This document shows, piece by piece, positions 1-64,000 of a DNA stretch of 64,000 nt. A model generated the notes under the pieces. That model searched no databases and was not told the DNA's origin. It was given only the letters and a program-made list of their open reading frames with translations. This DNA comes from Gammaproteobacteria bacterium (lineage in GTDB: Bacteria > Pseudomonadota > Gammaproteobacteria > Xanthomonadales > SZUA-36). The stretch lies in contig JAJFLB010000040.1 of assembly GCA_021772915.1 (NCBI GenBank), forward strand, positions 1 through 64,000, written 5' to 3'. The position numbers and the translations under genes were made by a program. Position 1 is the stretch's first letter, and every line of letters starts with the position of its first letter.

Positions 1-6
1 CCGAAG

Positions 7-27
7 GCCAAGGCTGGTTGCCTTGGC
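7..27. repeat. Small hairpin upstream of the ferredoxins
   Basis: A perfect 8-bp stem (GCCAAGGC / GCCTTGGC) with a 5-base loop. No T-run follows it, so it is not an obvious intrinsic terminator. It lies in bases 1-212, where I see no convincing gene; it may belong to the 3' region of a gene outside the window. Confidence 0.5.
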
Positions 28-73
28 GAGGGCTGCAACGCTGCAAATGTGTGCTTCAGGTCACGCCCTACGG

Positions 74-170
74 GGCTTACAGGCGAATCCAGGCTCGGCG
101 TTATCATTTTTTGGCGTGCAACCAGCAGGTCTTCAAAAAGATGCCTTGATCCTGGAATCGCCTGTAAGCC
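74..170. repeat. 20-bp inverted repeat, 57-base spacer
   Basis: The arm at 74-93 and the arm at 151-170 are reverse complements at 19 of 20 positions. The pair encloses 57 bases with no gene and ends about 40 bases before the first ferredoxin start. It could form a long hairpin in the leader RNA or mark a small repeat element. No target duplication is visible. Confidence 0.6.
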
Positions 171-212
171 AGAGGCGCCGTATACTTGTTCAGAGACTCC
201 CAAGGTAACCGT

Positions 213-533
213 ATGATAAACATAACTTTCGTCAGCCACGATGGCCAAAGCCGCGAAGTCTTCGCCGAAGCTGGTTCCAGCCTGATGGATACCGCGATGT
301 ACCATGGCCTGGAGGGTGTGGTCGCGGACTGTGGCGGTGCCTGTAGCTGTGCAACCTGTCACGTCTATATAGATCCGCAATGGGTCGCTCAGCTTCCCGC
401 GCCCGATGAGGAAGAGCTGGCCCTGCTGGATTTTGTTGTAGCACCTGAAAAGCACAGTCGTTTGAGTTGTCAGATAAAGATCACTGACAAACTGGACGGC
501 ATGGTGGTGCGTACACCCCAAAGCCAATACTAG
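213..533 (+). CDS. [2Fe-2S] ferredoxin, adrenodoxin/putidaredoxin type
   Basis: A 106-residue electron carrier, the usual length of this family. The cluster ligands are visible as C-x5-C-x2-C (CGGACSCATC, about residues 40-49) followed by VYIDP, with a fourth Cys in LSCQIKI near the C-terminus. The loop holds an extra Cys. The ATG at 213 is preferred over an upstream in-frame start because AAGGT lies six bases before it. Two bases separate it from a second, related ferredoxin. Such ferredoxins feed electrons to P450s, Rieske-type oxygenases or reductive enzymes; no reductase or P450 is in this window, so the partner is unknown. Confidence 0.9.
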   Translation: MINITFVSHDGQSREVFAEAGSSLMDTAMYHGLEGVVADCGGACSCATCHVYIDPQWVAQLPAPDEEELALLDFVVAPEKHSRLSCQIKITDKLDGMVVRTPQSQY

Positions 534-535
534 CC

Positions 536-853
536 ATGGGTACCTTGTACGCTGTTGACCGTGACGGCAAAAAATATCAACTGGCCGGTCGCGATCGCGC
601 CAGCCTGATGGAAATACTGAAGCAGGGCGGGCTGGCGCTTGAGGCCTTGTGCGGTGGCTCCTGCATGTGTGCCACCTGCCATGTTTACGTCGACCCGGAA
701 TGGCTTGATTTGCTCCTGCCACCCACCGAGGCCGAAACCGGAACACTCAGGGAAGAGGCCGAAGGGATACAGGCAAATTCCCGGCTGGGCTGTCAGATTC
801 AATGGCACGACGGACTGGACGGAATCCGCCTGAGGGTAGCACCGGAGAACTGA
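536..853 (+). CDS. Second [2Fe-2S] ferredoxin
   Basis: A 105-residue paralogue of the preceding ferredoxin, with the same C-x5-C-x2-C cluster loop (CGGSCMCATC), the CHVYVDPEW segment and a distal LGCQIQW cysteine. The genes are two bases apart and surely cotranscribed. Both carry an additional Cys inside the cluster loop. The sequences differ enough to suggest two electron-transfer partners or potentials rather than a recent duplication. Family and fold are well supported; the physiological partner is not known. Confidence 0.9.
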   Translation: MGTLYAVDRDGKKYQLAGRDRASLMEILKQGGLALEALCGGSCMCATCHVYVDPEWLDLLLPPTEAETGTLREEAEGIQANSRLGCQIQWHDGLDGIRLRVAPEN

Positions 854-857
854 TTTG

Positions 858-1457
858 ATGGTTGCCGCGGAGAGCTTCTGGGATTTTTCCATCCGCACCT
901 ATGGTGACGAAGGCGTACCTGAAGCCTGCTTGGCAATGCAAAATACCCATGGCGCAGACGTCAATGTATTGTTGTTTTGTTGCTGGATGGCTGCCACCCA
1001 CGGTGAGCCGGATACCGAAACTTATTCGACCGTAATGGCGTTCACAAACAGCTGGGCCGGTCATGTCGTTCAACCTTTACGGGCCGCCCGAACCTGGATG
1101 AAGAAAACCGGTCATGCGGACGACTTGCGACCAGGGGCCCAGTATCACGAACTGCGCGAGCGTATCAAGGCAACTGAACTGGAAGCCGAACAATTGCAGC
1201 AAACCACTATGCAGTCGATGGTTGAGACTTTACCCATGGTGAGTTCGGACAGTAACCAGCAAGTTAAGGCCGCGGCGCGCAACCTATACCACTATTGCTC
1301 AGCTGATGACATCGGGTGGGACAAGGAGGTACAAAGGCGTCTGGCAGTCATATTGGGGGCAGCTATGCTTTCAAGCAGTGCTGCGGCCGCCGCCAAATTG
1401 GCCGCCCTTGATACCTCCAAGCCCGCAAGCCCAGACCTTCGCCGTGCGGATTCATGA
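858..1457 (+). CDS. TIGR02444 family protein (DUF2390)
   Basis: A 199-residue protein with the N-terminal signature of the TIGR02444 family: FWDFSIRTYGDEGVPEACL, then HGADVNVLLFCCWMA. No function is established for the family. The ATG at 858 directly follows a TTG at 855; either could serve. It starts four bases after the second ferredoxin and its stop overlaps the ATG of the next gene (ATGA at 1454-1457), so the three genes and the downstream methyltransferase-like gene look translationally linked. The C-terminal 60 residues are alanine-rich and less conserved-looking. Confidence 0.75.
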   Translation: MVAAESFWDFSIRTYGDEGVPEACLAMQNTHGADVNVLLFCCWMAATHGEPDTETYSTVMAFTNSWAGHVVQPLRAARTWMKKTGHADDLRPGAQYHELRERIKATELEAEQLQQTTMQSMVETLPMVSSDSNQQVKAAARNLYHYCSADDIGWDKEVQRRLAVILGAAMLSSSAAAAAKLAALDTSKPASPDLRRADS

Positions 1458-2623
1458 TGCCGATGACTTCCCGGGAACGTGTACTGGCCGCCATCCATCA
1501 CGAGCAACCCGACCGGGTGCCGGTTGTCATCGGGGTCAGCAATGCCACCGGGATCAAAATGAATCCGTATAAGGGCATCAAGGACATCGCCGGCATCAAG
1601 GCTCCGGACAACTATATTTACGCCTGGCCTGAGCTGGGTACCGCAGCGATAGATGAGGCAACCATGCAGCGGTTGCACAGTGATGTGCGTGGCGTAATGG
1701 ATCTGGAACCGGCAAGCGTCCGAGACCGAAACCACACCCGCGACCCCCACAGCAATTACCTTGATTCGTGGGGCAGCGGACAGATGGAAATCACCCCCGG
1801 TGATTGGTTTCCGGGTATTCATCCACTTGCCGAAGCCCGAACTGTGGAAGACCTTGAGACATACCAGGGTTGGCCCGATATGAGTGACCCAAGCCGTGTC
1901 GCCCATGTGGCTGAAGTATCCAAACGCCTTGGAGAGGAAGATCAGTTTGCGATCCTGGCCACACCCTGGCTGTTGTTTCCCTTTGAGCGGGCGCATGCCA
2001 TGCAAGGCATGGAAGCCTTCCTGCTCAATATGGCCATGGACCAGGATTTCGCCATTGCCCTGCTTAAAAAAATCGCCGGCTACTGCAAACAGTTGATGGG
2101 GCATTTTCTGGATGAACTGGGTGACAATGTAGATATCATCAAAATCGGTGATGACTTGGGTACGCAGGAAAACCCGATGATTTCTCCACGGATGTATCGT
2201 GAAATTATCAAGCCCGTGCACGCGGATTTCATCAGCTTCATCAAATCCCGAACCAGCGCAAAGATACTGTTTCACTCCTGTGGTGACGTGGCACCGTTGA
2301 TCGGGGACTTCATCGAGATCGGTGTGGACATTCTAAATCCCATCCAAACATCAACCGGGCAGATGTCAGACTTGCCCGCACTCAAAAATCGTTTCGGAAA
2401 GAACATGGTTTTTTGCGGCGGTATCGACTCACACCGCATTTTGCCTTTTGGCACGGTAGACGAAGTACGCGCTGAGGTGAAACGTGTGATTCAGATACTC
2501 GGCACCGGCGGTGGTTGCATGATCGGCCCCGTGCACACAGCCATGAACGATGTACCCCCTGAAAATATTCTGGCCATGGTGGATGCCGTGGAAGAATTTG
2601 GCCACTACCCACTCAAAACGTAG
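1454..2623 (+). CDS. URO-D superfamily protein, cobamide methyltransferase-like
   Basis: A 389-residue member of the uroporphyrinogen decarboxylase superfamily (opening TSRERVLAAIHHEQPDRVPV). It carries FHSCGDV (about residues 273-279) and a later MVFCGGID. The H-x-C plus distal Cys arrangement is the zinc site of methylcobamide:thiol methyltransferases such as MtaA/MtbA/CmuA, and true HemE lacks it. A methyl-transfer or demethylase role is therefore more likely than haem synthesis. No corrinoid protein or corrinoid-activating protein is visible nearby. Its ATG overlaps the stop of the TIGR02444 gene. The substrate is unknown. Confidence 0.75.
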   Translation: MMPMTSRERVLAAIHHEQPDRVPVVIGVSNATGIKMNPYKGIKDIAGIKAPDNYIYAWPELGTAAIDEATMQRLHSDVRGVMDLEPASVRDRNHTRDPHSNYLDSWGSGQMEITPGDWFPGIHPLAEARTVEDLETYQGWPDMSDPSRVAHVAEVSKRLGEEDQFAILATPWLLFPFERAHAMQGMEAFLLNMAMDQDFAIALLKKIAGYCKQLMGHFLDELGDNVDIIKIGDDLGTQENPMISPRMYREIIKPVHADFISFIKSRTSAKILFHSCGDVAPLIGDFIEIGVDILNPIQTSTGQMSDLPALKNRFGKNMVFCGGIDSHRILPFGTVDEVRAEVKRVIQILGTGGGCMIGPVHTAMNDVPPENILAMVDAVEEFGHYPLKT

Positions 2624-2700
2624 TAGCTGCGTTATTTTCGTTGTTTCTATTGATAGCACTGAGTAATCTGGATGTCCTTTTTGACTTAAAAGGCCGACTT

Positions 2701-4374
2701 GTGTCTTTATTTAACCGCCTTAGTTTTCACAGTATCAACAGTGCACTCGTAATTGCCCTGCTGCTGACGCTTTCATCAGCCACCACGGCACAATCATCGT
2801 CACAGGCCAACACGTACCACGACCTGCTGGCGCTATTTGGCGATTGGCGAGCGTTCGAGCAACCACCGTTACTCGATGGTGCACCGGATTACACGGCAAA
2901 AACGACGGCAAAACGTCACCGCGAACTGAAAACTTATCAGGCCCGGCTGATGTCATTTAACATCAATGCCTGGCCGGTTGCACAGCAGGTGGACTGGCAC
3001 CTGGTGCGGGCCGAGATGAATGGTATGGATTTCAATATCCGGGTTCTCAAGCCCTGGGTACGCGATCCGGCCTACTACACTTCGGTCTGGTCCGCCCAAA
3101 GCGATACACCGGCCCATGAAGGACCCACGCACCACGCGCTAGTGGAGTTGTGGACTTATTCATTCCCACTCAGTCCGCATGCCGAGAGTCAACTCAACAC
3201 AGAGCTCAAAACCATCGCACCGCTACTGCGACAGGCACGCACCAACCTGGTAGGCAACGCCCGTGAACTTTGGGTCGCTGGTATTGCGAATTTGCGTGGC
3301 CAGGCCGAGGCACTTGATGAGCTGGACAATAAAACCAATCGCACAGGAGATGAGTTACGAGCCACCGTGCAGGACGCCAAGGCCGCTACCGACGCGTTTA
3401 TTGCCTGGCTGGAGAAACAGGCACCATCAAAGACCGGTTCTTCGGGGATAGGCAAAGAGAACTACACCTGGCAGCTACGCAACGTGCACCTGGTGCCACT
3501 TAGCTGGGAGGAAGAGGTCGCACTGCTGAAGCGCGAGCTGGATCGTGCACGCTCGATGCTGGCCCTCGAAGAACACCGTAACCGTAGACTGCCTCCATTG
3601 AAGGCCATTTCCAGCCCTCAAGAATACGAACAACGAGCTGAGCAAGCGGTTAAACGGTTTACGGCCTTTCTCAAGAACGAGAATGTACTGCCACCCTACG
3701 ACTACATCGAGCCGGCCTTGCGTGCACAAATGGGTGCATTTGTACCTTTGGAGTCACGAAACTTCTTTGCAACGGTCGCCCATCATGAACTGCTGGCGCT
3801 GTGGACCCACTGGTACCACTGGTTCGACCTCGCCCTAATGGACACACAACCCCACGCCAGCCCGGTTCGGCGCGGACCGCTACTTTACAACATTTTTGAC
3901 AGCCGTTCGGAAGGCATGGCCACCGGTTTTGAAGAGATGATGATGCACGCGGGTTTGTTCGACAATAACCCACGTGCACGCGAAGTGGTATGGATCATGC
4001 TGGCACAACGCGCTGCCCGGGGTCTGGGCTCTTTATATGCACATGCCAATATTTTTACGATGAAGGAAGCCCGCGACTTTCATGTCGCGCGCACACCGCG
4101 TGGCTGGATGCGGGAGGACCTCGACCTGCTTGGTTTTGAGCAACTACTCTACTTGCGCCAACCCGGGTACGGCACCAGTTACGTGACGGGAAAGTACCTG
4201 ATCGAACGCATGCTGGGTGAAATGGGCAGCCAGTCGAGTGACGGCATCAGACTGCCAGACTTTTTCAAACAATTCGATGAACAAGGTGTTATCCCGGTTT
4301 CACTGATTCACTGGCAACTAACCGGTGATGGCAAGCAAATTCAAAGGCTCATGAAAGGACCCGAATTACAATGA
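2701..4374 (+). CDS. Exported DUF885 family protein
   Basis: About 557 residues with an N-terminal signal peptide (ALVIALLLTLSSATTAQS) when started at GTG 2701, which has AAAAGG upstream; a longer TTG start at 2641 is possible. The body matches DUF885, a family with a gluzincin-like helical fold. The usual HExxPGH motif is not intact: the matching segment reads HHELLALWTHW, keeping His-Glu but displacing the third ligand. The later SEGMATGFEEM segment is family-like. It is probably periplasmic and follows the methyltransferase-like gene closely. Hydrolase activity is inferred from family only and the altered motif makes it uncertain. Confidence 0.65.
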   Translation: MSLFNRLSFHSINSALVIALLLTLSSATTAQSSSQANTYHDLLALFGDWRAFEQPPLLDGAPDYTAKTTAKRHRELKTYQARLMSFNINAWPVAQQVDWHLVRAEMNGMDFNIRVLKPWVRDPAYYTSVWSAQSDTPAHEGPTHHALVELWTYSFPLSPHAESQLNTELKTIAPLLRQARTNLVGNARELWVAGIANLRGQAEALDELDNKTNRTGDELRATVQDAKAATDAFIAWLEKQAPSKTGSSGIGKENYTWQLRNVHLVPLSWEEEVALLKRELDRARSMLALEEHRNRRLPPLKAISSPQEYEQRAEQAVKRFTAFLKNENVLPPYDYIEPALRAQMGAFVPLESRNFFATVAHHELLALWTHWYHWFDLALMDTQPHASPVRRGPLLYNIFDSRSEGMATGFEEMMMHAGLFDNNPRAREVVWIMLAQRAARGLGSLYAHANIFTMKEARDFHVARTPRGWMREDLDLLGFEQLLYLRQPGYGTSYVTGKYLIERMLGEMGSQSSDGIRLPDFFKQFDEQGVIPVSLIHWQLTGDGKQIQRLMKGPELQ

Positions 4375-4475
4375 ACCCCAGGTCAAGGAGTCGGGTCCTG
4401 GTGCCCTGAGGGCGAATCACACCAGGTGATGTTGGTCGAAACGCCAGCTTTTGAGGACTAGTTAATGGATGAAAC

Positions 4476-4539
4476 GGTTGCCAAAAGGAAGAGTGGAGGA
4501 AAAGGATCGCGGCACCTGATATCACTCCTTTTGGCAACC
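4476..4539. repeat. 14-bp perfect inverted repeat before ubiD-like gene
   Basis: GGTTGCCAAAAGGA at 4476-4489 and its exact reverse complement at 4526-4539 are separated by 36 bases, in the 290-base gap between the DUF885 gene and the UbiD-like gene. No T-run follows. It may be a large RNA hairpin, a transcription barrier or a remnant of a small repeat element. Confidence 0.65.
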
Positions 4540-4664
4540 AAGACCGGAGCTTAATGAATACTAAGATTTTGTGTGGTTGCTTCCACACGGCATAGCGTCT
4601 AACATTTCTATATAGAAATATTCCATTTTAAACAATTGAACACTCACCGATTAGGGAGAAGACC

Positions 4665-6182
4665 ATGGCGACAAACGATTTAAGGGCCTTTCTTGACCAA
4701 CTGGACGCCAGTGGGGACTTGTTTCGGGTGCCCGTAGAAGTCGACACGCTCGATGAAATGGGCGCATTCATCGCCCGCGCCGACTATCAGGGTGTTGATT
4801 CGCCGATCGTGTTTGAGAACCCAAAAGGCTTTGATATTCCCGTATTGGCCAACACAGTGGGACACAGCTACCGGCGTATGGCAGAGGCATTCGGGGTAAG
4901 TCAAGACAATGCCCTGCCAGAGTGTGCCCAGCGGATGATGCAGGTGCTGAAATCCGGCGGTGTACAGCCAGTCCGCGTCGAGCAGGATCACGCGCCTTGT
5001 CAGGAGGTGGTACTTGAGGGTGATGATGTGGATCTCGGTATCCTGCCAGTACTGCGGCTCAACCCGCAGGACGGACAGGGTGCCCCGGATTTATCCGAGG
5101 GCCGTTACATGACCAGTCTGTGTGTCTCCAAACCCAGGGAAGGCGCCCACAACCTCTCCTACCACCGCTTTGAAATCACCTCAAAAAACTCCGGGTCGGT
5201 ATGGATTTTTCGAGGTACCGGCGACGCCAAAAGCATGGAAGACCATTGGGGTGCGAAAATTGATGACCCTTCCTCAAGCTGGGACCATGAAAACGCCCGG
5301 CCATTCCCAATGGCATTCGTCTTCGGTGTGACCCCTGAGTTCCTCCTGGCGGGAGCCAATTCTGCCCTGCCCCATGAAAACAATGACTTTGCCTTTATTG
5401 GTGGTCTCAATTCTGAGCCGGTGGAGCTTGTTAAGTGCCGCACCATTGATGTTGATGTGCCGGCCAATGCGGAAATTATTGTCGAGGGCGTATTTAAACC
5501 CTTCAACTGGACCACCCAGGGTCAATTCGCGTCATTCAATGGTTTTTACGACGTACCCCGGCGTCGACCCATCTTTGACATCACCGGTATCACCATGCGC
5601 AAGAACCCCATGTATCAGCACGTGCACATCGGCCGGCCTCTGAACGAGTGCAACTCGATCGCAGCGTTCTTTCGCTCAGTACGCTGTTTTGTCCAGCTCA
5701 AAGAGATCATGCCAAACGTTACCGATGTATTCGTAGACCCGGCCGCAGGATGTGGGTTCACCGTGCACGTAGCGCTTAAAAAGGCCCGCATCGGCGAACC
5801 CAAGATGGCGATGATGCGGGCTTACACCGCGCTGGCCGGGTTCTGCAAGCATGTCTTTGTATACGACGACGATATCAACATTCGTGATTCCCTGGAACGG
5901 GATTGGGCGCTCGCCCATCGCTTCATACCTGATCGTGATTTGATGATTATTCCCAATGTCCTTGGTATGAACATTGAGCCCATGGCACAGGGTGTACTGG
6001 GTGGCAAGACCAGGCTGGGTGTGTACGATGGCTACCCCGAAATCCCACTCAACGTGCGGTCTTTTATGGGGGTTGACTGTACGGTGCCGCTGGGGCTGAA
6101 GGTGATGGACCGGGTGGTGCCGATCCCGGAAGTGGAAGCCCGCGTAGATGAATTGTGGCGAGCTTGTATTCCTGGGACCTGA
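4665..6182 (+). CDS. UbiD family decarboxylase-like protein, altered active site
   Basis: A 505-residue UbiD-fold protein (family range about 450-520). Known members use prenylated FMN to (de)carboxylate aromatic or acrylic acids. The prFMN/metal region NLSYHRFEI keeps the conserved Asn and Arg. The usual EGPFGE segment with both catalytic glutamates reads QGQFAS (about residues 284-289), and the usual SEY metal Glu reads NDF. It may be a specialised carboxylase, a non-catalytic subunit like some phenylphosphate carboxylase components, or act on another substrate. AGGGAGAA lies just before the ATG. It is followed 12 bases later by a marR gene, suggesting regulated catabolism. Confidence 0.8.
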   Translation: MATNDLRAFLDQLDASGDLFRVPVEVDTLDEMGAFIARADYQGVDSPIVFENPKGFDIPVLANTVGHSYRRMAEAFGVSQDNALPECAQRMMQVLKSGGVQPVRVEQDHAPCQEVVLEGDDVDLGILPVLRLNPQDGQGAPDLSEGRYMTSLCVSKPREGAHNLSYHRFEITSKNSGSVWIFRGTGDAKSMEDHWGAKIDDPSSSWDHENARPFPMAFVFGVTPEFLLAGANSALPHENNDFAFIGGLNSEPVELVKCRTIDVDVPANAEIIVEGVFKPFNWTTQGQFASFNGFYDVPRRRPIFDITGITMRKNPMYQHVHIGRPLNECNSIAAFFRSVRCFVQLKEIMPNVTDVFVDPAAGCGFTVHVALKKARIGEPKMAMMRAYTALAGFCKHVFVYDDDINIRDSLERDWALAHRFIPDRDLMIIPNVLGMNIEPMAQGVLGGKTRLGVYDGYPEIPLNVRSFMGVDCTVPLGLKVMDRVVPIPEVEARVDELWRACIPGT

Positions 6183-6194
6183 CCGAAAAAAACC

Positions 6195-6653
6195 ATGAAC
6201 ACTCATCAGCAGGTTGAGCCGCCGCTGTCCGAACACGACGAGGAAGTCTGTATCAGCATCTTCCGCTCAGTCATGCGGACACACCATGATTTGCACACAC
6301 TGGGTGCATCCATAGCCGCCGACTTCAGCTTGCATATTGCAGAGCTCAACGTCATCGACATGTTAGGCAAACTGGGACCAATTACCATGGGTGAACTGTC
6401 GCGGGCCACATTTATCTCGCCCTCCAACACGACCCACACGGTAAAGAAACTGGAAAGCTCGGGGCTGGTGGCACGGCAACGCCTGGTGGCTTCTGAACGC
6501 AAGGTGGAGGTGTCTTTAACCACCAAAGGCGCACAACTTTTCAAGACCTGCTACCCGCGTATCCTGACAACTGTGGAGCATTTGCTAGAGCAACGATTGA
6601 GTGCAAGTGAGCGGACCGTCCTGGCCCAGCTACTTAATAAGTTAAGTGGCTAA
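6195..6653 (+). CDS. MarR family transcriptional regulator
   Basis: 152 residues with the MarR winged-helix pattern: ITMGELSRATFISPSNTTHTV as helix-turn-helix and a basic wing around ARQRLVASERKVEV, ending in SLTTKG. MarR proteins commonly repress adjacent catabolic or transport genes and respond to aromatic ligands. It lies between the UbiD-like gene and an exporter-like gene and overlaps the latter, so it probably controls this group. I did not find an unambiguous palindromic site upstream of the operon. Confidence 0.85.
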   Translation: MNTHQQVEPPLSEHDEEVCISIFRSVMRTHHDLHTLGASIAADFSLHIAELNVIDMLGKLGPITMGELSRATFISPSNTTHTVKKLESSGLVARQRLVASERKVEVSLTTKGAQLFKTCYPRILTTVEHLLEQRLSASERTVLAQLLNKLSG

Positions 6654-7566
6654 TGACTCATCGCGGGTGACCACCCGGAGCCGCAACCTGGCGATACTGG
6701 GCTTGATGTTGTGTGTGTTTCTGTGGGCCGGTAACACGGTTTTCGCGAGGGCCATCCACAGCACCGTCCCCCCCATTACGACCAACTTCTGGCGATGGGC
6801 CATTGCGCTGTTGATTCTTCTGCCGCTGAGTTGGCAGGAGATTCGCAAGCACCTGCCCGCCATTCGGCGGGAGTGGTTTTACCTGACTACACAGGCCGCG
6901 CTGGCGATCAGTGTATTTAATTCGCTTTTGTACCTGGCTGCCCAAACCACCTCCAGTCTGAATATCGCCCTGGTTAACTCCATGGGTCCGTTGATGACTT
7001 TTCTTTTTTCATGGTGGTTGCTCAACAGCCCACCGCGGTTGAACCAAATTGTGGGTCTGACCATCTCCTTTGGCGGGCTGGCAGTCGTGCTCTTTGGCGG
7101 TGACCCACAGCGCCTGTTGGCGCTTGAATTCAATCGTGGCGATTTATGGATGAGCCTGGGAGTCGTCTGCTGGGGTCTGTACAGTGTCCGTCTGAAACAA
7201 GCGCCTCTGCAGATGCCGCCTCTCACGTTGCTGAGCGTACTGGTCACCATCGGAACCGTATTGTTACTGCCGTTTTATTTGCTGGAACTGTCTATTGTCG
7301 GTGGTTTCGTACTCACCGTAGAGCTTTTCGGTATCCTGTTTTACTTGGGTCTGTTTGCTTCCGTGGTCGCGTTTTACCTCTGGAACCGGGGGATAGATTT
7401 ACTCGGACCCAACCTGACAATCCTGTTCCAGTATTTATTACCGGTCTTTTCAGGACTACAGGCGTGGGTGTTTTTGGGCGAGCCGGTTCGCAACTATCAT
7501 GTCGGGGGGGCACTGATGATTTTTGCCGGTTTTTATGTGGCATTATTCGTCAGAAAAAAACTCTGA
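6646..7566 (+). CDS. EamA/DMT superfamily transporter
   Basis: 306 residues with ten hydrophobic segments in two five-helix EamA repeats. The N-terminal LMLCVFLWAGNTVFARA and the C-terminal GEPVRNYHVGGALMIFAGF are typical of drug/metabolite transporters. The start is GTG 6646, whose reading frame overlaps the marR stop by eight bases. It probably moves a substrate or product of the upstream enzymes across the inner membrane; direction and substrate cannot be read from sequence. It is convergent with the peroxiredoxin-like gene, 35 bases apart. Confidence 0.85.
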   Translation: MANDSSRVTTRSRNLAILGLMLCVFLWAGNTVFARAIHSTVPPITTNFWRWAIALLILLPLSWQEIRKHLPAIRREWFYLTTQAALAISVFNSLLYLAAQTTSSLNIALVNSMGPLMTFLFSWWLLNSPPRLNQIVGLTISFGGLAVVLFGGDPQRLLALEFNRGDLWMSLGVVCWGLYSVRLKQAPLQMPPLTLLSVLVTIGTVLLLPFYLLELSIVGGFVLTVELFGILFYLGLFASVVAFYLWNRGIDLLGPNLTILFQYLLPVFSGLQAWVFLGEPVRNYHVGGALMIFAGFYVALFVRKKL

Positions 7567-7601
7567 TTTCCCGATACTATCTAAGCGAGTTCCACCCGGT
7601 T

Positions 7602-8258
7602 TTAGCTTACCGCGCTTAGTTCTCTCAAACCGGCAACCACCTCATCAGGCTCCAGACGTTTGGAGTAATCCGCATCGACAAAAGCCAATGCTATTGTTCC
7701 ATCGGTGTCGACTACATAAGTTGCGGGTATCGGCAACTCAAAACTGCTGTCGCCATTGGCAGCCTCCAGGTCTATGCCAAATTGTTGGTATAAAGGCCGC
7801 AACGACTCATCAAGGGTAAATACAAGTCCAAACGAACGGGATAATTCGTTTCCAGTGTCGGTCAACACCTCAAAAGCCAAGGCGTACTTTTCAACGGATG
7901 ACAAGGACTGGTCCGGCAAGTTGGGAGAAATGGCCACGAGTTGAGCCCCCAGGTTCGAAATTTCCGGAAGAATATCCTGAAACGCCTTCAGCTCAAGATT
8001 GCAGTAAGGACACCAGGCACCGCGATAGAAATTGATCACCAACGGGCCCTTCTCAAGCAGGTCTGCCGAAGAAACCGGTTCGTTTAGAGCGTTAGGCAAT
8101 GAGAAAGCCGGCATTTTGTCACCTGCTTTGAGACTGCTTTCAACAATTCCCGTAGCCGCCAGTCTTTGCGTTGCGGCTTGCATTGTATTGACCACCTGTT
8201 CGGGGGCCGTGTCTAGAAACCCTTTTTGTAATTCGTGAATTTGCTCCTGTAAACTCAT
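7602..8258 (-). CDS. Peroxiredoxin-like AhpC/TSA family protein
   Basis: 218 residues with a thioredoxin-fold AhpC/TSA domain from about residue 45: VINFYRGAWCPYCNLELKAF holds a CPYC motif, and SFELPIPATYVVDTDG is the usual cis-Pro region. An N-terminal helical extension of about 40 residues precedes it. Members of this group are predicted thiol peroxidases or reductases of the cytoplasm. GGAG lies before the ATG. It is transcribed divergently from the ThDP enzyme gene, sharing the 390-base region 8259-8648. Confidence 0.85.
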   Translation of the reverse strand: MSLQEQIHELQKGFLDTAPEQVVNTMQAATQRLAATGIVESSLKAGDKMPAFSLPNALNEPVSSADLLEKGPLVINFYRGAWCPYCNLELKAFQDILPEISNLGAQLVAISPNLPDQSLSSVEKYALAFEVLTDTGNELSRSFGLVFTLDESLRPLYQQFGIDLEAANGDSSFELPIPATYVVDTDGTIALAFVDADYSKRLEPDEVVAGLRELSAVS

Positions 8259-8401
8259 GCAGCTGCTCCATATTCGTTGATGTTTTCAAAATCTATCTGT
8301 CGGACTCTCGAAGATAAGACCAGAAAACCCAGAATGCTGTTCATAATTCCAGCGGCCGGGCAATAGTCCTGATTGACAGTTTGGGGGTTGCTACCCTACG
8401 A

Positions 8402-8425
8402 TATAATGTACTGTACTGTACAGTA
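8402..8425 (+). promoter_or_regulatory. Promoter -10 with 12-bp palindromic operator
   Basis: A perfect TATAAT at 8402-8407 is followed seven bases later by the perfect palindrome TACTGTACAGTA (8414-8425), placed where transcription would start. A TTGACA at 8373-8378 is 23 bases upstream, too far for a standard -35; TTGGGG at 8381-8386 is closer. The geometry suits a repressor blocking initiation of the + strand ThDP enzyme operon with a leader of about 230 bases. The cognate regulator is not identified. The rest of 8259-8648 shows no gene on the strand used. Confidence 0.5.
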
Positions 8426-8648
8426 TCAATTGGATGTTTGACAACCGCTGAGAAGTACGCCACTTTTTCACGCGCCGATGTTTGTGAGGCTTCCCTTGTT
8501 GTTTTGGACAATAATGGCTCGTAACATAAGCCTACAAACCAGTCACCGGGGCTGTTTCCCATTACAAAGCTCTGGTTTCCGTATCTGCAACGGGTGGTGG
8601 TGCGGGTGTGAACTGGCATGAGAAAAATGTCATTAGAGAAGGTGCAAT

Positions 8649-10553
8649 ATGACCAATGACACGCTAAGGGTCTCCGCCAAGGCGCTGTTGGACGGCGGTC
8701 TGTCACGACGCTCATTTTTGAACCGGCTGGCGTCCCTGGGAATTGCCGCCTCCGGTGCCAGCACTGTCCTGAACACACTTCTTCCCACTCCGGCACTGGC
8801 CGCAACCCGAGGTGAAGGTAGACGTTTGCAGGGTCTGACCGGTGGTGAACTGATGGTCGAGTTTCTGCAAGACTGGAAGGTGCCCTACGTGTTTGGTGTG
8901 GGTGGCTCGGAGGAAGTTGGCTTTCTCGATGCCATGATAGACCGTGAAGGCTTACATTATGTACTGGCGCTGCATGAAGGTTCCGCGCTGTCGATGGCCG
9001 ACGGCTTTGCACGCGCCAACGGCACGACCGGTTTTGTAAACCTGCATTCGATTGCCGGTGCAGCCAACGCCCTGGGACCCATGGTCAACGCCTTCAAGGA
9101 CCGCACGCCACTGGTCGTTACCGTGGGGCGCCAAAGCACCGATATCCGCGGCCACGATGCATTTCTTGAAGCCGCCAATCTACACACCTTACCGGCCGAT
9201 TATGCACGTTGGACCTGGGATGTCATGCGCAGTGATTTGATCCCCGAAACCCTACGTCGGGCCTTTCTGATCTCGTCCGTTCCGCCCCAGGGTCCCTCGT
9301 TCCTGACGTTTTCCAAGGACCTGTGGGAACAAAAAGTGTCGGAGGCTGAAATTGTTGCACCCGACAGGTCACCGATCAGTCATGCCATTCAAGCTGACGA
9401 CGAGGTGATCGAAGAACTCGTTGACCGTCTGTTGCGTGCCGATTCGCCGTTGCTCATCGCCGGGCGCGAGCTGGGGCAATATGGGGGAAATACCGAACTG
9501 GTCGCCATTGCAGATTTGCTCGGTGCCCCCGTTTTGGGTGATGTGCCGGCCAGCCACAGCACCATCAGTTTTCCTACCAACCATCCACTATATGGCGGAC
9601 TTTTCACGCTTGATGAGGGCGCCCTGTTGGACTTTGACCTGTTCTGGTCGGTTGGCGGCACCATGTTCACCCAGTTCAGCAAACAGGCGTCACCGATAGT
9701 CAGTCCAACGGTCGAAGTGCTCCACTCCAGCATCGACGGCACGCGCATCGGCCGTAACTACCCGGTAGACCTGGCCGTCGCGGGCAACCCACAACTCAGC
9801 TTGCAAGCGGTGTTGGCTGAGCTACAACAACGCAAGCTTCCGGCCAGCAAAATCACTGCCCGCCGCAAGCTCGTAGTCGAACGCAACAACGCAAGACGCA
9901 AACGCCTGATGGCGGTGGCGAAAAAAGTCTGGAACGAATCACCCATTGCACCGGAGCGCCTGGCCGTCGAACTGAATAATCGCCTTGATGCTGCCGCCAC
10001 CGTGGTGACTGAAATGGCGACCTCCGATTTCAACGTGTGGCGCTATCTTGATTTTCAACAGGCCAACCCAGGCCGATACCACATCACCTCTTCCGGAGGA
10101 TTTCTTGGCTGGGGATTGGGCGCCGCGATCGGGGCAAAAATGGGCCGGGCGCAACAGCAGACAGTTTTACTGATTGGCGACGGTAGTTTTCAGTTTGGTG
10201 TGCAGGCGTTGTGGAGTGCCGCCCGCTACCATGTGCCGGTTGCCATCATTATCTGGAATAACCATGCCTACCAAGCCAACCGTCGAGCCCTGCATCGCTA
10301 TGGTGGAAAGGCAGCCGCAACCGGAAAATATACCGGCTGCTACCTGGGCTCACCGATCATTGATAACGTCCGGATCGCCAAGGGTTACGGTGTCGACGGT
10401 GAGAAAGTGACCGACCCCACCAAACTGGGGGAAGCCATAGATCGATGTCTCAAGACGATTACTTCCGGCTCTCCTTACGTGCTGGATGTCTCGATTCAGC
10501 CCCGCGCAGGCGGCGCCGATTCCACCTGGTTCGACGAGTTCACCATCGCATGA
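8649..10553 (+). CDS. Tat-exported ThDP-dependent enzyme
   Basis: 634 residues. The N-terminus has a Tat signal (SRRSFLN at residues 19-25, a hydrophobic stretch, PALAA cleavage site near 52), followed by a full three-domain ThDP enzyme of the acetolactate synthase/benzoylformate decarboxylase type. The catalytic Glu lies in LHEGSAL (about E110), and the ThDP/Mg motif runs from GDGS (about 510) to NN (about 537). Members ligate or decarboxylate 2-oxo acids and are almost always cytoplasmic, so a Tat-exported version is unusual; Tat fits a cofactor-loaded protein. Its stop overlaps the ATG of the amidase-like gene (ATGA). Substrate unknown. Confidence 0.85.
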   Translation: MTNDTLRVSAKALLDGGLSRRSFLNRLASLGIAASGASTVLNTLLPTPALAATRGEGRRLQGLTGGELMVEFLQDWKVPYVFGVGGSEEVGFLDAMIDREGLHYVLALHEGSALSMADGFARANGTTGFVNLHSIAGAANALGPMVNAFKDRTPLVVTVGRQSTDIRGHDAFLEAANLHTLPADYARWTWDVMRSDLIPETLRRAFLISSVPPQGPSFLTFSKDLWEQKVSEAEIVAPDRSPISHAIQADDEVIEELVDRLLRADSPLLIAGRELGQYGGNTELVAIADLLGAPVLGDVPASHSTISFPTNHPLYGGLFTLDEGALLDFDLFWSVGGTMFTQFSKQASPIVSPTVEVLHSSIDGTRIGRNYPVDLAVAGNPQLSLQAVLAELQQRKLPASKITARRKLVVERNNARRKRLMAVAKKVWNESPIAPERLAVELNNRLDAAATVVTEMATSDFNVWRYLDFQQANPGRYHITSSGGFLGWGLGAAIGAKMGRAQQQTVLLIGDGSFQFGVQALWSAARYHVPVAIIIWNNHAYQANRRALHRYGGKAAATGKYTGCYLGSPIIDNVRIAKGYGVDGEKVTDPTKLGEAIDRCLKTITSGSPYVLDVSIQPRAGGADSTWFDEFTIA

Positions 10554-11560
10554 AATTCAAGGGCAGCATCTTGTTACTGGCCAGCGCTGTATTAAGCACC
10601 TGCGCAACGCTCCCGGCCGGGCCCGGGGCGCCCGTAGTTAATGCTGTCGAAATTCAATTCAGGCTCGGTAGAGACCAGACCCACAATAAATTCAGTGCCT
10701 CTATTCCACCCGTTCTTACCGTGCCCTCCGGAGCTGTCGTAGAGGTTGAAACCCAGGAGGCAACCGACGGGCAGATCAGGCCGGATTCAGACGTCACAGT
10801 TTTCCAGACATTGGACTTCAACAAGGTGCACGCATTGACCGGACCCGTTTACGTGGAGGGTGCGGAACCCGGCGACGTGCTTGCGGTAACCTTGCACCGG
10901 ATCACCCTGGGTAGTTACGGATGGTCAGCTATCATTCCCGGTTTCGGTGTATTGGCAGATGAATTTCCCGAACGTCGTTTAAAAACCTATGCATTCGATG
11001 CAGAAGGAACCCAGGTCCAATTCTCTGACAAAATAGTGATTCCATTAAAGCCATTTCCCGGTGTCATGGGGGTTGCACCCCCAACTGATGAGTTGCTGAC
11101 CACCATTCCACCAAGGGCCAACGGTGGCAATATGGATGACCCCGACATTACCGTGGGGACAACGGTCTATTTCCCGGTGTTTGTAAAAGGCGGTTTGTTT
11201 TCCATTGGCGATACGCACGCGGTGCAAGGTCACGGTGAGGTGAGCGGAACGGCAATAGAAGCACCCATGCGGATCGTCTACGAAATCAATGTCGTCAAGG
11301 GTAACCCGCGACACATAGAGGAACCCCAGTACGAAAACGACGATCATTACGCGGTTACAGCTTTTGCTACAACCCTGGATGAGGCCGCAAAAAAGGCCAC
11401 CCGCTACATGGTCAAGTACCTGCAGAACGAACACGGTCTGGATCGATGGGAAGCCTATATGCTTGCATCGACGGCCGGAGACCTGAAAATCGCAGAGATT
11501 GTAGATATGCCACACGTGCTGGTCAGCATGCATATACCAAAGGCGATTTTCAGCAAATAA
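10550..11560 (+). CDS. Exported acetamidase/formamidase family protein
   Basis: 336 residues starting at ATG 10550, which overlaps the ThDP enzyme stop. A hydrophobic N-terminus (GSILLLASAVLSTCATL) indicates export; LSTC is an imperfect lipobox. The body is FmdA/AmdA-like, with GDTHAVQGHGEVSGTAIE around residues 222-239 as the best motif and GVAPP earlier. Characterised members hydrolyse formamide or short amides in the cytoplasm. Here the enzyme would act in the periplasm or on a membrane, coupled to the ThDP enzyme. The product relationship between the two is an inference from overlap only. Confidence 0.8.
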   Translation: MKFKGSILLLASAVLSTCATLPAGPGAPVVNAVEIQFRLGRDQTHNKFSASIPPVLTVPSGAVVEVETQEATDGQIRPDSDVTVFQTLDFNKVHALTGPVYVEGAEPGDVLAVTLHRITLGSYGWSAIIPGFGVLADEFPERRLKTYAFDAEGTQVQFSDKIVIPLKPFPGVMGVAPPTDELLTTIPPRANGGNMDDPDITVGTTVYFPVFVKGGLFSIGDTHAVQGHGEVSGTAIEAPMRIVYEINVVKGNPRHIEEPQYENDDHYAVTAFATTLDEAAKKATRYMVKYLQNEHGLDRWEAYMLASTAGDLKIAEIVDMPHVLVSMHIPKAIFSK

Positions 11561-11575
11561 CAATCAGGTGATGTT

Positions 11576-11590
11576 GGTATTTCGAATACC
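11576..11590. terminator. Short hairpin between convergent genes
   Basis: GGTATT-TCG-AATACC is a perfect 6-bp stem with a 3-base loop, lying in the 32-base gap between the converging amidase-like and nitroreductase genes. It has no good T-run in either direction, so a bidirectional termination role is only suggested by position. Confidence 0.3.
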
Positions 11591-11592
11591 GG

Positions 11593-12357
11593 CTAGTCAA
11601 TATTCTTGGCGTCCTTGTACATCACCTTATGGCGCATTTTTTTGATCCAGGTGTCCAGATCCTCGTCACTCATGAAATTATCCGGGTTGAACCGGTCCCA
11701 ATTGGTAATCTGTGATGCGTCTTTTTTCCAGCGTTTGTAAATAGGTTTTTTGGGTGGGCCGAAGCAGAATATGTCCAAGATCGACAACTCATCAGGAATC
11801 CCCAGCAAGGGTCTCATGGCGTCCTGCGCCTGTTGCTGACCAATGGCTGTTACCCACCAGACGTTATAACCCAGGGCCGCTGCGGCCAGGTGCGCCGACA
11901 TGGTTGCGGCGGCTACACTCTGCAGCAAAATACGCTCGGCATTTTCGATATACATCTTGTTGAGTTCAGAATCATCATCACGCAACACCGGAAAAGCGCT
12001 GACATAACGAAAATCCGAAGCCACCACAATAAACCCGGGTGCGGTAGCAAGACCACTGTAATCCGGCGTCGGAAATTTCATCTTCAGACGGGCCCTGACA
12101 CGCTGCTCTTCAACAAAGTAATCGGCGATCTTCTGCTTCGCAGCCTGCTCCCGTACGATTATAAAATGCCAGGGTTGGGCGTTGGCGCCTGACGGCGCAT
12201 GACGGGCGGCCTCCAGAATCAGCTCAAAGTGTTCTTCCGGTACCACGAATTCCGGATCGAACTGACGGGTTGTAATCCGATTCCGGGCAATGTCCATGAA
12301 ACGGTCATAGAGCAGGCGTTCACCAATTTTTGGCGATTCTTCTTTGTTGTCGCGCAT
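11593..12357 (-). CDS. Nitroreductase family protein
   Basis: 254 residues if started at ATG 12357 (MRDNKEESP); a 14-residue longer frame exists. The FMN-binding nitroreductase pattern is clear: RNRITTRQFDP near the N-terminus, APSGANAQPWHFIIV, and a later LGYNVWWVTAIG. Members reduce nitro compounds, quinones or enones with NAD(P)H, usually as dimers. The C-terminal tail (KPIYKRWKKDASQI) resembles BluB/iodotyrosine-deiodinase-like relatives, so substrate class remains open. It converges on the ThDP enzyme/amidase pair and is independently transcribed. Confidence 0.85.
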   Translation of the reverse strand: MRDNKEESPKIGERLLYDRFMDIARNRITTRQFDPEFVVPEEHFELILEAARHAPSGANAQPWHFIIVREQAAKQKIADYFVEEQRVRARLKMKFPTPDYSGLATAPGFIVVASDFRYVSAFPVLRDDDSELNKMYIENAERILLQSVAAATMSAHLAAAALGYNVWWVTAIGQQQAQDAMRPLLGIPDELSILDIFCFGPPKKPIYKRWKKDASQITNWDRFNPDNFMSDEDLDTWIKKMRHKVMYKDAKNID

Positions 12358-12579
12358 GCAGGGATTCTCTTCAAGACAGTCTGGATTAGGTGGAAACACG
12401 TCGTAGTATACCGTTTTCGATCCGCGGGGAAGACGACGATACGGCGGTCGCTTTAGCCTGTCGATTGCTCAATCCAACGAGTTGCAGCAGGTGACGTAAT
12501 GTCTTGGTATAGAATCCGGTCTCATAACCATGACCGATCTCCAGATCATGACCGTCTAACATTTTCCCAGGTAAACAAT

Positions 12580-13347
12580 ATGAAAATCAAATTATTACAC
12601 TTCACTATGCTGTCCTTTCTATTGCTTTCGGCTGGTCCTGTAATCGCGGCACAATGGGATGCCAGCGCACTGACAAGGGCCATCGCTAACAGCCCTAACA
12701 GACCCGCCGGCGATGCCAAACGTGATGCTGGGCGTAAACCAGGAGAGATTTTGACCTTTTTTGGTGCACACGAAGGCATGACCGCACTGGACCTGGTGGC
12801 GGCGGGTGGCTGGTATACCGAAGCGCTTTCCGTTGCTGCGGGAAAGACGGGGAAAGTCTACGCACAGAACCCACCAGGCGTGCTGCAAATGCGTGAAGGG
12901 GCCAATGAAAAGGCTATCAGCGCAAGACTGGCAAACGGTCGTCTGGCAAACGTCGAGCGCCTGGATGTGGACCTGGCTGCAATGGCACTGCCGGCCAACA
13001 GCATTGACCTCGCGCTAACAGCACTCAATTTCCACGACATTTACAACCGTTATGGTGAGCCCGCAGCGCTGGGTTTAATGAATCGGATTTTGCAGGTGCT
13101 GAAACCAGGTGGGGTGTTTGGTGTTATCGATCATAATGGTGCAGCAGGCAACGACAATGCCCAGCTACACCGAATTCAAAAGTCATTGGTAGAAGCTGCG
13201 GCCGTCAAGGCCGGATTCACCGTGGAGAGCACCAGCGGTTTACTCAGAAATACTGCTGATCCGTTGAATGTCGGTGTCTTCGATCCCAAACTGCGTGGTC
13301 AAACTGATCGATTTGTACTTAGACTCAGAAAACCGGCTGACAGTTGA
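12580..13347 (+). CDS. Exported COG4798-type methyltransferase-like protein
   Basis: 255 residues from ATG 12580, with a Sec signal peptide (LLHFTMLSFLLLSAGPVIAAQ). The SAM-binding fold is indicated by GMTALDLVAAGGWYTEAL (motif I region), the D-x-D-x-A segment VERLDVDLAAM and the strand after LKPGGVFGVIDH. The GGWYTE feature is typical of the predicted methyltransferases of COG4798, which are often exported. SAM is not expected in the periplasm, so the real cofactor or role is unclear. It stands alone between divergent and intergenic stretches. Confidence 0.75.
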   Translation: MKIKLLHFTMLSFLLLSAGPVIAAQWDASALTRAIANSPNRPAGDAKRDAGRKPGEILTFFGAHEGMTALDLVAAGGWYTEALSVAAGKTGKVYAQNPPGVLQMREGANEKAISARLANGRLANVERLDVDLAAMALPANSIDLALTALNFHDIYNRYGEPAALGLMNRILQVLKPGGVFGVIDHNGAAGNDNAQLHRIQKSLVEAAAVKAGFTVESTSGLLRNTADPLNVGVFDPKLRGQTDRFVLRLRKPADS

Positions 13348-14071
13348 TACGTATAAGTCGATAACCGATCCGACGAAAAATGTCAGCTTTCATTAAAGCC
13401 AATGAGCGCTTTGTGCTTGGAATCGGACGGTCAGCCAATACGAACCCCCATAGCAACGTCGGTCAGGAGCGGAACTTCAAACAACCTGATATTTCTCGCG
13501 GACTCCACCAAACTGGCTGGTCTCCAACATGAAAAACACCTCTCTATAATTTTCTATTTCGCTTTTTGTCAGGGACAAAAAGACCCAATAAAACCAAAGC
13601 ACCCAGAGCAGTGAAAATGCGACCCCAGATGGTGTGTAATGCGTGCTCTGCTCCCAATTTCCTCAACGATATCGCCAAGGTATTACATTACCGGCTCCAC
13701 GCGATTGCGAGGCAGCCAGCACGAACGCAAATTGGCTGGGTGAGACCGCCGGTTTAGGGTTGTTTGAAGGGTCGTGTGACGGCACCGGTGTTCCACCTTA
13801 GCCCGCTCCTGCAGCGTCCTTGAGTCGGTTTTTTTTGGACTCTGCTGGATTTTTCAATTCGCAGTTTTGGTGCTGTATCAACTTTGGACCGAAGGATTAG
13901 CTTCATTACTCTCCTCTTACTAAAGTAAGGCCCGTCAGGATCGTCTGAGGGCACTTGTTTATGCTTGTCCAGTTTGAAGGGAATCCTGACAGTTTCCTGA
14001 CTCTTCAAACTCAGGGGTGGTGTTACATTACAAACAAATGCAACGAAATGCCTACGGTCAGTGGGGTCAGT
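13348..14071. other. Long intergenic stretch with nested inverted repeats
   Basis: No gene is convincing in these 724 bases; short open frames lack family resemblance and start signals. Near the right end GTCAGGAT (13934-13941) can pair with ATCCTGAC (13983-13990) or with TCCTGAC (13995-14001), and AGTTTGAAG (13971-13979) with CTTCAAACT (14003-14011). These mutually exclusive hairpins directly precede the BNR-repeat lipoprotein gene and could be a regulatory leader or a decayed repeat. Confidence 0.4.
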
Positions 14072-15988
14072 ATGTATTCACAGACATTCGTTATCGACAC
14101 AAGAAAATCCCGTGGACTCAGACAATTTGCAGTCCTTACCCGTGGCCGTTGTGCGCCGGCATGGGTTCAGCCGGTGATGCAGTTATTGCTTTGCTTCTTG
14201 TTCACAGGCTGCGCCATGGAGCCACTGACCGAAGATAGTCAAGGCTCAATGACACCGGGCGTGCTGGACTGGGAGTTACCCGGGATTGAAGTGATAGCAA
14301 ACCCCACACCGCCTCAGCATCTTTCGACAGTGAGTTCCAATGCGGGCTCAGGCCAGATTGTCAGCTTAGAAACCAATGCCAGTAATCACTTCAACTCGCA
14401 GGCGGAAGTATCCATTGCCGCAAACCCTGCCGACCCCGATCATGTGGTTGCCGCAACCATGTCACTGGATAATCAGCTGATGATCTTGACCACGCGGGAC
14501 GGTGGTCTCAGCTGGAGTCAGGTTCGGCTTCCCTTACTGGGTGGTGCCGGTAACCACGCTGACCCAATGCTGGTCTTTGACGCCAACGGAGACATCCATC
14601 TGACCTTCATTCCGGTGGTCAACGGAAACCAAGTTCTGGGTATAGAAGTCACTGCCTCACGTGATGGTGGTGATAGTTGGGAAACTCCACAACGCATATC
14701 GAGCAACCCTCAAGATGACAAGACGGCGATAGCGGCAGACCGTCACCCCGGCAGCCCGCATCTGGGCAATGTATACGTAGCCTGGAAATTGGTCAGAGGT
14801 GGAATTCTGGTGGCCACGCTTACCTCAGGAGCGAGTAAATATTCCGCTCCGGTGATGTTTTCTTCAAACGCGATATCCGGGCTCGATCTGACTGTGGGTG
14901 ACGATGGTGCGGTCTATCTGAGCGCGGCCAACGGTACCCAGGGGAGTATTTCGGTTTGGCGCTCTACCGACGGCGGCCAGTCCTTTGGCCCCAGTAAATG
15001 GGTTGCGGGTACCCGGGGCCAAGCCTACACCCGCACACCATCGGTGTGTACGCGCAAGGCTCTCATTCACTCAAGTATTGCTTTCAGTCGCGCCCACCCA
15101 ACCGACAGCGGACACCTCTATGTGACCTGGAACGACTACGCGATCGACGCAGGCTCACGCCAAATCTGTAACACTACCTGCACCTGTGATTCAGACGTAT
15201 TTATGTCGAGTTCTGATGATCGGGGACAAACCTGGTCATTCCCTGTCACAGTAGGACAAACAGCCCAAGCCGGTGATCAATATCACGCTTGGCTCGACGT
15301 AGACGAAACAGGTACCGTGGTGGTGGGCTACAAAGACACGCGCGATGACCCGACTCGCCTGAAAACCCATACCTACCTGAGTTACTCAATTGACGGCGGT
15401 GTGACTTGGCAGCCGGACGTGCGTCTATCGTCTGTATCTGCAAGCAGCCAGAGTTCCTTCCAGTACGGTGACTACCAGGGTCTGAGCACGTCGGCCGATC
15501 GCATCTATACCGCCTGGGCTGATTTTAGAGGCTCTTCTACACGCTCCGATCTGTACGTAGCGCGTACAACGCTGGGCCTACCAGCCAAATTCCACATTAA
15601 TTTTGGCGTCAGTGGCGCCTGGTTTGAGCCCACAACAACTGGCCAGGGTTTCTTCCTGGAGGCGATTCCTAATAGTAAGCAATTGGCGCTTGCGTGGTTT
15701 ACATTCCTGCCACTTAATGTGAACGCTGCTCCGGACGAAGCAAATCATTATTGGCTCACGGGCCTTGGAAACTATGACGGAAACGTTGCAAACCTGGACC
15801 TGACCTTAACCACTGGAGGCGAGTTTGACCTGGGAACAACAGTCCAGAACAGTCCTCCCAATACTGTAGGCAGTGTGTCCATTGTGTTTCATTCATGTAT
15901 CAGCGCAACGTTGACCTACGAGTTGTTGCAAGAGAATCTGAGTGGTGTGATCGAGCTTGAACGAATCGCTGCACAGGACACTTGCTGA
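14072..15988 (+). CDS. BNR/Asp-box repeat lipoprotein, sialidase-like fold
   Basis: About 638 residues. LLLCFLFTGC is a good lipobox, so the mature protein is probably an outer-surface or periplasmic lipoprotein. Five Asp-box repeats (S/T-x-D-x-G-x-x-W/F) are visible: TTRDGGLSW, ASRDGGDSW, STDGGQSF, SSDDRGQTW and SIDGGVTW, indicating a beta-propeller like sialidases. The last 130 residues (GAWFEPTTTGQGFFLEAIP onward) form a separate C-terminal domain. ATG 14072 is chosen, but ATG 14048 or ATG 14177 could start it; 14177 gives the tightest signal peptide. Glycosidase activity is not demonstrated by the residues I can see. Confidence 0.7.
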   Translation: MYSQTFVIDTRKSRGLRQFAVLTRGRCAPAWVQPVMQLLLCFLFTGCAMEPLTEDSQGSMTPGVLDWELPGIEVIANPTPPQHLSTVSSNAGSGQIVSLETNASNHFNSQAEVSIAANPADPDHVVAATMSLDNQLMILTTRDGGLSWSQVRLPLLGGAGNHADPMLVFDANGDIHLTFIPVVNGNQVLGIEVTASRDGGDSWETPQRISSNPQDDKTAIAADRHPGSPHLGNVYVAWKLVRGGILVATLTSGASKYSAPVMFSSNAISGLDLTVGDDGAVYLSAANGTQGSISVWRSTDGGQSFGPSKWVAGTRGQAYTRTPSVCTRKALIHSSIAFSRAHPTDSGHLYVTWNDYAIDAGSRQICNTTCTCDSDVFMSSSDDRGQTWSFPVTVGQTAQAGDQYHAWLDVDETGTVVVGYKDTRDDPTRLKTHTYLSYSIDGGVTWQPDVRLSSVSASSQSSFQYGDYQGLSTSADRIYTAWADFRGSSTRSDLYVARTTLGLPAKFHINFGVSGAWFEPTTTGQGFFLEAIPNSKQLALAWFTFLPLNVNAAPDEANHYWLTGLGNYDGNVANLDLTLTTGGEFDLGTTVQNSPPNTVGSVSIVFHSCISATLTYELLQENLSGVIELERIAAQDTC

Positions 15989-16084
15989 CCCTAATTGAAT
16001 TGGCAATCCCCCCCTGGATACCGCTTGGCAGATTATAATTAACCCATGGCAGTTACACAGTTAGATTTACACCCTCGCTGACGT

Positions 16085-16444
16085 CTACTTCTTTCGCCAA
16101 CGCCCACTGGCATCGCGAACGTAATTACCCGCTGCGGTTTTCTCAAACGCCTTATTACCACCCACTTTTTCGACATCGGCAAGACTTGTGCCTTGTGCGG
16201 TGGCGATCCTCTGGTAGCCCGCCTTGCGTTTTGCGTTCACATCCTTGATCAGCGCCTTGATTTCTACCGGTGCATCGTCTCTCACCAGACCGAGGTAACC
16301 ATTCGCCTGCTCTCCAACCCAACCATCAGCCTTGGGCTGTGTCAGGGCAGAGGCCGCAGCCACAGATACTGCCAGCATGCTGATGGCCACGCTTCTAAGC
16401 ACCGTAGCAAATGTCCTGGTGGTCCAATTATCCCGTTTCGTCAT
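16085..16444 (-). CDS. ydbL: YdbL-like DUF1318 periplasmic protein
   Basis: 119 residues from ATG 16444, with a signal peptide (FATVLRSVAISMLAVSVAAASA) and the DUF1318 core: GYLGLVRDDAPVEIKALI, then NAKRKAGYQRIATAQGTSL. In E. coli YdbL is a periplasmic helper of the YdbH-YnbE pair, which supports phospholipid delivery to the outer membrane. Here it follows a ynbE-like gene by 40 bases on the same strand, with ydbH further upstream, so the trio is conserved. The AGGA just before the ATG favours this start over longer frames reaching back into ynbE. Confidence 0.8.
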   Translation of the reverse strand: MTKRDNWTTRTFATVLRSVAISMLAVSVAAASALTQPKADGWVGEQANGYLGLVRDDAPVEIKALIKDVNAKRKAGYQRIATAQGTSLADVEKVGGNKAFEKTAAGNYVRDASGRWRKK

Positions 16445-16484
16445 GGTCCTGCTTATCCTGTTCGTGTTACTCAGTAAACCTTGG

Positions 16485-16664
16485 TCAGAACATATCGTCA
16501 TCAAGCAGTTCCTCAACTTCCTTTTCAATTTTGATCAGGATTTCGTGCTTGATGTTGATGTTCATGTTGATCTCAATCGGCTTGTCGGGCGCTTCCACCT
16601 TGATCGTAGGTGTGCAAGCCACTGCAAAAAAAAGCAAACCAACAAGCATTGATAATCGACTCAT
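16485..16664 (-). CDS. ynbE: YnbE-like small outer-membrane lipoprotein
   Basis: A 59-residue protein read directly from the minus strand: MSRLSMLVGLLFFAVAC forms a lipobox with Cys 17, then TPTIKVEAPDKPIEINMNI and an acidic tail ending in DDDMF. Length, lipobox and the KVEAPDKPIEI segment match the YnbE family. E. coli YnbE is an outer-membrane lipoprotein that stacks on YdbH to complete an intermembrane lipid bridge. It lies between ydbH and ydbL. A mobile-element-like repeat separates it from ydbH, so its expression may need its own promoter. Confidence 0.85.
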   Translation of the reverse strand: MSRLSMLVGLLFFAVACTPTIKVEAPDKPIEINMNINIKHEILIKIEKEVEELLDDDMF

Positions 16665-16694
16665 TTTGTCACCGGGTATTTATGGTCTTGAGAT

Positions 16695-16964
16695 CTAGTG
16701 TACTGCATCGTGATTAATGGCACATTCAGCCAGGCGTAATGCGGTTAGCCGCAAGGCATGGTCCCGCCGGGGTAGCCATTCTACCTCAAGGGGGCATAAC
16801 ACAGTGGATGACCGCATTGCGCCTGGCCCGAAGGGAGGCAACCTGTGGCTGCACTGCCGCGTTAGGCCGCTTGGAAAGGACCAGCCATTCCCTGCGAGCC
16901 CCGCCTTGCATTGCAGCCACAGGTAGCCTCTGAAAGTACCATTAATCACGATGCAGTACACTAG
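16695..16964. mobile_element. 270-bp MITE-like element with 26-bp perfect TIRs
   Basis: The ends 16695-16720 and 16939-16964 are exact 26-base reverse complements (CTAGTGTACTGCATCG at the outer edge). A second inverted pair lies inside: CCTGTGGCTGCA near 16851 and TGCAGCCACAGG near 16911. No transposase frame is present, so this looks like a non-autonomous element. If the outer CTAG is a target duplication, the element is 16699-16960. It lies within the 358-base gap separating ydbH from ynbE. A diverged copy of one end occurs at 48869. Confidence 0.75.
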
Positions 16965-17022
16965 CCTAACAAGTTTTGCTGAATGTTTCCTGAATTTGAC
17001 CTGTTTTGAATTTCCCACCCCG

Positions 17023-19743
17023 CTATTGGCTCCTGATCAGATTCAAAATTGCCTCTTCGAAATTCCCAGTGATAAATAAGGCTTCAAAAAACTCCGGAAG
17101 TAACCCGTTGATATTCAACGTAAATACGATGGAATGTCCTCCATACAGGTCTGGGTTTCTGCCCTCCAAGCGGACAATCAATTCGTAATTTCCATCCGAG
17201 TAATAATTCAAGGTTCCGGAAAGACTCTTATAGACAAAGTTCTTTAAGGCCTGCAGACCAATGTTGGTGGCGGCCAGCCCTTCCTCGACATATCTCAGGG
17301 TACCGGGACCTACTGAATTAAAACTTCCATCGTGGATGTGGATACCTCCCTGATCACTACCTACAGGCAAGCTGAAATCCAGGGCTCCGGATCCTTCCAG
17401 GCCGTCAATGTCAGCGAATGCCAACAAACGACCAAGGTCTATTTTGGTTAGCTCGACCTCAGTACCCGCAATGCCTTGTTGCGAATAATGCAGGCTTTGC
17501 AGATCCAAATGACCACCCAGCACGCCTGCCTGCAACTGAGCCACACCAACGTTTGCAATCCCGTCAGCCTCCATGTCCACGCTCAGCTCTGCACGGATGT
17601 CCTGTACATCTACCCCTCCGGCAAGTGCCAGATCAGCGAGCGCAACCGTTCCACTGGCAGACAGTGTAGGACCGTCTGCGGTGCGACCAAGTGCGGTGTG
17701 TAAGGTAAAACTGCCTTCACGGGCGTTGCTCTCGAGCATGGACAGGTTCAATCCGCTACCCCGCAACACCATTTGGGCAGTCAGCTCCTCACCAATAATG
17801 ATGTCAGCCTGTAATCCCAACGAGCCCTCGCCCAGCTCCAACCCAGGAGGCGTAGCAAAGTTTGCCATCGCCAGTAAGTCCTCCAGCTGACTTAACTTGA
17901 TCGTGGTCGTCGGTAAAGTGACGTTGTAGTGTGATGTCTGCAGATTGCCGACGAATTCAAGCGGCAACATCATTCCGGAACCCAGGTCAATGGATCCCCG
18001 ACCCAGTACATCCGCATTCTCCGACAAGGTATAACCGACATCAAAATCGAATCCCGTGAAGGTCTCGGCATCGAGACTGGCGGTAAATCCGGTTGTTTTC
18101 GTACTTAGCTTTCCCGCCAAATTGATCAAATCCAGATCTCGCCAATCAAAGTCTATTTTTGCCGCTGAGATTTCCATCGGTGTGACCTGGGCACCGAGCA
18201 GCGTCCCAGCTCCTGTGCTTACAAGCCGGCCCGACAGAGAAGTAGCCTCTGAGGTGATGGACAGGCTATCGGCCACTATTGTTGTTAGCGATGAGCCATC
18301 ATCAGACAGGGTTAAAACCGGTTTGCTTCCGCTGATAAGGCCGTTAAACCCATAATCAACAGGTGTGTCAGAAACCGATAGCGGCAAACTGAACGCCACG
18401 CGGCCCTGTGTCACATAGTGGCTTGCCCGCAACTCATATGTAGACCCCTCCAGCAGCAGTCTCGCTTGCAGATTTTCAAGTTGTGTCGATAAATCCCCTG
18501 GCTCCCGGAACTCAAATGTTTGTCCGGCAAGCCGAAATTTTCCACTACTCGACAGCGAGAGTTTGTCCGCCTGTAGTCTCAGGTCATCTTCTACATAGCT
18601 AAATGGCTTGTTTTCCTCCCACTCCAGCTCGACAAAACCCGTTGCCGTGCTGGAGTCCAATCTGGCAAGGTCAACAACTTCCACGTCAAGGGCAGTAAGC
18701 CGCAAACTGACCTTTTCCTCTTTGTCCCCTTTGTGTTGCAGCCCTGGAAGCACAACCGAAAACAAGCGACCGGCCTTACCCCCGCTGGCCTGGTAATTGA
18801 TTTGAGCAGGTCTCGCCAGTCTTATATTGACCCCTTCACCTTCGCGGCTCACCAGAAAATCAGCACTAAGGCCCAGGCTTTCATTGTCGGACACGACTTG
18901 TGCTTTTTCCGTCGAAAGCGAAAGAGTCTCAATATGCTGCGCGGTTTTCCCGGCGAAATTTGCCTGTGCCTTTACTACGCCGGTTAAGTGGGTCAGAGCA
19001 CCGGCTGTGGTCTTGTTGAGCAATGTATCCAGCCAGTGCTGGTCCATTGCCTGTGTATCGATAGCTACCTGAATCTGCGTGGTTGTCTGCTTTGCCCTGG
19101 TCTCCTGCTCAAACTGGACCCACAGCCACACTGCTGGGTTACTTTCGGCCGGAATCTGCAAGTCCGCCCTGAACCTGTCGTGGGCCAGTTCTATTTCGGC
19201 CCGGCCACTTATTTCCGGGCTTCCGGCAAGACTGACCGCCGCGGACATGCGAAGCTCTTCCCCCGGTTGCGGTGACGATTGAAATTTCTGTAACTCCAGC
19301 ACCCACGGGACGGTCGATGGCCCTGGTTGCGATTCAATATACAGCTTCACGGATGCCTGCTCGACGGATAAAGCCGGCAGATCGCCGGTGAATTGAAGTA
19401 TCGGCAACTCCAAATCTTCAAGCGTGAACGCCTCACCCGTATCCGGGGTTGTTTGCAGATGAACTTCCAGTGAAAGTGAATCAATTTTTGTGGCCAGGCT
19501 CTGATAATCAACCTGCACATTAGCTGCCGACAGCATGATCTCTGCCGCCAGCGCCTCGCCTGTCATACGCAATTCAGTGATGTTTATGCCCGCAATACCC
19601 GGGTAGTCAATTTCCAGCTTCTCCAACTGCCAACCAGGTGGTAATTGCCTGGCAAGTAGTTTGGGGGCCCATAACGGCGACGCAGCGTAAATACCAGCCA
19701 GCAGGAAAACCAGTGCCAGAAACAACTTGAATAAGAGTTTCAT
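17023..19743 (-). CDS. ydbH: YdbH family AsmA-like intermembrane protein
   Basis: 906 residues, close to E. coli YdbH. One N-terminal transmembrane helix (LLFKLFLALVFLLAGIYAASP) anchors a very long beta-rich body with the repeated amphipathic pattern of AsmA-like lipid-transfer bridges. The C-terminal segment LKNFVYKSLSGTLNYYSDGN and GHSIVFTLNINGLLPEFFE are typical of the DUF748/YdbH end. Together with TamB and YhdP, YdbH supports phospholipid transport to the outer membrane and binds YnbE. It is upstream of ynbE and ydbL on the same strand, interrupted by the 270-bp element. Confidence 0.85.
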   Translation of the reverse strand: MKLLFKLFLALVFLLAGIYAASPLWAPKLLARQLPPGWQLEKLEIDYPGIAGINITELRMTGEALAAEIMLSAANVQVDYQSLATKIDSLSLEVHLQTTPDTGEAFTLEDLELPILQFTGDLPALSVEQASVKLYIESQPGPSTVPWVLELQKFQSSPQPGEELRMSAAVSLAGSPEISGRAEIELAHDRFRADLQIPAESNPAVWLWVQFEQETRAKQTTTQIQVAIDTQAMDQHWLDTLLNKTTAGALTHLTGVVKAQANFAGKTAQHIETLSLSTEKAQVVSDNESLGLSADFLVSREGEGVNIRLARPAQINYQASGGKAGRLFSVVLPGLQHKGDKEEKVSLRLTALDVEVVDLARLDSSTATGFVELEWEENKPFSYVEDDLRLQADKLSLSSSGKFRLAGQTFEFREPGDLSTQLENLQARLLLEGSTYELRASHYVTQGRVAFSLPLSVSDTPVDYGFNGLISGSKPVLTLSDDGSSLTTIVADSLSITSEATSLSGRLVSTGAGTLLGAQVTPMEISAAKIDFDWRDLDLINLAGKLSTKTTGFTASLDAETFTGFDFDVGYTLSENADVLGRGSIDLGSGMMLPLEFVGNLQTSHYNVTLPTTTIKLSQLEDLLAMANFATPPGLELGEGSLGLQADIIIGEELTAQMVLRGSGLNLSMLESNAREGSFTLHTALGRTADGPTLSASGTVALADLALAGGVDVQDIRAELSVDMEADGIANVGVAQLQAGVLGGHLDLQSLHYSQQGIAGTEVELTKIDLGRLLAFADIDGLEGSGALDFSLPVGSDQGGIHIHDGSFNSVGPGTLRYVEEGLAATNIGLQALKNFVYKSLSGTLNYYSDGNYELIVRLEGRNPDLYGGHSIVFTLNINGLLPEFFEALFITGNFEEAILNLIRSQ

Positions 19744-19801
19744 AGTCAGAGTTTACAATAAGGACTTGCTGACAGGATTGAAACCTTGAGGGTATCCGGG
19801 C

Positions 19802-20470
19802 TTACAGGAGACTTTCGTTGTCCGCTTCAACCCGCGGCGTATCATCGTCACTTGCCGGTTGCTCAACAGGCTCAATAAATTTTATCTTCCGACCACCGTA
19901 AAACACCTTTTTGAACTCCGCACGGCTGACCGAAACATACTTTTCGTTGCCACCGATCACCACTTGCGCCCCTTCTTTCAATGCATAACCTTTCTCGTCA
20001 ACCCGCACCACCATTGTGGCCTTGCTGCCCGTATGGCAAATGGTTTTGAGCTCTGTTAACTCGTCGGCCCAAGCCAATAAATGGGTGCTGCCTTCAAACA
20101 ATTCACCCTGAAAATCGGTGCGCAAACCGAAACACAGTACGGGTATATTCAGCCGGTCAACAACCTCACCCAATTGGTAGACCTGGTCCCTGCTCAAAAA
20201 CTGTGCTTCATCAACCAACACACAGTGGATATTTTTGATGCCCAGTTGTGCCAGGGTTGTCTCATACAGATCGTCTTCATCTGTGAATATGGTGGCAACG
20301 GATTCAAGGCCGATGCGGGACTTGATCACACCGGTGCCAAAACGATCGTCCAACTTGGGCGTGAACAACATCGGTGTCATGCCGCGCTCACGGTAATTAT
20401 GCGCCGATTGCAACAAAACCGTTGTTTTGCCGGCGTTCATTGCTGAATAATTGAAATACAGTTTTGCCAT
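19802..20470 (-). CDS. tdk: Thymidine kinase, class II
   Basis: 222 residues. The P-loop reads SAMNAGKTT, followed by [17 protein letters not shown], the VDEAQFLS catalytic segment and [13 protein letters not shown], all as in E. coli Tdk. It phosphorylates thymidine for salvage. The zinc-lasso residues are altered: the C-x-C region reads ICHTGSKA and the second pair region reads YVSVSRAEF where E. coli has Cys and His. The C-terminus carries an acidic 20-residue tail. It is 58 bases from the ydbH start, on the same strand. Confidence 0.92.
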
Positions 20471-20549
20471 TCAACTTTCCATCTGCAAGGTATTTTTGGG
20501 TGGCATACCTATCGCCGTATATTACACGCTTTGAAACGAGGATAGCCGG

Positions 20550-21449
20550 TCAGGAATGTTCTTGGTTCTCAGTCCAAAATTGTCGGGCAACGTGCCAAAT
20601 TCGCCAATGCGTAGAATCCGTTGCCAGGTGGGTGTGCAGGAACGCCGCATAATTTTTCAAGAATGCCTCTGCACTGTCTGAGCAATGGGGTCCGTTTAGC
20701 TCCAGCCACTTCCTGGTCGAACCGTCCGGGTGCAGATTCATGGCATAGAAAACATATTCTTTACCCTTGTCGGCCAGGATCTCCGGAAAACCGGCATTGA
20801 AACTTGCTTTGACCCCCAAAACGCTGGCCGTCATGGTGGGTCGACCTTCCATAGGTGGGGCGTCCATGACGACAAAAACGCTTCCCCGCTGATCCAGCAT
20901 CGCTCGCAATGTCTTACCGGCGCCCCCCACAGGCACCGCCCGCTCACCCATTGTCCTGACCAGATAACGCGACGCCATTCGGCTAAACAGGTAGTAGAAA
21001 GGCCGAACACGTAGAATGTGCTTTTCTGTGGGGCGGTAAGGTATGGCCGGGCTCAGTCCTGCTTGAGCAAGATACTTCAGGATGGAGCTTGAGGGCCCCC
21101 AATGCATACCTATCATGACCCGGTCGGTCGCTACTTCGACGCTTTGGCTGCTTTCAATTTCCGCAAGCACCGTCCGTGAACGACCACCCAACATCAAATA
21201 CAAATCGCGCACATCAAGAGCTTCCACCTGCTTCCAGCGTTGCTTCCAACTCGCTGCATCTTCTATATCAACAAACTCCTTTGCGCCTTGCAAAGCGGCA
21301 TCAGCCGACGCGGACAAAAACCACGGCCAGCGGGAAACCAGACCCACCATCCAGAGTGAGGCAGATGCCGGGATGATGAGAGCCAGGCCGGGAATCAATA
21401 CATAGATCAATAAATCTGATATTTGTTGAGAGAGCCGGGATGCGCTCAT
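20550..21449 (-). CDS. Lysophospholipid acyltransferase-like (LPLAT) protein
   Basis: 299 residues. After an N-terminal hydrophobic segment, VMIGMHWGPSSSILKYLAQAG resembles the active-site block of the LpxL/HtrB acyltransferases, and GSVFVVMDAPPMEGRPTMTA the second block. The canonical His-x4-Asp/Glu is not intact (HWGPSS), so activity or mechanism may differ. Its ATG overlaps the prmA stop (ATGA at 21446-21449), suggesting cotranscription with the prmA group. A second, canonical LpxL-like gene lies at 60.8 kb. Membrane lipid or polyketide-like acyl transfer is inferred only from fold. Confidence 0.65.
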   Translation of the reverse strand: MSASRLSQQISDLLIYVLIPGLALIIPASASLWMVGLVSRWPWFLSASADAALQGAKEFVDIEDAASWKQRWKQVEALDVRDLYLMLGGRSRTVLAEIESSQSVEVATDRVMIGMHWGPSSSILKYLAQAGLSPAIPYRPTEKHILRVRPFYYLFSRMASRYLVRTMGERAVPVGGAGKTLRAMLDQRGSVFVVMDAPPMEGRPTMTASVLGVKASFNAGFPEILADKGKEYVFYAMNLHPDGSTRKWLELNGPHCSDSAEAFLKNYAAFLHTHLATDSTHWRIWHVARQFWTENQEHS

Positions 21450-22372
21450 TTGCCTATCCTTTGTTCAAACCGTTTCTCAGTCAATTTTTTGCTATGCAAG
21501 CACGCCCAACCCCCGTCGGTGAACACACTTAGTCCAGTGATTTCTGCCTGGTAGGCAACTTCCACTTCTGCGGTTTGCTCTGACAACATACCGGCCAACA
21601 GCAAACAACCGCCCGGGCGCAATGAGGCCAGCAAAACGGGCGCCAATTCCACCAGGGGGCCGGCCAGGATATTGGCCAAAACGACATCTGTGATGCCGGG
21701 TGTAAATTCTTCCGAGGTCAATACCTGAATAATGTTCTCTACGTGATTGCGCTCAGCATTGTCCCGTGTCGCCTTAAGTGCCTGCGGGTCGTGGTCTACG
21801 CAAGTGACCCGAGAGGCACCCTTAATGGCCGCAGCGATACCCAAAACACCCGAGCCACAGCCAAAGTCAAGCACACTTTGACCATTGAAATCCTGGCTGT
21901 CCATCCATTGCAGACACATGCGGGTGGTCGGGTGCGAGCCCGTACCGAATGCAAGACCAGGATCCAGCCTCAGCACATATTTTGCACCTGGGGGTGAGGC
22001 TTGCTCACCGGGGACAATCCAAAGTTCACGACCAAACTGCATGGGCTGAAACCGATCCAGCCAAACCCGCTCCCATTGCTGATCATCAAACTTTCTGACA
22101 CCAACCTGTTGTGGCCGATCCACGCCCGGGACCAGGTTGAGCAGTGCAAGCAGTGGCTTGAGTGGTGTTTCGCCAGAAAAAAGGGCCGTGATACATACCG
22201 CCGGCCACAGCGGGGTTTCAGCAACGCCCGGCTCAAGCACCGGGTCGTCTGCATCATCTGTCAAAGTTACCGCTAGCACCGGCTCATTCTGTAACAGATT
22301 CTCGACCAGTGCCGCATTTTCACGCCTCACCCGCACGCTGAGCTCCAGCCACGTCACCCTGATAGGTACCAT
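21446..22372 (-). CDS. prmA: Ribosomal protein L11 methyltransferase
   Basis: 308 residues. The PrmA hallmarks are present: LDPGLAFGTGSHPTTRMCL, SAM-binding LDFGCGSGVLGIAAA, VDHDPQALKATRDNAERN and VLANILAGPLVELAP. It trimethylates lysines and the N-terminus of ribosomal protein L11. It follows accC with a 17-base gap, the usual gammaproteobacterial order; dusB and fis, which often follow, are absent here. The N-terminal half is the L11-recognition domain and is less conserved. Confidence 0.95.
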   Translation of the reverse strand: MVPIRVTWLELSVRVRRENAALVENLLQNEPVLAVTLTDDADDPVLEPGVAETPLWPAVCITALFSGETPLKPLLALLNLVPGVDRPQQVGVRKFDDQQWERVWLDRFQPMQFGRELWIVPGEQASPPGAKYVLRLDPGLAFGTGSHPTTRMCLQWMDSQDFNGQSVLDFGCGSGVLGIAAAIKGASRVTCVDHDPQALKATRDNAERNHVENIIQVLTSEEFTPGITDVVLANILAGPLVELAPVLLASLRPGGCLLLAGMLSEQTAEVEVAYQAEITGLSVFTDGGWACLHSKKLTEKRFEQRIGK

Positions 22373-22389
22373 TTATGGGTTACACCACA

Positions 22390-23748
22390 CTAATCCGCAG
22401 CCCGTTCGACAAGCCGCTTTTCCAGGTAGTGGATGTTAAAAGCACCTTTAAGAAAGCCAGGGTCCAACAGGAGCCATTTATGCAGCGGAATATTGGTGGT
22501 GATACCGTTGAGCACCATTTCATCAAGAGCAATCCGCATGCGACTGATGGCTATCTTGCGGTCTCGACCGTGGGCAATCAGTTTGCCGATCAAAGAATCA
22601 TAATTGGGGGGCACTTTGTAAGAATCGTACAGATGCGAGTCAACACGAATACCGGGACCACCAGGTGCGTGAAACCCATCGACGGTTCCCGGGCAAGGCA
22701 GGAAGGTTTCCGGATCCTCCGCATTGATGCGGCACTCAACGGCGTGGCCGCGTATGACAATATCACTCTGCTTGTAGGAGAGCTCCTCCCCAGCAGCCAC
22801 CCGGATTTGCTCATTGAGCAAATCGACACCGGTAACGTATTCGGTAACCGGATGCTCCACCTGAATACGGGTGTTCATTTCGATAAAATAGAAGCGACCT
22901 TCGTCGTACAAGAACTCAAACGTACCCGCGCCACGATAGCCAATTCGCTTACAGGCCGCTACGCAAACAGCACCAATTTCCTCACGCTGTTCAGCCGTGA
23001 TTCCCGGAGCAGGTGCTTCCTCAATGACCTTCTGATGACGCCGCTGTGTGGAACAATCACGCTCACCCAGGTGTATGGCATTGCCATGCTGGTCCGCCAT
23101 AACCTGGATTTCTATGTGGCGGGGGTTTTGCAAATACTTTTCCATGTAAACCGCACCATCACCAAAGGCGGCATTGGCCTCCTGCTGGGTAAGTTGCAGG
23201 GCATTGGCCAGGTGGGCTTCGGTATGCACGACCCGCATTCCCCGGCCGCCTCCACCTGCGGCTGCCTTGATAATAACGGGGTAACCAATGCGATAGGCAG
23301 TAGCAAGATTTTTGTCCTGATCATCATCCAGGGCTCCATCAGAACCCGGCACACAGGGGACACCCGCTTCTCTCATGGCCTTGATGGCTGATACCTTGTC
23401 ACCCATCAAACGGATGGTTTCGGGCCGTGGACCAACAAAAATAAAACCACTGCGTTCAACCCGTTCCGCAAAATCTGCGTTTTCAGCCAGGAATCCGTAA
23501 CCAGGATGCACGGCAACAGCATCGGTTACTTCGGTCGCGGCAATGATGGCAGGTATATTCAGGTAGCTGTCCGCGCCGGCGGCGGGGCCGATACAAACTG
23601 CCTCATCCGCAAGGGCAACGTGTTTAAGATTCCGGTCCACGGTGGAGTGTACCGCCACCGTTTTAATACCCATGGATTGACAGGCCCGCAAAATACGCAG
23701 TGCGATTTCACCGCGGTTCGCTATGACGAGCTTTTCCAGTACGGCCAT
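22390..23748 (-). CDS. accC: Acetyl-CoA carboxylase biotin carboxylase subunit
   Basis: 452 residues, family length. [19 protein letters not shown] opens the ATP-grasp enzyme; [14 protein letters not shown] is the glycine-rich loop, [14 protein letters not shown] the catalytic block, and [15 protein letters not shown] follows. It carboxylates biotin on AccB using ATP and bicarbonate, the first step of fatty acid synthesis. It is 14 bases downstream of accB in the aroQ-accB-accC-prmA order. Confidence 0.97.
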
Positions 23749-23762
23749 TGTAAAATCCGTTG

Positions 23763-24227
23763 TCAGCGAATTACGAATAACGGTTGGTCATATTCAACCG
23801 GTTGGCCACTCTCGGCCAGAATTGCCACGACCGTACCGGCGATATCCGCTTCGATCTGGTTGAACATTTTCATTGCTTCAATGATGCACAGTGTATCGCC
23901 TACACTCACGACCTGGCCCATGCTGACAAAAGGCTCGGATTCCGGACTGGATGCGGCATAAAATGTACCCACCATCGGTGCAAGAACCAATTCACCCTCC
24001 GGCATTGGGTCTTCCTCTTCGCCAGCAGGCTGGCTAACGGGCGGCGCAGCGGCAACCGGAGGCAGACTTGATGTTGGTTGCGGCACCAAAACCGGCGCCA
24101 GTGGGGGCTGTGCCGTCGCAGCTCCACGCAACAGACGCACGGAATCTTCGCCTTCCACGATTTCAATTTCCGTCAGATTGGACTCTTCCAACAGCTCAAT
24201 GAGTTTCTTGATTTTGCGGATATCCAT
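23763..24227 (-). CDS. accB: Biotin carboxyl carrier protein of acetyl-CoA carboxylase
   Basis: 154 residues. The N-terminal [17 protein letters not shown] is followed by a Pro/Ala-rich linker (about residues 45-70) and the biotinyl domain from about 75, with the biotinylated lysine in [15 protein letters not shown]. It carries carboxybiotin between AccC and the carboxyltransferase. It overlaps neither neighbour: 12 bases from aroQ and 14 from accC, one transcription unit. Confidence 0.97.
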
Positions 24228-24239
24228 GTGCAGTCGCTC

Positions 24240-24677
24240 TCAGGGTTCAATTCGATTCAATATGGCCTGCAAGGCCAACAAGTAACTTTCACCACGAAAT
24301 CCACTGACTACACCGATGGCAATATCAGAAAAATAAGTGGTTTGTCTGAATGGCTCTCGTGAGCTGACCGCCGAGAGATGGACTTCTACAAACGGTATCT
24401 CCACTGCCAGTAAGGCATCCCGGATGGCCACACTGGTATGGGTATACGCCGCCGGATTCAGAATGATGTAATCAATCCCATCGGCACCCATCCGCTGAAT
24501 GGCATCTACCATCTCCCCTTCGGAATTGGTTTGCATATGCTCCAACTCCACGTCACAGGTAACCGCAAACTGCCCGAGCTCCTGCATGATGTCCTCCAGA
24601 CTGCGTTGCCCATATTGCTCGGGTTCACGCTGGCCGAGAAGATTCAGGTTAGGGCCGTTTATCACACGGATTCTGGT
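24240..24677 (-). CDS. aroQ: Type II 3-dehydroquinate dehydratase
   Basis: 145 residues from GTG 24677 (TRIRVINGPNLNLLGQREPE), the usual size; AGAGAG precedes it. Longer in-frame starts reaching into dsbD would add an unlikely 37-residue extension. Active-site segments are EQYGQRSLEDI, ILNPAAYTHTSVAIRDAL and EVHLSAVSSREPFR. It dehydrates 3-dehydroquinate in the shikimate pathway. It lies between dsbD and accB, as in pseudomonads. Confidence 0.93.
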   Translation of the reverse strand, partial: TRIRVINGPNLNLLGQREPEQYGQRSLEDIMQELGQFAVTCDVELEHMQTNSEGEMVDAIQRMGADGIDYIILNPAAYTHTSVAIRDALLAVEIPFVEVHLSAVSSREPFRQTTYFSDIAIGVVSGFRGESYLLALQAILNRIEP

Positions 24678-24774
24678 CACGAACAGCTCTCTTTCAAAGA
24701 GGGCCGCCAAGTCTGAACGAAAAAAGCGGAGTTGTCTACCGTTCGCTACCGTATTGAAGAAGTTAGCGGCATTA

Positions 24775-27066
24775 TCACTTAACTTCAATCACCTTTCTGA
24801 GGTGATTGGCAAAACCTTCCGGTGCAAAATACCCGACCAGGCGATAAGCACGCAATTCTTTCCCTTGGCGGTCAAAAAAGAGAATCATCGGGGGACCGAT
24901 GATGCTGTACTCGGCCATCAGTGCCTTATCCGTTGCGTCATTCTCCGTAACATCTGCCTGCAGTGGCTGAATCTGCCCGAATAAGTCCTGGATTTCTGGC
25001 TCGAGGAAAGTCGTGCGCTCCATGCGCAAACACTCGACACACCAGTCAGCGTAGAAATCCAGCATGGCCGGTTTGCCGGCCTCGTTAGCCATGGCCACGG
25101 CGGTGTCCAGGTCAGCCAGGGATTTGATTTTTCGGAAGCTAACATGCTCAGCGCTTGCTGCCCGGCCCGTGGCCCGCAAATTCTTAAGCGGCCTCATCCA
25201 GTCCTCACCCGCAGAAGCCGCTCCAATGATTTCAATTGCGCCGAGCAACAGCAATACCAAACCCAGCGATTTCCACAATCGCCACCACCCCGAAGCCCCT
25301 TCCGGGATGCGTTCCAGCGCACCCAGATATACACCGCTGGCTATCGCTAATGCACCCCATAACAGAAGTATCACAGGACCCTGGACGATACGTTCCAGCA
25401 TCCAGATGGCCAGGGCCAGCAGTCCGACGCCAAACACCGCCTTGATGGCATTCATCCAGACACCGGCTTTGGGTACCAGTTTGCCGGCAGATACACCGAA
25501 CAATATCAGCGGCACACCCATCCCCATGGACAGGGCAAACAGGGCTGATCCACCCAACACGGCACTGCCGGAAGCACCGATCACAATCAGGGCCGCTGCC
25601 AGTGGCGGCGCGACGCAGGGACCGACGATCAATGCAGACAGGAAGCCCATTACCGCAACCCCAGTAAGGCTGCCACCCTGCTGCTTATTACTGGCCTGAG
25701 TCAATCGGGTTTGCAGGCTGGAAGGTAGCTGTAGTTCAAAGAAACCAAACATGGAAAGCGCCAGCGCTATAAAGACCCCAATAAAGACGCTCAGCACCCA
25801 CGGATTCTGAAACATTGCCTGCAGGTTTTGGCCAAATAACCCGGCCAATACACCGGCAACGGTATAGGTTACGGCCATCGCCAATACATAGACCAATGAC
25901 AACCAGAATGCCCTGTGGGTTGTCATCTGCTCGCCCTGGCCCGCAATAATGCCCGACAGTATTGGCACCATCGGAAATACGCAGGGTGTAAATGCCAGCA
26001 GAATGCCGGCCAGGAAAAAGGCAAACAGCGCACTGGTCGGGTTACTCAGCAGCATTTCTGCCAACACATCCTGCTCAGCAGCCTGTATGCCTGCCTCCCG
26101 CGGGTTTCCCTGTTTTGAATCCTCACCCGAGGGCGATGGCGTCATTGCCGTTGCCAGTGTGGGTGCGCGTTGTATTGCCTCTGCCGAGGCAGACATAACC
26201 AAATCCACACGCCCGGATTGCGGTGGATAACAAATCTCTCCGTCACGGCAACCCTGGTAGTCTGCTTCCAGGCTTATGCTTTGCTCCGCTCCGGCCGGGC
26301 GGTTAACACGTACCGGTACTTCAATCTGCCCGAAATAGACTTCTACCGTGCCAAATTCGGGATCATCTTTACTGACGCCCGCTGGGAAAACCGCCTCGCG
26401 AACCTCAAAGCCGTTGTCACCCACCACCTTGAATGCGAACTTGTCACGATACAGGTAATAACCCGGTTGGGCGGTGAAACGCACCAATATGGTTTCAGCT
26501 GATAGCCCGATGGCTTCATAAGTAAATGCTTCTTCCGGTAGTAGTGCAGACTGATGACCGACCGGGTCCTGGCCTAAAACGCCCCCCATGTCACCCAAAC
26601 CAGTTGGCTTTAAGATATCTCCCAATATGGGCGCCGGCAAATTAACCAACAACAGCTGCTCAGTAGGCGGGTAACACAAGACATCTTCAAGACAACCCTG
26701 GGATTGCACCCGCAGGCTTAAAACATCTACACCAGCAGGCACGTAATCCAGCGGTAATACAATCGTCAATCGGTCATGGTATTTGACGACCTCTTCACCC
26801 AGCAGCTCATCAAACTTACGTTCACCGGCAGGGATTTGAGGTGTACCCAGTACGACACCCGGGGTTTCACTGCTGAAAGAAAGAAACTTGTTGTTATACA
26901 GGTAATAGTCTTCTGCAATCTCCCAGCTTACCTCGACGCGATCGCGGTTACTGGCCTGCGCTGATATCCTGAAAACTTCACCGAATTCTTTGACTTCATC
27001 GAATTCCAACGCTGGCGCCATCACGGGCAGTAGCAGCAGAATCGTGGCCAGCCATTTGATTTTCAT
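24775..27066 (-). CDS. dsbD: Thiol:disulfide interchange protein DsbD, tandem N-domains
   Basis: About 763 residues from ATG 27066, longer than E. coli DsbD (565). After a signal peptide there are two consecutive DsbD-alpha-like domains (about 25-145 and 180-295): each has a YYLY motif (DYYLYNNKFL; GYYLYRDKFA) and a CYPP segment (LCYPPTEQ; ICYPPQSG). Eight membrane helices follow with the two core cysteines in TPCVFPMVPI and GPCVAPPL, then a thioredoxin-like domain with YADWCVECLRME. It passes cytoplasmic electrons to periplasmic thiols. The domain duplication accounts for the length. Confidence 0.92.
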   Translation of the reverse strand: MKIKWLATILLLLPVMAPALEFDEVKEFGEVFRISAQASNRDRVEVSWEIAEDYYLYNNKFLSFSSETPGVVLGTPQIPAGERKFDELLGEEVVKYHDRLTIVLPLDYVPAGVDVLSLRVQSQGCLEDVLCYPPTEQLLLVNLPAPILGDILKPTGLGDMGGVLGQDPVGHQSALLPEEAFTYEAIGLSAETILVRFTAQPGYYLYRDKFAFKVVGDNGFEVREAVFPAGVSKDDPEFGTVEVYFGQIEVPVRVNRPAGAEQSISLEADYQGCRDGEICYPPQSGRVDLVMSASAEAIQRAPTLATAMTPSPSGEDSKQGNPREAGIQAAEQDVLAEMLLSNPTSALFAFFLAGILLAFTPCVFPMVPILSGIIAGQGEQMTTHRAFWLSLVYVLAMAVTYTVAGVLAGLFGQNLQAMFQNPWVLSVFIGVFIALALSMFGFFELQLPSSLQTRLTQASNKQQGGSLTGVAVMGFLSALIVGPCVAPPLAAALIVIGASGSAVLGGSALFALSMGMGVPLILFGVSAGKLVPKAGVWMNAIKAVFGVGLLALAIWMLERIVQGPVILLLWGALAIASGVYLGALERIPEGASGWWRLWKSLGLVLLLLGAIEIIGAASAGEDWMRPLKNLRATGRAASAEHVSFRKIKSLADLDTAVAMANEAGKPAMLDFYADWCVECLRMERTTFLEPEIQDLFGQIQPLQADVTENDATDKALMAEYSIIGPPMILFFDRQGKELRAYRLVGYFAPEGFANHLRKVIEVK

Positions 27067-27099
27067 ATTTTTCACCATCGGGTTTGACCGTGGTTTGAA

Positions 27100-27128
27100 A
27101 CACTGGTTCCGGGACCCGGAACCAGTGT
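27100..27128. repeat. 29-base perfect palindrome upstream of dsbD
   Basis: Arms 27100-27113 (ACACTGGTTCCGGG) and 27115-27128 are exact reverse complements around a single base. On the minus strand the stem is followed by only TTTC, so it is a weak intrinsic terminator at best. It lies between the hppA stop and the dsbD start, both minus. A looser outer pair, TGGTTTGAA (27091-27099) and TTCAAACCA (27164-27172), surrounds it. Confidence 0.6.
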
Positions 27129-27207
27129 CATTGCTGCCGGCGCTATCCTTCTTTGTTGCCTGGTTCAAACCAGAGGATCAAACGGGGTTGTGCACCCCGA
27201 TGACTGG

Positions 27208-27238
27208 CATTCCCGACGAGCGAGCTCGTCGGTCCTAC
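27208..27238 (-). repeat. REP-like element, copy 1, supplying the hppA stop
   Basis: Read on the minus strand, this 31-base element starts GTAGGACCGA, continues as a hairpin (GACGAGC / GCTCGTC) and ends GGGAATG. Two related copies lie at 60698 and 60786. The TAG at element positions 2-4 is the stop codon of hppA (27235-27237). Confidence 0.7.
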
Positions 27239-29250
27239 AACAAGGTTACGATCAGCAGCGCCACGATGTTGATGATCTTGATCAGCGGGTTAATCGCTGG
27301 GCCCGCCGTGTCCTTGTACGGGTCGCCAACAGTATCTCCGGTAACTGCAGCGGCGTGAGCAGCGGTGCCCTTGCCGCCGAAATTACCGTCTTCGATATAC
27401 TTTTTGGCGTTATCCCAGGCCCCACCCCCGGTGGTCATTGAAATGGCCACGAACAGTCCCGTTACAATGGTGCCGACCAGCAGACCACCCAGGGCCTGAG
27501 GCCCCAACAGCAGTCCAACTACGATGGGTACCAACAAGGGCAACAACGATGGAATGAGCATTTCCTTGATGGCCGCCTTGGTTAACAGGTCTACAGCACG
27601 TGAATAATCCGGTTTGCCGGTTCCCTCCATGATGCCTTCAATTTCACGGAACTGACGCCGCACTTCTTCCACCACTGCACCGGCCGCACGGCCAACCGCC
27701 TCCATGGCCATCGAGCCAAACAGGAAGGGCACCATGCCACCAATGAACAGGCCGATGATAACCAGGTGGTTTGAGAGGTCAAAGGTAATTCCAACATGTC
27801 CGGCTTTGGCCAGACTGCTGGTGTAATCCGCAAATAACACCAATGCCGCCAGTCCGGCTGAGCCAATGGCATAGCCCTTGGTTACAGCCTTGGTGGTATT
27901 GCCTACCGCATCCAGCGCGTCGGTAGTCTTGCGTACGTCTTCGGGCAACTCCGCCATTTCAGCGATCCCGCCAGCGTTATCGGTAATCGGGCCGAAAGCA
28001 TCCAGCGCAACAATCATACCGGTCATGGATAGCATGGCTGTTGCCGCAATCGCAATACCGTAAAGACCGGCAAAATAATTCGCACCCCAGATAGAGGCGC
28101 ACACCGCCAGCACGGGTAATGCAGTTGCCTTCATGGAAATACCCAGACCCGCAATAATATTTGTGGCATCACCCGTAGTGGATGCTGCAGCAATCTTCTT
28201 TACCGGGCTGTAATTGGTACCGGTGTAATACTCGGTGATAAACACCATGGCGGCAGTCAACACCAGACCGATCAAAGCCGCGTAATACAGATTCTGACCC
28301 TGTTCACCCATCATGGTCACTGTTGGATAGTAGAACGCAGCGGCTGCCAGCACCCCAGACACGATCACACCCTTGTACAGGGCACCCATGATCGACCCGC
28401 CCTTACCGGCCTTAACGAAAAATGTGCCGATGACAGAAGCAATAATGGACAAGCCACCCAGTACCATTGGGTACATAACAGCGTTTGCACCAAGACTATC
28501 GGCCATCAAACTGCCAAGCAGCATGGTGGCAATCAGGGTGACCGCATAGGTCTCAAAAAGATCAGCGGCCATACCAGCGCAATCACCCACATTATCACCC
28601 ACATTATCCGCAATCACGCCTGGATTTCGGGGGTCGTCTTCGGGAATGCCTGCCTCGACCTTACCCACAAGATCAGCACCGACGTCTGCGCCCTTGGTAA
28701 AAATACCACCGCCCAAACGAGCAAAAATAGAAATGAGAGAGCTACCGAAGGCCAATCCAATCAGGGCGTGAATGGCATCATCCGTGCTATACCCATAGTG
28801 CAGCAGGATGGCGTAGTAACCCGCCGTACCGAACAATCCCAGACCAACGACCAGCATGCCGGTAATGGCACCGCCGCGAAAAGCTATTTTTAAGGCCGGT
28901 GCAACTCCGCTGCGGGCGGCCTCGGCGGTACGCACATTGGCGCGCACGGAGACATACATGCCGATATACCCTGCCAGGGCGGAAAATATTGCTCCTATCG
29001 CAAAGCCGATGGCCGTTGTCCAGCTTATCAAGAGCCCTACAACCACAAACAAGATTACTCCCACCACGCCGATGGTCGTGTACTGCCGATTCATGTAGGC
29101 ATTTGCGCCTTCAGTAATCGCCGCGGAAATCTCTTGCATTCTCTCGTTGCCGGGGGTTTGCTTGACCACCCAGCGGGCACTCAAAACACCATAAATTACG
29201 GCCAGCAGGGATGCTCCCAAAGCCAGCCACAGCGCCATTCCACTATCCAT
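27235..29250 (-). CDS. hppA: K+-independent H+-translocating membrane pyrophosphatase
   Basis: 671 residues from ATG 29250, with GGGAG seven bases before. About 16 membrane helices; the PPi site shows [20 protein letters not shown] and [19 protein letters not shown], and the C-terminal [14 protein letters not shown]. The segment [16 protein letters not shown] has Lys where K+-dependent enzymes have Ala, so the K+-independent, Rhodospirillum-like type is inferred. It couples PPi hydrolysis to proton pumping. The adjacent PPi-type phosphofructokinase points to PPi-based energy saving. The stop codon lies inside a REP-like element. Confidence 0.93.
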
Positions 29251-29382
29251 TTGTATCTCCCTCAAGATTCACAGGTAAAAGCCACCCGTTAAAGGCGCGC
29301 TATGGTACCACACACAAGCGTTTACGGGGCAAAAGACCACCCAATAAAATCCTCTATCTACCACCCCCGGGACGGAAGCTGC

Positions 29383-30645
29383 TCACGGTTTGAACGGTGG
29401 CAGCTTTTTTGCCAGCAGTTGATTTTTTAAGCGTACATATTTTGGAAGGCCCCGGCGGTCGTAGGGCGGGTAGTCTTCACCCCGAATTAAAGGCTCGAGA
29501 TAACGGCGTGCGGCCGCAGTGATGCCAAACCCATCTGCGGAAATAAACCGTCTTGGCATCATTTTTTCTTGGTTGGCCACCTTGTCTAATGGCGCTTCAC
29601 CTACCTTCCAGCGGTAAGGCTGATCTGCAGTTCTGACCACCACTGGCATCACTCCGGTCCTGCCCTTCAGTGCCAGTTGAATGGCCGCCTTACCCATCGC
29701 ATACGCCTGATCTACATCAGTCTTTGAGGCCACATGACGGGCCGACCGTTGGAGGTAGTCAGATACTGCCCAGTGGTTTTTATACCCAAGAGACTGGCTG
29801 ATCATGTTTGCGATCACCGGCGCCACACCACCCAACTGGGCGTGACCAAAGGCATCACGCCGGCCGGAGTCAGCCAGGAATCGGCCTTGCTGGTCTCTAA
29901 CACCTTCAGAGACTACAACCGAACAATAACCATGTTTCTTTACGGCCTGGTCAACCTTTTTTAACAGAGCTTTCTCGTCCAACAGGATCTCGGGAAACAG
30001 GATGACATGTGGTGGATCACCTTTTTTGCTTTGGGCCAATCCGCCGGCTGCCGCGATCCAACCGGCATGGCGGCCCATTACTTCCAGCACAAATACGCGG
30101 GTGGAACTCGAAGCCATAGATACGACATCCAGACTGGCCTCCATGATTGAGACTGCGACGTACTTGGCAACAGAACCAAAGCCGGGGCAATTGTCGGTAA
30201 TGGGCAGGTCATTATCGATGGTTTTGGGGACACCGATACATTGCACCGGAAAACCTAGCCTGGCCCCAAACTGTGAGACCTTGTTCGCTGTGTCGGCCGA
30301 ATCACCCCCGCCGTTGTAAAAAAAGTAACCAATGTCATGTGCCTTGAAGACGTCAATCAGCCTGGCATAGTGGGCTTTGCTTTCGTCAGCACTGCCCAGC
30401 TTGAAACGACACGAGCCAAACGCACCACCCGGGGTGTGACGGAGGGCTGCAATATCTGCCTTGCGCTCTTTGCTGGTATCAATCAACTCCTCTTTGAGGA
30501 TGCCGATGATACCGTCCTTGCCGGCGAAAACCCTGCCCAGCGCTGCCTTGTTTTGGCGTGCAGTTTCAATCAGCCCGCATGCGGTAGCATTGATGACCGG
30601 TGTGACGCCACCGGATTGTGCGTAAAGCAGATTCTTCTTGTGCAT
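29383..30645 (-). CDS. pfp: PPi-dependent 6-phosphofructokinase
   Basis: 420 residues. FFYNGGGDSADTA and CIGVPKTIDNDLP carry the Asp (GGGD) and Lys (PKTIDND) that mark PPi-using rather than ATP-using phosphofructokinases. MGRHAGWIAAAGG and the fructose-6-phosphate region around PEILL are present. It reversibly phosphorylates fructose 6-phosphate with PPi. It is upstream of hppA on the same strand, separated by 132 bases; both enzymes draw on the same PPi pool. It is divergent from adk. Confidence 0.92.
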   Translation of the reverse strand: MHKKNLLYAQSGGVTPVINATACGLIETARQNKAALGRVFAGKDGIIGILKEELIDTSKERKADIAALRHTPGGAFGSCRFKLGSADESKAHYARLIDVFKAHDIGYFFYNGGGDSADTANKVSQFGARLGFPVQCIGVPKTIDNDLPITDNCPGFGSVAKYVAVSIMEASLDVVSMASSSTRVFVLEVMGRHAGWIAAAGGLAQSKKGDPPHVILFPEILLDEKALLKKVDQAVKKHGYCSVVVSEGVRDQQGRFLADSGRRDAFGHAQLGGVAPVIANMISQSLGYKNHWAVSDYLQRSARHVASKTDVDQAYAMGKAAIQLALKGRTGVMPVVVRTADQPYRWKVGEAPLDKVANQEKMMPRRFISADGFGITAAARRYLEPLIRGEDYPPYDRRGLPKYVRLKNQLLAKKLPPFKP

Positions 30646-30748
30646 AAACTTCCTTTGGCAATGCCCTGCAAGCAGCCATAGTCTACATTGACTTGCTTAG
30701 TGTGAGAGGTTAGCGTTAGCGCCTATTTTAGAGGACGGGAACCGTCTC

Positions 30749-31339
30749 ATGCGAATTGTATTATTGGGCGCACCAGGTTCTGGTAAAGGAACCCAGGCAG
30801 GACTGCTGCTCGAACAGTTGGGGCTGACCCACATTTCAACCGGTGCGCTATTGCGCAACGCCGTAAAGGCAGGTTCAGAGCTGGGTTTAAGAGCCAAGGC
30901 CATATTGGATAGGGGTGAGCTGGTTTCCGACCGGGTCATGCTGGGTCTGATTGAGGAACGCCTGCAGGGAGATGATGTTGCCGGCGGTTTTATACTGGAC
31001 GGCTACCCACGCAACCTGGCCCAGGCCGCGTCACTGGAAACGCTACTTGAGAAGCTTGGCAAACCGATAGATGTGGCCATCCAGATTGACGTGGATTCAG
31101 AGTTGGTTATCCGCCGTATCGCCAAACGCGCGAAAGAGGAAGACCGTAGCGATGATACTGAGAAAACAGTGCGCAAACGCATGAAGGTCTACCAGGAGCA
31201 AACGGCACCCGTGGCCGGTTATTATGCCGAACGCGGCTTGCTCACCAGGGTATTGGGTGATGGTAACAAGGATGAGGTACTACAACGTATTCTCAGTGTA
31301 ATAAGTGTCGGCAGCAGTTCCGGCTTACAACCGGATTGA
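30749..31339 (+). CDS. adk: Adenylate kinase, short form
   Basis: 196 residues. The P-loop is LLGAPGSGKGTQAG, followed by HISTGALLRNAV, GFILDGYPRNLAQA and RRIAKRAKEEDRSDDTEKT. The LID lacks the long insert of E. coli Adk (214 aa), so this is the short type. It equilibrates ATP, AMP and ADP. GAGGACGG before the start can pair with CCGTC (30742-30746), a small hairpin at the ribosome site. It begins a + strand run and diverges from pfp. Confidence 0.95.
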   Translation: MRIVLLGAPGSGKGTQAGLLLEQLGLTHISTGALLRNAVKAGSELGLRAKAILDRGELVSDRVMLGLIEERLQGDDVAGGFILDGYPRNLAQAASLETLLEKLGKPIDVAIQIDVDSELVIRRIAKRAKEEDRSDDTEKTVRKRMKVYQEQTAPVAGYYAERGLLTRVLGDGNKDEVLQRILSVISVGSSSGLQPD

Positions 31340-31372
31340 TTTGAAGTTGCACAAACGCTTACCGTTATAAAC

Positions 31373-31867
31373 ATGAAAGCCATCATGTGGAACCTGGCGA
31401 ACCTGCTGCGATTACGCGGTGGACCGCAGGATTTTTCGTCGTCGTGGCGCCTGACAGTTACCCTGGTTGCTGCCTACCTGTTACAGACCCTCTTAACCGG
31501 ACAACAACTGCAAGACGAGAGCGCAACAGAAAAAAGCCTGTTGGCAATGGCCCTTCAAATCATCGTATTAGCCGGTTTGCTGACCTGGCAGCGTCACCAG
31601 GAGCGGTTTGCACAGACATTCAGCGCCCTGGTCGGAGTCAGTATTGTATTCAACTTGATTATCTGGGTTTTGCTGTCCGAATCAGGCCCGCTAAAGGATC
31701 AGCCAACCCTGGTCATGCTCTGGTTTGCGGTTTTTGTCTGGAGTCTGTTCGTTGACGCCAACATTTACCGCCACGCCATGTCGGTTTCGTTGTCGGTTGG
31801 TATGTTGATCACCGTACTTATACTGGCTGCAAGCTACGCACTAATTAGTGTGATGGTTTTGGGCTAG
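31373..31867 (+). CDS. Integral membrane protein, unknown function
   Basis: 164 residues with four predicted membrane helices (about 26-44, 59-75, 83-104, 110-125 and a C-terminal one near 138-162, so four or five). There is no motif I recognise; the overall pattern is loosely like Yip1-type membrane proteins. It starts 33 bases after adk and precedes mpl by 30 bases, so it is probably cotranscribed. ATG 31385 is an alternative start. Confidence 0.65.
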   Translation: MKAIMWNLANLLRLRGGPQDFSSSWRLTVTLVAAYLLQTLLTGQQLQDESATEKSLLAMALQIIVLAGLLTWQRHQERFAQTFSALVGVSIVFNLIIWVLLSESGPLKDQPTLVMLWFAVFVWSLFVDANIYRHAMSVSLSVGMLITVLILAASYALISVMVLG

Positions 31868-31897
31868 CTTGGTGTATCGAATTTCTCTGGGAGCTTT

Positions 31898-33259
31898 ATG
31901 AAAATTTACATCCTGGGTGCTTGCGGGACTTTTATGGGTGGCGTAGCCTTGCTGGCCAAACGCGCCGGCCACCAGGTCTCAGGTGCTGATGAACACACCT
32001 ACCCGCCAATGAGTACCTTGCTTTCCAGCGAGGACATTGAGTTGTACGAAGGATATAGCGAGAAACCGCTGCTGGACCCACCAGACCTGGTCATCATTGG
32101 CAATGCACTGAGCAGGGGTAACCCGGCGATCGAATACGTTCTAAACGAGCGACTCGAATATACCTCCGGACCACGCTGGTTGGGAGAAAACTACCTGCGC
32201 AACCGCAAGGTCATTGCTGTCGCCGGCACGCACGGAAAAACGTCTACTTCAAGCATGGTTGCCTGGATCCTGGAGTGTGCCGGTTTGAACCCCGGCTTTT
32301 TAATTGGTGGTGTACCCCTGAATTTCAATGTATCCGCCCGGGAAGGTTCCGAGTACTTTGTAGTGGAAGCGGACGAATATGACACCGCTTTTTTTGACAA
32401 ACGCTCCAAATTTGTCCACTACCGTCCACAGGTCTCCATCCTGAACAATCTGGAATTTGACCACGCGGATATTTTCCCGGACCTGGCCGCCATAGAAACC
32501 CAGTTCCATCATCTCATCCGCACGCTGCCCGGTAACGGCACTATCATCAGCAATGGGGTAGATGCAAATCTCGAACAGGTGCTGACAAGGGGGTGCTGGA
32601 CTGACTTGCAACGCTTCGCCCTTGAGGCCGAAAGCGAATGGCAGGTTGAGATGACAAAGCCTGACGGCAGTGAATTGTGCTTCAGTCACCAACAACGCTC
32701 ACTGGGCACCTTGTCATGGGGTCTGAATGGCCGCCACAACGCCATGAATGCTTGCGCAGCTATTGCTGCTGCTGCAGCCGTGGACATTCCTGCGGCAGTT
32801 GCGATTGAAGCCCTGGCTTCATTTAAAGGCGTGAAACGGCGTATGGAGTTGATCGCACATGTCAATGACATATGTGTGTATGACGATTTTGCCCACCACC
32901 CAACTGCGATCCGGCTAACCCTGGAAGGATTACGTCGCAAAGTCGGCAATAGCCGCGTTCTGGTTGCCCTGGAACCCCGCAGCAATACGATGCGGGCCGG
33001 CGTACACGCAGATGAACTGGGCCCCGCGCTGATCGCGCCGGACTACGTGTGGATCAGAACCGGCGATGGTATCGACTGGGATCCACAGGTCGCACTAGAG
33101 CCACTGGAAGGGCGCTACAGCATAGTTACGAGTGTGGATGACCTGCTACAACAGATGCAAGATGCCCTCAAGCCAGGTGATCATATCGTGTTCATGAGTA
33201 ACGGGGGTTTTGGTGCTGCACCACGTCGGCTGGCCGAATTTCTAACCCGTCAACCCTGA
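31898..33259 (+). CDS. mpl: UDP-MurNAc:L-Ala-gamma-D-Glu-mDAP ligase
   Basis: 453 residues. The N-terminal MKIYILGACGTFMGGVALLA and SGADEHTYPPMSTLL are diagnostic of Mpl rather than MurC, as is the P-loop VAGTHGKTSTSSM; YDDFAHHPTAIRLTL and EPRSNTMR follow. It reattaches recycled murein tripeptide to UDP-MurNAc in the cytoplasm. GGGAG is well placed before the ATG. It closes the adk-membrane protein-mpl group. Confidence 0.95.
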   Translation: MKIYILGACGTFMGGVALLAKRAGHQVSGADEHTYPPMSTLLSSEDIELYEGYSEKPLLDPPDLVIIGNALSRGNPAIEYVLNERLEYTSGPRWLGENYLRNRKVIAVAGTHGKTSTSSMVAWILECAGLNPGFLIGGVPLNFNVSAREGSEYFVVEADEYDTAFFDKRSKFVHYRPQVSILNNLEFDHADIFPDLAAIETQFHHLIRTLPGNGTIISNGVDANLEQVLTRGCWTDLQRFALEAESEWQVEMTKPDGSELCFSHQQRSLGTLSWGLNGRHNAMNACAAIAAAAAVDIPAAVAIEALASFKGVKRRMELIAHVNDICVYDDFAHHPTAIRLTLEGLRRKVGNSRVLVALEPRSNTMRAGVHADELGPALIAPDYVWIRTGDGIDWDPQVALEPLEGRYSIVTSVDDLLQQMQDALKPGDHIVFMSNGGFGAAPRRLAEFLTRQP

Positions 33260-33276
33260 ATGAAAACGTATCGAAT

Positions 33277-33298
33277 AAAGGGCTTTGGGCTCTTTTTT
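33277..33298 (+). terminator. Probable intrinsic terminator after mpl
   Basis: A 7-bp stem (AAAGGGC with GCTCTTT, one G-T pair) with a 5-base loop runs into a short T stretch, 18 bases after the mpl stop. Confidence 0.5.
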
Positions 33299-33457
33299 GC
33301 TTGCTTACATGAACTAGATCGCATAATTTAGTCAGGTTGTTGACTTATGTCATGTCGCGCCTTACACCGATGTGTTCCACTGCGCAACGACTCTGTGAGA
33401 AATAAACTCTTTCAGCTGTAATAATAGAATTATATCAAGGCTTCGTTGGAGAACCCC

Positions 33458-35992
33458 ATGTCAAAGAAACACATTTTAGTAGGTATATCAGCAATCATTG
33501 CTTTTGCGCTCACTTTGCCAGTGGCTGCACAGAACGAGGCGACCGTTTTTGAGGAGGTCATCGTTACGGCAAGCAAGCGTGAAACTACCTTGCAGGAAAT
33601 TCCGATTGCGGTAACCGTTGTTAGTGCTGATGTTTTGGAAAAAGCACAGGTGCACGACATTAAGGACCTTCAGTCACTCGTGCCCTCCCTTCGTGTCACG
33701 CAATTGCAGCTGACCGGCAATACGAACTTTGTCATCCGGGGATTCGGTAATGGCGCGAATAACGTGGGCATCGAACCTTCCGTGGGCGTTTTTATCGACG
33801 GCGTGTACCGCTCCCGGTCTTCCTCGGCACTGGCTGATTTGCCAAACCTCGAACGTATTGAGGTCTTGCGCGGTCCACAAAGCACGCTATTTGGTAAAAA
33901 CGCTTCGGCGGGTGTTATCAATGTGGTCACGGCAAAGCCGGATATGGACGAGTTCGGTGGCTCGGCCGCTATCACGTATGGTGACTATAACCAGTTCATT
34001 TTAAAAGGTGACGTTTCCGGCCCCTTGTCAGACACCGTTGGATTCAGTTTATCCGGCAGCCTGAATCAACGTGATGGTTACTTTACTGATCTCACAAACG
34101 GCGCCGAATACAACGAACATGACCGCTGGGGTTTACGTGGGCAACTTCTGTTTCAGCCCAGCGACAAGCTTGAGCTTCGCATCATCGCCGATACCGAGGA
34201 AGTCGATGAAGCCTGTTGTGGCGTGGCGAACCTTGTTAACGGCCCCACCGGCGCAATCGTACAACTGATTGGCGGCCAGATTCTTCCGGAAGCCCCTTTT
34301 TCCCGGTCGCAGTTTTTTGACTTTGCCCCGGTCAACGAAATCAAAAACAGCGGTGTTTCACTACAGGCCGATTATGATTTTGGATCCGCGACACTGACGT
34401 CGATCACCTCCTACCGAACCCAGCGCAAGTTTGAGAATGCCGACGTTGATTTCACCAGCGCAAGATTGATTCAAGAGAATTCGGGCGATACCGATATCGA
34501 CACTTTTACACAGGAAATCCGACTTACATCTGATGGTAGCGGTGCTTTCGACTGGATGATCGGTGGATTCTTTTTCGACGAAGACGTTACCGTGGACAAT
34601 GTTCTCACCTATGGACAGGATTTCCGTAATTACGCCGATGTCCTGACCGTCGTATTGGGTGGTGGCACACCGGGTTTAGACCCATCGCCACTTAATTTTT
34701 TGGAGCCTGCATTGGGTCTGCCGGCAGGTACCTTTTTTGCCCCCGGGCAGGGTCGCTTTGAAGCATTCACCCAGGACAACCAGGCCTTTTCGGTCTTTGG
34801 ACAGCTTGACTTCCATATGATGGACGACCGTTTAACGCTGACAGTGGGTGCTAACTTCACTGAGGACGATAAAGATACAACAGCCAACATGCTGGTTACC
34901 GATGTGTTTTCATCACTTGATTTCATTCAAATCGGTGCCGGATTAATATTCAGTAGTCTGACGGGATTGGCACCGACACCGGCAAACTTTGCCCTCGTAC
35001 CCGCCGCATTTGGTGCCGCTGTTGCGCTTAGCACGGTGCCGTGTTCACCTTCGACAGGACCGGCATGCAATTCATTGCTGGCACTACAGCCCTTGCAGTT
35101 CATGCCTCCATTCCTGAACTATCCAAACGCGGTTGAGTCCGGACGCTCCAAAGAAGACGATGTGACGTGGACTTTTCGCCTGGCGTTCGATGCCACCGAG
35201 AATGTCAACATATACGCAGGTGTTTCCACTGGCTTCAAGGCCTCATCCTGGAACCTGTCCCGTGATGCGCGACCGTCTGCTGCCGATCTTGGCGCCATCA
35301 ATGCGGCTGGGCTGGGTTTACCCAACCTGAATGCGGGTTCGCGTTTTGCCGGACCCGAGGAGGCAACAGTCTACGAAATTGGCCTTAAAGCCCGCTTTGA
35401 CAGGGCATCCATTAACCTGACCATTTTCGACCAGGAGATTAAGGACTTTCAGTCTAATCTGTTCCTGGGCACCGGGTTTTTCCTCGCCAATGCGGGTAAA
35501 CAATCAACGACCGGCTTAGAGTTAGAAGTTAATTATGCGCCCGTCGATTCACTGCACTTGTCGTTCTCCGGAACATTTCTGGACCCGAAGTATGATTCAT
35601 TCCCGAACGGCGAGGGGGTGAACGGACCCGAGGACTTTAGTGGCACCAAAGTACCGGGTGTGCACGAGGTCAGCCTCAATTTGTCTGCCGTATACAGCTT
35701 TGAATTTGGTGGCAGTGGTTCAGGTTATGTCCGCGCCGAGTACATTTACGATGACACTGTGCCCATCATTGAAAACGTACCGGCCAGTGTCGCTTCAAGA
35801 GAAGTCAATACCTTTAACGCGAGTATCGGTGTTGAGTGGGGAAGTGGTTATGAAGCCCAACTGTGGGGCCGAAACCTCAATAATGACGACTACCTGTTGA
35901 GTGCATTTCCCTCGGTTGCCCAGTTTGGCAGCTTCAGCGGATATCCCAACGAGCCAAGAACTTATGGCCTGACGCTAAGCAAGCGTTTCTGA
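33458..35992 (+). CDS. TonB-dependent outer-membrane receptor
   Basis: 844 residues from ATG 33458, with GGAG seven bases before. A signal peptide (ISAIIAFALTLPVAAQ) precedes a TonB-box-like EEVIVTASKRE and the plug domain (IPIAVTVVSADVLEK, FGNGANNVG, VLRGPQSTLFGKNASAGVIN). The barrel ends in LSKRF with a terminal Phe, as expected for outer-membrane assembly. The plug style is that of the large receptor group found in marine and sphingomonad-like degraders, often for non-siderophore substrates. No transporter or regulator is adjacent, so the ligand is unknown. A strong terminator follows. Confidence 0.92.
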   Translation: MSKKHILVGISAIIAFALTLPVAAQNEATVFEEVIVTASKRETTLQEIPIAVTVVSADVLEKAQVHDIKDLQSLVPSLRVTQLQLTGNTNFVIRGFGNGANNVGIEPSVGVFIDGVYRSRSSSALADLPNLERIEVLRGPQSTLFGKNASAGVINVVTAKPDMDEFGGSAAITYGDYNQFILKGDVSGPLSDTVGFSLSGSLNQRDGYFTDLTNGAEYNEHDRWGLRGQLLFQPSDKLELRIIADTEEVDEACCGVANLVNGPTGAIVQLIGGQILPEAPFSRSQFFDFAPVNEIKNSGVSLQADYDFGSATLTSITSYRTQRKFENADVDFTSARLIQENSGDTDIDTFTQEIRLTSDGSGAFDWMIGGFFFDEDVTVDNVLTYGQDFRNYADVLTVVLGGGTPGLDPSPLNFLEPALGLPAGTFFAPGQGRFEAFTQDNQAFSVFGQLDFHMMDDRLTLTVGANFTEDDKDTTANMLVTDVFSSLDFIQIGAGLIFSSLTGLAPTPANFALVPAAFGAAVALSTVPCSPSTGPACNSLLALQPLQFMPPFLNYPNAVESGRSKEDDVTWTFRLAFDATENVNIYAGVSTGFKASSWNLSRDARPSAADLGAINAAGLGLPNLNAGSRFAGPEEATVYEIGLKARFDRASINLTIFDQEIKDFQSNLFLGTGFFLANAGKQSTTGLELEVNYAPVDSLHLSFSGTFLDPKYDSFPNGEGVNGPEDFSGTKVPGVHEVSLNLSAVYSFEFGGSGSGYVRAEYIYDDTVPIIENVPASVASREVNTFNASIGVEWGSGYEAQLWGRNLNNDDYLLSAFPSVAQFGSFSGYPNEPRTYGLTLSKRF

Positions 35993-36014
35993 GTCAAGGT
36001 CAAGCGACCAAGGA

Positions 36015-36042
36015 ACGGGCCCTGCGGGGCCCGTTTTTTTTT
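36015..36042 (+). terminator. Strong intrinsic terminator after the TonB receptor
   Basis: An 8-bp GC-rich stem (ACGGGCCC / GGGCCCGT) with loop TGCG is followed by nine T residues, 23 bases after the receptor stop. Confidence 0.9.
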
Positions 36043-36064
36043 GGGCAGAAAAGAGTGCTGATTG

Positions 36065-38041
36065 CTAGTTCCTGAGAAGCAATAATGACTTGTCTGCCCA
36101 CCTCTGTTGCAGACTCAAGGTTTCCGTGGCCAGCTGTGACAGACCATGTTGCGTGGCTGGCCGGGCACTCCAGTAACTGAAGAGTCTGATTCTCTTTACC
36201 AATACCTCGGTAGCAATTTGTCCCAGGTACAGCACTTGCCCCGATGGCATCAGCCTGACACCGGAATCCCAGATACGCAGGGTCTCCTGGGTCAATGGGT
36301 CACCACCCAGTCGGTGTAACAACAAGGTATCTGCATGCCCGAGATAATCCCTCTTTAGCGGCGGAAGCGTAAGCTCTGTCGCCTCAGGGTTAATAGACAA
36401 TATGCTCCAGCGCCAGTTGGCCGGCTCCGCTTCGCGCCAACCACTGGCTAGGAGTGTTTTCGCCAGGCCTCCAGGTGCTCCGGCGTATTGAAAGTTGAAC
36501 TGGCGAGCCACCACTGAAACCAGCCGGGTACGCTCACGCGGTAGCGTCTGCCATGCATCATTCCACCAGCTTTCTGCTGCAATTTGCCGTTGCGGCAAGG
36601 GCAATTTGAGCGCCGCAATATCGTCCTCAAAGTTCTGTTGAACCTGCCATACAAAGGTCATGGTAAGCATGCTGAAGAATATCAGGCTTGCTACGAGCCC
36701 GTTGAATGTTCGCACCGCCCTTTGCCGGTAAGCAATCCCCACCACGAAAGTCCAGACCATTCCCAATGCCACACCCATCAACGCCCCACTGAGCCAGTCA
36801 AGACCAAGATACAGCCTGGCCAACACAAGCATTGTCAGTAACAGGCCAACAATGGCATAAGGCCACTTGCGATTGCGCCGTTGCAGCTCTCTGGCGATCA
36901 TAACCGGGTAATAACCCAGCACAACGGTTGCCAGGGTCAACGCTGCACTTGGGTTATAGAGCGTGTTGACCTCAGCCACACTTAGCAACGGCGTTGCTCT
37001 TAGTGTCCAACCCAGCAACAATTGCAAAATCACACCACCGCCCATGGCGACGAGCCAGTGCAGGGCGGCTTTTTTTCGCCCGGCACCAATCAGCCACAGC
37101 AACACCGCAACCGCCGTGGGAATAAGCACCCACAAACGCGTCAGCTGAGTCAATGCCACCATCACTGGATCGGCGATATGATTTCTCAATGCCAATGCCT
37201 GCGACTGCACGGCCTGATCAATGGACTGGGGGTGAGCTGAAAACGGGGACAGGAACAGCAATATAATCATGCTCCAGAAGAACATCACCAATAATAAACC
37301 CATCATGGTAATTGCTAGTACTTCGGGTTGCGTTGAGTCGAGCAACGGTCCCGCGATACGTTTAAACACTGGATGCCGGCGTAGCCAGCGGATGACATGA
37401 CGTAGCCACCTTGCTGAACGACTGGCCAGAAATTCATAGGCTGTCCAGATTATCCACCAACTCAGCCACAACACCACGGCGCCAATGATTAACACGAGTG
37501 ACATACGCCCCGCATACTCAGATGCCACCTCAAGGGACGCGCCAAACAACATGCCTGGCAACAGGTAAGCCGGTGTCCACGCTATACAGGTGGGAATATC
37601 GACCATCAGGAAGCGCCTCGGTACCATGCCCAGCACCCCGGCCGTCGCAGGTATAACCGGTCTGAGTGGTCCAATAAAGCGCCCCACTACCACGCTTTTT
37701 GCACCGTGTGCCTGAAAGAACAAGCGGCCCCGTTCCAGCACCCGTGGGATACTTGAAAATGGCCACAAATCTGCCAGGTGACCACGATAATGTCGGCCAG
37801 CCCAATAACTGACCAGGTCACCAGCCAGCGCCCCAACTGACCCCCAAAGCCACGCCGGGAAGAAATCAATGGCACCCAGAGCAATCAGCGCGCCTATACC
37901 AAACAGGATAATGATCCCGGGAACCAGAATGCCGATAAAAGCCAGTGACTCGACAAAGGACATGACAAATATCCAAAACCCCGCCCAGCCCGGATTGGCT
38001 GACAGCCAGTTCAGTAAATCCTGTGTCCAACCAGAATCCAT
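36065..38041 (-). CDS. DedA-PAP2-LssY fusion membrane protein, PAP2 site lost
   Basis: 658 residues in three parts. Residues 1-215 are a DedA/SNARE-associated domain (FVESLAFIGILVPG, VVGRFIGPLRPVIPATAG). Residues 240-440 are a PAP2-like helical domain. The last 200 are an LssY C-terminal type domain. The PAP2 catalytic signatures are degraded: PSGH reads PSAA, and the SR-x5-H-x3-D block reads ARLYLGLDWLSGA without His. The lipid phosphatase part is therefore probably inactive, while the DedA part may still act in lipid scrambling or proton-linked transport. It is convergent with the receptor gene. Confidence 0.8.
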   Translation of the reverse strand: MDSGWTQDLLNWLSANPGWAGFWIFVMSFVESLAFIGILVPGIIILFGIGALIALGAIDFFPAWLWGSVGALAGDLVSYWAGRHYRGHLADLWPFSSIPRVLERGRLFFQAHGAKSVVVGRFIGPLRPVIPATAGVLGMVPRRFLMVDIPTCIAWTPAYLLPGMLFGASLEVASEYAGRMSLVLIIGAVVLWLSWWIIWTAYEFLASRSARWLRHVIRWLRRHPVFKRIAGPLLDSTQPEVLAITMMGLLLVMFFWSMIILLFLSPFSAHPQSIDQAVQSQALALRNHIADPVMVALTQLTRLWVLIPTAVAVLLWLIGAGRKKAALHWLVAMGGGVILQLLLGWTLRATPLLSVAEVNTLYNPSAALTLATVVLGYYPVMIARELQRRNRKWPYAIVGLLLTMLVLARLYLGLDWLSGALMGVALGMVWTFVVGIAYRQRAVRTFNGLVASLIFFSMLTMTFVWQVQQNFEDDIAALKLPLPQRQIAAESWWNDAWQTLPRERTRLVSVVARQFNFQYAGAPGGLAKTLLASGWREAEPANWRWSILSINPEATELTLPPLKRDYLGHADTLLLHRLGGDPLTQETLRIWDSGVRLMPSGQVLYLGQIATEVLVKRIRLFSYWSARPATQHGLSQLATETLSLQQRWADKSLLLLRN

Positions 38042-38105
38042 TTGCTATTAATCAAGTCTCCTTTTTGTTTGACACCCAGTCCTATGTTAGCCCGTGACGA
38101 GCTGC

Positions 38106-39395
38106 TTAGCTGTTCGCCAGTGCTGTAAAGGCCTCCCTTGCCGCATTCAAGGTTGACGCAATATGTTCATCCGTGTGTGCAGATGACACAAAACCGGCCT
38201 CATAAGCCGATGGCGCCAGGTAAACACCTTTTTCAAGCATGGTGTGGTAATAGTGCCTGAAACTGTCAACATCCACGGCTCCCGCCTGTTCAAAATTGAT
38301 GATCTGCTTCGCTTCACTGAAAAACAGGCCAAACATCGCCCCCACCTGGGTGGTGGTGAAAGATACACCCGCATGGTCGGCCTCGGCTTGCAATCCTTCC
38401 GTTAGCCGCCGGGTTTTGTCGTGGATATCCCTATAAAAACCTGTTTGTGAAATCAGATCAAGTGTTGCCAGTCCTGCAGCCATTGCCACCGGGTTACCTG
38501 ACAGGGTCCCCGCCTGGTATACGGGACCCAGGGGTGCAACCAACTCCATGAATTCACGGCGACCACCGAATGCGCCAACCGGCATACCTCCACCAATGAT
38601 TTTGCCAAAGGTGGATAAGTCCGGTTTAACCCCATACAAGGATTGCGCACCACCCAAGGCTACACGAAAACCGGTCATGACTTCATCGAAAACCAACAGC
38701 ACACCAAACTCATCACACAACTGCCGCAAACCCTTGAGATACCCCTCCACGGGGGGAATACAATTCATATTGCCTGCTACCGGCTCGACTATAAGACAAG
38801 CGACCTCCTCGCCCTGGGTCGCAAAACAGTCTTGTACCGCATCAAGGTCATTAAATGGCACCGTCAGCGTCAGGTCAGCGCAGGCCGCCGGCACACCCGG
38901 AGAAGTGGGTACACCCAAGGTCAGTGCACCACTGCCGGCCTTAACCAAAAAAGAATCGGCGTGGCCGTGGTAGCAACCTTCAAACTTGAGGATTCGATCA
39001 CGTCCGGTAGCTGCACGAGCTACCCGAATGGCGCTCATGGTGGCCTCGGTACCCGAGTTGACCATGCGTACCATATCCATGCCATCCACCAACTCACACA
39101 GACGTTCCGCCATGGTTACTTCGGCTGGCGATGGGGCACCGAAACTAAGCCCCTTCGCAACCGCCTGCTCAACGGCTGACAGGATTGCCGGGTGCGCGTG
39201 ACCGGCTATCATGGGCCCCCAGGAGCCGACGTAATCGATATAAGATCGCCCGGCCACATCATATAAACAGGCCCCACTGGCCCGTTCAAAGAATACCGGA
39301 TCGCCACCCACGCCATTAAATGCACGAACTGGTGAGTTCACACCGCCCGGTATATGTAGCCGCGCCCGCTCGATCAATTCCTTACTGCTTGTCAT
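38106..39395 (-). CDS. hemL: Glutamate-1-semialdehyde 2,1-aminomutase
   Basis: 429 residues from ATG 39395 ([17 protein letters not shown]). Signatures: [51 protein letters not shown], and the PLP lysine in [16 protein letters not shown]. It makes 5-aminolevulinate for tetrapyrroles by the C5 route. It diverges from rubredoxin, an association often seen in gammaproteobacteria. Confidence 0.97.
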
Positions 39396-39578
39396 GGTTA
39401 GACCTATTTTTGTTTCGGAAAACCAAAGCACCTATTTTAACTTGTTTTATATTTTGGTTTGCGACTTAAGCAGCACACTGACCCTGTATTGCGCAAGGAT
39501 CCGGAAGATTTCCTTGCAGGTGCAAACTGCGGGTCAGGCGTGGCAAACTACGCTTTTTGTCAACACGGGAATACAATA

Positions 39579-39758
39579 GTGACAAAGAGTAATTACAAGG
39601 TCTGGATGTGTATCATCTGCGGCTGGGTTTACGAAGAGGAAACAGGCTCCGAGGAAGAAGGCTTGGCACCCGGTACACGCTGGGAAGACGTTCCGGAATT
39701 CTGGGTCTGCCCTGACTGTGGTGCGGGCAAGGAAGACTTCGAAATGATTGAACTCTGA
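39579..39758 (+). CDS. Rubredoxin
   Basis: 59 residues from GTG 39579. The iron site is two C-x2-C pairs: MCIICGWVYEEETG and FWVCPDCGAGKEDFEMIE, with the usual GLAPGTRWEDVPEFW between. It is a small cytoplasmic one-electron carrier. ATG 39606 would cut off the conserved YKVW start. It diverges from hemL and is followed by the PspC gene after 23 bases. Confidence 0.93.
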   Translation: MTKSNYKVWMCIICGWVYEEETGSEEEGLAPGTRWEDVPEFWVCPDCGAGKEDFEMIEL

Positions 39759-39781
39759 AATACAGCAGGATATCAAGTCTT

Positions 39782-39982
39782 ATGAATACAAGTGGAGGCA
39801 TAATAAGGGATAGACACAACGCAATGGTTGGCGGCGTCTGTGCCGGTATTGCACGGCATTTCAGTTGGTCGATAACCGGCACCCGGGTTGTCTATGTCTT
39901 AGCTTCAATTTTGTCTGCCGCTTTCCCGGGTATCCTGGTTTATATCATCCTGTGGATGTTGCTACCTGCATCCGCAGACTAG
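39782..39982 (+). CDS. Small PspC-domain membrane protein
   Basis: 66 residues: DRHNAMVGGVCAGIARHF is the PspC start, and a membrane helix (VVYVLASILSAAFPGILVY) ends in IILWMLLPA. PspC domains are linked to envelope-stress responses; no psp regulators are nearby. The 166 bases after it (39983-40148) hold no convincing gene. Confidence 0.85.
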   Translation: MNTSGGIIRDRHNAMVGGVCAGIARHFSWSITGTRVVYVLASILSAAFPGILVYIILWMLLPASAD

Positions 39983-40148
39983 TGCTCCTTCAAGGTGATA
40001 TTGCCGAGTTCAGCGAGTTGGGAAGTGGTTGACCGTAAGACGCGCTTCGCGGGTAATGGCCTGGTCCTTGCCAAGAGGGGCGACGCCAGGGACGACCGCT
40101 TCCTGGCTCGCCCGAAGGGAGCTAAGCAGATGATCCAAATCAAGGAAT

Positions 40149-41354
40149 TTATTCAGGCGAACTTTGCGAATCGAGATTGCGAAACGCCAACCACCGCGTC
40201 AGGATAGTTGCCATCCCACAAAATATCATGACCATTACCAGGGGTATCAGGCTGTGGTTATAAAAGGTTGCAACCAGAAATGACATACCGGCGCCAAAAG
40301 CAACTTGCACGGTCCCAATGATGGCAACCGCGTAACCCGCAATATCGGGTACCGGGTCCAAAGCCAGGGCGGTCGCAATGGGTAGAATCATACCGTGTCC
40401 AAGCATGTAGAGTGAAACAACCGCCCAGAAGGCGACCACCGAGGGTTCGCCGAGGCTCATCAACAGAACGAAAGCAGTGATAACGAGCAAAAACACGCTA
40501 CCGCCAAGATTGATCATGCCCAACATTCCAAGCCTTGAGACCAGTCGGCGAGCGATCATTGCACCCACCATAAATGCGAACGCGGCGACTGAAAATAATG
40601 GTCCGAAAGCCGCCGCGGAAATACCATATAGATCAGCCATGATGGTCGACGCAGAAGTGATGACTGCAAGATATGCGCCAGCGGACAGGGCGACTAGAAG
40701 CACACCGGCCCAACACTGTCTTATGGAGAAAAATAGTGCGGTTTGCTTGCGAAATTGACTTAATGGGTTGCGGTGCTGGCGGATTGCAGGTGCGGTCTCC
40801 GGCAATTTCCTGCTAACCAAAAACAGTACCAGGGCGCCAAACAGCATGGTGCCCCAGAAAACACTCCGCCAGCCTGTCAAGGCAATTACCAAACTACCGA
40901 CGGGTGGCGCCAGCAGAGGAGCTATGGTCAGAATGGCAACCAGCATGGCCATCATACGGGCGGCCTTTTCACCACTGACCGTATCCCGGACCACCGCGCG
41001 ACTTACCACCGGCCCGACAGCCGATGCAAACCCCTGGATGAAGCGGGCAAGCAACAATTGATTCAATTCCTGACTGAGTGCGCACGCGGCACTGGCAAGC
41101 GCAAATATGATAACCCCATAAAGAGCAACCGGCTTCCTCCCAAAGTGGTCCGAGGCGAGACCCACAGGAATCTGCCCCAGTGAAAGTCCGACAAGAAAAA
41201 CGGTCACCACCAGTTGCGCAGCCCCAAGACTGCTCTGCAGATCACCAGCAATCAGGGGCGTGGCCGGCAGACTGATATCAACAGCTATTGCAGCCAGCGC
41301 TGTCAGCAAACCAAGAACCGCAATCATCATGGCTTCACGATGCAGACCGGCCAT
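40149..41354 (-). CDS. MFS transporter, Bcr/CflA-like
   Basis: About 401 residues and 12 membrane helices. The ALAAIAVDISLPATPLIAGDL opening, SDHFGRKPVALYG (loop 2-3) and RFIQGFASAVGPVVSRAVVRD (helix 4-5 motif) are typical of Bcr/CflA drug-resistance exporters of the inner membrane. ATG 41354 gives the usual short N-terminus; ATG 41375 is an alternative. No regulator adjoins it. It diverges from the pilin operon across about 380 bases. Confidence 0.88.
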   Translation of the reverse strand: MAGLHREAMMIAVLGLLTALAAIAVDISLPATPLIAGDLQSSLGAAQLVVTVFLVGLSLGQIPVGLASDHFGRKPVALYGVIIFALASAACALSQELNQLLLARFIQGFASAVGPVVSRAVVRDTVSGEKAARMMAMLVAILTIAPLLAPPVGSLVIALTGWRSVFWGTMLFGALVLFLVSRKLPETAPAIRQHRNPLSQFRKQTALFFSIRQCWAGVLLVALSAGAYLAVITSASTIMADLYGISAAAFGPLFSVAAFAFMVGAMIARRLVSRLGMLGMINLGGSVFLLVITAFVLLMSLGEPSVVAFWAVVSLYMLGHGMILPIATALALDPVPDIAGYAVAIIGTVQVAFGAGMSFLVATFYNHSLIPLVMVMIFCGMATILTRWLAFRNLDSQSSPE

Positions 41355-41691
41355 CCCGACGCTCGGCCAGAACATGGGTGGTGAGGTAACCGGCAAGGAC
41401 TGGTTTCATGTATTGACTCCCTTCGTTTTGGGTCCGGGCACCGGGACAGTGTAATGAAACTTGCGTTCCTGGCCCACACCTGTGTCTTATGAAGCCCCAT
41501 CCAAAAGTGGTGTTCGCGATGCAGTCGAGGCGTCTGCCGGGCAGATGCAACTGGGCCTGGGTAGGTTCTGGTTGGCTAAAGACGGGCCAGGCGAGTCGAC
41601 CAATGTACTTGATTTTCTGCCAAAAAGGCGTAATGTTATATTTACCACTTACATCTAGTGGTTTATAGGGGATAGGAGAAAGGCGTTTTGT

Positions 41692-41750
41692 GATGTCGGG
41701 CGACAAGGCCGACACCTGACTGGATGTCGGGCACATGACATGGATGTCGG
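41692..41750 (+). promoter_or_regulatory. Three GATGTCGG repeats before the pilin operon
   Basis: GATGTCGG occurs at 41692, 41723 and 41743 (the last two as TGGATGTCGG, 20 bases apart), with an inverse GCCGAC at 41709-41714. They sit just before the likely fimT start at 41789, as clustered activator or repressor sites would. No regulator is identified. The stretch 41397-41691 shows nothing else. Confidence 0.35.
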
Positions 41751-41788
41751 CTTGTTGGTTTATTGATCGGCGAGCCAGGAGCCAGGTT

Positions 41789-42364
41789 TTGAAGGGATGG
41801 AAGAAAACCAGAGCTTACGCTGCGGCCGGACAGTGTCGTGGTTTCAACTTGTATGAAATGATGGTCACCATGACCATTGGCGCGATTTTGCTGGCAATCG
41901 CCCTGCCCGCTTTTGATCGTTTTGGTGTGAATGGCATTCTGGTGACGACAACCAACGACTTGTCTGCCTCATTTAGCCGGGCGCGTGCCGAGGCGATCAA
42001 GGCACGGCGCAACGTGCGTATGTGCCCCTCTTCCGACAGTAACACCTGTGATTCAGATGCCAATTGGGCGAGCGGCTGGATCATGTACGTCGATACCGAC
42101 AGAAGCGGTTCGCCAGCAAGTGGCGAGTTGCTACAGATCGGTACTTTCATAGACGATCGGGTTTCTTTGACAACACCAGGCAGTTTTTCACAATGGTTGG
42201 AATTCAGACCAACCGGCACAGTGCTGGGTAACGCCGGTACTACAGGGTTCTTTTTGTTGTGCTCTGATCACTTCGATGACCTTTCAAGACGGGTGGGGAT
42301 TTCGGCTTCCGGGCGTGTTTCTGCCAAAAAGCAGGCAAACCTTTGTGTTGGGGAAGGCTCATGA
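41789..42364 (+). CDS. fimT: FimT/GspH-type minor pseudopilin
   Basis: About 191 residues from TTG 41789. A class III prepilin leader ends at CRG and is followed by FNLYEMMVTMTIGAILLAIA, with Glu at position 5 of the mature protein. The C-terminal GspH-like half (RAEAIKARRNVRMCPSSDS, WASGWIMYVD) binds DNA or primes pili in relatives. An ATG at 41735 would overlap the promoter repeats. It opens the minor-pilin operon and overlaps pilV by four bases. Confidence 0.85.
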   Translation: MKGWKKTRAYAAAGQCRGFNLYEMMVTMTIGAILLAIALPAFDRFGVNGILVTTTNDLSASFSRARAEAIKARRNVRMCPSSDSNTCDSDANWASGWIMYVDTDRSGSPASGELLQIGTFIDDRVSLTTPGSFSQWLEFRPTGTVLGNAGTTGFFLLCSDHFDDLSRRVGISASGRVSAKKQANLCVGEGS

Positions 42365-42837
42365 GAGGACCCCGGATGAAACCTACAACCAAACAATTGG
42401 GTATGTCATTGATAGAAACCCTAGTGTCACTGCTGGTTTTCTCCGTGGGTATTTTGGGTGTTGCTTCGTTGATGCTGACCAACATGCGTCACAACGATGA
42501 GACGCTCACACGCACGCAGTCAACGGTTCTGGCAAATGAGCTTTACGAGATGATGCGGGCCAACCTGGTTGCTGTCGAGGCCGGTGATTATACGCTTGCA
42601 ATGAGTTCGGCTCTGCCTTCCACGACCCAGACCGATTGTGCCACTGTCACCTGTAACACGGCACAAATTGCCAGTTGGGATCTCGCCACCTGGGGCGCCA
42701 GAGTCAGCCGCGTTTTGCCGGGGGCTGATGCCGCTGTTAGCGTGGATGCGATCTCCGACCCCATGTTGATCCAGGTGCAATTGAGCTTTGACGCCCCCCT
42801 GGCGATGACTGAAACATTCTCGTTCAGGCTGAGATGA
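42361..42837 (+). CDS. pilV: Minor pilin PilV
   Basis: 158 residues from ATG 42361, which overlaps the fimT stop. Prepilin cleavage is in QLGMSLIETLVSLLVFSVG with Glu 5 kept. The order after fimT, the N-terminal LIETLV pattern and the LTRTQSTVLANELYEMMRAN segment match PilV. It joins the initiation complex at the type IV pilus tip. It overlaps pilW by four bases. Confidence 0.85.
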   Translation: MRGPRMKPTTKQLGMSLIETLVSLLVFSVGILGVASLMLTNMRHNDETLTRTQSTVLANELYEMMRANLVAVEAGDYTLAMSSALPSTTQTDCATVTCNTAQIASWDLATWGARVSRVLPGADAAVSVDAISDPMLIQVQLSFDAPLAMTETFSFRLR

Positions 42838-43595
42838 TGCAGAAGCCGAACTCAGCTGGAAAGAACCACATCTTCGGCACAGCAGTAAGTCGCATGCGTG
42901 GCACAACGCTGCTAAGTCTGTTGATTTCGACTGCTGTGAGCATTCCGATCGTTGGCGGTGTGCTGATCTTTTACGTCAATACACTTGAATCCGCTGCCTA
43001 CATGAATGCCGTGTCCCGGGTCCAGGAAAACGGTCGATTTGCTGTTGATCATATCGCCAGAACTTTGCGTATGACCCGCTATGATGACCCGTACACTCCG
43101 TTAGTTGTACCCACAGAAATATCCGGCACCAGTAGTTCTGCCACCTCGCTTTCAATGACAGGCTTTACTCTGAAAACAGACACGGATGTTATAAGCATCA
43201 GTCATGAAGGCGCTCCGCAAGTCCGGGATTGCCAGGGTATGGCGGTGACTTCCGGTAATTTGGTCACCAACACCTATGCTGTCTCTGCCGATGATGAGTT
43301 GATTTGCCGCACCGCCGTTGATCCGGTTGTTATTGCTGAGGGCGTGGAGGACATGCAAATTCTTTATGGTATTGATTCTGACGCAGATAGCGTGGCCGAC
43401 CGCTACATGCTGGTGGGCAACGTTGTCGACTGGTCTCAGGTGGTTTCAATCAGAGTAAGTCTCCTGATTAATTCCGTTGAGGCTGTCTATGCCACCTCCA
43501 TTCACGGTTGTGAGTCCTGTAGCACTTTCAACCCTCTTGCAAGCAATCTTTTGCGCGCCGAGTTTCATACGACAATTCGACTCCGGAACCTCTGA
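42834..43595 (+). CDS. pilW: Minor pilin PilW-like
   Basis: 253 residues. The hydrophobic stalk follows RMRG as TTLLSLLISTAVSIPIVGG; mature position 5 is Ser instead of the near-universal Glu. ENGRFAVDHIARTLRMTRYD is the typical PilW helix continuation. It bridges minor pilins in type IV pilus priming. ATG overlaps the pilV stop. Loss of Glu 5 is odd, as GspK-like tip subunits are the usual ones that lack it. Confidence 0.8.
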   Translation: MMQKPNSAGKNHIFGTAVSRMRGTTLLSLLISTAVSIPIVGGVLIFYVNTLESAAYMNAVSRVQENGRFAVDHIARTLRMTRYDDPYTPLVVPTEISGTSSSATSLSMTGFTLKTDTDVISISHEGAPQVRDCQGMAVTSGNLVTNTYAVSADDELICRTAVDPVVIAEGVEDMQILYGIDSDADSVADRYMLVGNVVDWSQVVSIRVSLLINSVEAVYATSIHGCESCSTFNPLASNLLRAEFHTTIRLRNL

Positions 43596-43603
43596 GGTCA
43601 TTG

Positions 43604-45223
43604 ATGATGCGCTTATTCCCTACCCATAGTGTTCAGCAACATGGCATAACCCTGCCCATCGTACTGATGCTGCTGATTCCATTGACTTTGCTGTCTGTGA
43701 TGGTCGCCAAACGCAACAACCTCGAGGAACTGATGGCTGCAAGTCAACGTGACGGGCAGCAAGCTCTGATGAATGCGGAGAGCGGTCTGGAATTTACGGA
43801 TGTCGTATTTCAACAGATCGTTGCAGGTACTTACGCCTACCGACTGGATGAGATTCTGGACGAACAGCAAGGCAGACTGAGGTATGCAGGCACATCTCTG
43901 GAGAATTACCTGAGTGGGGAAGTTTCATTTGATGTGTTGGTTCGGGATAATGAGGATCCAGACGTGCCCCGTCCCACGGATGCTACTTACAACTGCGACC
44001 CTGAAACCAATACGGACTTGCCTGCTGGTTACGCCGAGGACTGTTCATGGGAGGTCGACGCGGATCAACGATTGGTGGTGACCTCCGCCGGCTCGTACCA
44101 AGGCGCCGAACGTGTCGTGGAGGCGGTTTTTGACGTCGTATCCTCATCGGCCCTTAAGAATATGAGTGTGTTTGCGGAAGGTCGAATCAAAATTGTCGGT
44201 AACCCCGACATCCACGGCCCCGATGCGCGGGTTCACAGTAACGCCGATTTCATATTTTCTGGAAATGTACAAATTGATGGGACCATTACGCAGGCTGACA
44301 CTGTCCTGGATCATGATGAATCAGCAGTAACAGACTTCGATGGTAATCCGGTTGAGATCACGGTTATTGCCCGCCTGGACACGCCGTATGTCTACCCACC
44401 GGTGTACAAGGGTATTGCAACCCGCTACATGACCAGCAACTGCGATGTCTGGGATGGCCCTCCAGGCGGGAGTAACCCCTTGACCGGAGATGCCAGTGCG
44501 TTACTGAAAGCCGCGGAAGATAGCGGTGGTGCAGCGTCACCAGCCCGCTACCAGGGTTGGACCTGCGATGCGACCTGTTTCGAGCCACAGTCCAGTTGCA
44601 AGAACTTGAAGTGGAGCCTGAAAGGGAACGATGCCATCAGCGGCTTTTACTACGTGGAAGGAAACGCGACCATCGGCGGCAACACAGGCTCTTCGACCGA
44701 TCCGCTAGAGCTCAGTGTCGTTGCGGAGGGATTTATTGAGGTTACCGGCACCCCGTTTATTACCCCATACTACCAATCAGAAGAAGCTGTGGATTTTGAC
44801 AATGCTACCTCCACAGCCGCGGTGTCCGTCATTGATCCGGGCCTGCAATACGAGGGACTGCTGGCCACGGACCAGGTTCTGAAGAACTACCAGGTGCTGT
44901 TACTGGCCGGTGGAGACTTGAGCCTGAAGGGCAATTCCACCACCGCTCACAATTTCAATGGTGTGCTTGCCGCACACGGTCAATTCGAGCTTGCGGGCAA
45001 CCCTTCAATCCAGGGCGGCCTATTCAGTGAGGGCGCCAGTTATTCCGACGAGTCTGAATTTTTTGACAATATCGATTTAAGCAAGCAAAAGACTGTTGGC
45101 GTGACCGAGGATACAATCCACGGTAACCCGGATTTGTGGGATGCTATCAATCTTGGTGGAGATCCTGACGAAGGCCCTCCCCTTGGAGTGACCCTGGCAA
45201 CGTGGCGTGAGTTGGTTGACTAG
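43604..45223 (+). CDS. Oversized PilX-like pilus protein
   Basis: 539 residues from ATG 43604, with GAGG before. The N-terminus QHGITLPIVLMLLIPLTLLS and ANAESGLEFTD-like segment (LMNAESGLEFTDVVFQQI) match PilX_N. Typical PilX is under 220 residues; here about 350 extra residues follow, rich in short beta repeats (IKIVGNPDIHG, FELAGNPSIQG, LSLKGNSTT), resembling polymer-forming or adhesin-like beta structure. pilY1, which normally comes next, is absent, so this extended protein may take its tip role. That role is inference. Confidence 0.75.
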   Translation: MMRLFPTHSVQQHGITLPIVLMLLIPLTLLSVMVAKRNNLEELMAASQRDGQQALMNAESGLEFTDVVFQQIVAGTYAYRLDEILDEQQGRLRYAGTSLENYLSGEVSFDVLVRDNEDPDVPRPTDATYNCDPETNTDLPAGYAEDCSWEVDADQRLVVTSAGSYQGAERVVEAVFDVVSSSALKNMSVFAEGRIKIVGNPDIHGPDARVHSNADFIFSGNVQIDGTITQADTVLDHDESAVTDFDGNPVEITVIARLDTPYVYPPVYKGIATRYMTSNCDVWDGPPGGSNPLTGDASALLKAAEDSGGAASPARYQGWTCDATCFEPQSSCKNLKWSLKGNDAISGFYYVEGNATIGGNTGSSTDPLELSVVAEGFIEVTGTPFITPYYQSEEAVDFDNATSTAAVSVIDPGLQYEGLLATDQVLKNYQVLLLAGGDLSLKGNSTTAHNFNGVLAAHGQFELAGNPSIQGGLFSEGASYSDESEFFDNIDLSKQKTVGVTEDTIHGNPDLWDAINLGGDPDEGPPLGVTLATWRELVD

Positions 45224-45239
45224 GCCTTGGTGTATAAAT

Positions 45240-45692
45240 ATGCAAGCCAACCAGGTAAGTCATACCACCAACTGTCCGGGAAAGGCTATGACTGGCTTTG
45301 CGATGGTGGAGTTGTTGATTGTGGTCACTGTGGTGGCCATACTGGTCTCAGTGGCCATGCCTTCTTACCAACGGGTCATCGTTAAATCCAGGCAAACCGA
45401 GGCCAAGGAGCTGTTGTATACCGCGGCCCACCGTCAACAGCAGTTTTTCACCCGGAATAACGTTTACACCACTGTAACTGGTGAAGCAGGCATCAATGTC
45501 CCCACCACCAGTGGCGGTGGTTATTACACTCTCACCATCACAGTACCCATTCCAGCCAGCAGCTACTCCATGTCGGCCGTACCGGTGCCCGACACCTCCC
45601 AGGCCAGTGACTCAGAGTGCGGTACCTTTACCCTCAATTCACTGGGTGTGAAAACTGTCAGCGGTAGCCAGACTTCACCCCCTTGCTGGTAA
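45240..45692 (+). CDS. pilE: Type IV pilin PilE-like minor subunit
   Basis: 150 residues from ATG 45240; ATG 45288 is an alternative with a better ribosome site but a three-residue leader. Cleavage in MTGFAMVELLIVVTVVAILV, then SYQRVIVKSRQTEAKELLY and a Cys pair (SECGTFTLN and SPPC) that would form the D-loop. This is the PilE group of minor pilins that end fimT-pilVWXY1E operons. It starts 16 bases after the PilX-like gene. Confidence 0.85.
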   Translation: MQANQVSHTTNCPGKAMTGFAMVELLIVVTVVAILVSVAMPSYQRVIVKSRQTEAKELLYTAAHRQQQFFTRNNVYTTVTGEAGINVPTTSGGGYYTLTITVPIPASSYSMSAVPVPDTSQASDSECGTFTLNSLGVKTVSGSQTSPPCW

Positions 45693-45737
45693 CTGCAGCG
45701 CAGGGGCGTGTCACACTATTGTGAATTCCTAATATCC

Positions 45738-45784
45738 GGTAAAGGCCCGACCAGTGGAATAGAGCTGGTAAAGGCCTGTCCAGT
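45738..45784. repeat. 18-bp direct repeat after pilE
   Basis: GGTAAAGGCC begins two 18-base units at 45738-45755 and 45767-45784 that differ at two positions, period 29. They lie between pilE and the convergent membrane gene. Function unknown. Confidence 0.5.
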
Positions 45785-45828
45785 CTCGCCTGTCGGTTAT
45801 CTCTCGGAAACAGGCATCAAGTTGGTTG

Positions 45829-46224
45829 TCACCTCAGGTGCTTGAACAGACTCACGGCTACCCGCATGGCCAACAGCAGACCGAAGACAATAACGAAATC
45901 AGCCGATACGAAGGTTCCGAACCAGGCCAGAACGAGCAGGGCGGTACCGGTGACCAAGTGCAATAATGCATTCGGTTCATTATTATCAACAGCCAAACCC
46001 AGATAAATCAATCCTATGACCCAGGTGCTGGCACCAAGCAGTGCATTCATTTGCATTCCGGCGACCCAGATTGACAAAAAGACAATGGCCGTGGCTACAC
46101 TGGCCGCACTGAGCGAAGCCAGAATCTCGGTGGCGGATGAAGCCATCGCCGGCAAGAGCTTTTCAGCAGCAGCCGTCTCAAATTGCTGATTTTGTCGTAA
46201 TTGTGCAGTAAACGTTTTCATCAT
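45829..46224 (-). CDS. Small membrane protein, unknown, TetR-linked
   Basis: 131 residues with four hydrophobic segments from about residue 36 (LSAASVATAIVFLSIWVAG, ALLGASTWVIGLIYLGLAV, LLHLVTGTALLVLAWFGTF, FVIVFGLLLAMRVAVSLF). I do not recognise the family with confidence. A palindrome of the same type as that before the tetR gene overlaps its promoter region, so it is probably the target of that repressor. Confidence 0.65.
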   Translation of the reverse strand: MMKTFTAQLRQNQQFETAAAEKLLPAMASSATEILASLSAASVATAIVFLSIWVAGMQMNALLGASTWVIGLIYLGLAVDNNEPNALLHLVTGTALLVLAWFGTFVSADFVIVFGLLLAMRVAVSLFKHLR

Positions 46225-46244
46225 ATTCTCCTTTATAAAATATA

Positions 46245-46260
46245 CTTACTAATAAGTAAG
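46245..46260. promoter_or_regulatory. TetR-type operator before the membrane gene
   Basis: CTTACT-AATA-AGTAAG, perfect 6-base arms, between the tetR stop (46279) and the membrane gene start (46224). It shares the CTTAC half-site with the site at 46875. Confidence 0.55.
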
Positions 46261-46278
46261 CCAAATGTTCAAATTTTT

Positions 46279-46857
46279 TTAGTCGATAATATTCAATTCA
46301 TTGCGAAGTTGCGCACCGACCTCAGCCAGTACGTTAATGCCATCAATACGTACCATCTGCCTGGCGCCGTGCAAAGCAGCAAGGATCAACAAAGCTTTTG
46401 GCCGTGCTTCACCCTCGAAACTGAATTCCTCCTGCTTTCTACCTACCTCAACCACCCTTGTTAACCACGCAATGGTCTCAGACATAAAGCTGGCTGTGGC
46501 TTCACGGACAGCTTCTGGCAATTCCACATACTCAACTGAAAACGCGCCGATCGGACAAATACACCGTCCTGTCTGGCATTGCGCTGTTGTAAATGCGATA
46601 AAACCCTCGAGTTGTTCCCGTGCCGAGCCACCATAAGCCATGAACTCAGAGGTGCGACTGCGCAGGGTTTGCCGGTATTCCTCAATCAACGCCAGGGCCA
46701 GATCCGTCTTGGCCGGAAAGTGGTAGTGCACGGCGGCATTTTTCACCCCAAGGTGGGTGGAAATATCGCGGTAAGAAAACCCGCTGAAGCCGCGCTTCAT
46801 CAGTAGCTCGGCAGCCCTGTCCATGATCTGCTCGCGTGTGTTTAAGTTTCCGGTCAT
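46279..46857 (-). CDS. TetR/AcrR family repressor
   Basis: 192 residues. The N-terminal helix-turn-helix is RGFSGFSYRDISTHLGVKNA followed by AVHYHFPAKTDLALAL, the TetR hallmark. The ligand domain contains a Cys-rich turn (CQTGRCICPIGAF). A palindrome lies 18 bases before its start and a related one before the downstream membrane gene, so autorepression plus control of that gene is likely. The inducer is unknown. Confidence 0.9.
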   Translation of the reverse strand: MTGNLNTREQIMDRAAELLMKRGFSGFSYRDISTHLGVKNAAVHYHFPAKTDLALALIEEYRQTLRSRTSEFMAYGGSAREQLEGFIAFTTAQCQTGRCICPIGAFSVEYVELPEAVREATASFMSETIAWLTRVVEVGRKQEEFSFEGEARPKALLILAALHGARQMVRIDGINVLAEVGAQLRNELNIID

Positions 46858-46874
46858 GCTAACCTCATAATCTT

Positions 46875-46888
46875 ACTTACTGGTAAGT
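46875..46888. promoter_or_regulatory. TetR-type operator before tetR
   Basis: ACTTAC-TG-GTAAGT, a perfect 14-base palindrome, 18 bases upstream of the tetR ATG and close to the divergent + strand gene. It matches the half-site of the 46245 palindrome. Confidence 0.55.
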
Positions 46889-46958
46889 ATATATGTTTTT
46901 GTTGGAATTGCAAGTTCTTTCGTGTGCTATTCGCTTTGCTTTGTATTCTTGTAAACTT

Positions 46959-47762
46959 ATGGCTATGACAATCCCTCGATTGATCGCCACCCAGGACTTG
47001 TCGCCGTATTTCCGATCAAACGGGATTGCGTTCGTGACACCAGAAACCCTGAGTCTTGGTTTCGGTCAGGGTAACAAACAGTATTGTTTGTATTCTTATC
47101 CCGGACCCAGGTTAAATGAAACCATGGGTGTGTTTTGCGAGTGGCACACGGAAGATTTCTTTGAAACCGATACCGGCCCCCATTTTGCAATAGGTATGCG
47201 AGGCCCGGTTGAGGAGCACCCTCACCGCGGGCGGGGCCTTGCCATTGGTGTCCTGGCTAACGCGGCACACAACGCTGAAAGCCCTGATCACCCCATCCCA
47301 CTTTTCGAAGGCTGCCCGGACCCACCTGGTGGACCGTCATTCTTCCTTGAAGACTTCACCATCAATGACGGTATGACCCCCATAGAGGAGTGGCAGCTCA
47401 GTCTTGGGCAAGACCTGCCTCGCCTGAAGGGCGGCCGGACTTTCAGGATTGATGTTGAGGTATCGTGCGGTCATGTGTGGGCGGGCGTCTGGGAAGTCAC
47501 AACTAAACAATCCAGTGGTACTGAAAGCGAAAGAAGCTACACGTTTCTCGGTCAGGCCAACTGCTCGGATGATGGGCCGGGATATAGCGGTAACCCCGCA
47601 TCGCCCTGCCCCGAAAGCCCGCTTGACAAAGGCCGTGGAAACGCATTTATCGGTGCGGGGTTTCAAAACCCGGAAACCCGCTCATACGTCGACAATATTT
47701 ACATTGCCCACTGGAAAAGTAAGGGTGCGGGTGCAGATCGGCAGATGCCCGGAAATGACTAG
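46959..47762 (+). CDS. Hypothetical protein
   Basis: 267 residues from ATG 46959; an upstream ATG at 46893 would add a hydrophobic 22-residue lead. No family recognised. The sequence is rich in Gly, Pro and His with several Cys (YCLYSYPG, GVFCEWHTED, EGCPDPPGG, VSCGHVWAG, NCSDDGPG), and appears beta-rich and possibly lectin- or glucanase-like. It is divergent from tetR, whose operator lies between, so it may share regulation. Its stop TAG shares the four bases CTAG (47759-47762) with the stop of the convergent gene. Confidence 0.5.
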   Translation: MAMTIPRLIATQDLSPYFRSNGIAFVTPETLSLGFGQGNKQYCLYSYPGPRLNETMGVFCEWHTEDFFETDTGPHFAIGMRGPVEEHPHRGRGLAIGVLANAAHNAESPDHPIPLFEGCPDPPGGPSFFLEDFTINDGMTPIEEWQLSLGQDLPRLKGGRTFRIDVEVSCGHVWAGVWEVTTKQSSGTESERSYTFLGQANCSDDGPGYSGNPASPCPESPLDKGRGNAFIGAGFQNPETRSYVDNIYIAHWKSKGAGADRQMPGND

Positions 47763-48859
47763 TCAGCGGCCCCTACTACGGTTAGCTTCTGGGCTCGCCA
47801 GCGCAATATCCCACCCGCCAGGTTAGCTACCTTGGGAACTCCGGCCTGCAACAACATGATGCTGGCCCGTGCTGAACGACCCCCTGCACGACAGACAGTG
47901 ACAACCGGTTGGCCTTTTGGTATTTCGTCCATCTGGCTCTCAAGACTGCCAAGTGGTATCAGAACGGCCCCAGGAATATGGCCCATGGGACCGTCAAATT
48001 CGTCCGGCTCTCTGACGTCCAGGATCTGCACTTCATTGAGATGATCTTCCACCCAGCCGGGTTGAATTTCCAGGATGCCCGCAAAAGTGTAGTTGAGTGG
48101 TGCCCAATCCGGCTCATCATCCGGCGACTGATTGTCGTCCGGACGACCACACTTGAGATTGGCCGGTACCGCCAGCTCCATCTGCTTGGGATGAGGCAGC
48201 CCCAGGTTGTTCATGTAACCTGCAAAATCACTCTCACTCAAGGCTCCACCTAAGCGGGTATTAAACCGCCGCTCCTCCGTCACACTGGTGACTGTCAGAC
48301 CCCGGTAATCATGTCCGGGATACAGCAAACTGGGATCAGGCAGCGTGAAAATCTGGGTGTGAACCGAGCGATACAACAAGCGGGAATCGCCCTGCTGGAA
48401 GTCTGTCCGTCCAGCACCACGAACGAGTAATGCGTCACCGGTAAAGGCACAACTCTCATCGTCCAGCACGAAGGACATGCAACCTGAGGTGTGCCCGGGT
48501 GTCGCACGCGCTTCGAGGTAACGCCGGCCAAATTCTATCCGCTCACCATGTTCCACATAACGGTCCGCACCCTCTGCTCCACTGTTTTTTCCGAACAACA
48601 TCTGGCTACCAAGACGCTTCTTCAGGAGCCACGCACCGGTGACGTGATCTGCATGGACGTGCGTATCAAGCGTGCAGATGAGCTTCAAACCCAACTCCTC
48701 TATCAAGGCTGCGTCCCTGCGCACCTGCTCGAATACGGGGTCGATAATGACTGCCTGACAGCTTTCCTCATCGCCAAGAAGATAAGTGTAGGTACTGGAT
48801 TGAGGATCAAATAACTGTCGAAAAATCACTTCTGCCACGCCCTGGTTGGGTTTGCTCAA
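47759..48859 (-). CDS. Persulfide dioxygenase-rhodanese fusion protein
   Basis: 366 residues. The first 230 are a metallo-beta-lactamase fold of the ETHE1 type (TLDTHVHADHVTGAWLL, ATPGHTSGCMSFVL, FTGDALLVRGAGRTDF, LLYPGHDYRG). The last 110 are a rhodanese domain with the Cys loop VTVCRAGGRSARA. Related fusions oxidise glutathione persulfide and handle the sulfur with the rhodanese, in H2S detoxification. The only near start is TTG 48859, since a stop codon lies two codons upstream; the 5' region carries the end of a mobile-element-like repeat. Confidence 0.9.
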   Translation of the reverse strand: MSKPNQGVAEVIFRQLFDPQSSTYTYLLGDEESCQAVIIDPVFEQVRRDAALIEELGLKLICTLDTHVHADHVTGAWLLKKRLGSQMLFGKNSGAEGADRYVEHGERIEFGRRYLEARATPGHTSGCMSFVLDDESCAFTGDALLVRGAGRTDFQQGDSRLLYRSVHTQIFTLPDPSLLYPGHDYRGLTVTSVTEERRFNTRLGGALSESDFAGYMNNLGLPHPKQMELAVPANLKCGRPDDNQSPDDEPDWAPLNYTFAGILEIQPGWVEDHLNEVQILDVREPDEFDGPMGHIPGAVLIPLGSLESQMDEIPKGQPVVTVCRAGGRSARASIMLLQAGVPKVANLAGGILRWRAQKLTVVGAAD

Positions 48860-48868
48860 TATTCAACA

Positions 48869-48896
48869 CTAGTGTACTGCATCGTAATTCTTGGTA
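48869..48896. mobile_element. Diverged single end of the MITE-like element
   Basis: These 28 bases match the terminal repeat at 16939-16964 (read inward, plus two bases) at 25 of 28 positions, with the outer 17 identical (CTAGTGTACTGCATCGT). No partner end is visible nearby, so it is a relic or a solo end. It fills the 49-base gap between the DUF192 gene and the persulfide dioxygenase gene. Confidence 0.55.
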
Positions 48897-48908
48897 GCCT
48901 CCAAAGCC

Positions 48909-49331
48909 TCAATCCAACTTGATCGTCAACCGATCACCCAGCTTCACACCCAGCTCAGAGACCTTTCCGGCATTGAGCTCAAGCACGTACCTGGCTGGTG
49001 CATTACTGGGATAGGAGGGACAGCGGCTTATCTTGCACGGTGGTGTATCCAAGGCGACACTGACAAGCTTCAGTTGGCCGTCAAAATACAGAATATCCAG
49101 AGGGATGCGGGTGTTTTTCATCCAGAAACTACGGGGCTGTTCCGTTGGAAAGATAAACAACATACCGTGACTTGTCGGCATTTCGAGGCGGTACATTAGA
49201 CCCAGAGCCTGCTCCTCCCGTGTCTGGGCAAGTTCTACACTAAATTGTTTTCCTCCAATTTCGACACTGGGCCCGTCCAGAGCACAAGCGGTGCAGGTTA
49301 CAAACACCAGAATACACAGCAGGAAACGCAT
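48909..49331 (-). CDS. DUF192 family lipoprotein
   Basis: 140 residues: LLCILVFVTCTAC is a lipobox-like signal, followed by the DUF192 core (ELAQTREEQALGLMYRLEMP, GMLFIFPTEQPRSFWMKNT, RIPLDILYFDGQL, ARYVLELNAGKV). The family is small, single-domain and exported, without an assigned activity. It lies upstream of the dioxygenase fusion on the same strand. The 283-base stretch after it (49332-49614) shows no convincing gene. Confidence 0.85.
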   Translation of the reverse strand: MRFLLCILVFVTCTACALDGPSVEIGGKQFSVELAQTREEQALGLMYRLEMPTSHGMLFIFPTEQPRSFWMKNTRIPLDILYFDGQLKLVSVALDTPPCKISRCPSYPSNAPARYVLELNAGKVSELGVKLGDRLTIKLD

Positions 49332-49614
49332 AGTGATGGCCCGATCGTTGATCTAACCGAATAATAACAGCAATCGCATTCGTGCAGCCGAATACCAAAC
49401 CAACCCCTTCACATGCTGAAACCGTGCCTTCCTATTGCAGACGGCGACCGATTGGGTGAGGACTGGCTAGCCCGCGGATTCAATCGGTCGACGCAAGACG
49501 GCTATTTGTCAGCCCTGAGTCTCGCTAATGTTGATGGTGGCTACCGGGCACAAAGAGGTGTGGCGTTAATTAATTCTGCCTTTGATGGTCAGTTCAGATG
49601 TCTAGCAATACTCT

Positions 49615-50175
49615 TCATTGTAAGGGTGCAATCTCTACACTGGGTGCCTCTTTGATGTCCAATGCAACCATCACGTCACTGTAATACACAGGGTCGATAT
49701 CACCCATGACATTGACGACTACAATTTCTTCCTCATCTGCAGACACGATTGTCAGTCCACGTACAGCATCGCCTGAGGATTTAGCATACATTTTTACTAG
49801 CTCGCCCTCGTCATGAATCAACATTACCGATTGCCAGCCGTCGTTACCCAGTTTTTCACCCATGTGCTCAAAGTTTCGCCTGATCCGGTCCGTGTCTCCG
49901 TAGACTTCGTAGGTGCGTATCCGCACACCATCCAGGCTCTTTAACAACGCCTTGATTTCCGGCTCCTCGTCCAGAAAAAGGGCGGCGAACCGCAACACCG
50001 TCGGCCCCAACGACAAGGCCATGGTTCGGTTGGTATCAAGCATGCCCGGTGAGTCAAGGTTGGCGTAGCCCTCATTGCTGCGAGGTGCCGTGAAACCACA
50101 AGATGTCACTGCGATACTTGCCAAAACTACCAGCACCCACCGGGAGCGCTCAGATTTGATTGTTTGCCTGATCAC
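49615..50175 (-). CDS. DUF4252 family lipoprotein
   Basis: 186 residues from GTG 50175, four bases after the upstream DUF4252 gene; an in-frame ATG at 50217 would overlap that gene. LVVLASIAVTSCG is a lipobox. The body alternates as in DUF4252 (IKALLKSLDGVRIRTYEVYG, VVVNVMGDIDPVYYSDVM). The family is commonly encoded with ECF sigma factors, as here; it is probably an envelope protein of the regulon. Function unknown. Confidence 0.75.
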   Translation of the reverse strand: MIRQTIKSERSRWVLVVLASIAVTSCGFTAPRSNEGYANLDSPGMLDTNRTMALSLGPTVLRFAALFLDEEPEIKALLKSLDGVRIRTYEVYGDTDRIRRNFEHMGEKLGNDGWQSVMLIHDEGELVKMYAKSSGDAVRGLTIVSADEEEIVVVNVMGDIDPVYYSDVMVALDIKEAPSVEIAPLQ

Positions 50176-50179
50176 AGGC

Positions 50180-50743
50180 TTAATCCAGATCCAGAGCGCC
50201 ATCAATATCGATGTCAAAGTTATCCATCACTTTGCCCAACTGTCGTGGGTCCAGTTTGCCAATGATGTTGATAAACATGACTTCTTCGTCATCAACCGTC
50301 ATGACGGTCATTCCATCCATGACCGTACCATTGAGCTTCATATAGATAAGGACCTGTTCATCATCGTCGTTAACCTGTACCACGGGTTCCCAACCCAATG
50401 ACCTCAGTGTGCCCCTGACTTCGGCAAACTTCTGGCTGGCGACTTCGACGTCGTCCTGGGTGTCATAGCCAAACACCCTTACGCCCTTGAGATTGGACAA
50501 CAACTCTGCGGCTTCCGGGTCACTTTCCCCGCTCATTAGTGAGACAAACTGGAGTAGCGTTCCACCAATATTGATGGATATTTTCGGTTCACCATAGCTT
50601 GACGACAGGTCACCAAAGTCAACATACCCCGGCAGATCCTTGAGTTCGTCTTCCTGCGCCATTACCGGCATTGCCAGCAGTGCACAAATTAATCCTGTAA
50701 AAAATGTATAGATGCCTTTTTTCCCGATGTTCGTGTATTTCAT
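50180..50743 (-). CDS. DUF4252 family exported protein
   Basis: 187 residues with a cleavable signal peptide (YTFFTGLICALLAMPVMAQ). The DUF4252 core shows LLSNLKGVRVFGYDTQDD and EVMFINIIGKLDPRQLGKVM. It is a diverged paralogue of the next gene. Its ATG overlaps the anti-sigma gene stop (ATGA at 50740-50743), so it is translated with it. Confidence 0.8.
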   Translation of the reverse strand: MKYTNIGKKGIYTFFTGLICALLAMPVMAQEDELKDLPGYVDFGDLSSSYGEPKISINIGGTLLQFVSLMSGESDPEAAELLSNLKGVRVFGYDTQDDVEVASQKFAEVRGTLRSLGWEPVVQVNDDDEQVLIYMKLNGTVMDGMTVMTVDDEEVMFINIIGKLDPRQLGKVMDNFDIDIDGALDLD

Positions 50744-51258
50744 GCTTTCTTCTCCTTGGAGTGATGTTGCTTAAGTTTGATATTTCTGATCATGTGTCCG
50801 GCAACCGCGTCTACCATGGTTTCGCCGACGGTTAATTCAATTTCACGCCCGGTAAATTGGCCGGCCTTATCCAGGTAAGCAAAGGCAATTGCGAGATCCT
50901 GCCGGGCCTGCGCAATCTCGCTGGCCGAGGGCGTCACTGGTCGCATCAGCCCAATTGCAATGATCACCAACGGGACGGCCACCAAAGCCATGGCCCAGTG
51001 CGGTTGCAATGATTTGCTCCACAGTGCAGTTTTGTGCTCGCGCGGAATCGCACGCAGTCGCTTTCTCAGGCTGGCTGGTGCGCGCTCAACATGAATCGTG
51101 TCCATGGCCTGTTGCAGTTGATACGCCTCAATGATTGCGCGCGCGAGATCCCTGTCGTCAGTAGCGGTCGCTTTAAGTTCTTCGGCATCAACCGGGCTCA
51201 GCTCACCATCAAGCAAGGCATTAATCTGTTGTTCCGTTTTTTCGTCGGTTCGGTTCAT
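50740..51258 (-). CDS. Putative anti-sigma factor, single membrane span
   Basis: 172 residues. An N-terminal zinc-less anti-sigma-like helical part (INALLDGELSPVDAEELKA) is followed by one membrane helix (WAMALVAVPLVIIAIGLM) near residue 88 and a short periplasmic domain. Position, size and topology fit an ECF anti-sigma factor. It overlaps the sigma gene by four bases. Confidence 0.75.
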   Translation of the reverse strand: MNRTDEKTEQQINALLDGELSPVDAEELKATATDDRDLARAIIEAYQLQQAMDTIHVERAPASLRKRLRAIPREHKTALWSKSLQPHWAMALVAVPLVIIAIGLMRPVTPSASEIAQARQDLAIAFAYLDKAGQFTGREIELTVGETMVDAVAGHMIRNIKLKQHHSKEKKA

Positions 51259-51743
51259 GGTCTTACCTCAGCGAGTTGCTCACGCAACTCTTTACGTGCC
51301 CGGTGCAGATAAACCTTGACCTGCGCCAGACTTAATTCCAGCATTCCGGCTACTTCCTCGTAGCTGTGTTGATTGACATCCCGCAACACAACCAGCGACC
51401 GGTATGGCTCCTTCAATCCTTCAATGGCTCGTCGCAGCCATACTCCCAGTTCGGTGGCTGAGGCACCCTGCATGGGTCCGCTTACCTCGCCTGCCATGTG
51501 GGTTTCATTCAACTCCACGTTGTCACGTCTGCGCCGTAGTCGGTCCAAACAACCGTTGCGGGTTACTTTCATCAACCAGGGCTTGATTCGTTCAGGATCG
51601 ATGTTGTCCTGGTTGTGCCAAAGTTTTACAAACGCATCCTGGGTAGCATCCTCGGCTTCCTGAGCATCTTTCAGTATATATCGCGCCAACGTCCAGGCGT
51701 GGTCCTGGTAGTCCTTTACCCACTGCCGGTATCTTCTGCTCAT
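51255..51743 (-). CDS. ECF RNA polymerase sigma factor
   Basis: 162 residues. Region 2: DAQEAEDATQDAFVKLWHN; region 4: LKEPYRSLVVLRDVNQHSYE, then EVAGMLELSLAQVKVYLHRA. It starts an operon sigma, anti-sigma, DUF4252, DUF4252, linked by start-stop overlaps. It presumably directs an envelope-stress regulon. A TGTAAC-N16-CGTAT pattern upstream could be its own promoter but lies very close to the ATG. Confidence 0.92.
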   Translation of the reverse strand: MSRRYRQWVKDYQDHAWTLARYILKDAQEAEDATQDAFVKLWHNQDNIDPERIKPWLMKVTRNGCLDRLRRRRDNVELNETHMAGEVSGPMQGASATELGVWLRRAIEGLKEPYRSLVVLRDVNQHSYEEVAGMLELSLAQVKVYLHRARKELREQLAEVRP

Positions 51744-51834
51744 CTCATCAGAATATACGCAAGCGGGAGGAAATAGTTACAATTTTGTGTGGCGTACCGA
51801 CTATATGCCGTAGGTGTTGTTATGCTATGTGCGA

Positions 51835-52176
51835 ATGGAGGCCTCCCACAAACAACTCAAAGCGCTTTTGCAAAGTGAAAAGGCCTCGCTGTTGAGTGCG
51901 GATGAGACCGGTGACGAGGCCGAGCAGGTTGTTGAATTGGACCAAACCCGCGTTGGCCGGCTTTCACGCATGGATGCCATGCAATCCCAGGCCATGTCCA
52001 TAGAAACCGGCAGACGGCGACGGCAGCGTCTGCTTGATATTGCCTCGGCTTTGGAGCGTATCAACAACGGAGATTACGGTTATTGCTTCGAGTGTGGAGA
52101 GTCAATCAACCCCGGACGTCTTAAAGCAAATCCCGCAGCCGCATTGTGTATTGACTGCGCTGAGTCGAATGAATAG
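51835..52176 (+). CDS. DksA/TraR family zinc-finger protein
   Basis: 113 residues from ATG 51835. The C-terminal zinc finger is C-x2-C-x17-C-x2-C (CFECG ... CIDCAE), preceded by RIDNGDYG-like RINNGDYGY and a long coiled helix with RRRRQRLLDIASALERI. Members bind the RNA polymerase secondary channel, but this short form lacks the exact acidic tip of DksA, so it may be a TraR-like or stand-alone type. Divergent from the sigma gene. Confidence 0.85.
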   Translation: MEASHKQLKALLQSEKASLLSADETGDEAEQVVELDQTRVGRLSRMDAMQSQAMSIETGRRRRQRLLDIASALERINNGDYGYCFECGESINPGRLKANPAAALCIDCAESNE

Positions 52177-52264
52177 ATAATAAGTTTTGTATCCGTCTTC
52201 GTCTGCGAGCAGATTATTTTTGGGCGCAGCCCAAGGCTCTGCTTCAAAAAAGCACGTGACTGCT

Positions 52265-52293
52265 CTTGAAATGTAGACCCCGTATCCCCAATT
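52265..52293 (+). promoter_or_regulatory. Sigma-32 type heat-shock promoter of groESL
   Basis: CTTGAAA (52265-52271), a 14-base spacer, then CCCCAATT (52286-52293) is a near-consensus RpoH promoter, 116 bases before the groES ATG. The rest of 52177-52408 holds a small hairpin (TTGGGC-GCA-GCCCAA at 52220-52234) and no gene. Confidence 0.85.
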
Positions 52294-52408
52294 CAGCAAG
52301 CAGGCTGCGGTTTCCCCGCTTTTTGGGTATCCACAGGCACAAAATAAACCGGGGCGGCTTTACCGTTGCGGTGACTTTTTCAATTAACTAATAACTAGGG
52401 AGATTCAA

Positions 52409-52699
52409 ATGAAACTTCGTCCTTTACACGATCGAGTGATTGTGAAGCGAATGGAAGAAGAGCGTATGTCTGCAGGTGGCATCGTCATTCCTGACTCAGC
52501 AACTGAAAAGCCGGTCCGCGGTGAAGTACTGGCGGTGGGCAACGGCAAGATTCTCGAAAACGGTGACAAGCGTCCGCTGGATATCAGCGTGGGCGACACT
52601 GTCCTGTTTGGCAAGTATTCGGGAACAGAAGTAAAAGTGGATGGCGATGAGTTGGTCGTTATGCGCGAAGAAGACATCATGGCGGTTATCCAAGACTGA
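52409..52699 (+). CDS. groES: Co-chaperonin GroES
   Basis: 96 residues, with AGGGAG before the [21 protein letters not shown], the mobile loop [18 protein letters not shown] and [18 protein letters not shown] are typical. It forms the heptameric lid of GroEL. It is 38 bases upstream of groEL and served by the heat-shock promoter. Confidence 0.98.
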
Positions 52700-52734
52700 T
52701 ACCCCTTACTGATATTGAATGAACTGAGGATTAG

Positions 52735-54393
<1,659 letters not shown>

Positions 54394-54446
54394 TCACGCC
54401 GCTAGCCCGGTAAATACCATCACCCAGAGTAACGGGTGAAAAAGAG

Positions 54447-54472
54447 ACCCCATTTCGGTGGGGTTTTTTTTT
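54447..54472 (+). terminator. Intrinsic terminator after groEL
   Basis: Stem ACCCCA / TGGGGT with loop TTTCGG, then nine T residues. A weaker CACCC/GGGTG hairpin (54421-54438) precedes it. The remaining bases to 54722 show no gene. Confidence 0.88.
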
Positions 54473-54722
54473 GCGTGACTGGAGTTCAACCTTGAATGCC
54501 ATCTTCAAGACAAACCGCCGGAATCTACACTTTTCGAGCCGTTGAAGTGCAAGCATGCCCTTGTGTGATGCATGGGATAACTTATTCCAGGTTGCTTCGC
54601 TTTTTAAATAGTTGATTTAATTAATTTTACATGCTTGGCTCAATTCTTGCAGTGGTATATGCTCACCGCAGGGTTATTTACAACCGTCCTGCGTTGACAG
54701 CACCAAAACAGGAATGGAGCTT

Positions 54723-55364
54723 ATGTTGCGAAACTTAATAGGTATAGGTTTTATTTGTGTTTTTGCGTTACAGGCCAATGTGGCAGCGGCACAAGAGTAC
54801 TCGGCCAATATGGGCTGGAACAGTGAATACTTCTACCGGGGTATCCCACAGAAAGATTCCTCGGTATTTGCTGGAGTCGATCTGGAGACCGATGGGTTTT
54901 ATCTTGGTGCATGGGGGGGTGATGTGGGTGATGGAGTAGAAGTCGACTATTACGGTGGCTATGGGTTCGAAGTGGGTAATTTCGGTTTTTCAATCGGTGC
55001 CACTTTGTATACCTACACCGGCGATTTTGATGATACCTACAAGGAATTAAACCTCGGGTTTTCCTGGTCCTGGTTGTCCTTCGATATGGCCGCGGGCAAG
55101 TGGGACAACTTTGCTCAGCCTGTCCTCAGCTATCAGTTCTACTCGATGACGGCGGAGCACAGGGGATTATTTGGAACCATCGGTTTGTTTCGGGACGAAT
55201 TCGACGGTGAATATTATGAGGCAGGTTACGGCAATACGCTGAAAGTCCAGGACAGTAACATTCTTGATTACAAGCTAACCCTTATTCGCAGCAGCGATGC
55301 CTTGCTGGGTGGGACCTCCGATACCAATCTCGTGCTGACACTAAGCAAAACCTTTTCTTTATAA
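54723..55364 (+). CDS. TorF family putative outer-membrane porin
   Basis: 213 residues from ATG 54723 (GGAG before). Signal peptide (IGIGFICVFALQANVAAAQ), then SANMGWNSEYFYRGIPQ, the TIGR02001/TorF start, and alternating beta strands rich in Tyr, Gly and Asp; it ends in LTLSKTFSL. Family members are outer-membrane beta barrels without a firmly known substrate. It stands alone between groEL and glnE. Confidence 0.85.
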   Translation: MLRNLIGIGFICVFALQANVAAAQEYSANMGWNSEYFYRGIPQKDSSVFAGVDLETDGFYLGAWGGDVGDGVEVDYYGGYGFEVGNFGFSIGATLYTYTGDFDDTYKELNLGFSWSWLSFDMAAGKWDNFAQPVLSYQFYSMTAEHRGLFGTIGLFRDEFDGEYYEAGYGNTLKVQDSNILDYKLTLIRSSDALLGGTSDTNLVLTLSKTFSL

Positions 55365-55405
55365 GCCGAGCATTTCAACGGGGCCATACGTCTTATAATT
55401 GGCGG

Positions 55406-58051
55406 ATGGAAATAGGTGTTGCAACTGATCTCAGTCCGTTTCTGAAGCAACTCATTGCACGTCACCCGGAGTGGCTCGCTGAGTTACAACAATCTGGTCG
55501 TCTTGATAGCGACAGCCGGCCGAATGCAGATCAGCTTTTGTCCACTACAAGGGAAGACGGATTTGAGCCGGGGTTGCGTGCGTTCAGAAACCGCGAGATG
55601 TTGCGGGTAATCTGGCGAGATTTGAACCGCCTCGCTACTTTGGAAGAAACCATGGCCGACCTCAGCACCATGGCCGAGCTTTGTCTGCAATCCGCTACCC
55701 ATCACTTCACACGACGTCTTGAAAAGCAACACGGCACGCCCCGGAGTACCTCCGGCGAGGCCCAGAGGCTGGTGGTCATTGGTCTCGGCAAGCTCGGCGG
55801 GTGCGAGCTCAATATGTCTTCCGATATCGATATCCTGTTTTGCTACCCTGCCAGTGGTGTTTGTGATGGACGTGGCGGTCTATCAAATGAGCAGTTTTTT
55901 TCCAGGCTGGCACGCAAAGTCATACGCAGCCTGTCGGAAGTTACTGCCGATGGGTTCTGTTTCAGGGTGGACACCCGGCTCCGGCCTTTTGGTGAGTCCG
56001 GCCCTCTTGTCAGTAGCTTTTCCGCTTTGGAGCAGTATTACCAAAGAGAGGGCAGAAATTGGGAACGCTATGCCCTGATCAAGGGTCGTCCCGTAGCCGG
56101 TGACCTGGCCGCAGGCCAGCAACTGCTGGACCTGCTGAAGCCCTTCGTGTACCGGCGATACATTGATTTTGGTGCCATCGAGGCCATGCGTGATATGCAT
56201 CAGAATGTGCAAGACGATGCCATGCGCCGGAACCGGCTTGATGACATCAAGCGTGGTCCGGGAGGTATTCGTGAAATTGAGTTTTTGGTGCAGGGGTTTC
56301 AGCTGCTACGGGGTGGAAGAGAGCCTGGTCTGCAGACCACCTCGTTGCTGGCCGCCGCCAACACAATAAAGACCCTGCAATTACTTCCGAGCTCCGATGT
56401 GGAGGACCTGCAGGCCGCCTACGAGTTTTTGCGTAATCTGGAGAATCGTATCCAGGCCTTGCACGACCAGCAAACCCACCTGGTTCCGGATGGCGAAGAT
56501 GGGTTACGGGTCGCCCGGGCGATGGGCTTTGAAAGCATGGTGGATTTCAATGCCGGTGTTGATGATACCCGCACAAAGGTCAGGAACCTGTTTGACCAAA
56601 GCCTGCCGCAGACACCCGGGCCTGTGGGCGAAAAGAGCCCCTGGCAACGCCACTGGCAAAACGTCCGCAGAGATGTTCAAGCTGGCAGCGAAGAGCGCAT
56701 CGCGGGTGACCCTCTGATTGCATTCGCAAATCGCCTGAGCAGATTATCCCTGAGCCAACGCGCATCTCGTCGTCTGGACCAGTTCATGCCGCTTTTACTA
56801 CAGCGAATCGATTCTCTGGCTCCCGGGGATGTTGTCTTTCAGCGGGTGCTGGATCTGATCTCTGCTATTTGCCAACGGAGCGCCTATCTTTCACTGTTGG
56901 TGCAAAACCCGGCAGCAACAGACCAGATGCTGAGTCTGTTTACCACCAGCAAACGGGTCGCGGACACAGTTACACGCTACCCGGCGCTATTGGACGAACT
57001 CATTGACCCCCAACTTGGTGCCCAACCACCCGTCGAGGACGACATTAAAAAGGAGGTTGACAGAATTCTGAGGAACCACAAGGAGACCGAGTCAACCCTG
57101 CAAGGTCTGAATTACTTCAAACAAGCCATGAGCCTACGTATCAGCGTTGGCGTGTTGCGGTCAACACTGTCGGTACATGAGTCTCGGGCTTTGCTAAGCC
57201 TGCTGGCCCAACACCTGATCCAGGCTGCGCTGGGCCTATCCCTTGAGGAAGTGGCCGTTCGCCACGGTATGCTACCCGGACCAAAACTGGCAGTCATTGC
57301 CTACGGCAGTCTCGGGGCCTGCTCATTGGGATTTGATTCTGACCTGGACCTGGTGTTTCTCTACGAGCCCGTAGATGCGCAGTCCGATGGTACCCGGCCT
57401 GTTTTTGCGGAGCACTATCACACCGCAGTTGCACGCCGGCTGTTGAGTCTGTTATCGGCAACCACCCCGGCGGGCCGCCTGTATAACATTGATGCCAGGT
57501 TACGGCCAAACGGTCGGGCCGGGTTATTGCTCTCAAGCGTTGCGGCATTTAAGCGTTATCAACAGGAAAAAGCCTGGGTATGGGAACTGCAGGCGTTGAC
57601 ACGTGCACGACCGGTAGCCGGCAGTGAGCGGGTTTGGGTGGCCTTTGCGAGTACCCGGACTCAAGTGTTGATCGCGGCGCACAAAAACGAGTCTGTTGCG
57701 AGGGACGTGTCGGCAATGCGTGAACGTGTTCGTGACGAACAGGAAGATAGTGATCCGCTCAAGTACGGTCGTGGCGGTCTGTTGGACATTGAATTCGTGG
57801 TCCAGCTTGGCTTGCTTCTCAAAGCTGGAGAGTTTCCTGAAATTGTTGCATCCACCAAAATTCGGGCTCAGCTTCAAGCGCTTGGGGCTTGCTCCTGGCT
57901 GAGTGCCGATGCACTCAAGTCTTTGGGTCTCGCTTACGATCAACTCAGTCATGCCCGCCAGCAACAGACCTTGACCGATGACCACCCTGAAGAGCAAATA
58001 AGCAAAATGCTGAAGATTGCAAAACCGGTATGCAGTGACGTATTGGGTTAA
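55406..58051 (+). CDS. glnE: Bifunctional glutamine synthetase adenylyltransferase
   Basis: 881 residues, slightly shorter than E. coli GlnE (946) at the N-terminus. Two nucleotidyltransferase halves are visible: GLGKLGGCELNMSSDIDIL (about residue 125; deadenylylating half) and AYGSLGACSLGFDSDLDLVF (about 630; adenylylating half), each with D-x-D. KRGPGGIREIEFLVQGFQLL lies between and KYGRGGLLDIEFVVQL near the C-terminus. It adjusts glutamine synthetase activity to nitrogen status. Confidence 0.95.
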   Translation: MEIGVATDLSPFLKQLIARHPEWLAELQQSGRLDSDSRPNADQLLSTTREDGFEPGLRAFRNREMLRVIWRDLNRLATLEETMADLSTMAELCLQSATHHFTRRLEKQHGTPRSTSGEAQRLVVIGLGKLGGCELNMSSDIDILFCYPASGVCDGRGGLSNEQFFSRLARKVIRSLSEVTADGFCFRVDTRLRPFGESGPLVSSFSALEQYYQREGRNWERYALIKGRPVAGDLAAGQQLLDLLKPFVYRRYIDFGAIEAMRDMHQNVQDDAMRRNRLDDIKRGPGGIREIEFLVQGFQLLRGGREPGLQTTSLLAAANTIKTLQLLPSSDVEDLQAAYEFLRNLENRIQALHDQQTHLVPDGEDGLRVARAMGFESMVDFNAGVDDTRTKVRNLFDQSLPQTPGPVGEKSPWQRHWQNVRRDVQAGSEERIAGDPLIAFANRLSRLSLSQRASRRLDQFMPLLLQRIDSLAPGDVVFQRVLDLISAICQRSAYLSLLVQNPAATDQMLSLFTTSKRVADTVTRYPALLDELIDPQLGAQPPVEDDIKKEVDRILRNHKETESTLQGLNYFKQAMSLRISVGVLRSTLSVHESRALLSLLAQHLIQAALGLSLEEVAVRHGMLPGPKLAVIAYGSLGACSLGFDSDLDLVFLYEPVDAQSDGTRPVFAEHYHTAVARRLLSLLSATTPAGRLYNIDARLRPNGRAGLLLSSVAAFKRYQQEKAWVWELQALTRARPVAGSERVWVAFASTRTQVLIAAHKNESVARDVSAMRERVRDEQEDSDPLKYGRGGLLDIEFVVQLGLLLKAGEFPEIVASTKIRAQLQALGACSWLSADALKSLGLAYDQLSHARQQQTLTDDHPEEQISKMLKIAKPVCSDVLG

Positions 58052-58083
58052 AATACAAGCATTCTTGTTGTGGAGTTGACAAC

Positions 58084-58293
58084 GTGACGCATCGCACTGA
58101 CGCCCAGGATGACAGCCTGGCCTATGCAAACACCCAAAGACAGGTTGAAGTGAGCCGCTCTGACCTGCCGCTATCCTGCCCCATGCCAAACCAGAAGCTC
58201 TGGAACGCCCACCCACGCGTTTATCTTTCCTGCGGGGATGACGGTGTCACCAGCTGTCCATATTGTGGCACCCATTACGTTCTAGCTGACTAG
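58084..58293 (+). CDS. Zinc-finger CHCC (NDUFS6-like) protein
   Basis: 69 residues from GTG 58084. The C-terminal half has SCPMPNQKLWNAHPRVYLSC and SCPYCGTHYVL, the CHCC zinc pattern. Proteins of this type lie next to glnE or LPS genes in many gammaproteobacteria; function unknown. The stop is followed by a short repeated TAGCTGAC. Confidence 0.85.
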   Translation: MTHRTDAQDDSLAYANTQRQVEVSRSDLPLSCPMPNQKLWNAHPRVYLSCGDDGVTSCPYCGTHYVLAD

Positions 58294-58316
58294 CTGACTA
58301 GGACCCGTTAACACTT

Positions 58317-59432
58317 ATGCACGTTGTTCAGGCCCTTGTGTCTCTCGACATAGGTGGGTCGGAGTTGGTTGCAGTAGAGACCACGGAACACTTGTGCGCA
58401 TCAGGCCACCAGGTGACCGTGCTTGCGGCCACGGGACCGCTTGCCGGTCGCACCAGTTCGGCCGGAGCCAGTCTGTTGGAGTGGCCGGTAGGCCGTAAAC
58501 GGCTGAGCACATTGCGCTATGTGAAACAGCTGCGCACCTGGTTGCTGCAAAACCAACCGGACATTATCCACGCTCACTCTCGTATGCCCGCATGGGTTTG
58601 TTATCTGGCGTTACGCAAACTACCCGCCAACCAACGACCGGTACTCATCACGTCTGTACACGGGCAATATTCTGTCAACCGCTACAGCGCCATCATGGCA
58701 CGCGGCGACCAGGTTGTTACGGTTTCCAATCATATTCACGACTATACGTTGAAAAATTACCTGCCCGCAGACAGCCAAAAGCTTCACACGATATATGGTG
58801 GCATCAACCACGCCGATTTCCCGTTTGGGCACCAACCGGACGAAGCGTGGTGGCGAAAGACCCTGGAGGAGTTTCCGCAGTTGGCAAACAAACGCCTGCT
58901 GCTGTTGCCTGGCCGCCTGTCACGTTACAAAGGCCACGCCGTGTTCATAGGGTTGTTGGCCAGGCTGCAAGCAGAATACCCTGACCTCCATGGCATCATC
59001 CTGGGTCGTGCAAGACCGGGTTCGCGTTACATCAAAGAGCTGGAGAAATTAACTACACGAAATAACTTGGCGGATAAACTGACTTTCACCGGAACAAGAA
59101 CTGATATACGGGACTGGATGGCGGCATCCAGCCAGGTATTCAACCTGTGCAGTGATCCACCAGAAGCATTTGGTAGAACCGTCCCGGAGGCTCTTTCATT
59201 GGGTGTGCCGGTAATCGCCTGGAATCATGGGGGTGTTGCTGAAATACTGCATGAACTATTCCCTGAAGGGGCGGTGACCCCAAATGATCAATTGGCCCTG
59301 GCTCAAAAAGCACGAACATTTTTGCAAGACAAACCAGCGGTCAGACAAAATGACGCCTTCTCTTTGCAGACATCAATGGATCAAACCATGGGCCTTTATC
59401 GTGCGGTCCTCACCCCTGCTCGTGGTGGATAA
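58317..59432 (+). CDS. Glycosyltransferase family 4 protein
   Basis: 371 residues. The N-terminal half has SLDIGGSELVAVETTEHLCA and the acceptor domain; the C-terminal GT-B half has LLLLPGRLSRYKGHAVFIGL and EAFGRTVPEALSLGVPVIAW, the E-x7-E donor-site motif. It probably adds a sugar to lipopolysaccharide or another surface glycan. It precedes the O-antigen ligase gene by nine bases. Confidence 0.9.
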   Translation: MHVVQALVSLDIGGSELVAVETTEHLCASGHQVTVLAATGPLAGRTSSAGASLLEWPVGRKRLSTLRYVKQLRTWLLQNQPDIIHAHSRMPAWVCYLALRKLPANQRPVLITSVHGQYSVNRYSAIMARGDQVVTVSNHIHDYTLKNYLPADSQKLHTIYGGINHADFPFGHQPDEAWWRKTLEEFPQLANKRLLLLPGRLSRYKGHAVFIGLLARLQAEYPDLHGIILGRARPGSRYIKELEKLTTRNNLADKLTFTGTRTDIRDWMAASSQVFNLCSDPPEAFGRTVPEALSLGVPVIAWNHGGVAEILHELFPEGAVTPNDQLALAQKARTFLQDKPAVRQNDAFSLQTSMDQTMGLYRAVLTPARGG

Positions 59433-59441
59433 AAAAGACTC

Positions 59442-60701
59442 ATGAGTTTATCCCTGAAAAAACTGGTCGTTGACTGGCCATGCTGGCTCACGGTTTCTTT
59501 TTTTGCACTACTGCCGTTCGGCCGGTTGGCGGAAATCCCTTTGTCCATCTTCGCATTGTCCTTGCCGTTTTTGGCCCGGTCGATCCAACATCGCCGACGT
59601 ATCCGGCAACTCGCCCCTGTAGCCGTGCCGATATTCCTGTGCCTTTGGCTGCCCATGCTGGCATCCAGTTTTGACTCATACTTACCGCAAAAAAGTTGGT
59701 TTAGCACAATTGCAGCGCTACGTTTCCTTGCAGCCGCACTCAGTATGGCCGTCCTTTTACACACCGATGCCTCACGCTGGCGGGTCTTGCGCTGGACCTC
59801 ATTCCTGTTGCTGTTTTGGGCTGTAGATGGTTTTGTACAACTTTTCTTCGGTTATGACCTGTTGGGTATTGCCATGCACCCTGACCGGCTCAATGCGCTG
59901 TTTGTGAAGAAATATCAATTCTTCGGTCCAACACTTGCGATGCTTTCGCCGCTTTTACTTGAATACGCTCGCCGCCGCTGGCCGCCATCGGTGTGGGTGA
60001 TCGCCTTCACCTTAACCTTGGGTGCAGTTCTGATTGCAGGAATGCGTGCTGGTTGGCTGATTATGGGTCTGGTACTGGCCGGTTACCTCTGGTTGATTTT
60101 GAAGCGTGAAAACCGTCATCTTGGAAAAGCTTTTTTCGCCATCCCGGTGCTTGTTTTTACTGTCATCATCGGCAGTTACTTCACGTCACCCCTGTTCCAG
60201 GCAAGAGTCGAACAATCCCTGGGCTTCACAGAAGGATCACAAACGGCTCTTGATACAGCCAGCAACTACCGTTTGCCAATTTTTAAAGCCAGTATGGCAA
60301 TGATCAAAGCACACCCTGTGAATGGGGTTGGGGTCAGGGCATTCCCGGTGGCATACCTGGAGTATGCCGAAGAAAATGATCCCTTTATTCTGCGCTCAGG
60401 TGGTGTCACCGGTTCAACCCATGCTCACAACCTGGTACTGGAAGTGCTGGCCGATGCCGGTAGCATTGGGATGCTGGGTTTGCTCGTAGGTTTGGTTCTG
60501 GTTTTGCGATTCTGGCGCAGTATGACCCCGGACGAACGTCAGGAGGCATTTCCTTTTGCGTTTGCCCTGGCCTTGGTGTTGTTTCCACTCAATTCACACT
60601 TTGCGTTGTATGGCACCTATCTCTCATCCTTGATTTGGATGCTGTTTGGTCTTTGGCTTGCCTGTGTTGACGATAACCCAAACGAGCTCGCGGCTCCGTA
60701 G
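59442..60701 (+). CDS. O-antigen ligase family protein
   Basis: 419 residues with 10-12 membrane helices. The Wzy_C/O-antigen ligase region shows FKASMAMIKAHPVNGVGVRA and STHAHNLVLEVLADAGSIG; the latter holds the conserved His of the periplasmic loop. It joins O-antigen or a related glycan to lipid A-core, or polymerises it. The TAG stop is part of a REP-like element. Confidence 0.88.
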   Translation: MSLSLKKLVVDWPCWLTVSFFALLPFGRLAEIPLSIFALSLPFLARSIQHRRRIRQLAPVAVPIFLCLWLPMLASSFDSYLPQKSWFSTIAALRFLAAALSMAVLLHTDASRWRVLRWTSFLLLFWAVDGFVQLFFGYDLLGIAMHPDRLNALFVKKYQFFGPTLAMLSPLLLEYARRRWPPSVWVIAFTLTLGAVLIAGMRAGWLIMGLVLAGYLWLILKRENRHLGKAFFAIPVLVFTVIIGSYFTSPLFQARVEQSLGFTEGSQTALDTASNYRLPIFKASMAMIKAHPVNGVGVRAFPVAYLEYAEENDPFILRSGGVTGSTHAHNLVLEVLADAGSIGMLGLLVGLVLVLRFWRSMTPDERQEAFPFAFALALVLFPLNSHFALYGTYLSSLIWMLFGLWLACVDDNPNELAAP

Positions 60702-60728
60702 GACCGAAGAGCTTGCTCTTCGGGAATG
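60698..60728 (+). repeat. REP-like element, copy 2, supplying the ligase stop
   Basis: Starts GTAGGACCGA, with a perfect hairpin (CCGAAGAGC / GCTCTTCGG around TT), and ends GGGAATG. The TAG at positions 2-4 is the O-antigen ligase stop (60699-60701). Confidence 0.75.
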
Positions 60729-60785
60729 TCACGCAGGGAGAGCGGAGTGGACCGTCGCACCAGGTCTGAGGCTTTATGCTGATTT

Positions 60786-60816
60786 GGTTCCCAAACAGCC
60801 AGCTCCTCGGTCCTAC
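60786..60816 (-). repeat. REP-like element, copy 3, supplying the lpxL stop
   Basis: On the minus strand it starts GTAGGACCGA and matches copy 2 at 26 of 31 positions, with a less perfect hairpin. Its TAG is the lpxL-like stop (60813-60815). With copy 2 it forms an inverted pair in the gap between the convergent genes. Confidence 0.65.
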
Positions 60817-61730
60817 GTGTAGAACGGTGCCTCACCCTCCGGGCGGGTTTTGAATCGCCGATGGACCCACCAGTATTGCTCTGGTGCCTGGCGAATCTGT
60901 GCTTCCATGATAGCGTTGACACGGGTCAGGTCGGCAACAATGTCAGCCGTCGGAAAATTATCCAGAGCCGGCATCAGGGTCATGATGTAAGTATTGCTGT
61001 CTGCGTCAAACCGGGGAAACATCGGCACCACCGCACAACCGGTGAGCGCAGGAAGACGATGGGTGGCTAGTAAGGTGGCCGTTTGAATACCAAAAAAAGG
61101 CACAAACTCACTTGCTTCGGGCCCAAAGTCCTGGTCGGGTGCGTACCAGAGCACACCTCCGTTTTTTAACAGCTGAACAGCTCGCCGGGGCTCTTTCTTG
61201 TCTATCAGGTCTCCAGAGTAGCGACTGCGTCCCCGATTTTGATACCACTCCAACACCGGGTTATTTAAAACTCGATACACCCCGGCCGCCCTGGTCTTGT
61301 TGCACAGGATGAACCCACCCATTTCAAGGCTGGTGCTGTGACAGGTCAACACCAGCACGCCGCGGCCCAACTCTTCGGCATTCTGTAGATTGTCTAAACC
61401 CTCAACCCTCGTCATGGCTGCAACCCTATCGACCGGTGCCGACCAGCACCAGGCAACTTCCAGCAGTGTACGAGCAAGCGAACTAAACCCGCCTCTCAGA
61501 ATGCTTTCACGCTCCATGCTCCCCAATTCCGGGAAGCACTTGTCTATATTGCGGCGGGCAATGGTGCGTCTGCGTCTCATCAAGTGATAACTCAGCAGAC
61601 CAAGAGGTCTTACCAGCAGACGCCCCAAACCAGGTGGTGCCCGCCCCAGAACCCATAACACCGCCACCGCCATCCAGCTGAACAGGTGTCGTAGACATAT
61701 GGATGGTGGTTGGCTTGCATTTTGAACCAT
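60813..61730 (-). CDS. lpxL: Lipid A biosynthesis acyltransferase, LpxL-like
   Basis: 305 residues from ATG 61730; longer frames to ATG 61760 exist. A membrane helix (FSWMAVAVLWVLG) is followed by HSTSLEMGG, the H-x4-E catalytic motif, then YAPDQDFGPEASEFVPFFG and WWVHRRFKTRPEG, all as in LpxL/LpxM. It adds a secondary acyl chain to Kdo-lipid A at the inner membrane. It diverges from waaA, whose product acts just before it. Confidence 0.9.
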   Translation of the reverse strand: MVQNASQPPSICLRHLFSWMAVAVLWVLGRAPPGLGRLLVRPLGLLSYHLMRRRRTIARRNIDKCFPELGSMERESILRGGFSSLARTLLEVAWCWSAPVDRVAAMTRVEGLDNLQNAEELGRGVLVLTCHSTSLEMGGFILCNKTRAAGVYRVLNNPVLEWYQNRGRSRYSGDLIDKKEPRRAVQLLKNGGVLWYAPDQDFGPEASEFVPFFGIQTATLLATHRLPALTGCAVVPMFPRFDADSNTYIMTLMPALDNFPTADIVADLTRVNAIMEAQIRQAPEQYWWVHRRFKTRPEGEAPFYT

Positions 61731-61832
61731 GGCTACATTTTCCTTGCAAACCGTAGCCATATTCAAGCCCAAATCAATATGATGGCAAGCTGTATAATCT
61801 GGACTTATCTCTCCGAGGCACAAAAGCACTTC

Positions 61833-63101
61833 ATGCGTTTCCTTTATTCTCTGTTGATCATCATTGGCACGCCCTTTGTCCTTTTGTACTTCGCCATTCG
61901 TGGTTTGCGAGATCGTGCCTACCTGACCGCCTGGGATCAGCGTTTTGGTTATATCCAGCCCGGCAAACAGGGTGGCATTTTATTACACGCCGCATCGGTG
62001 GGTGAGTGCGCGGCTGCCAAACCGTTAATTAAAGCCCTGCTAGGAACCTATCCCGACTTGCCGTTTACGGTAACCACTATTACACCAACTGGAGCCGATC
62101 GGGTACGGTCAGATTTTGGCGGCGAGGTTGACCACTACTATCTTCCGCTGGATTTGTCTTCTGCTGTCACAAGATTTCTGCATCGCTTACGCCCAAAACT
62201 GATCATAGTGATGGAAACCGAGATATGGCCTAATCTGTTCCAGGCGGCCCAGCTCCAAAACATACCGCTGATTATTGCTAATGCGAGACTTTCAAGCCGT
62301 TCAGTCGCTCGTTATCAACATGTGTCTGGTTTTGTACGAAGCATCCTGCAACCCCTGACCTGGATTGGCGCACAAAGCACTCTGGATGCTGAACACTTAA
62401 CCCGTTGTGGCGCGGACCCACAAAATGTGGAGCTGACCGGAAATATCAAATTTGAGCCGGGCATACCCGACGGGCTCATCGAGCAAAGCCGGGCCCTGAG
62501 TTCACTGTGGAATACCCACCGCCTGGTGTTGGTTGCTGGCAGCACCCATGAAGCAGATGAACGTGTTGTTATTCCCGCTTTTTGCAAACTGCTTGAAAAC
62601 CTGCCCGAAGCGTTGCTGATTCTTGTGCCTCGCTACCCGGAGCGATTCAATCGTGCGGCACAATTGGCAAAATCGTTTGGTTTGCTCGTTGAACTACACA
62701 GCGCAGATAATGGTTGTTCCGACCAGGTTCAGTGCCTCGTTGTCGACACCATGGGTGAACTTATGGCCTGCTATGCGGCTGCGGACACCGTATTTGTAGG
62801 GGGCAGCTTCGGAGCTGAGGGTGGCCACAATCCATTGGAGCCCGCCGTCCTGGGCAAACCCATTCTGGTGGGTCCCAAGGTAGAAAACAGCAAGGAACTC
62901 GTAGCCCTGTTGGTCGCCTGCAACGCAGCCTTGTTGGTGACCAACCAGCAAGATTTTTATAAAAATCTTCAGACCCTGATGCATGACCACGAACTGCGTA
63001 ATCGTATGGGCCAATCCGGTCAAAATCTGGTCAAAAAAAATAAAGGAGCGCTGGGTCTCACGATGGCTGCCATTGCGCGACAACTGGGCAGCTCAGAGTA
63101 G
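61833..63101 (+). CDS. waaA: 3-deoxy-D-manno-octulosonic acid transferase
   Basis: 422 residues (E. coli 425) from ATG 61833. An N-terminal anchor helix (LYSLLIIIGTPFVLLYFAI) is followed by ILLHAASVGECAAAKPLI, with the catalytic Glu, then METEIWPNLFQ, NARLSSRSVARYQ, GSTHEADE and VGGSFGAEGGHNPLEPA. It transfers Kdo from CMP-Kdo to lipid IVA (GT30). Confidence 0.96.
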   Translation: MRFLYSLLIIIGTPFVLLYFAIRGLRDRAYLTAWDQRFGYIQPGKQGGILLHAASVGECAAAKPLIKALLGTYPDLPFTVTTITPTGADRVRSDFGGEVDHYYLPLDLSSAVTRFLHRLRPKLIIVMETEIWPNLFQAAQLQNIPLIIANARLSSRSVARYQHVSGFVRSILQPLTWIGAQSTLDAEHLTRCGADPQNVELTGNIKFEPGIPDGLIEQSRALSSLWNTHRLVLVAGSTHEADERVVIPAFCKLLENLPEALLILVPRYPERFNRAAQLAKSFGLLVELHSADNGCSDQVQCLVVDTMGELMACYAAADTVFVGGSFGAEGGHNPLEPAVLGKPILVGPKVENSKELVALLVACNAALLVTNQQDFYKNLQTLMHDHELRNRMGQSGQNLVKKNKGALGLTMAAIARQLGSSE

Positions 63102-63109
63102 TAAATAAT

Positions 63110-63232
63110 ATGGATTTAGACCTATATTATAAATATGATGACCATAAGTGGTATCTGAACAAGCTTGATCCCCAGGAAAAAGCCAGGCGGAAAAAAGCGG
63201 CCGCTGAGTTTCAGGCTCGGTATGACAATTAA
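63110..63232 (+). CDS. 40-residue small protein after waaA
   Basis: A short frame read directly: MDLDLYYKYDDHKWYLNKLD, then a basic helix (PQEKARRKKAAAEFQARYDN). It starts eight bases after waaA on the same strand and is followed by a strong hairpin, which is the layout of a real last gene. Composition is ordered (aromatic N-terminus, charged amphipathic C-terminus). The ribosome site before it is weak. No family recognised. Confidence 0.5.
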   Translation: MDLDLYYKYDDHKWYLNKLDPQEKARRKKAAAEFQARYDN

Positions 63233-63256
63233 CCGGGTTTTTGCTTTGTAAACCAG

Positions 63257-63280
63257 CCCCGTCGGTATCAACCGGCGGGG
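63257..63280. terminator. Hairpin terminator between convergent genes
   Basis: A 10-bp stem (CCCCGTCGGT / ACCGGCGGGG, one G-T pair) with loop ATCA, followed by TTTA on the plus strand. It overlaps the end of the convergent DUF423 gene. Confidence 0.6.
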
Positions 63281-63636
63281 TTTACCCGCGCACCCCGCAA
63301 GAGTCCCAGCGTCACCAACAGCCAACCGGCTATAAGTATCATCCCCCCCAATGGGGCCAGAGCCGTTGTTGCTGACTCGACCATGACGCGCAAGTAGAGG
63401 CTGCCACAAAAAAGCAGCGTGCCGACAATCAATGATCCCGCACCCCAGATCAACCATCCGGACTGGAAGTGTCGTGCTAGTGCGGCCAATCCAATCAGGG
63501 CTGCCGAGTGAAACAGATTGATTAAAGAAGCAGTCTGCCAGATCTGCCGCAACGCCGGTTGCCCTTGCATGTCAATTGCATGACTGCCAAGCGCGGCAAA
63601 AACGACCGCCACCAAGCCCAGTAGCGCTCCGGCCAC
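63268..63636 (-). CDS. DUF423 family membrane protein
   Basis: 122 residues with four membrane helices; GALLGLVAVVFAALGSHAI opens and TASLINLFHSAALIGLA, LFCGSLYLRV and APLGGMILIAGWLLVTLGLL follow, as in the YgdD/YwdK family. Function unknown. It is 23 bases downstream of the tolC-like gene on the same strand. Confidence 0.88.
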   Translation of the reverse strand: MAGALLGLVAVVFAALGSHAIDMQGQPALRQIWQTASLINLFHSAALIGLAALARHFQSGWLIWGAGSLIVGTLLFCGSLYLRVMVESATTALAPLGGMILIAGWLLVTLGLLRGARVNPAG

Positions 63637-63659
63637 CGCGATGGTAAGGGTCCTGTGGA

Positions 63660-64000
63660 TTATTTCAGAATTCCATTGATCTTTTGCAGATCTTCCTCAG
63701 CCAACACGCCCGCGGCCGCCTTGAGACGTAGGTGATCGACAATATAGGTATGCCTCGCCGCTGAGTTATCCCGCTGCGCCTGGAAGTACCGTTGCTGTGC
63801 AATCAAGACATCCACAATGGTGCGCGTACCGACCTCAAAACCCGCCTGGGTGGCTTCAAGTGCGCTTTCTGCGGATATCAGCGCCTGTCCAAAGGCACCT
63901 ACCTGTTCAATTCCTGCAATCACCGCGCGGTAGGCGTTATTTGTCTGTCTTACAACAGCCCGCTGCTGCAAGTCCAAATCCTCGTTTACTGCATTCAGGG
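63660..64000 (-). CDS. tolC: TolC-like outer-membrane efflux protein, 3' part
   Basis: The frame is open to the window edge, giving the last 112 or so residues. AYRAVIAGIEQVGAFGQALI, SALEATQAGFEVGTRTIVDV and LIAQQRYFQAQRD are the TolC coiled-coil and barrel-return segments of the C-terminal repeat. Full-length TolC is about 430-490 residues, so most of the gene lies outside. It forms the outer-membrane channel of tripartite efflux and type I secretion. Confidence 0.88.
   Translation of the reverse strand, partial: LNAVNEDLDLQQRAVVRQTNNAYRAVIAGIEQVGAFGQALISAESALEATQAGFEVGTRTIVDVLIAQQRYFQAQRDNSAARHTYIVDHLRLKAAAGVLAEEDLQKINGILK

Follow-up and report, generated by a model that had tools for sequence, protein, structure and literature searches.

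Does the ThDP enzyme encoded in this locus work outside the cytoplasm and, if so, with which partners? Enzymes of this kind are regarded as cytoplasmic, with a cofactor that is made and loaded there. We analyzed a window of 64,000 nucleotides (the whole stretch of DNA considered here), in which the initial annotation had described a complete ThDP enzyme with a Tat signal, whose stop codon overlaps the start of an FmdA/AmdA-like protein that has an export-type leader of its own. These features are borne out by our analysis (Table 1). The ThDP ORF matches PF02776, PF00205 and PF02775, the N, M and C ThDP domains, all above cut-off. The GDGS (510-513) and NN (537-538) motifs and the catalytic Glu110 are intact, and E110, D511, G512 and N538 are invariant in 15 aligned rows, N537 nearly so. 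The NCBIfam equivalog model for benzoylformate decarboxylase (BFD), NF005485, gives 335.3 bits, which lies under its cut-off of 493 and hence below the equivalog level, compared to at most 255 bits for the other NCBIfam models. The best-scoring PDB chains are BFDs as well. Judged by its sequence, the protein is a ThDP enzyme of the BFD branch with its catalytic motifs intact.

Table 1. Features of the window discussed in the text.
Feature	Position	Strand	Details
UbiD-family decarboxylase	4665..6182	+	78% identical to L015 counterpart
MarR regulator	6195..6653	+	53% identical to L015 counterpart
Sigma-70-like promoter, TTGACA-N18-TACGAT	8373..8402	+	10/12 matches
Putative operator TGTACTGTACTGTACAGT	8407..8424	+	exact 18-mer recurrence
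ThDP enzyme with Tat leader, BFD-like	8649..10553	+	634 aa; domains, profiles, alignment, structure model
Tat signal peptide of ThDP enzyme (predicted)	8649..8801	+	residues 1-51; SRRSFL; ALA/A; TIGR01409 over cut-off
Catalytic Glu110 codon (= BFD Glu47)	8976..8978	+	invariant in 15/15 aligned rows
ATGA stop/start overlap, ThDP/FmdA	10550..10553	+	sequence
FmdA_AmdA acetamidase/formamidase-family protein with signal-like leader	10550..11560	+	336 aa from ATG
Nitroreductase-family protein	11593..12399	-	86% identical to gene directly after nearest Tat-ThDP relative, L011

New in this analysis is the putative operator TGTACTGTACWGTACWGT, which lies upstream of the window ThDP gene, is overlapped by the palindrome TACTGTACAGTA (8414-8425) and links the gene to an unlinked catabolic cluster. 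The exact 18-mer occurs at only four places in the 1,043,850 bases scanned (selected loci, with about a quarter megabase of the window's genome outside the window), compared to 6 × 10−5 expected from base composition. Besides the window, it is found in the same genome (contig C28) ahead of a DUF3179-ALDH-TetR cluster that holds a Tat-ThDP paralogue (ALDH, aldehyde dehydrogenase; DUF3179 is treated in a part of PMC9312934), and in the relative G007 both ahead of the counterpart of this cluster and ahead of a TonB receptor. Among the unlinked catabolic genes tied to the window gene in this way is one for an amidase with a Tat leader. Among the loci scanned, the 18-mer is confined to the window's genome and G007; the loci of the other members (L012-L015, L021 and the rest) have none even with up to three mismatches allowed. 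No further exact copy was found in C34, in C28 (scanned up to the final 1.4 kb) or in the scanned parts of G007 C39 and C16. TTGACA and TACGAT elements also precede the 18-mer in the DUF3179 promoters of C28 and G007, not in the TonB promoter of G007; the region has four promoter-like sites compared to 2.4 expected, so that the promoter call is weak alone.

Outer membrane receptors recur next to genes of this type. A TonB receptor gene adjoins the Tat-ThDP gene in L011, L012, L013 and L014; the two genes lie 35 bp apart in L012, 70 bp in L013 and 111 bp in L014, and some Tat-ThDP genes come immediately after the receptor gene. In L012 the TonB, ThDP and ALDH genes are consecutive, and the ALDHs of L011, L012 and L019 are 61–82% identical. 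In the window's genome the ALDH gene is on a different contig from the window ThDP gene, and a tannase-family gene stops 50 bp ahead of the ORF of the Tat-ThDP paralogue. Most members from Acidobacteriota (four loci listed) have no adjoining receptor or ALDH. UbiD and MarR genes are found upstream of the Tat-ThDP gene in both the window and Woeseia (L015); considered as a member of the unit, this pair is present in two of eight clade-A/paralogue loci. The window has no tRNA and no RNA family above gathering score.

The protein encoded downstream of the ThDP enzyme matches PF03069 (FmdA_AmdA) with 198.5 bits (cut-off 27), contains the motifs GGNMD and GDTHAVQGHGE and, at 138 bits compared to a cut-off of 500, stays below the level of the FmdA equivalog NF045496. 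Its hydrophobic, signal-like N-terminus is absent from three cytosolic-looking relatives, which begin at about window residue 41. The initial annotation had made its reading depend on the overlapping pair recurring in other genomes. There are no other ThDP/FmdA neighbors among the loci examined, and a conserved ThDP-FmdA module was rejected on these grounds. There is therefore a real chance, somewhat short of even, that the amidase is a bystander, placed behind the ThDP gene by a recent rearrangement and sharing its transcript only. In the nearest relative, L011 (76% identical), the ThDP gene is followed by a nitroreductase gene and not by FmdA, and plasmids commonly carry members of the FmdA family (957 records at E 1e-30). 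Against this, the ATGA overlap leaves the frame intact, the operator is common to a cluster beside the Tat amidase, and the G011 FmdA (60% identical) has as neighbors a TonB receptor, an amidase and a GMC oxidoreductase that resemble those around this cluster, the oxidoreductase being 51% identical to the one in the operator-linked cluster. We consider recruitment of FmdA beside the ThDP gene within this lineage the best reading. The initial annotation had proposed a periplasmic 2-oxo acid/amide pathway; the operator shared with the Tat-amidase cluster and the context of the G011 protein lend indirect support to its amide part.

Which reaction the ThDP enzyme would catalyze can be approached through its fold and active site. 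A structure model (m5f2adb7dc2c4; mean pLDDT 82.4, pTM 0.84) has BFDs and other ThDP enzymes as its top fold matches. HKA synthase (Z 45.5), BFD (45.0), acetohydroxyacid synthases (44.6) and a benzaldehyde lyase mutant (44.5) tie in this comparison, and the nearest solved chains include formolase variants of BFD. BFD Ser26, Glu28 and His70 are retained as Ser87, Glu89 and His133, His281 is replaced by Phe343, and the Ser26/His70/His281 set is therefore incomplete. Both the tie and the missing histidine would fit an exported lyase or ligase of the benzaldehyde-lyase/acyloin type, which cleaves or forms C-C bonds between carbonyls in the periplasm and does not decarboxylate 2-oxo acids. However, the sequence is nearest to BFD by both profile scores and PDB chains. 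Moreover, a passage of PMC6028569 reports that the His281Phe variant of BFD loses only about 5-fold in kcat and stays active, and three leaderless references differ at this position (His, Tyr, Ile). The loss of His281 is thus no argument for a lyase, and we regard this alternative as unlikely. Clade B of the Tat-ThDP enzymes lacks the equivalents of BFD His70 and Glu28, and the paralogues carry Ala at Ser26; since active-site residues differ in this way, its members may catalyze different reactions.

The leader, LLDGGLSRRSFLNRLASLGIAASGASTVLNTLLPTPALA followed by ATRG, has an S/T-RR-x-F motif (R20, R21, F23), a hydrophobic region and an AxA site (A49-L50-A51), and the window's genome encodes TatC. 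It scores 19.3 bits with TIGR01409, the NCBIfam Tat-signal model (cut-off 16.7), and PF10518, the Pfam TAT_signal model, gives no match even at E 10. Across nine ThDP leaders TIGR01409 is over cut-off in two (window, L014), under it in four (L011, L012, L013, L076) and without a match in three (L019, L022, L055). These scores could indicate an uncleaved Tat-like anchor or a relic, which would leave an ordinary ThDP enzyme working within the cell or on the inner membrane face; ThDP enzymes that associate with the membrane on its cytoplasmic side are known. Cleavage sites are also less clear in some members, L048 having no AxA within the stretch tested. On the other hand, all 12 aligned rows, with identities as low as 25%, keep RRxF, while adjacent leader residues vary; the motif is also found in 19 of 19 Acidobacteriota loci and in L015, AxA sites are present in most rows, and the neighbors are outer membrane receptors and proteins with signal-like leaders. 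An anchor or relic is hence improbable. Compared to the 76% identical relative, leader codons differ by 0.22 per site at positions 1 and 2 and 0.54 at position 3 (core, 0.15 and 0.52); for this reason the leader looks translated and selected. A misplaced start was rejected, as no further in-frame ATG occurs before residue 69, which lies within the first core helix (65-75), and the leader codons look selected; TTG at residue 14, 24 or 60 is the remaining formal alternative start. Of 138 plasmid homologues matched, 25 were listed, and all of these align only from query residue 56 on.

The ThDP enzymes with Tat leaders form a distinct clade, as far as sequences can tell. In a tree built without the leaders, 14 Tat rows from Gammaproteobacteria, Alphaproteobacteria and Acidobacteriota stay together (97/98, 98% of bootstraps); L007 and L017 (short), L016 (odd composition) and three near-identical Acidobacteriota rows were left out. 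Two proteins above cut-off without a Tat leader, G368 and G547, fall outside this group, and L048 sits on a long branch with unsure placement. The clade is rare: it is found in 4 of 369 genomes of the class, counting the own genome and one leaderless match, and in 2 of 398 genomes of the phylum sample, the own genome and one leaderless match.

It is improbable that the shared 18-mer is a general-regulator site that is not specific for the pathway. A scan of selected loci leaves some room for this, but the exact copies in these loci are present only ahead of TonB receptor, DUF3179-ALDH-TetR and Tat-ThDP genes.

The computed leader conservation, clade, intact motifs, fold, common operator and neighbors lead us to prefer, with a probability of roughly 55%, a Tat-exported enzyme of the BFD branch that belongs to a TetR regulon and decarboxylates its substrate in the periplasm, with FmdA as a lineage-specific addition. 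The ThDP enzyme would take up its cofactor and fold in the cytoplasm before export by Tat. A putative AefR-like TetR repressor would bind the operator and control, together with the window ThDP gene, the DUF3179 protein, ALDH, TetR, the tannase/feruloyl-esterase-family protein and the second Tat-ThDP enzyme, and probably also the TonB-dependent receptor with the Tat amidase. In the periplasm, the ThDP enzyme would most likely convert a 2-oxo acid to an aldehyde, which would cross the inner membrane and be oxidized by ALDH, as in a mandelate-type pathway with the ThDP step moved outside. The FmdA-type amidase, presumably co-transcribed with the ThDP gene, may hydrolyze an amide from the same substrate stream. 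Co-regulated exported enzymes and outer membrane receptors thus probably break down a compound outside the inner membrane. About equally likely to be right or wrong is a broader picture, in which a clade of Tat-exported enzymes from at least two phyla performs ThDP carbanion chemistry in the periplasm. This would be one step in an assembly line under TetR control, made up of TonB receptor, amidases, GMC oxidoreductase, esterase and ThDP enzyme, that acts on a plant- or lignin-like compound of the amide or ester type, and ThDP would join the cofactors loaded before Tat export.

A twin-arginine motif kept over such large divergence, at times beside outer membrane receptors, suggests that ThDP can cross the membrane within a folded enzyme and serve outside. 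If true, this would extend the Tat repertoire by a cofactor and offer a new place in uncultured bacteria to seek 2-oxo acid and acyloin chemistry; the operator makes pathway membership and inducer directly testable. The literature searched yielded no description of an exported ThDP enzyme, which is weak evidence since subscription journals lie mostly outside it. The relevant parts of PMC3306737, PMC3403918, PMC5317091, PMC6050957 and PMC10384211 cover Tat and thiamine as separate subjects or place BFD inside the cell.

Compared to known systems, the ThDP enzyme has the fold of BFD (MdlC; Pseudomonas putida, PDB 1bfd and variants; Z about 44–45, 26–27% identity) and shares with it the catalytic Glu, the Ser26, Glu28 and His70 equivalents and the GDG...NN ThDP motif. 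Unlike BFD, it has a Tat leader of about 51 residues, a TonB/tannase context, a longer stretch after NN, a C-terminal GADSTW tail and Phe for His281. The Pseudomonas stutzeri BFD is described as intracellular and without signal peptide in a section of PMC10384211. Burkholderia anthina mdlC adjoins an aldehyde dehydrogenase gene, a cytoplasmic parallel to the ThDP-ALDH association. The FmdA-type protein matches structures of its family (PDB 2ii1, 2f4l, 3tkk, 3b9t) over nearly its full length (1.5e-48 to 2ii1); 3b9t is labelled a Tat-signal protein, and export is thus not new to the family. It differs from these structures by its Sec-type signal-like leader, the overlap with the ThDP gene and its sub-equivalog score. 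Finally, TonB-receptor-linked periplasmic catabolic loci follow a SusC-like logic, in which an outer membrane receptor stands beside exported enzymes under one regulator. The same arrangement is predicted here, and what sets the window system apart from such loci is the presence of a Tat-leader ThDP enzyme.

A conserved clade of Tat-leader ThDP enzymes is part of our main finding and, together with a shared operator that appears to put the window genes into a larger catabolic regulon, outweighs the gene pair in importance. The pair itself is present as the initial annotation described it, as two overlapping genes. A mechanical ORF list starts the FmdA ORF earlier, at 10445; translation from the ATG at 10550 gives a hydrophobic leader that can be aligned with that of the homologue in L034. 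Pfam assigns the second protein to FmdA_AmdA and finds all three domains in the ThDP protein, for which BFD is the closest NCBIfam model (335 bits, under its cut-off of 493) and BFD chains score best in a PDB search.

The idea that the pair is conserved in relatives does not hold among the loci compared. Both genes occur together only in L001, L018 and L040, all of them the window's own place, among the loci matching the ThDP protein (67) or FmdA (23) at E 1e-8, many of which had only 1.5 kb of flank, so that farther neighbours would escape. In G007, the relative with the closest ThDP protein (76% identical; L011/L020), a nitroreductase gene comes next and FmdA has no match at E 1e-10; the same nitroreductase, 86% identical, lies past FmdA on the opposite strand in the window. 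FmdA matches were found in 8 of 61 relatives and, at E 1e-40, in 10 of 369 class genomes, the own genome being counted in both. The pair is a local arrangement. The FmdA of G011, 60% identical to that of the window and with a signal-like leader of its own, lies with genes for a TonB receptor, an amidase and a GMC oxidoreductase that shares 51% identity with the one from the C28 region (contig C28 of the window genome). This associates FmdA with the same kind of catabolic set, its location behind a ThDP gene being seen only in the window genome.

In a maximum-likelihood tree built with the leaders removed, all 14 Tat rows fall into a single group (support 97/98, 98% of bootstrap trees), adjoined by a group of seven leaderless BFD-like proteins. 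The grouping recurs when the leaders are kept (17 rows, 99/96). Aligned members of groups A, B and C, including the own-genome paralogue, have a GA.S.WH-like C-terminal tail in common, which the L048 protein and the three references without leaders lack in the same alignment. Because the tree is midpoint-rooted, the L048 branch is long and few sequences are sampled, a single origin of the clade is likely but not proven. Its distribution is patchy: with the own or centre genome counted and cut-offs varying among searches, homologues were found in 2/61 relatives (E 1e-60), 2/39 genomes of the window's family, 4/369 of its class and 2/398 of its phylum (each including one leaderless), 2/337 of the class of G803 and 21/72 of the order to which the Acidobacteriota genome G802 belongs. 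Both G007 and the window genome carry a second Tat-ThDP gene (40–42% identity to the window protein).

Within the leader, R20, R21 and F23 are among 35 invariant columns of the 12 aligned Tat-ThDP rows. LSRRGF is present in all 19 Acidobacteriota loci checked (one genome is also an alignment row), and ISRRSF in the Woeseia fragment L015. Compared with the 76% relative, leader codons show 0.22 differences per site for positions 1+2 and 0.54 for position 3. Residues 10–32 are under roughly the same constraint as the core. Alignments to plasmid homologues start at query residue 56 or later in all 25 listed of the 138 matched records. The curated Tat profiles, taken together, give a mixed picture. 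TIGR01409 scores the window leader at 19.3 bits, over its cut-off of 16.7, and also passes that of L014; the leaders of L011, L012, L013 and L076 fall below it, those of L019, L022 and L055 give no match, and PF10518 does not match the window leader. That the leader is present without export is improbable, if slightly less so in light of these mixed profiles.

The candidate operator lies directly 3' of a putative TTGACA-N18-TACGAT promoter. The motif TGTACTGTACWGTACWGT occurs at four exact places in the 125 sequences scanned, all from fetched loci (1,043,850 bases, some stretches being present twice; ~0.93 Mb minus repeats); base composition predicts 6e-5 exact copies, and window shuffles give 0.04 matches at ≤3 mismatches.

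Genes and operator copies of the putative regulon
Feature	Location	Strand	Remarks
Candidate operator TGTACTGTACTGTACAGT	8407-8424		upstream of window gene, 224 bp ahead of start codon
ThDP ORF	8649-10553	+	634 aa
FmdA_AmdA ORF	10550-11560	+	336 aa; ATG start within ThDP stop as ATGA
Exact TGTACTGTACWGTACWGT copy	window gene upstream		motif scan
Exact TGTACTGTACWGTACWGT copy	G000:C28 (window genome)		79 bp ahead of DUF3179 ORF heading DUF3179-ALDH-TetR-tannase-Tat-ThDP
Exact TGTACTGTACWGTACWGT copy	L011:1558		37 bp ahead of ORF, G007 DUF3179-ALDH-TetR start
Exact TGTACTGTACWGTACWGT copy	L011:7615	minus	31 bp ahead of G007 TonB receptor ORF

The next best separate site (G000:C28:39686, 2 mismatches) lies 106 bp ahead of a TonB receptor gene. 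This receptor, at the head of the C28 region, is followed by a Tat amidase; next come, on the opposite strand, a GMC oxidoreductase gene, a small partner gene and a gene for a metallo-beta-lactamase-fold protein whose leader is hydrophobic. The operator cluster lies after these. The amidase-signature enzyme (L116:3902-5677; G000:C28:42401-44176), adjoining the receptor with the weaker operator copy, has an RREFLK leader over the TIGR01409 cut-off. The scan found no site at ≤3 mismatches in loci of other clade members, and none in the FmdA loci of G011 and G020. The C28 TetR protein, with an AefR-like C-terminal domain, is 72% identical to that of G007 and shares with it SGGSKATFYSYFPTK, taken to be the recognition helix; it would be the repressor acting at the operator.

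Eight loci from clade A and the paralogues were compared (window, L011, L012, L013, L014, L015, L019, L021). A TonB receptor gene is a neighbour in four of them, divergent in L011 and on the ThDP strand in L012, L013 and L014 (gaps 35, 70 and 111 bp). Four of the eight have an ALDH gene no more than 4 kb away: those of L011, L012 and L019 are mutually 61–82% identical, that of L013 35–38%, and an L021 ALDH (38–40%) is ~5.6 kb off. L012 has the order TonB receptor, ThDP, ALDH (gaps 35 and 38 bp). The own-genome paralogue starts 50 bp past a tannase/feruloyl-esterase-family gene, with UbiX beyond. UbiD and MarR genes lie upstream of the window gene and also of the L015 gene, with 78% and 53% identity between the two loci. 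Since the receptors are only about 25–32% identical, the imported compounds may differ between loci. Four listed loci of other Acidobacteriota genomes have a different neighbourhood, with no receptor or ALDH recognised adjoining the ThDP gene (Pfam on one). A DUF3179 protein stands beside the ALDH in L019:4401-5741, L011:1613-2818 and L012:2866-4161 (47–71% identical); PMC9312934 lists DUF3179 as a selenoprotein family. Near the Tat-ThDP genes, window 12499-13347 and L021:10928-11746 (48% identical) combine signal-like starts with methyltransferase-like similarity, an odd combination. The URO-D/MtaA-CmuA-like methyltransferase encoded at window 1454-2623 forms a row with a DUF2390 gene and the gene for a DUF885 protein.

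In the pathway that we propose, the substrate would enter via the TonB receptor, and amidase/FmdA and esterase would trim it in the periplasm; the exported ThDP enzyme would produce an aldehyde, to be oxidised inside by ALDH. We infer each catalytic step, their order and the export, next to the sequences, clade, operator and neighbours, which we observe.

A more divergent ThDP protein (L052:1148-3505; G804:C135) has a Tat-like leader (PF10518 21.9 bits, just under the cut-off of 22.7). A cytochrome c gene (PF00034) with a signal-like start follows 3 bp after it. This arrangement suggests a ThDP dehydrogenase that works in the periplasm and hands its electrons to the cytochrome c.

An AlphaFold2 model of the window ThDP protein (12 rows, mean pLDDT 82.4, pTM 0.84) is of low confidence in the leader and mostly confident from about residue 60; structure comparison gives the modelled core the BFD/acetolactate synthase fold. 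In all three clade-B rows Pro takes the place of BFD His70 and the Glu28 equivalent is missing, and the two paralogues carry Ala where BFD has Ser26, so that clade members may differ in their reactions. The window enzyme retains BFD Ser26, Glu28 and His70 (as Ser87, Glu89 and His133) and has Phe343 at the His281 position. Since His281Phe in BFD lowers kcat only about 5-fold, according to PMC6028569, decarboxylation by the window enzyme, as in BFD, is possible.
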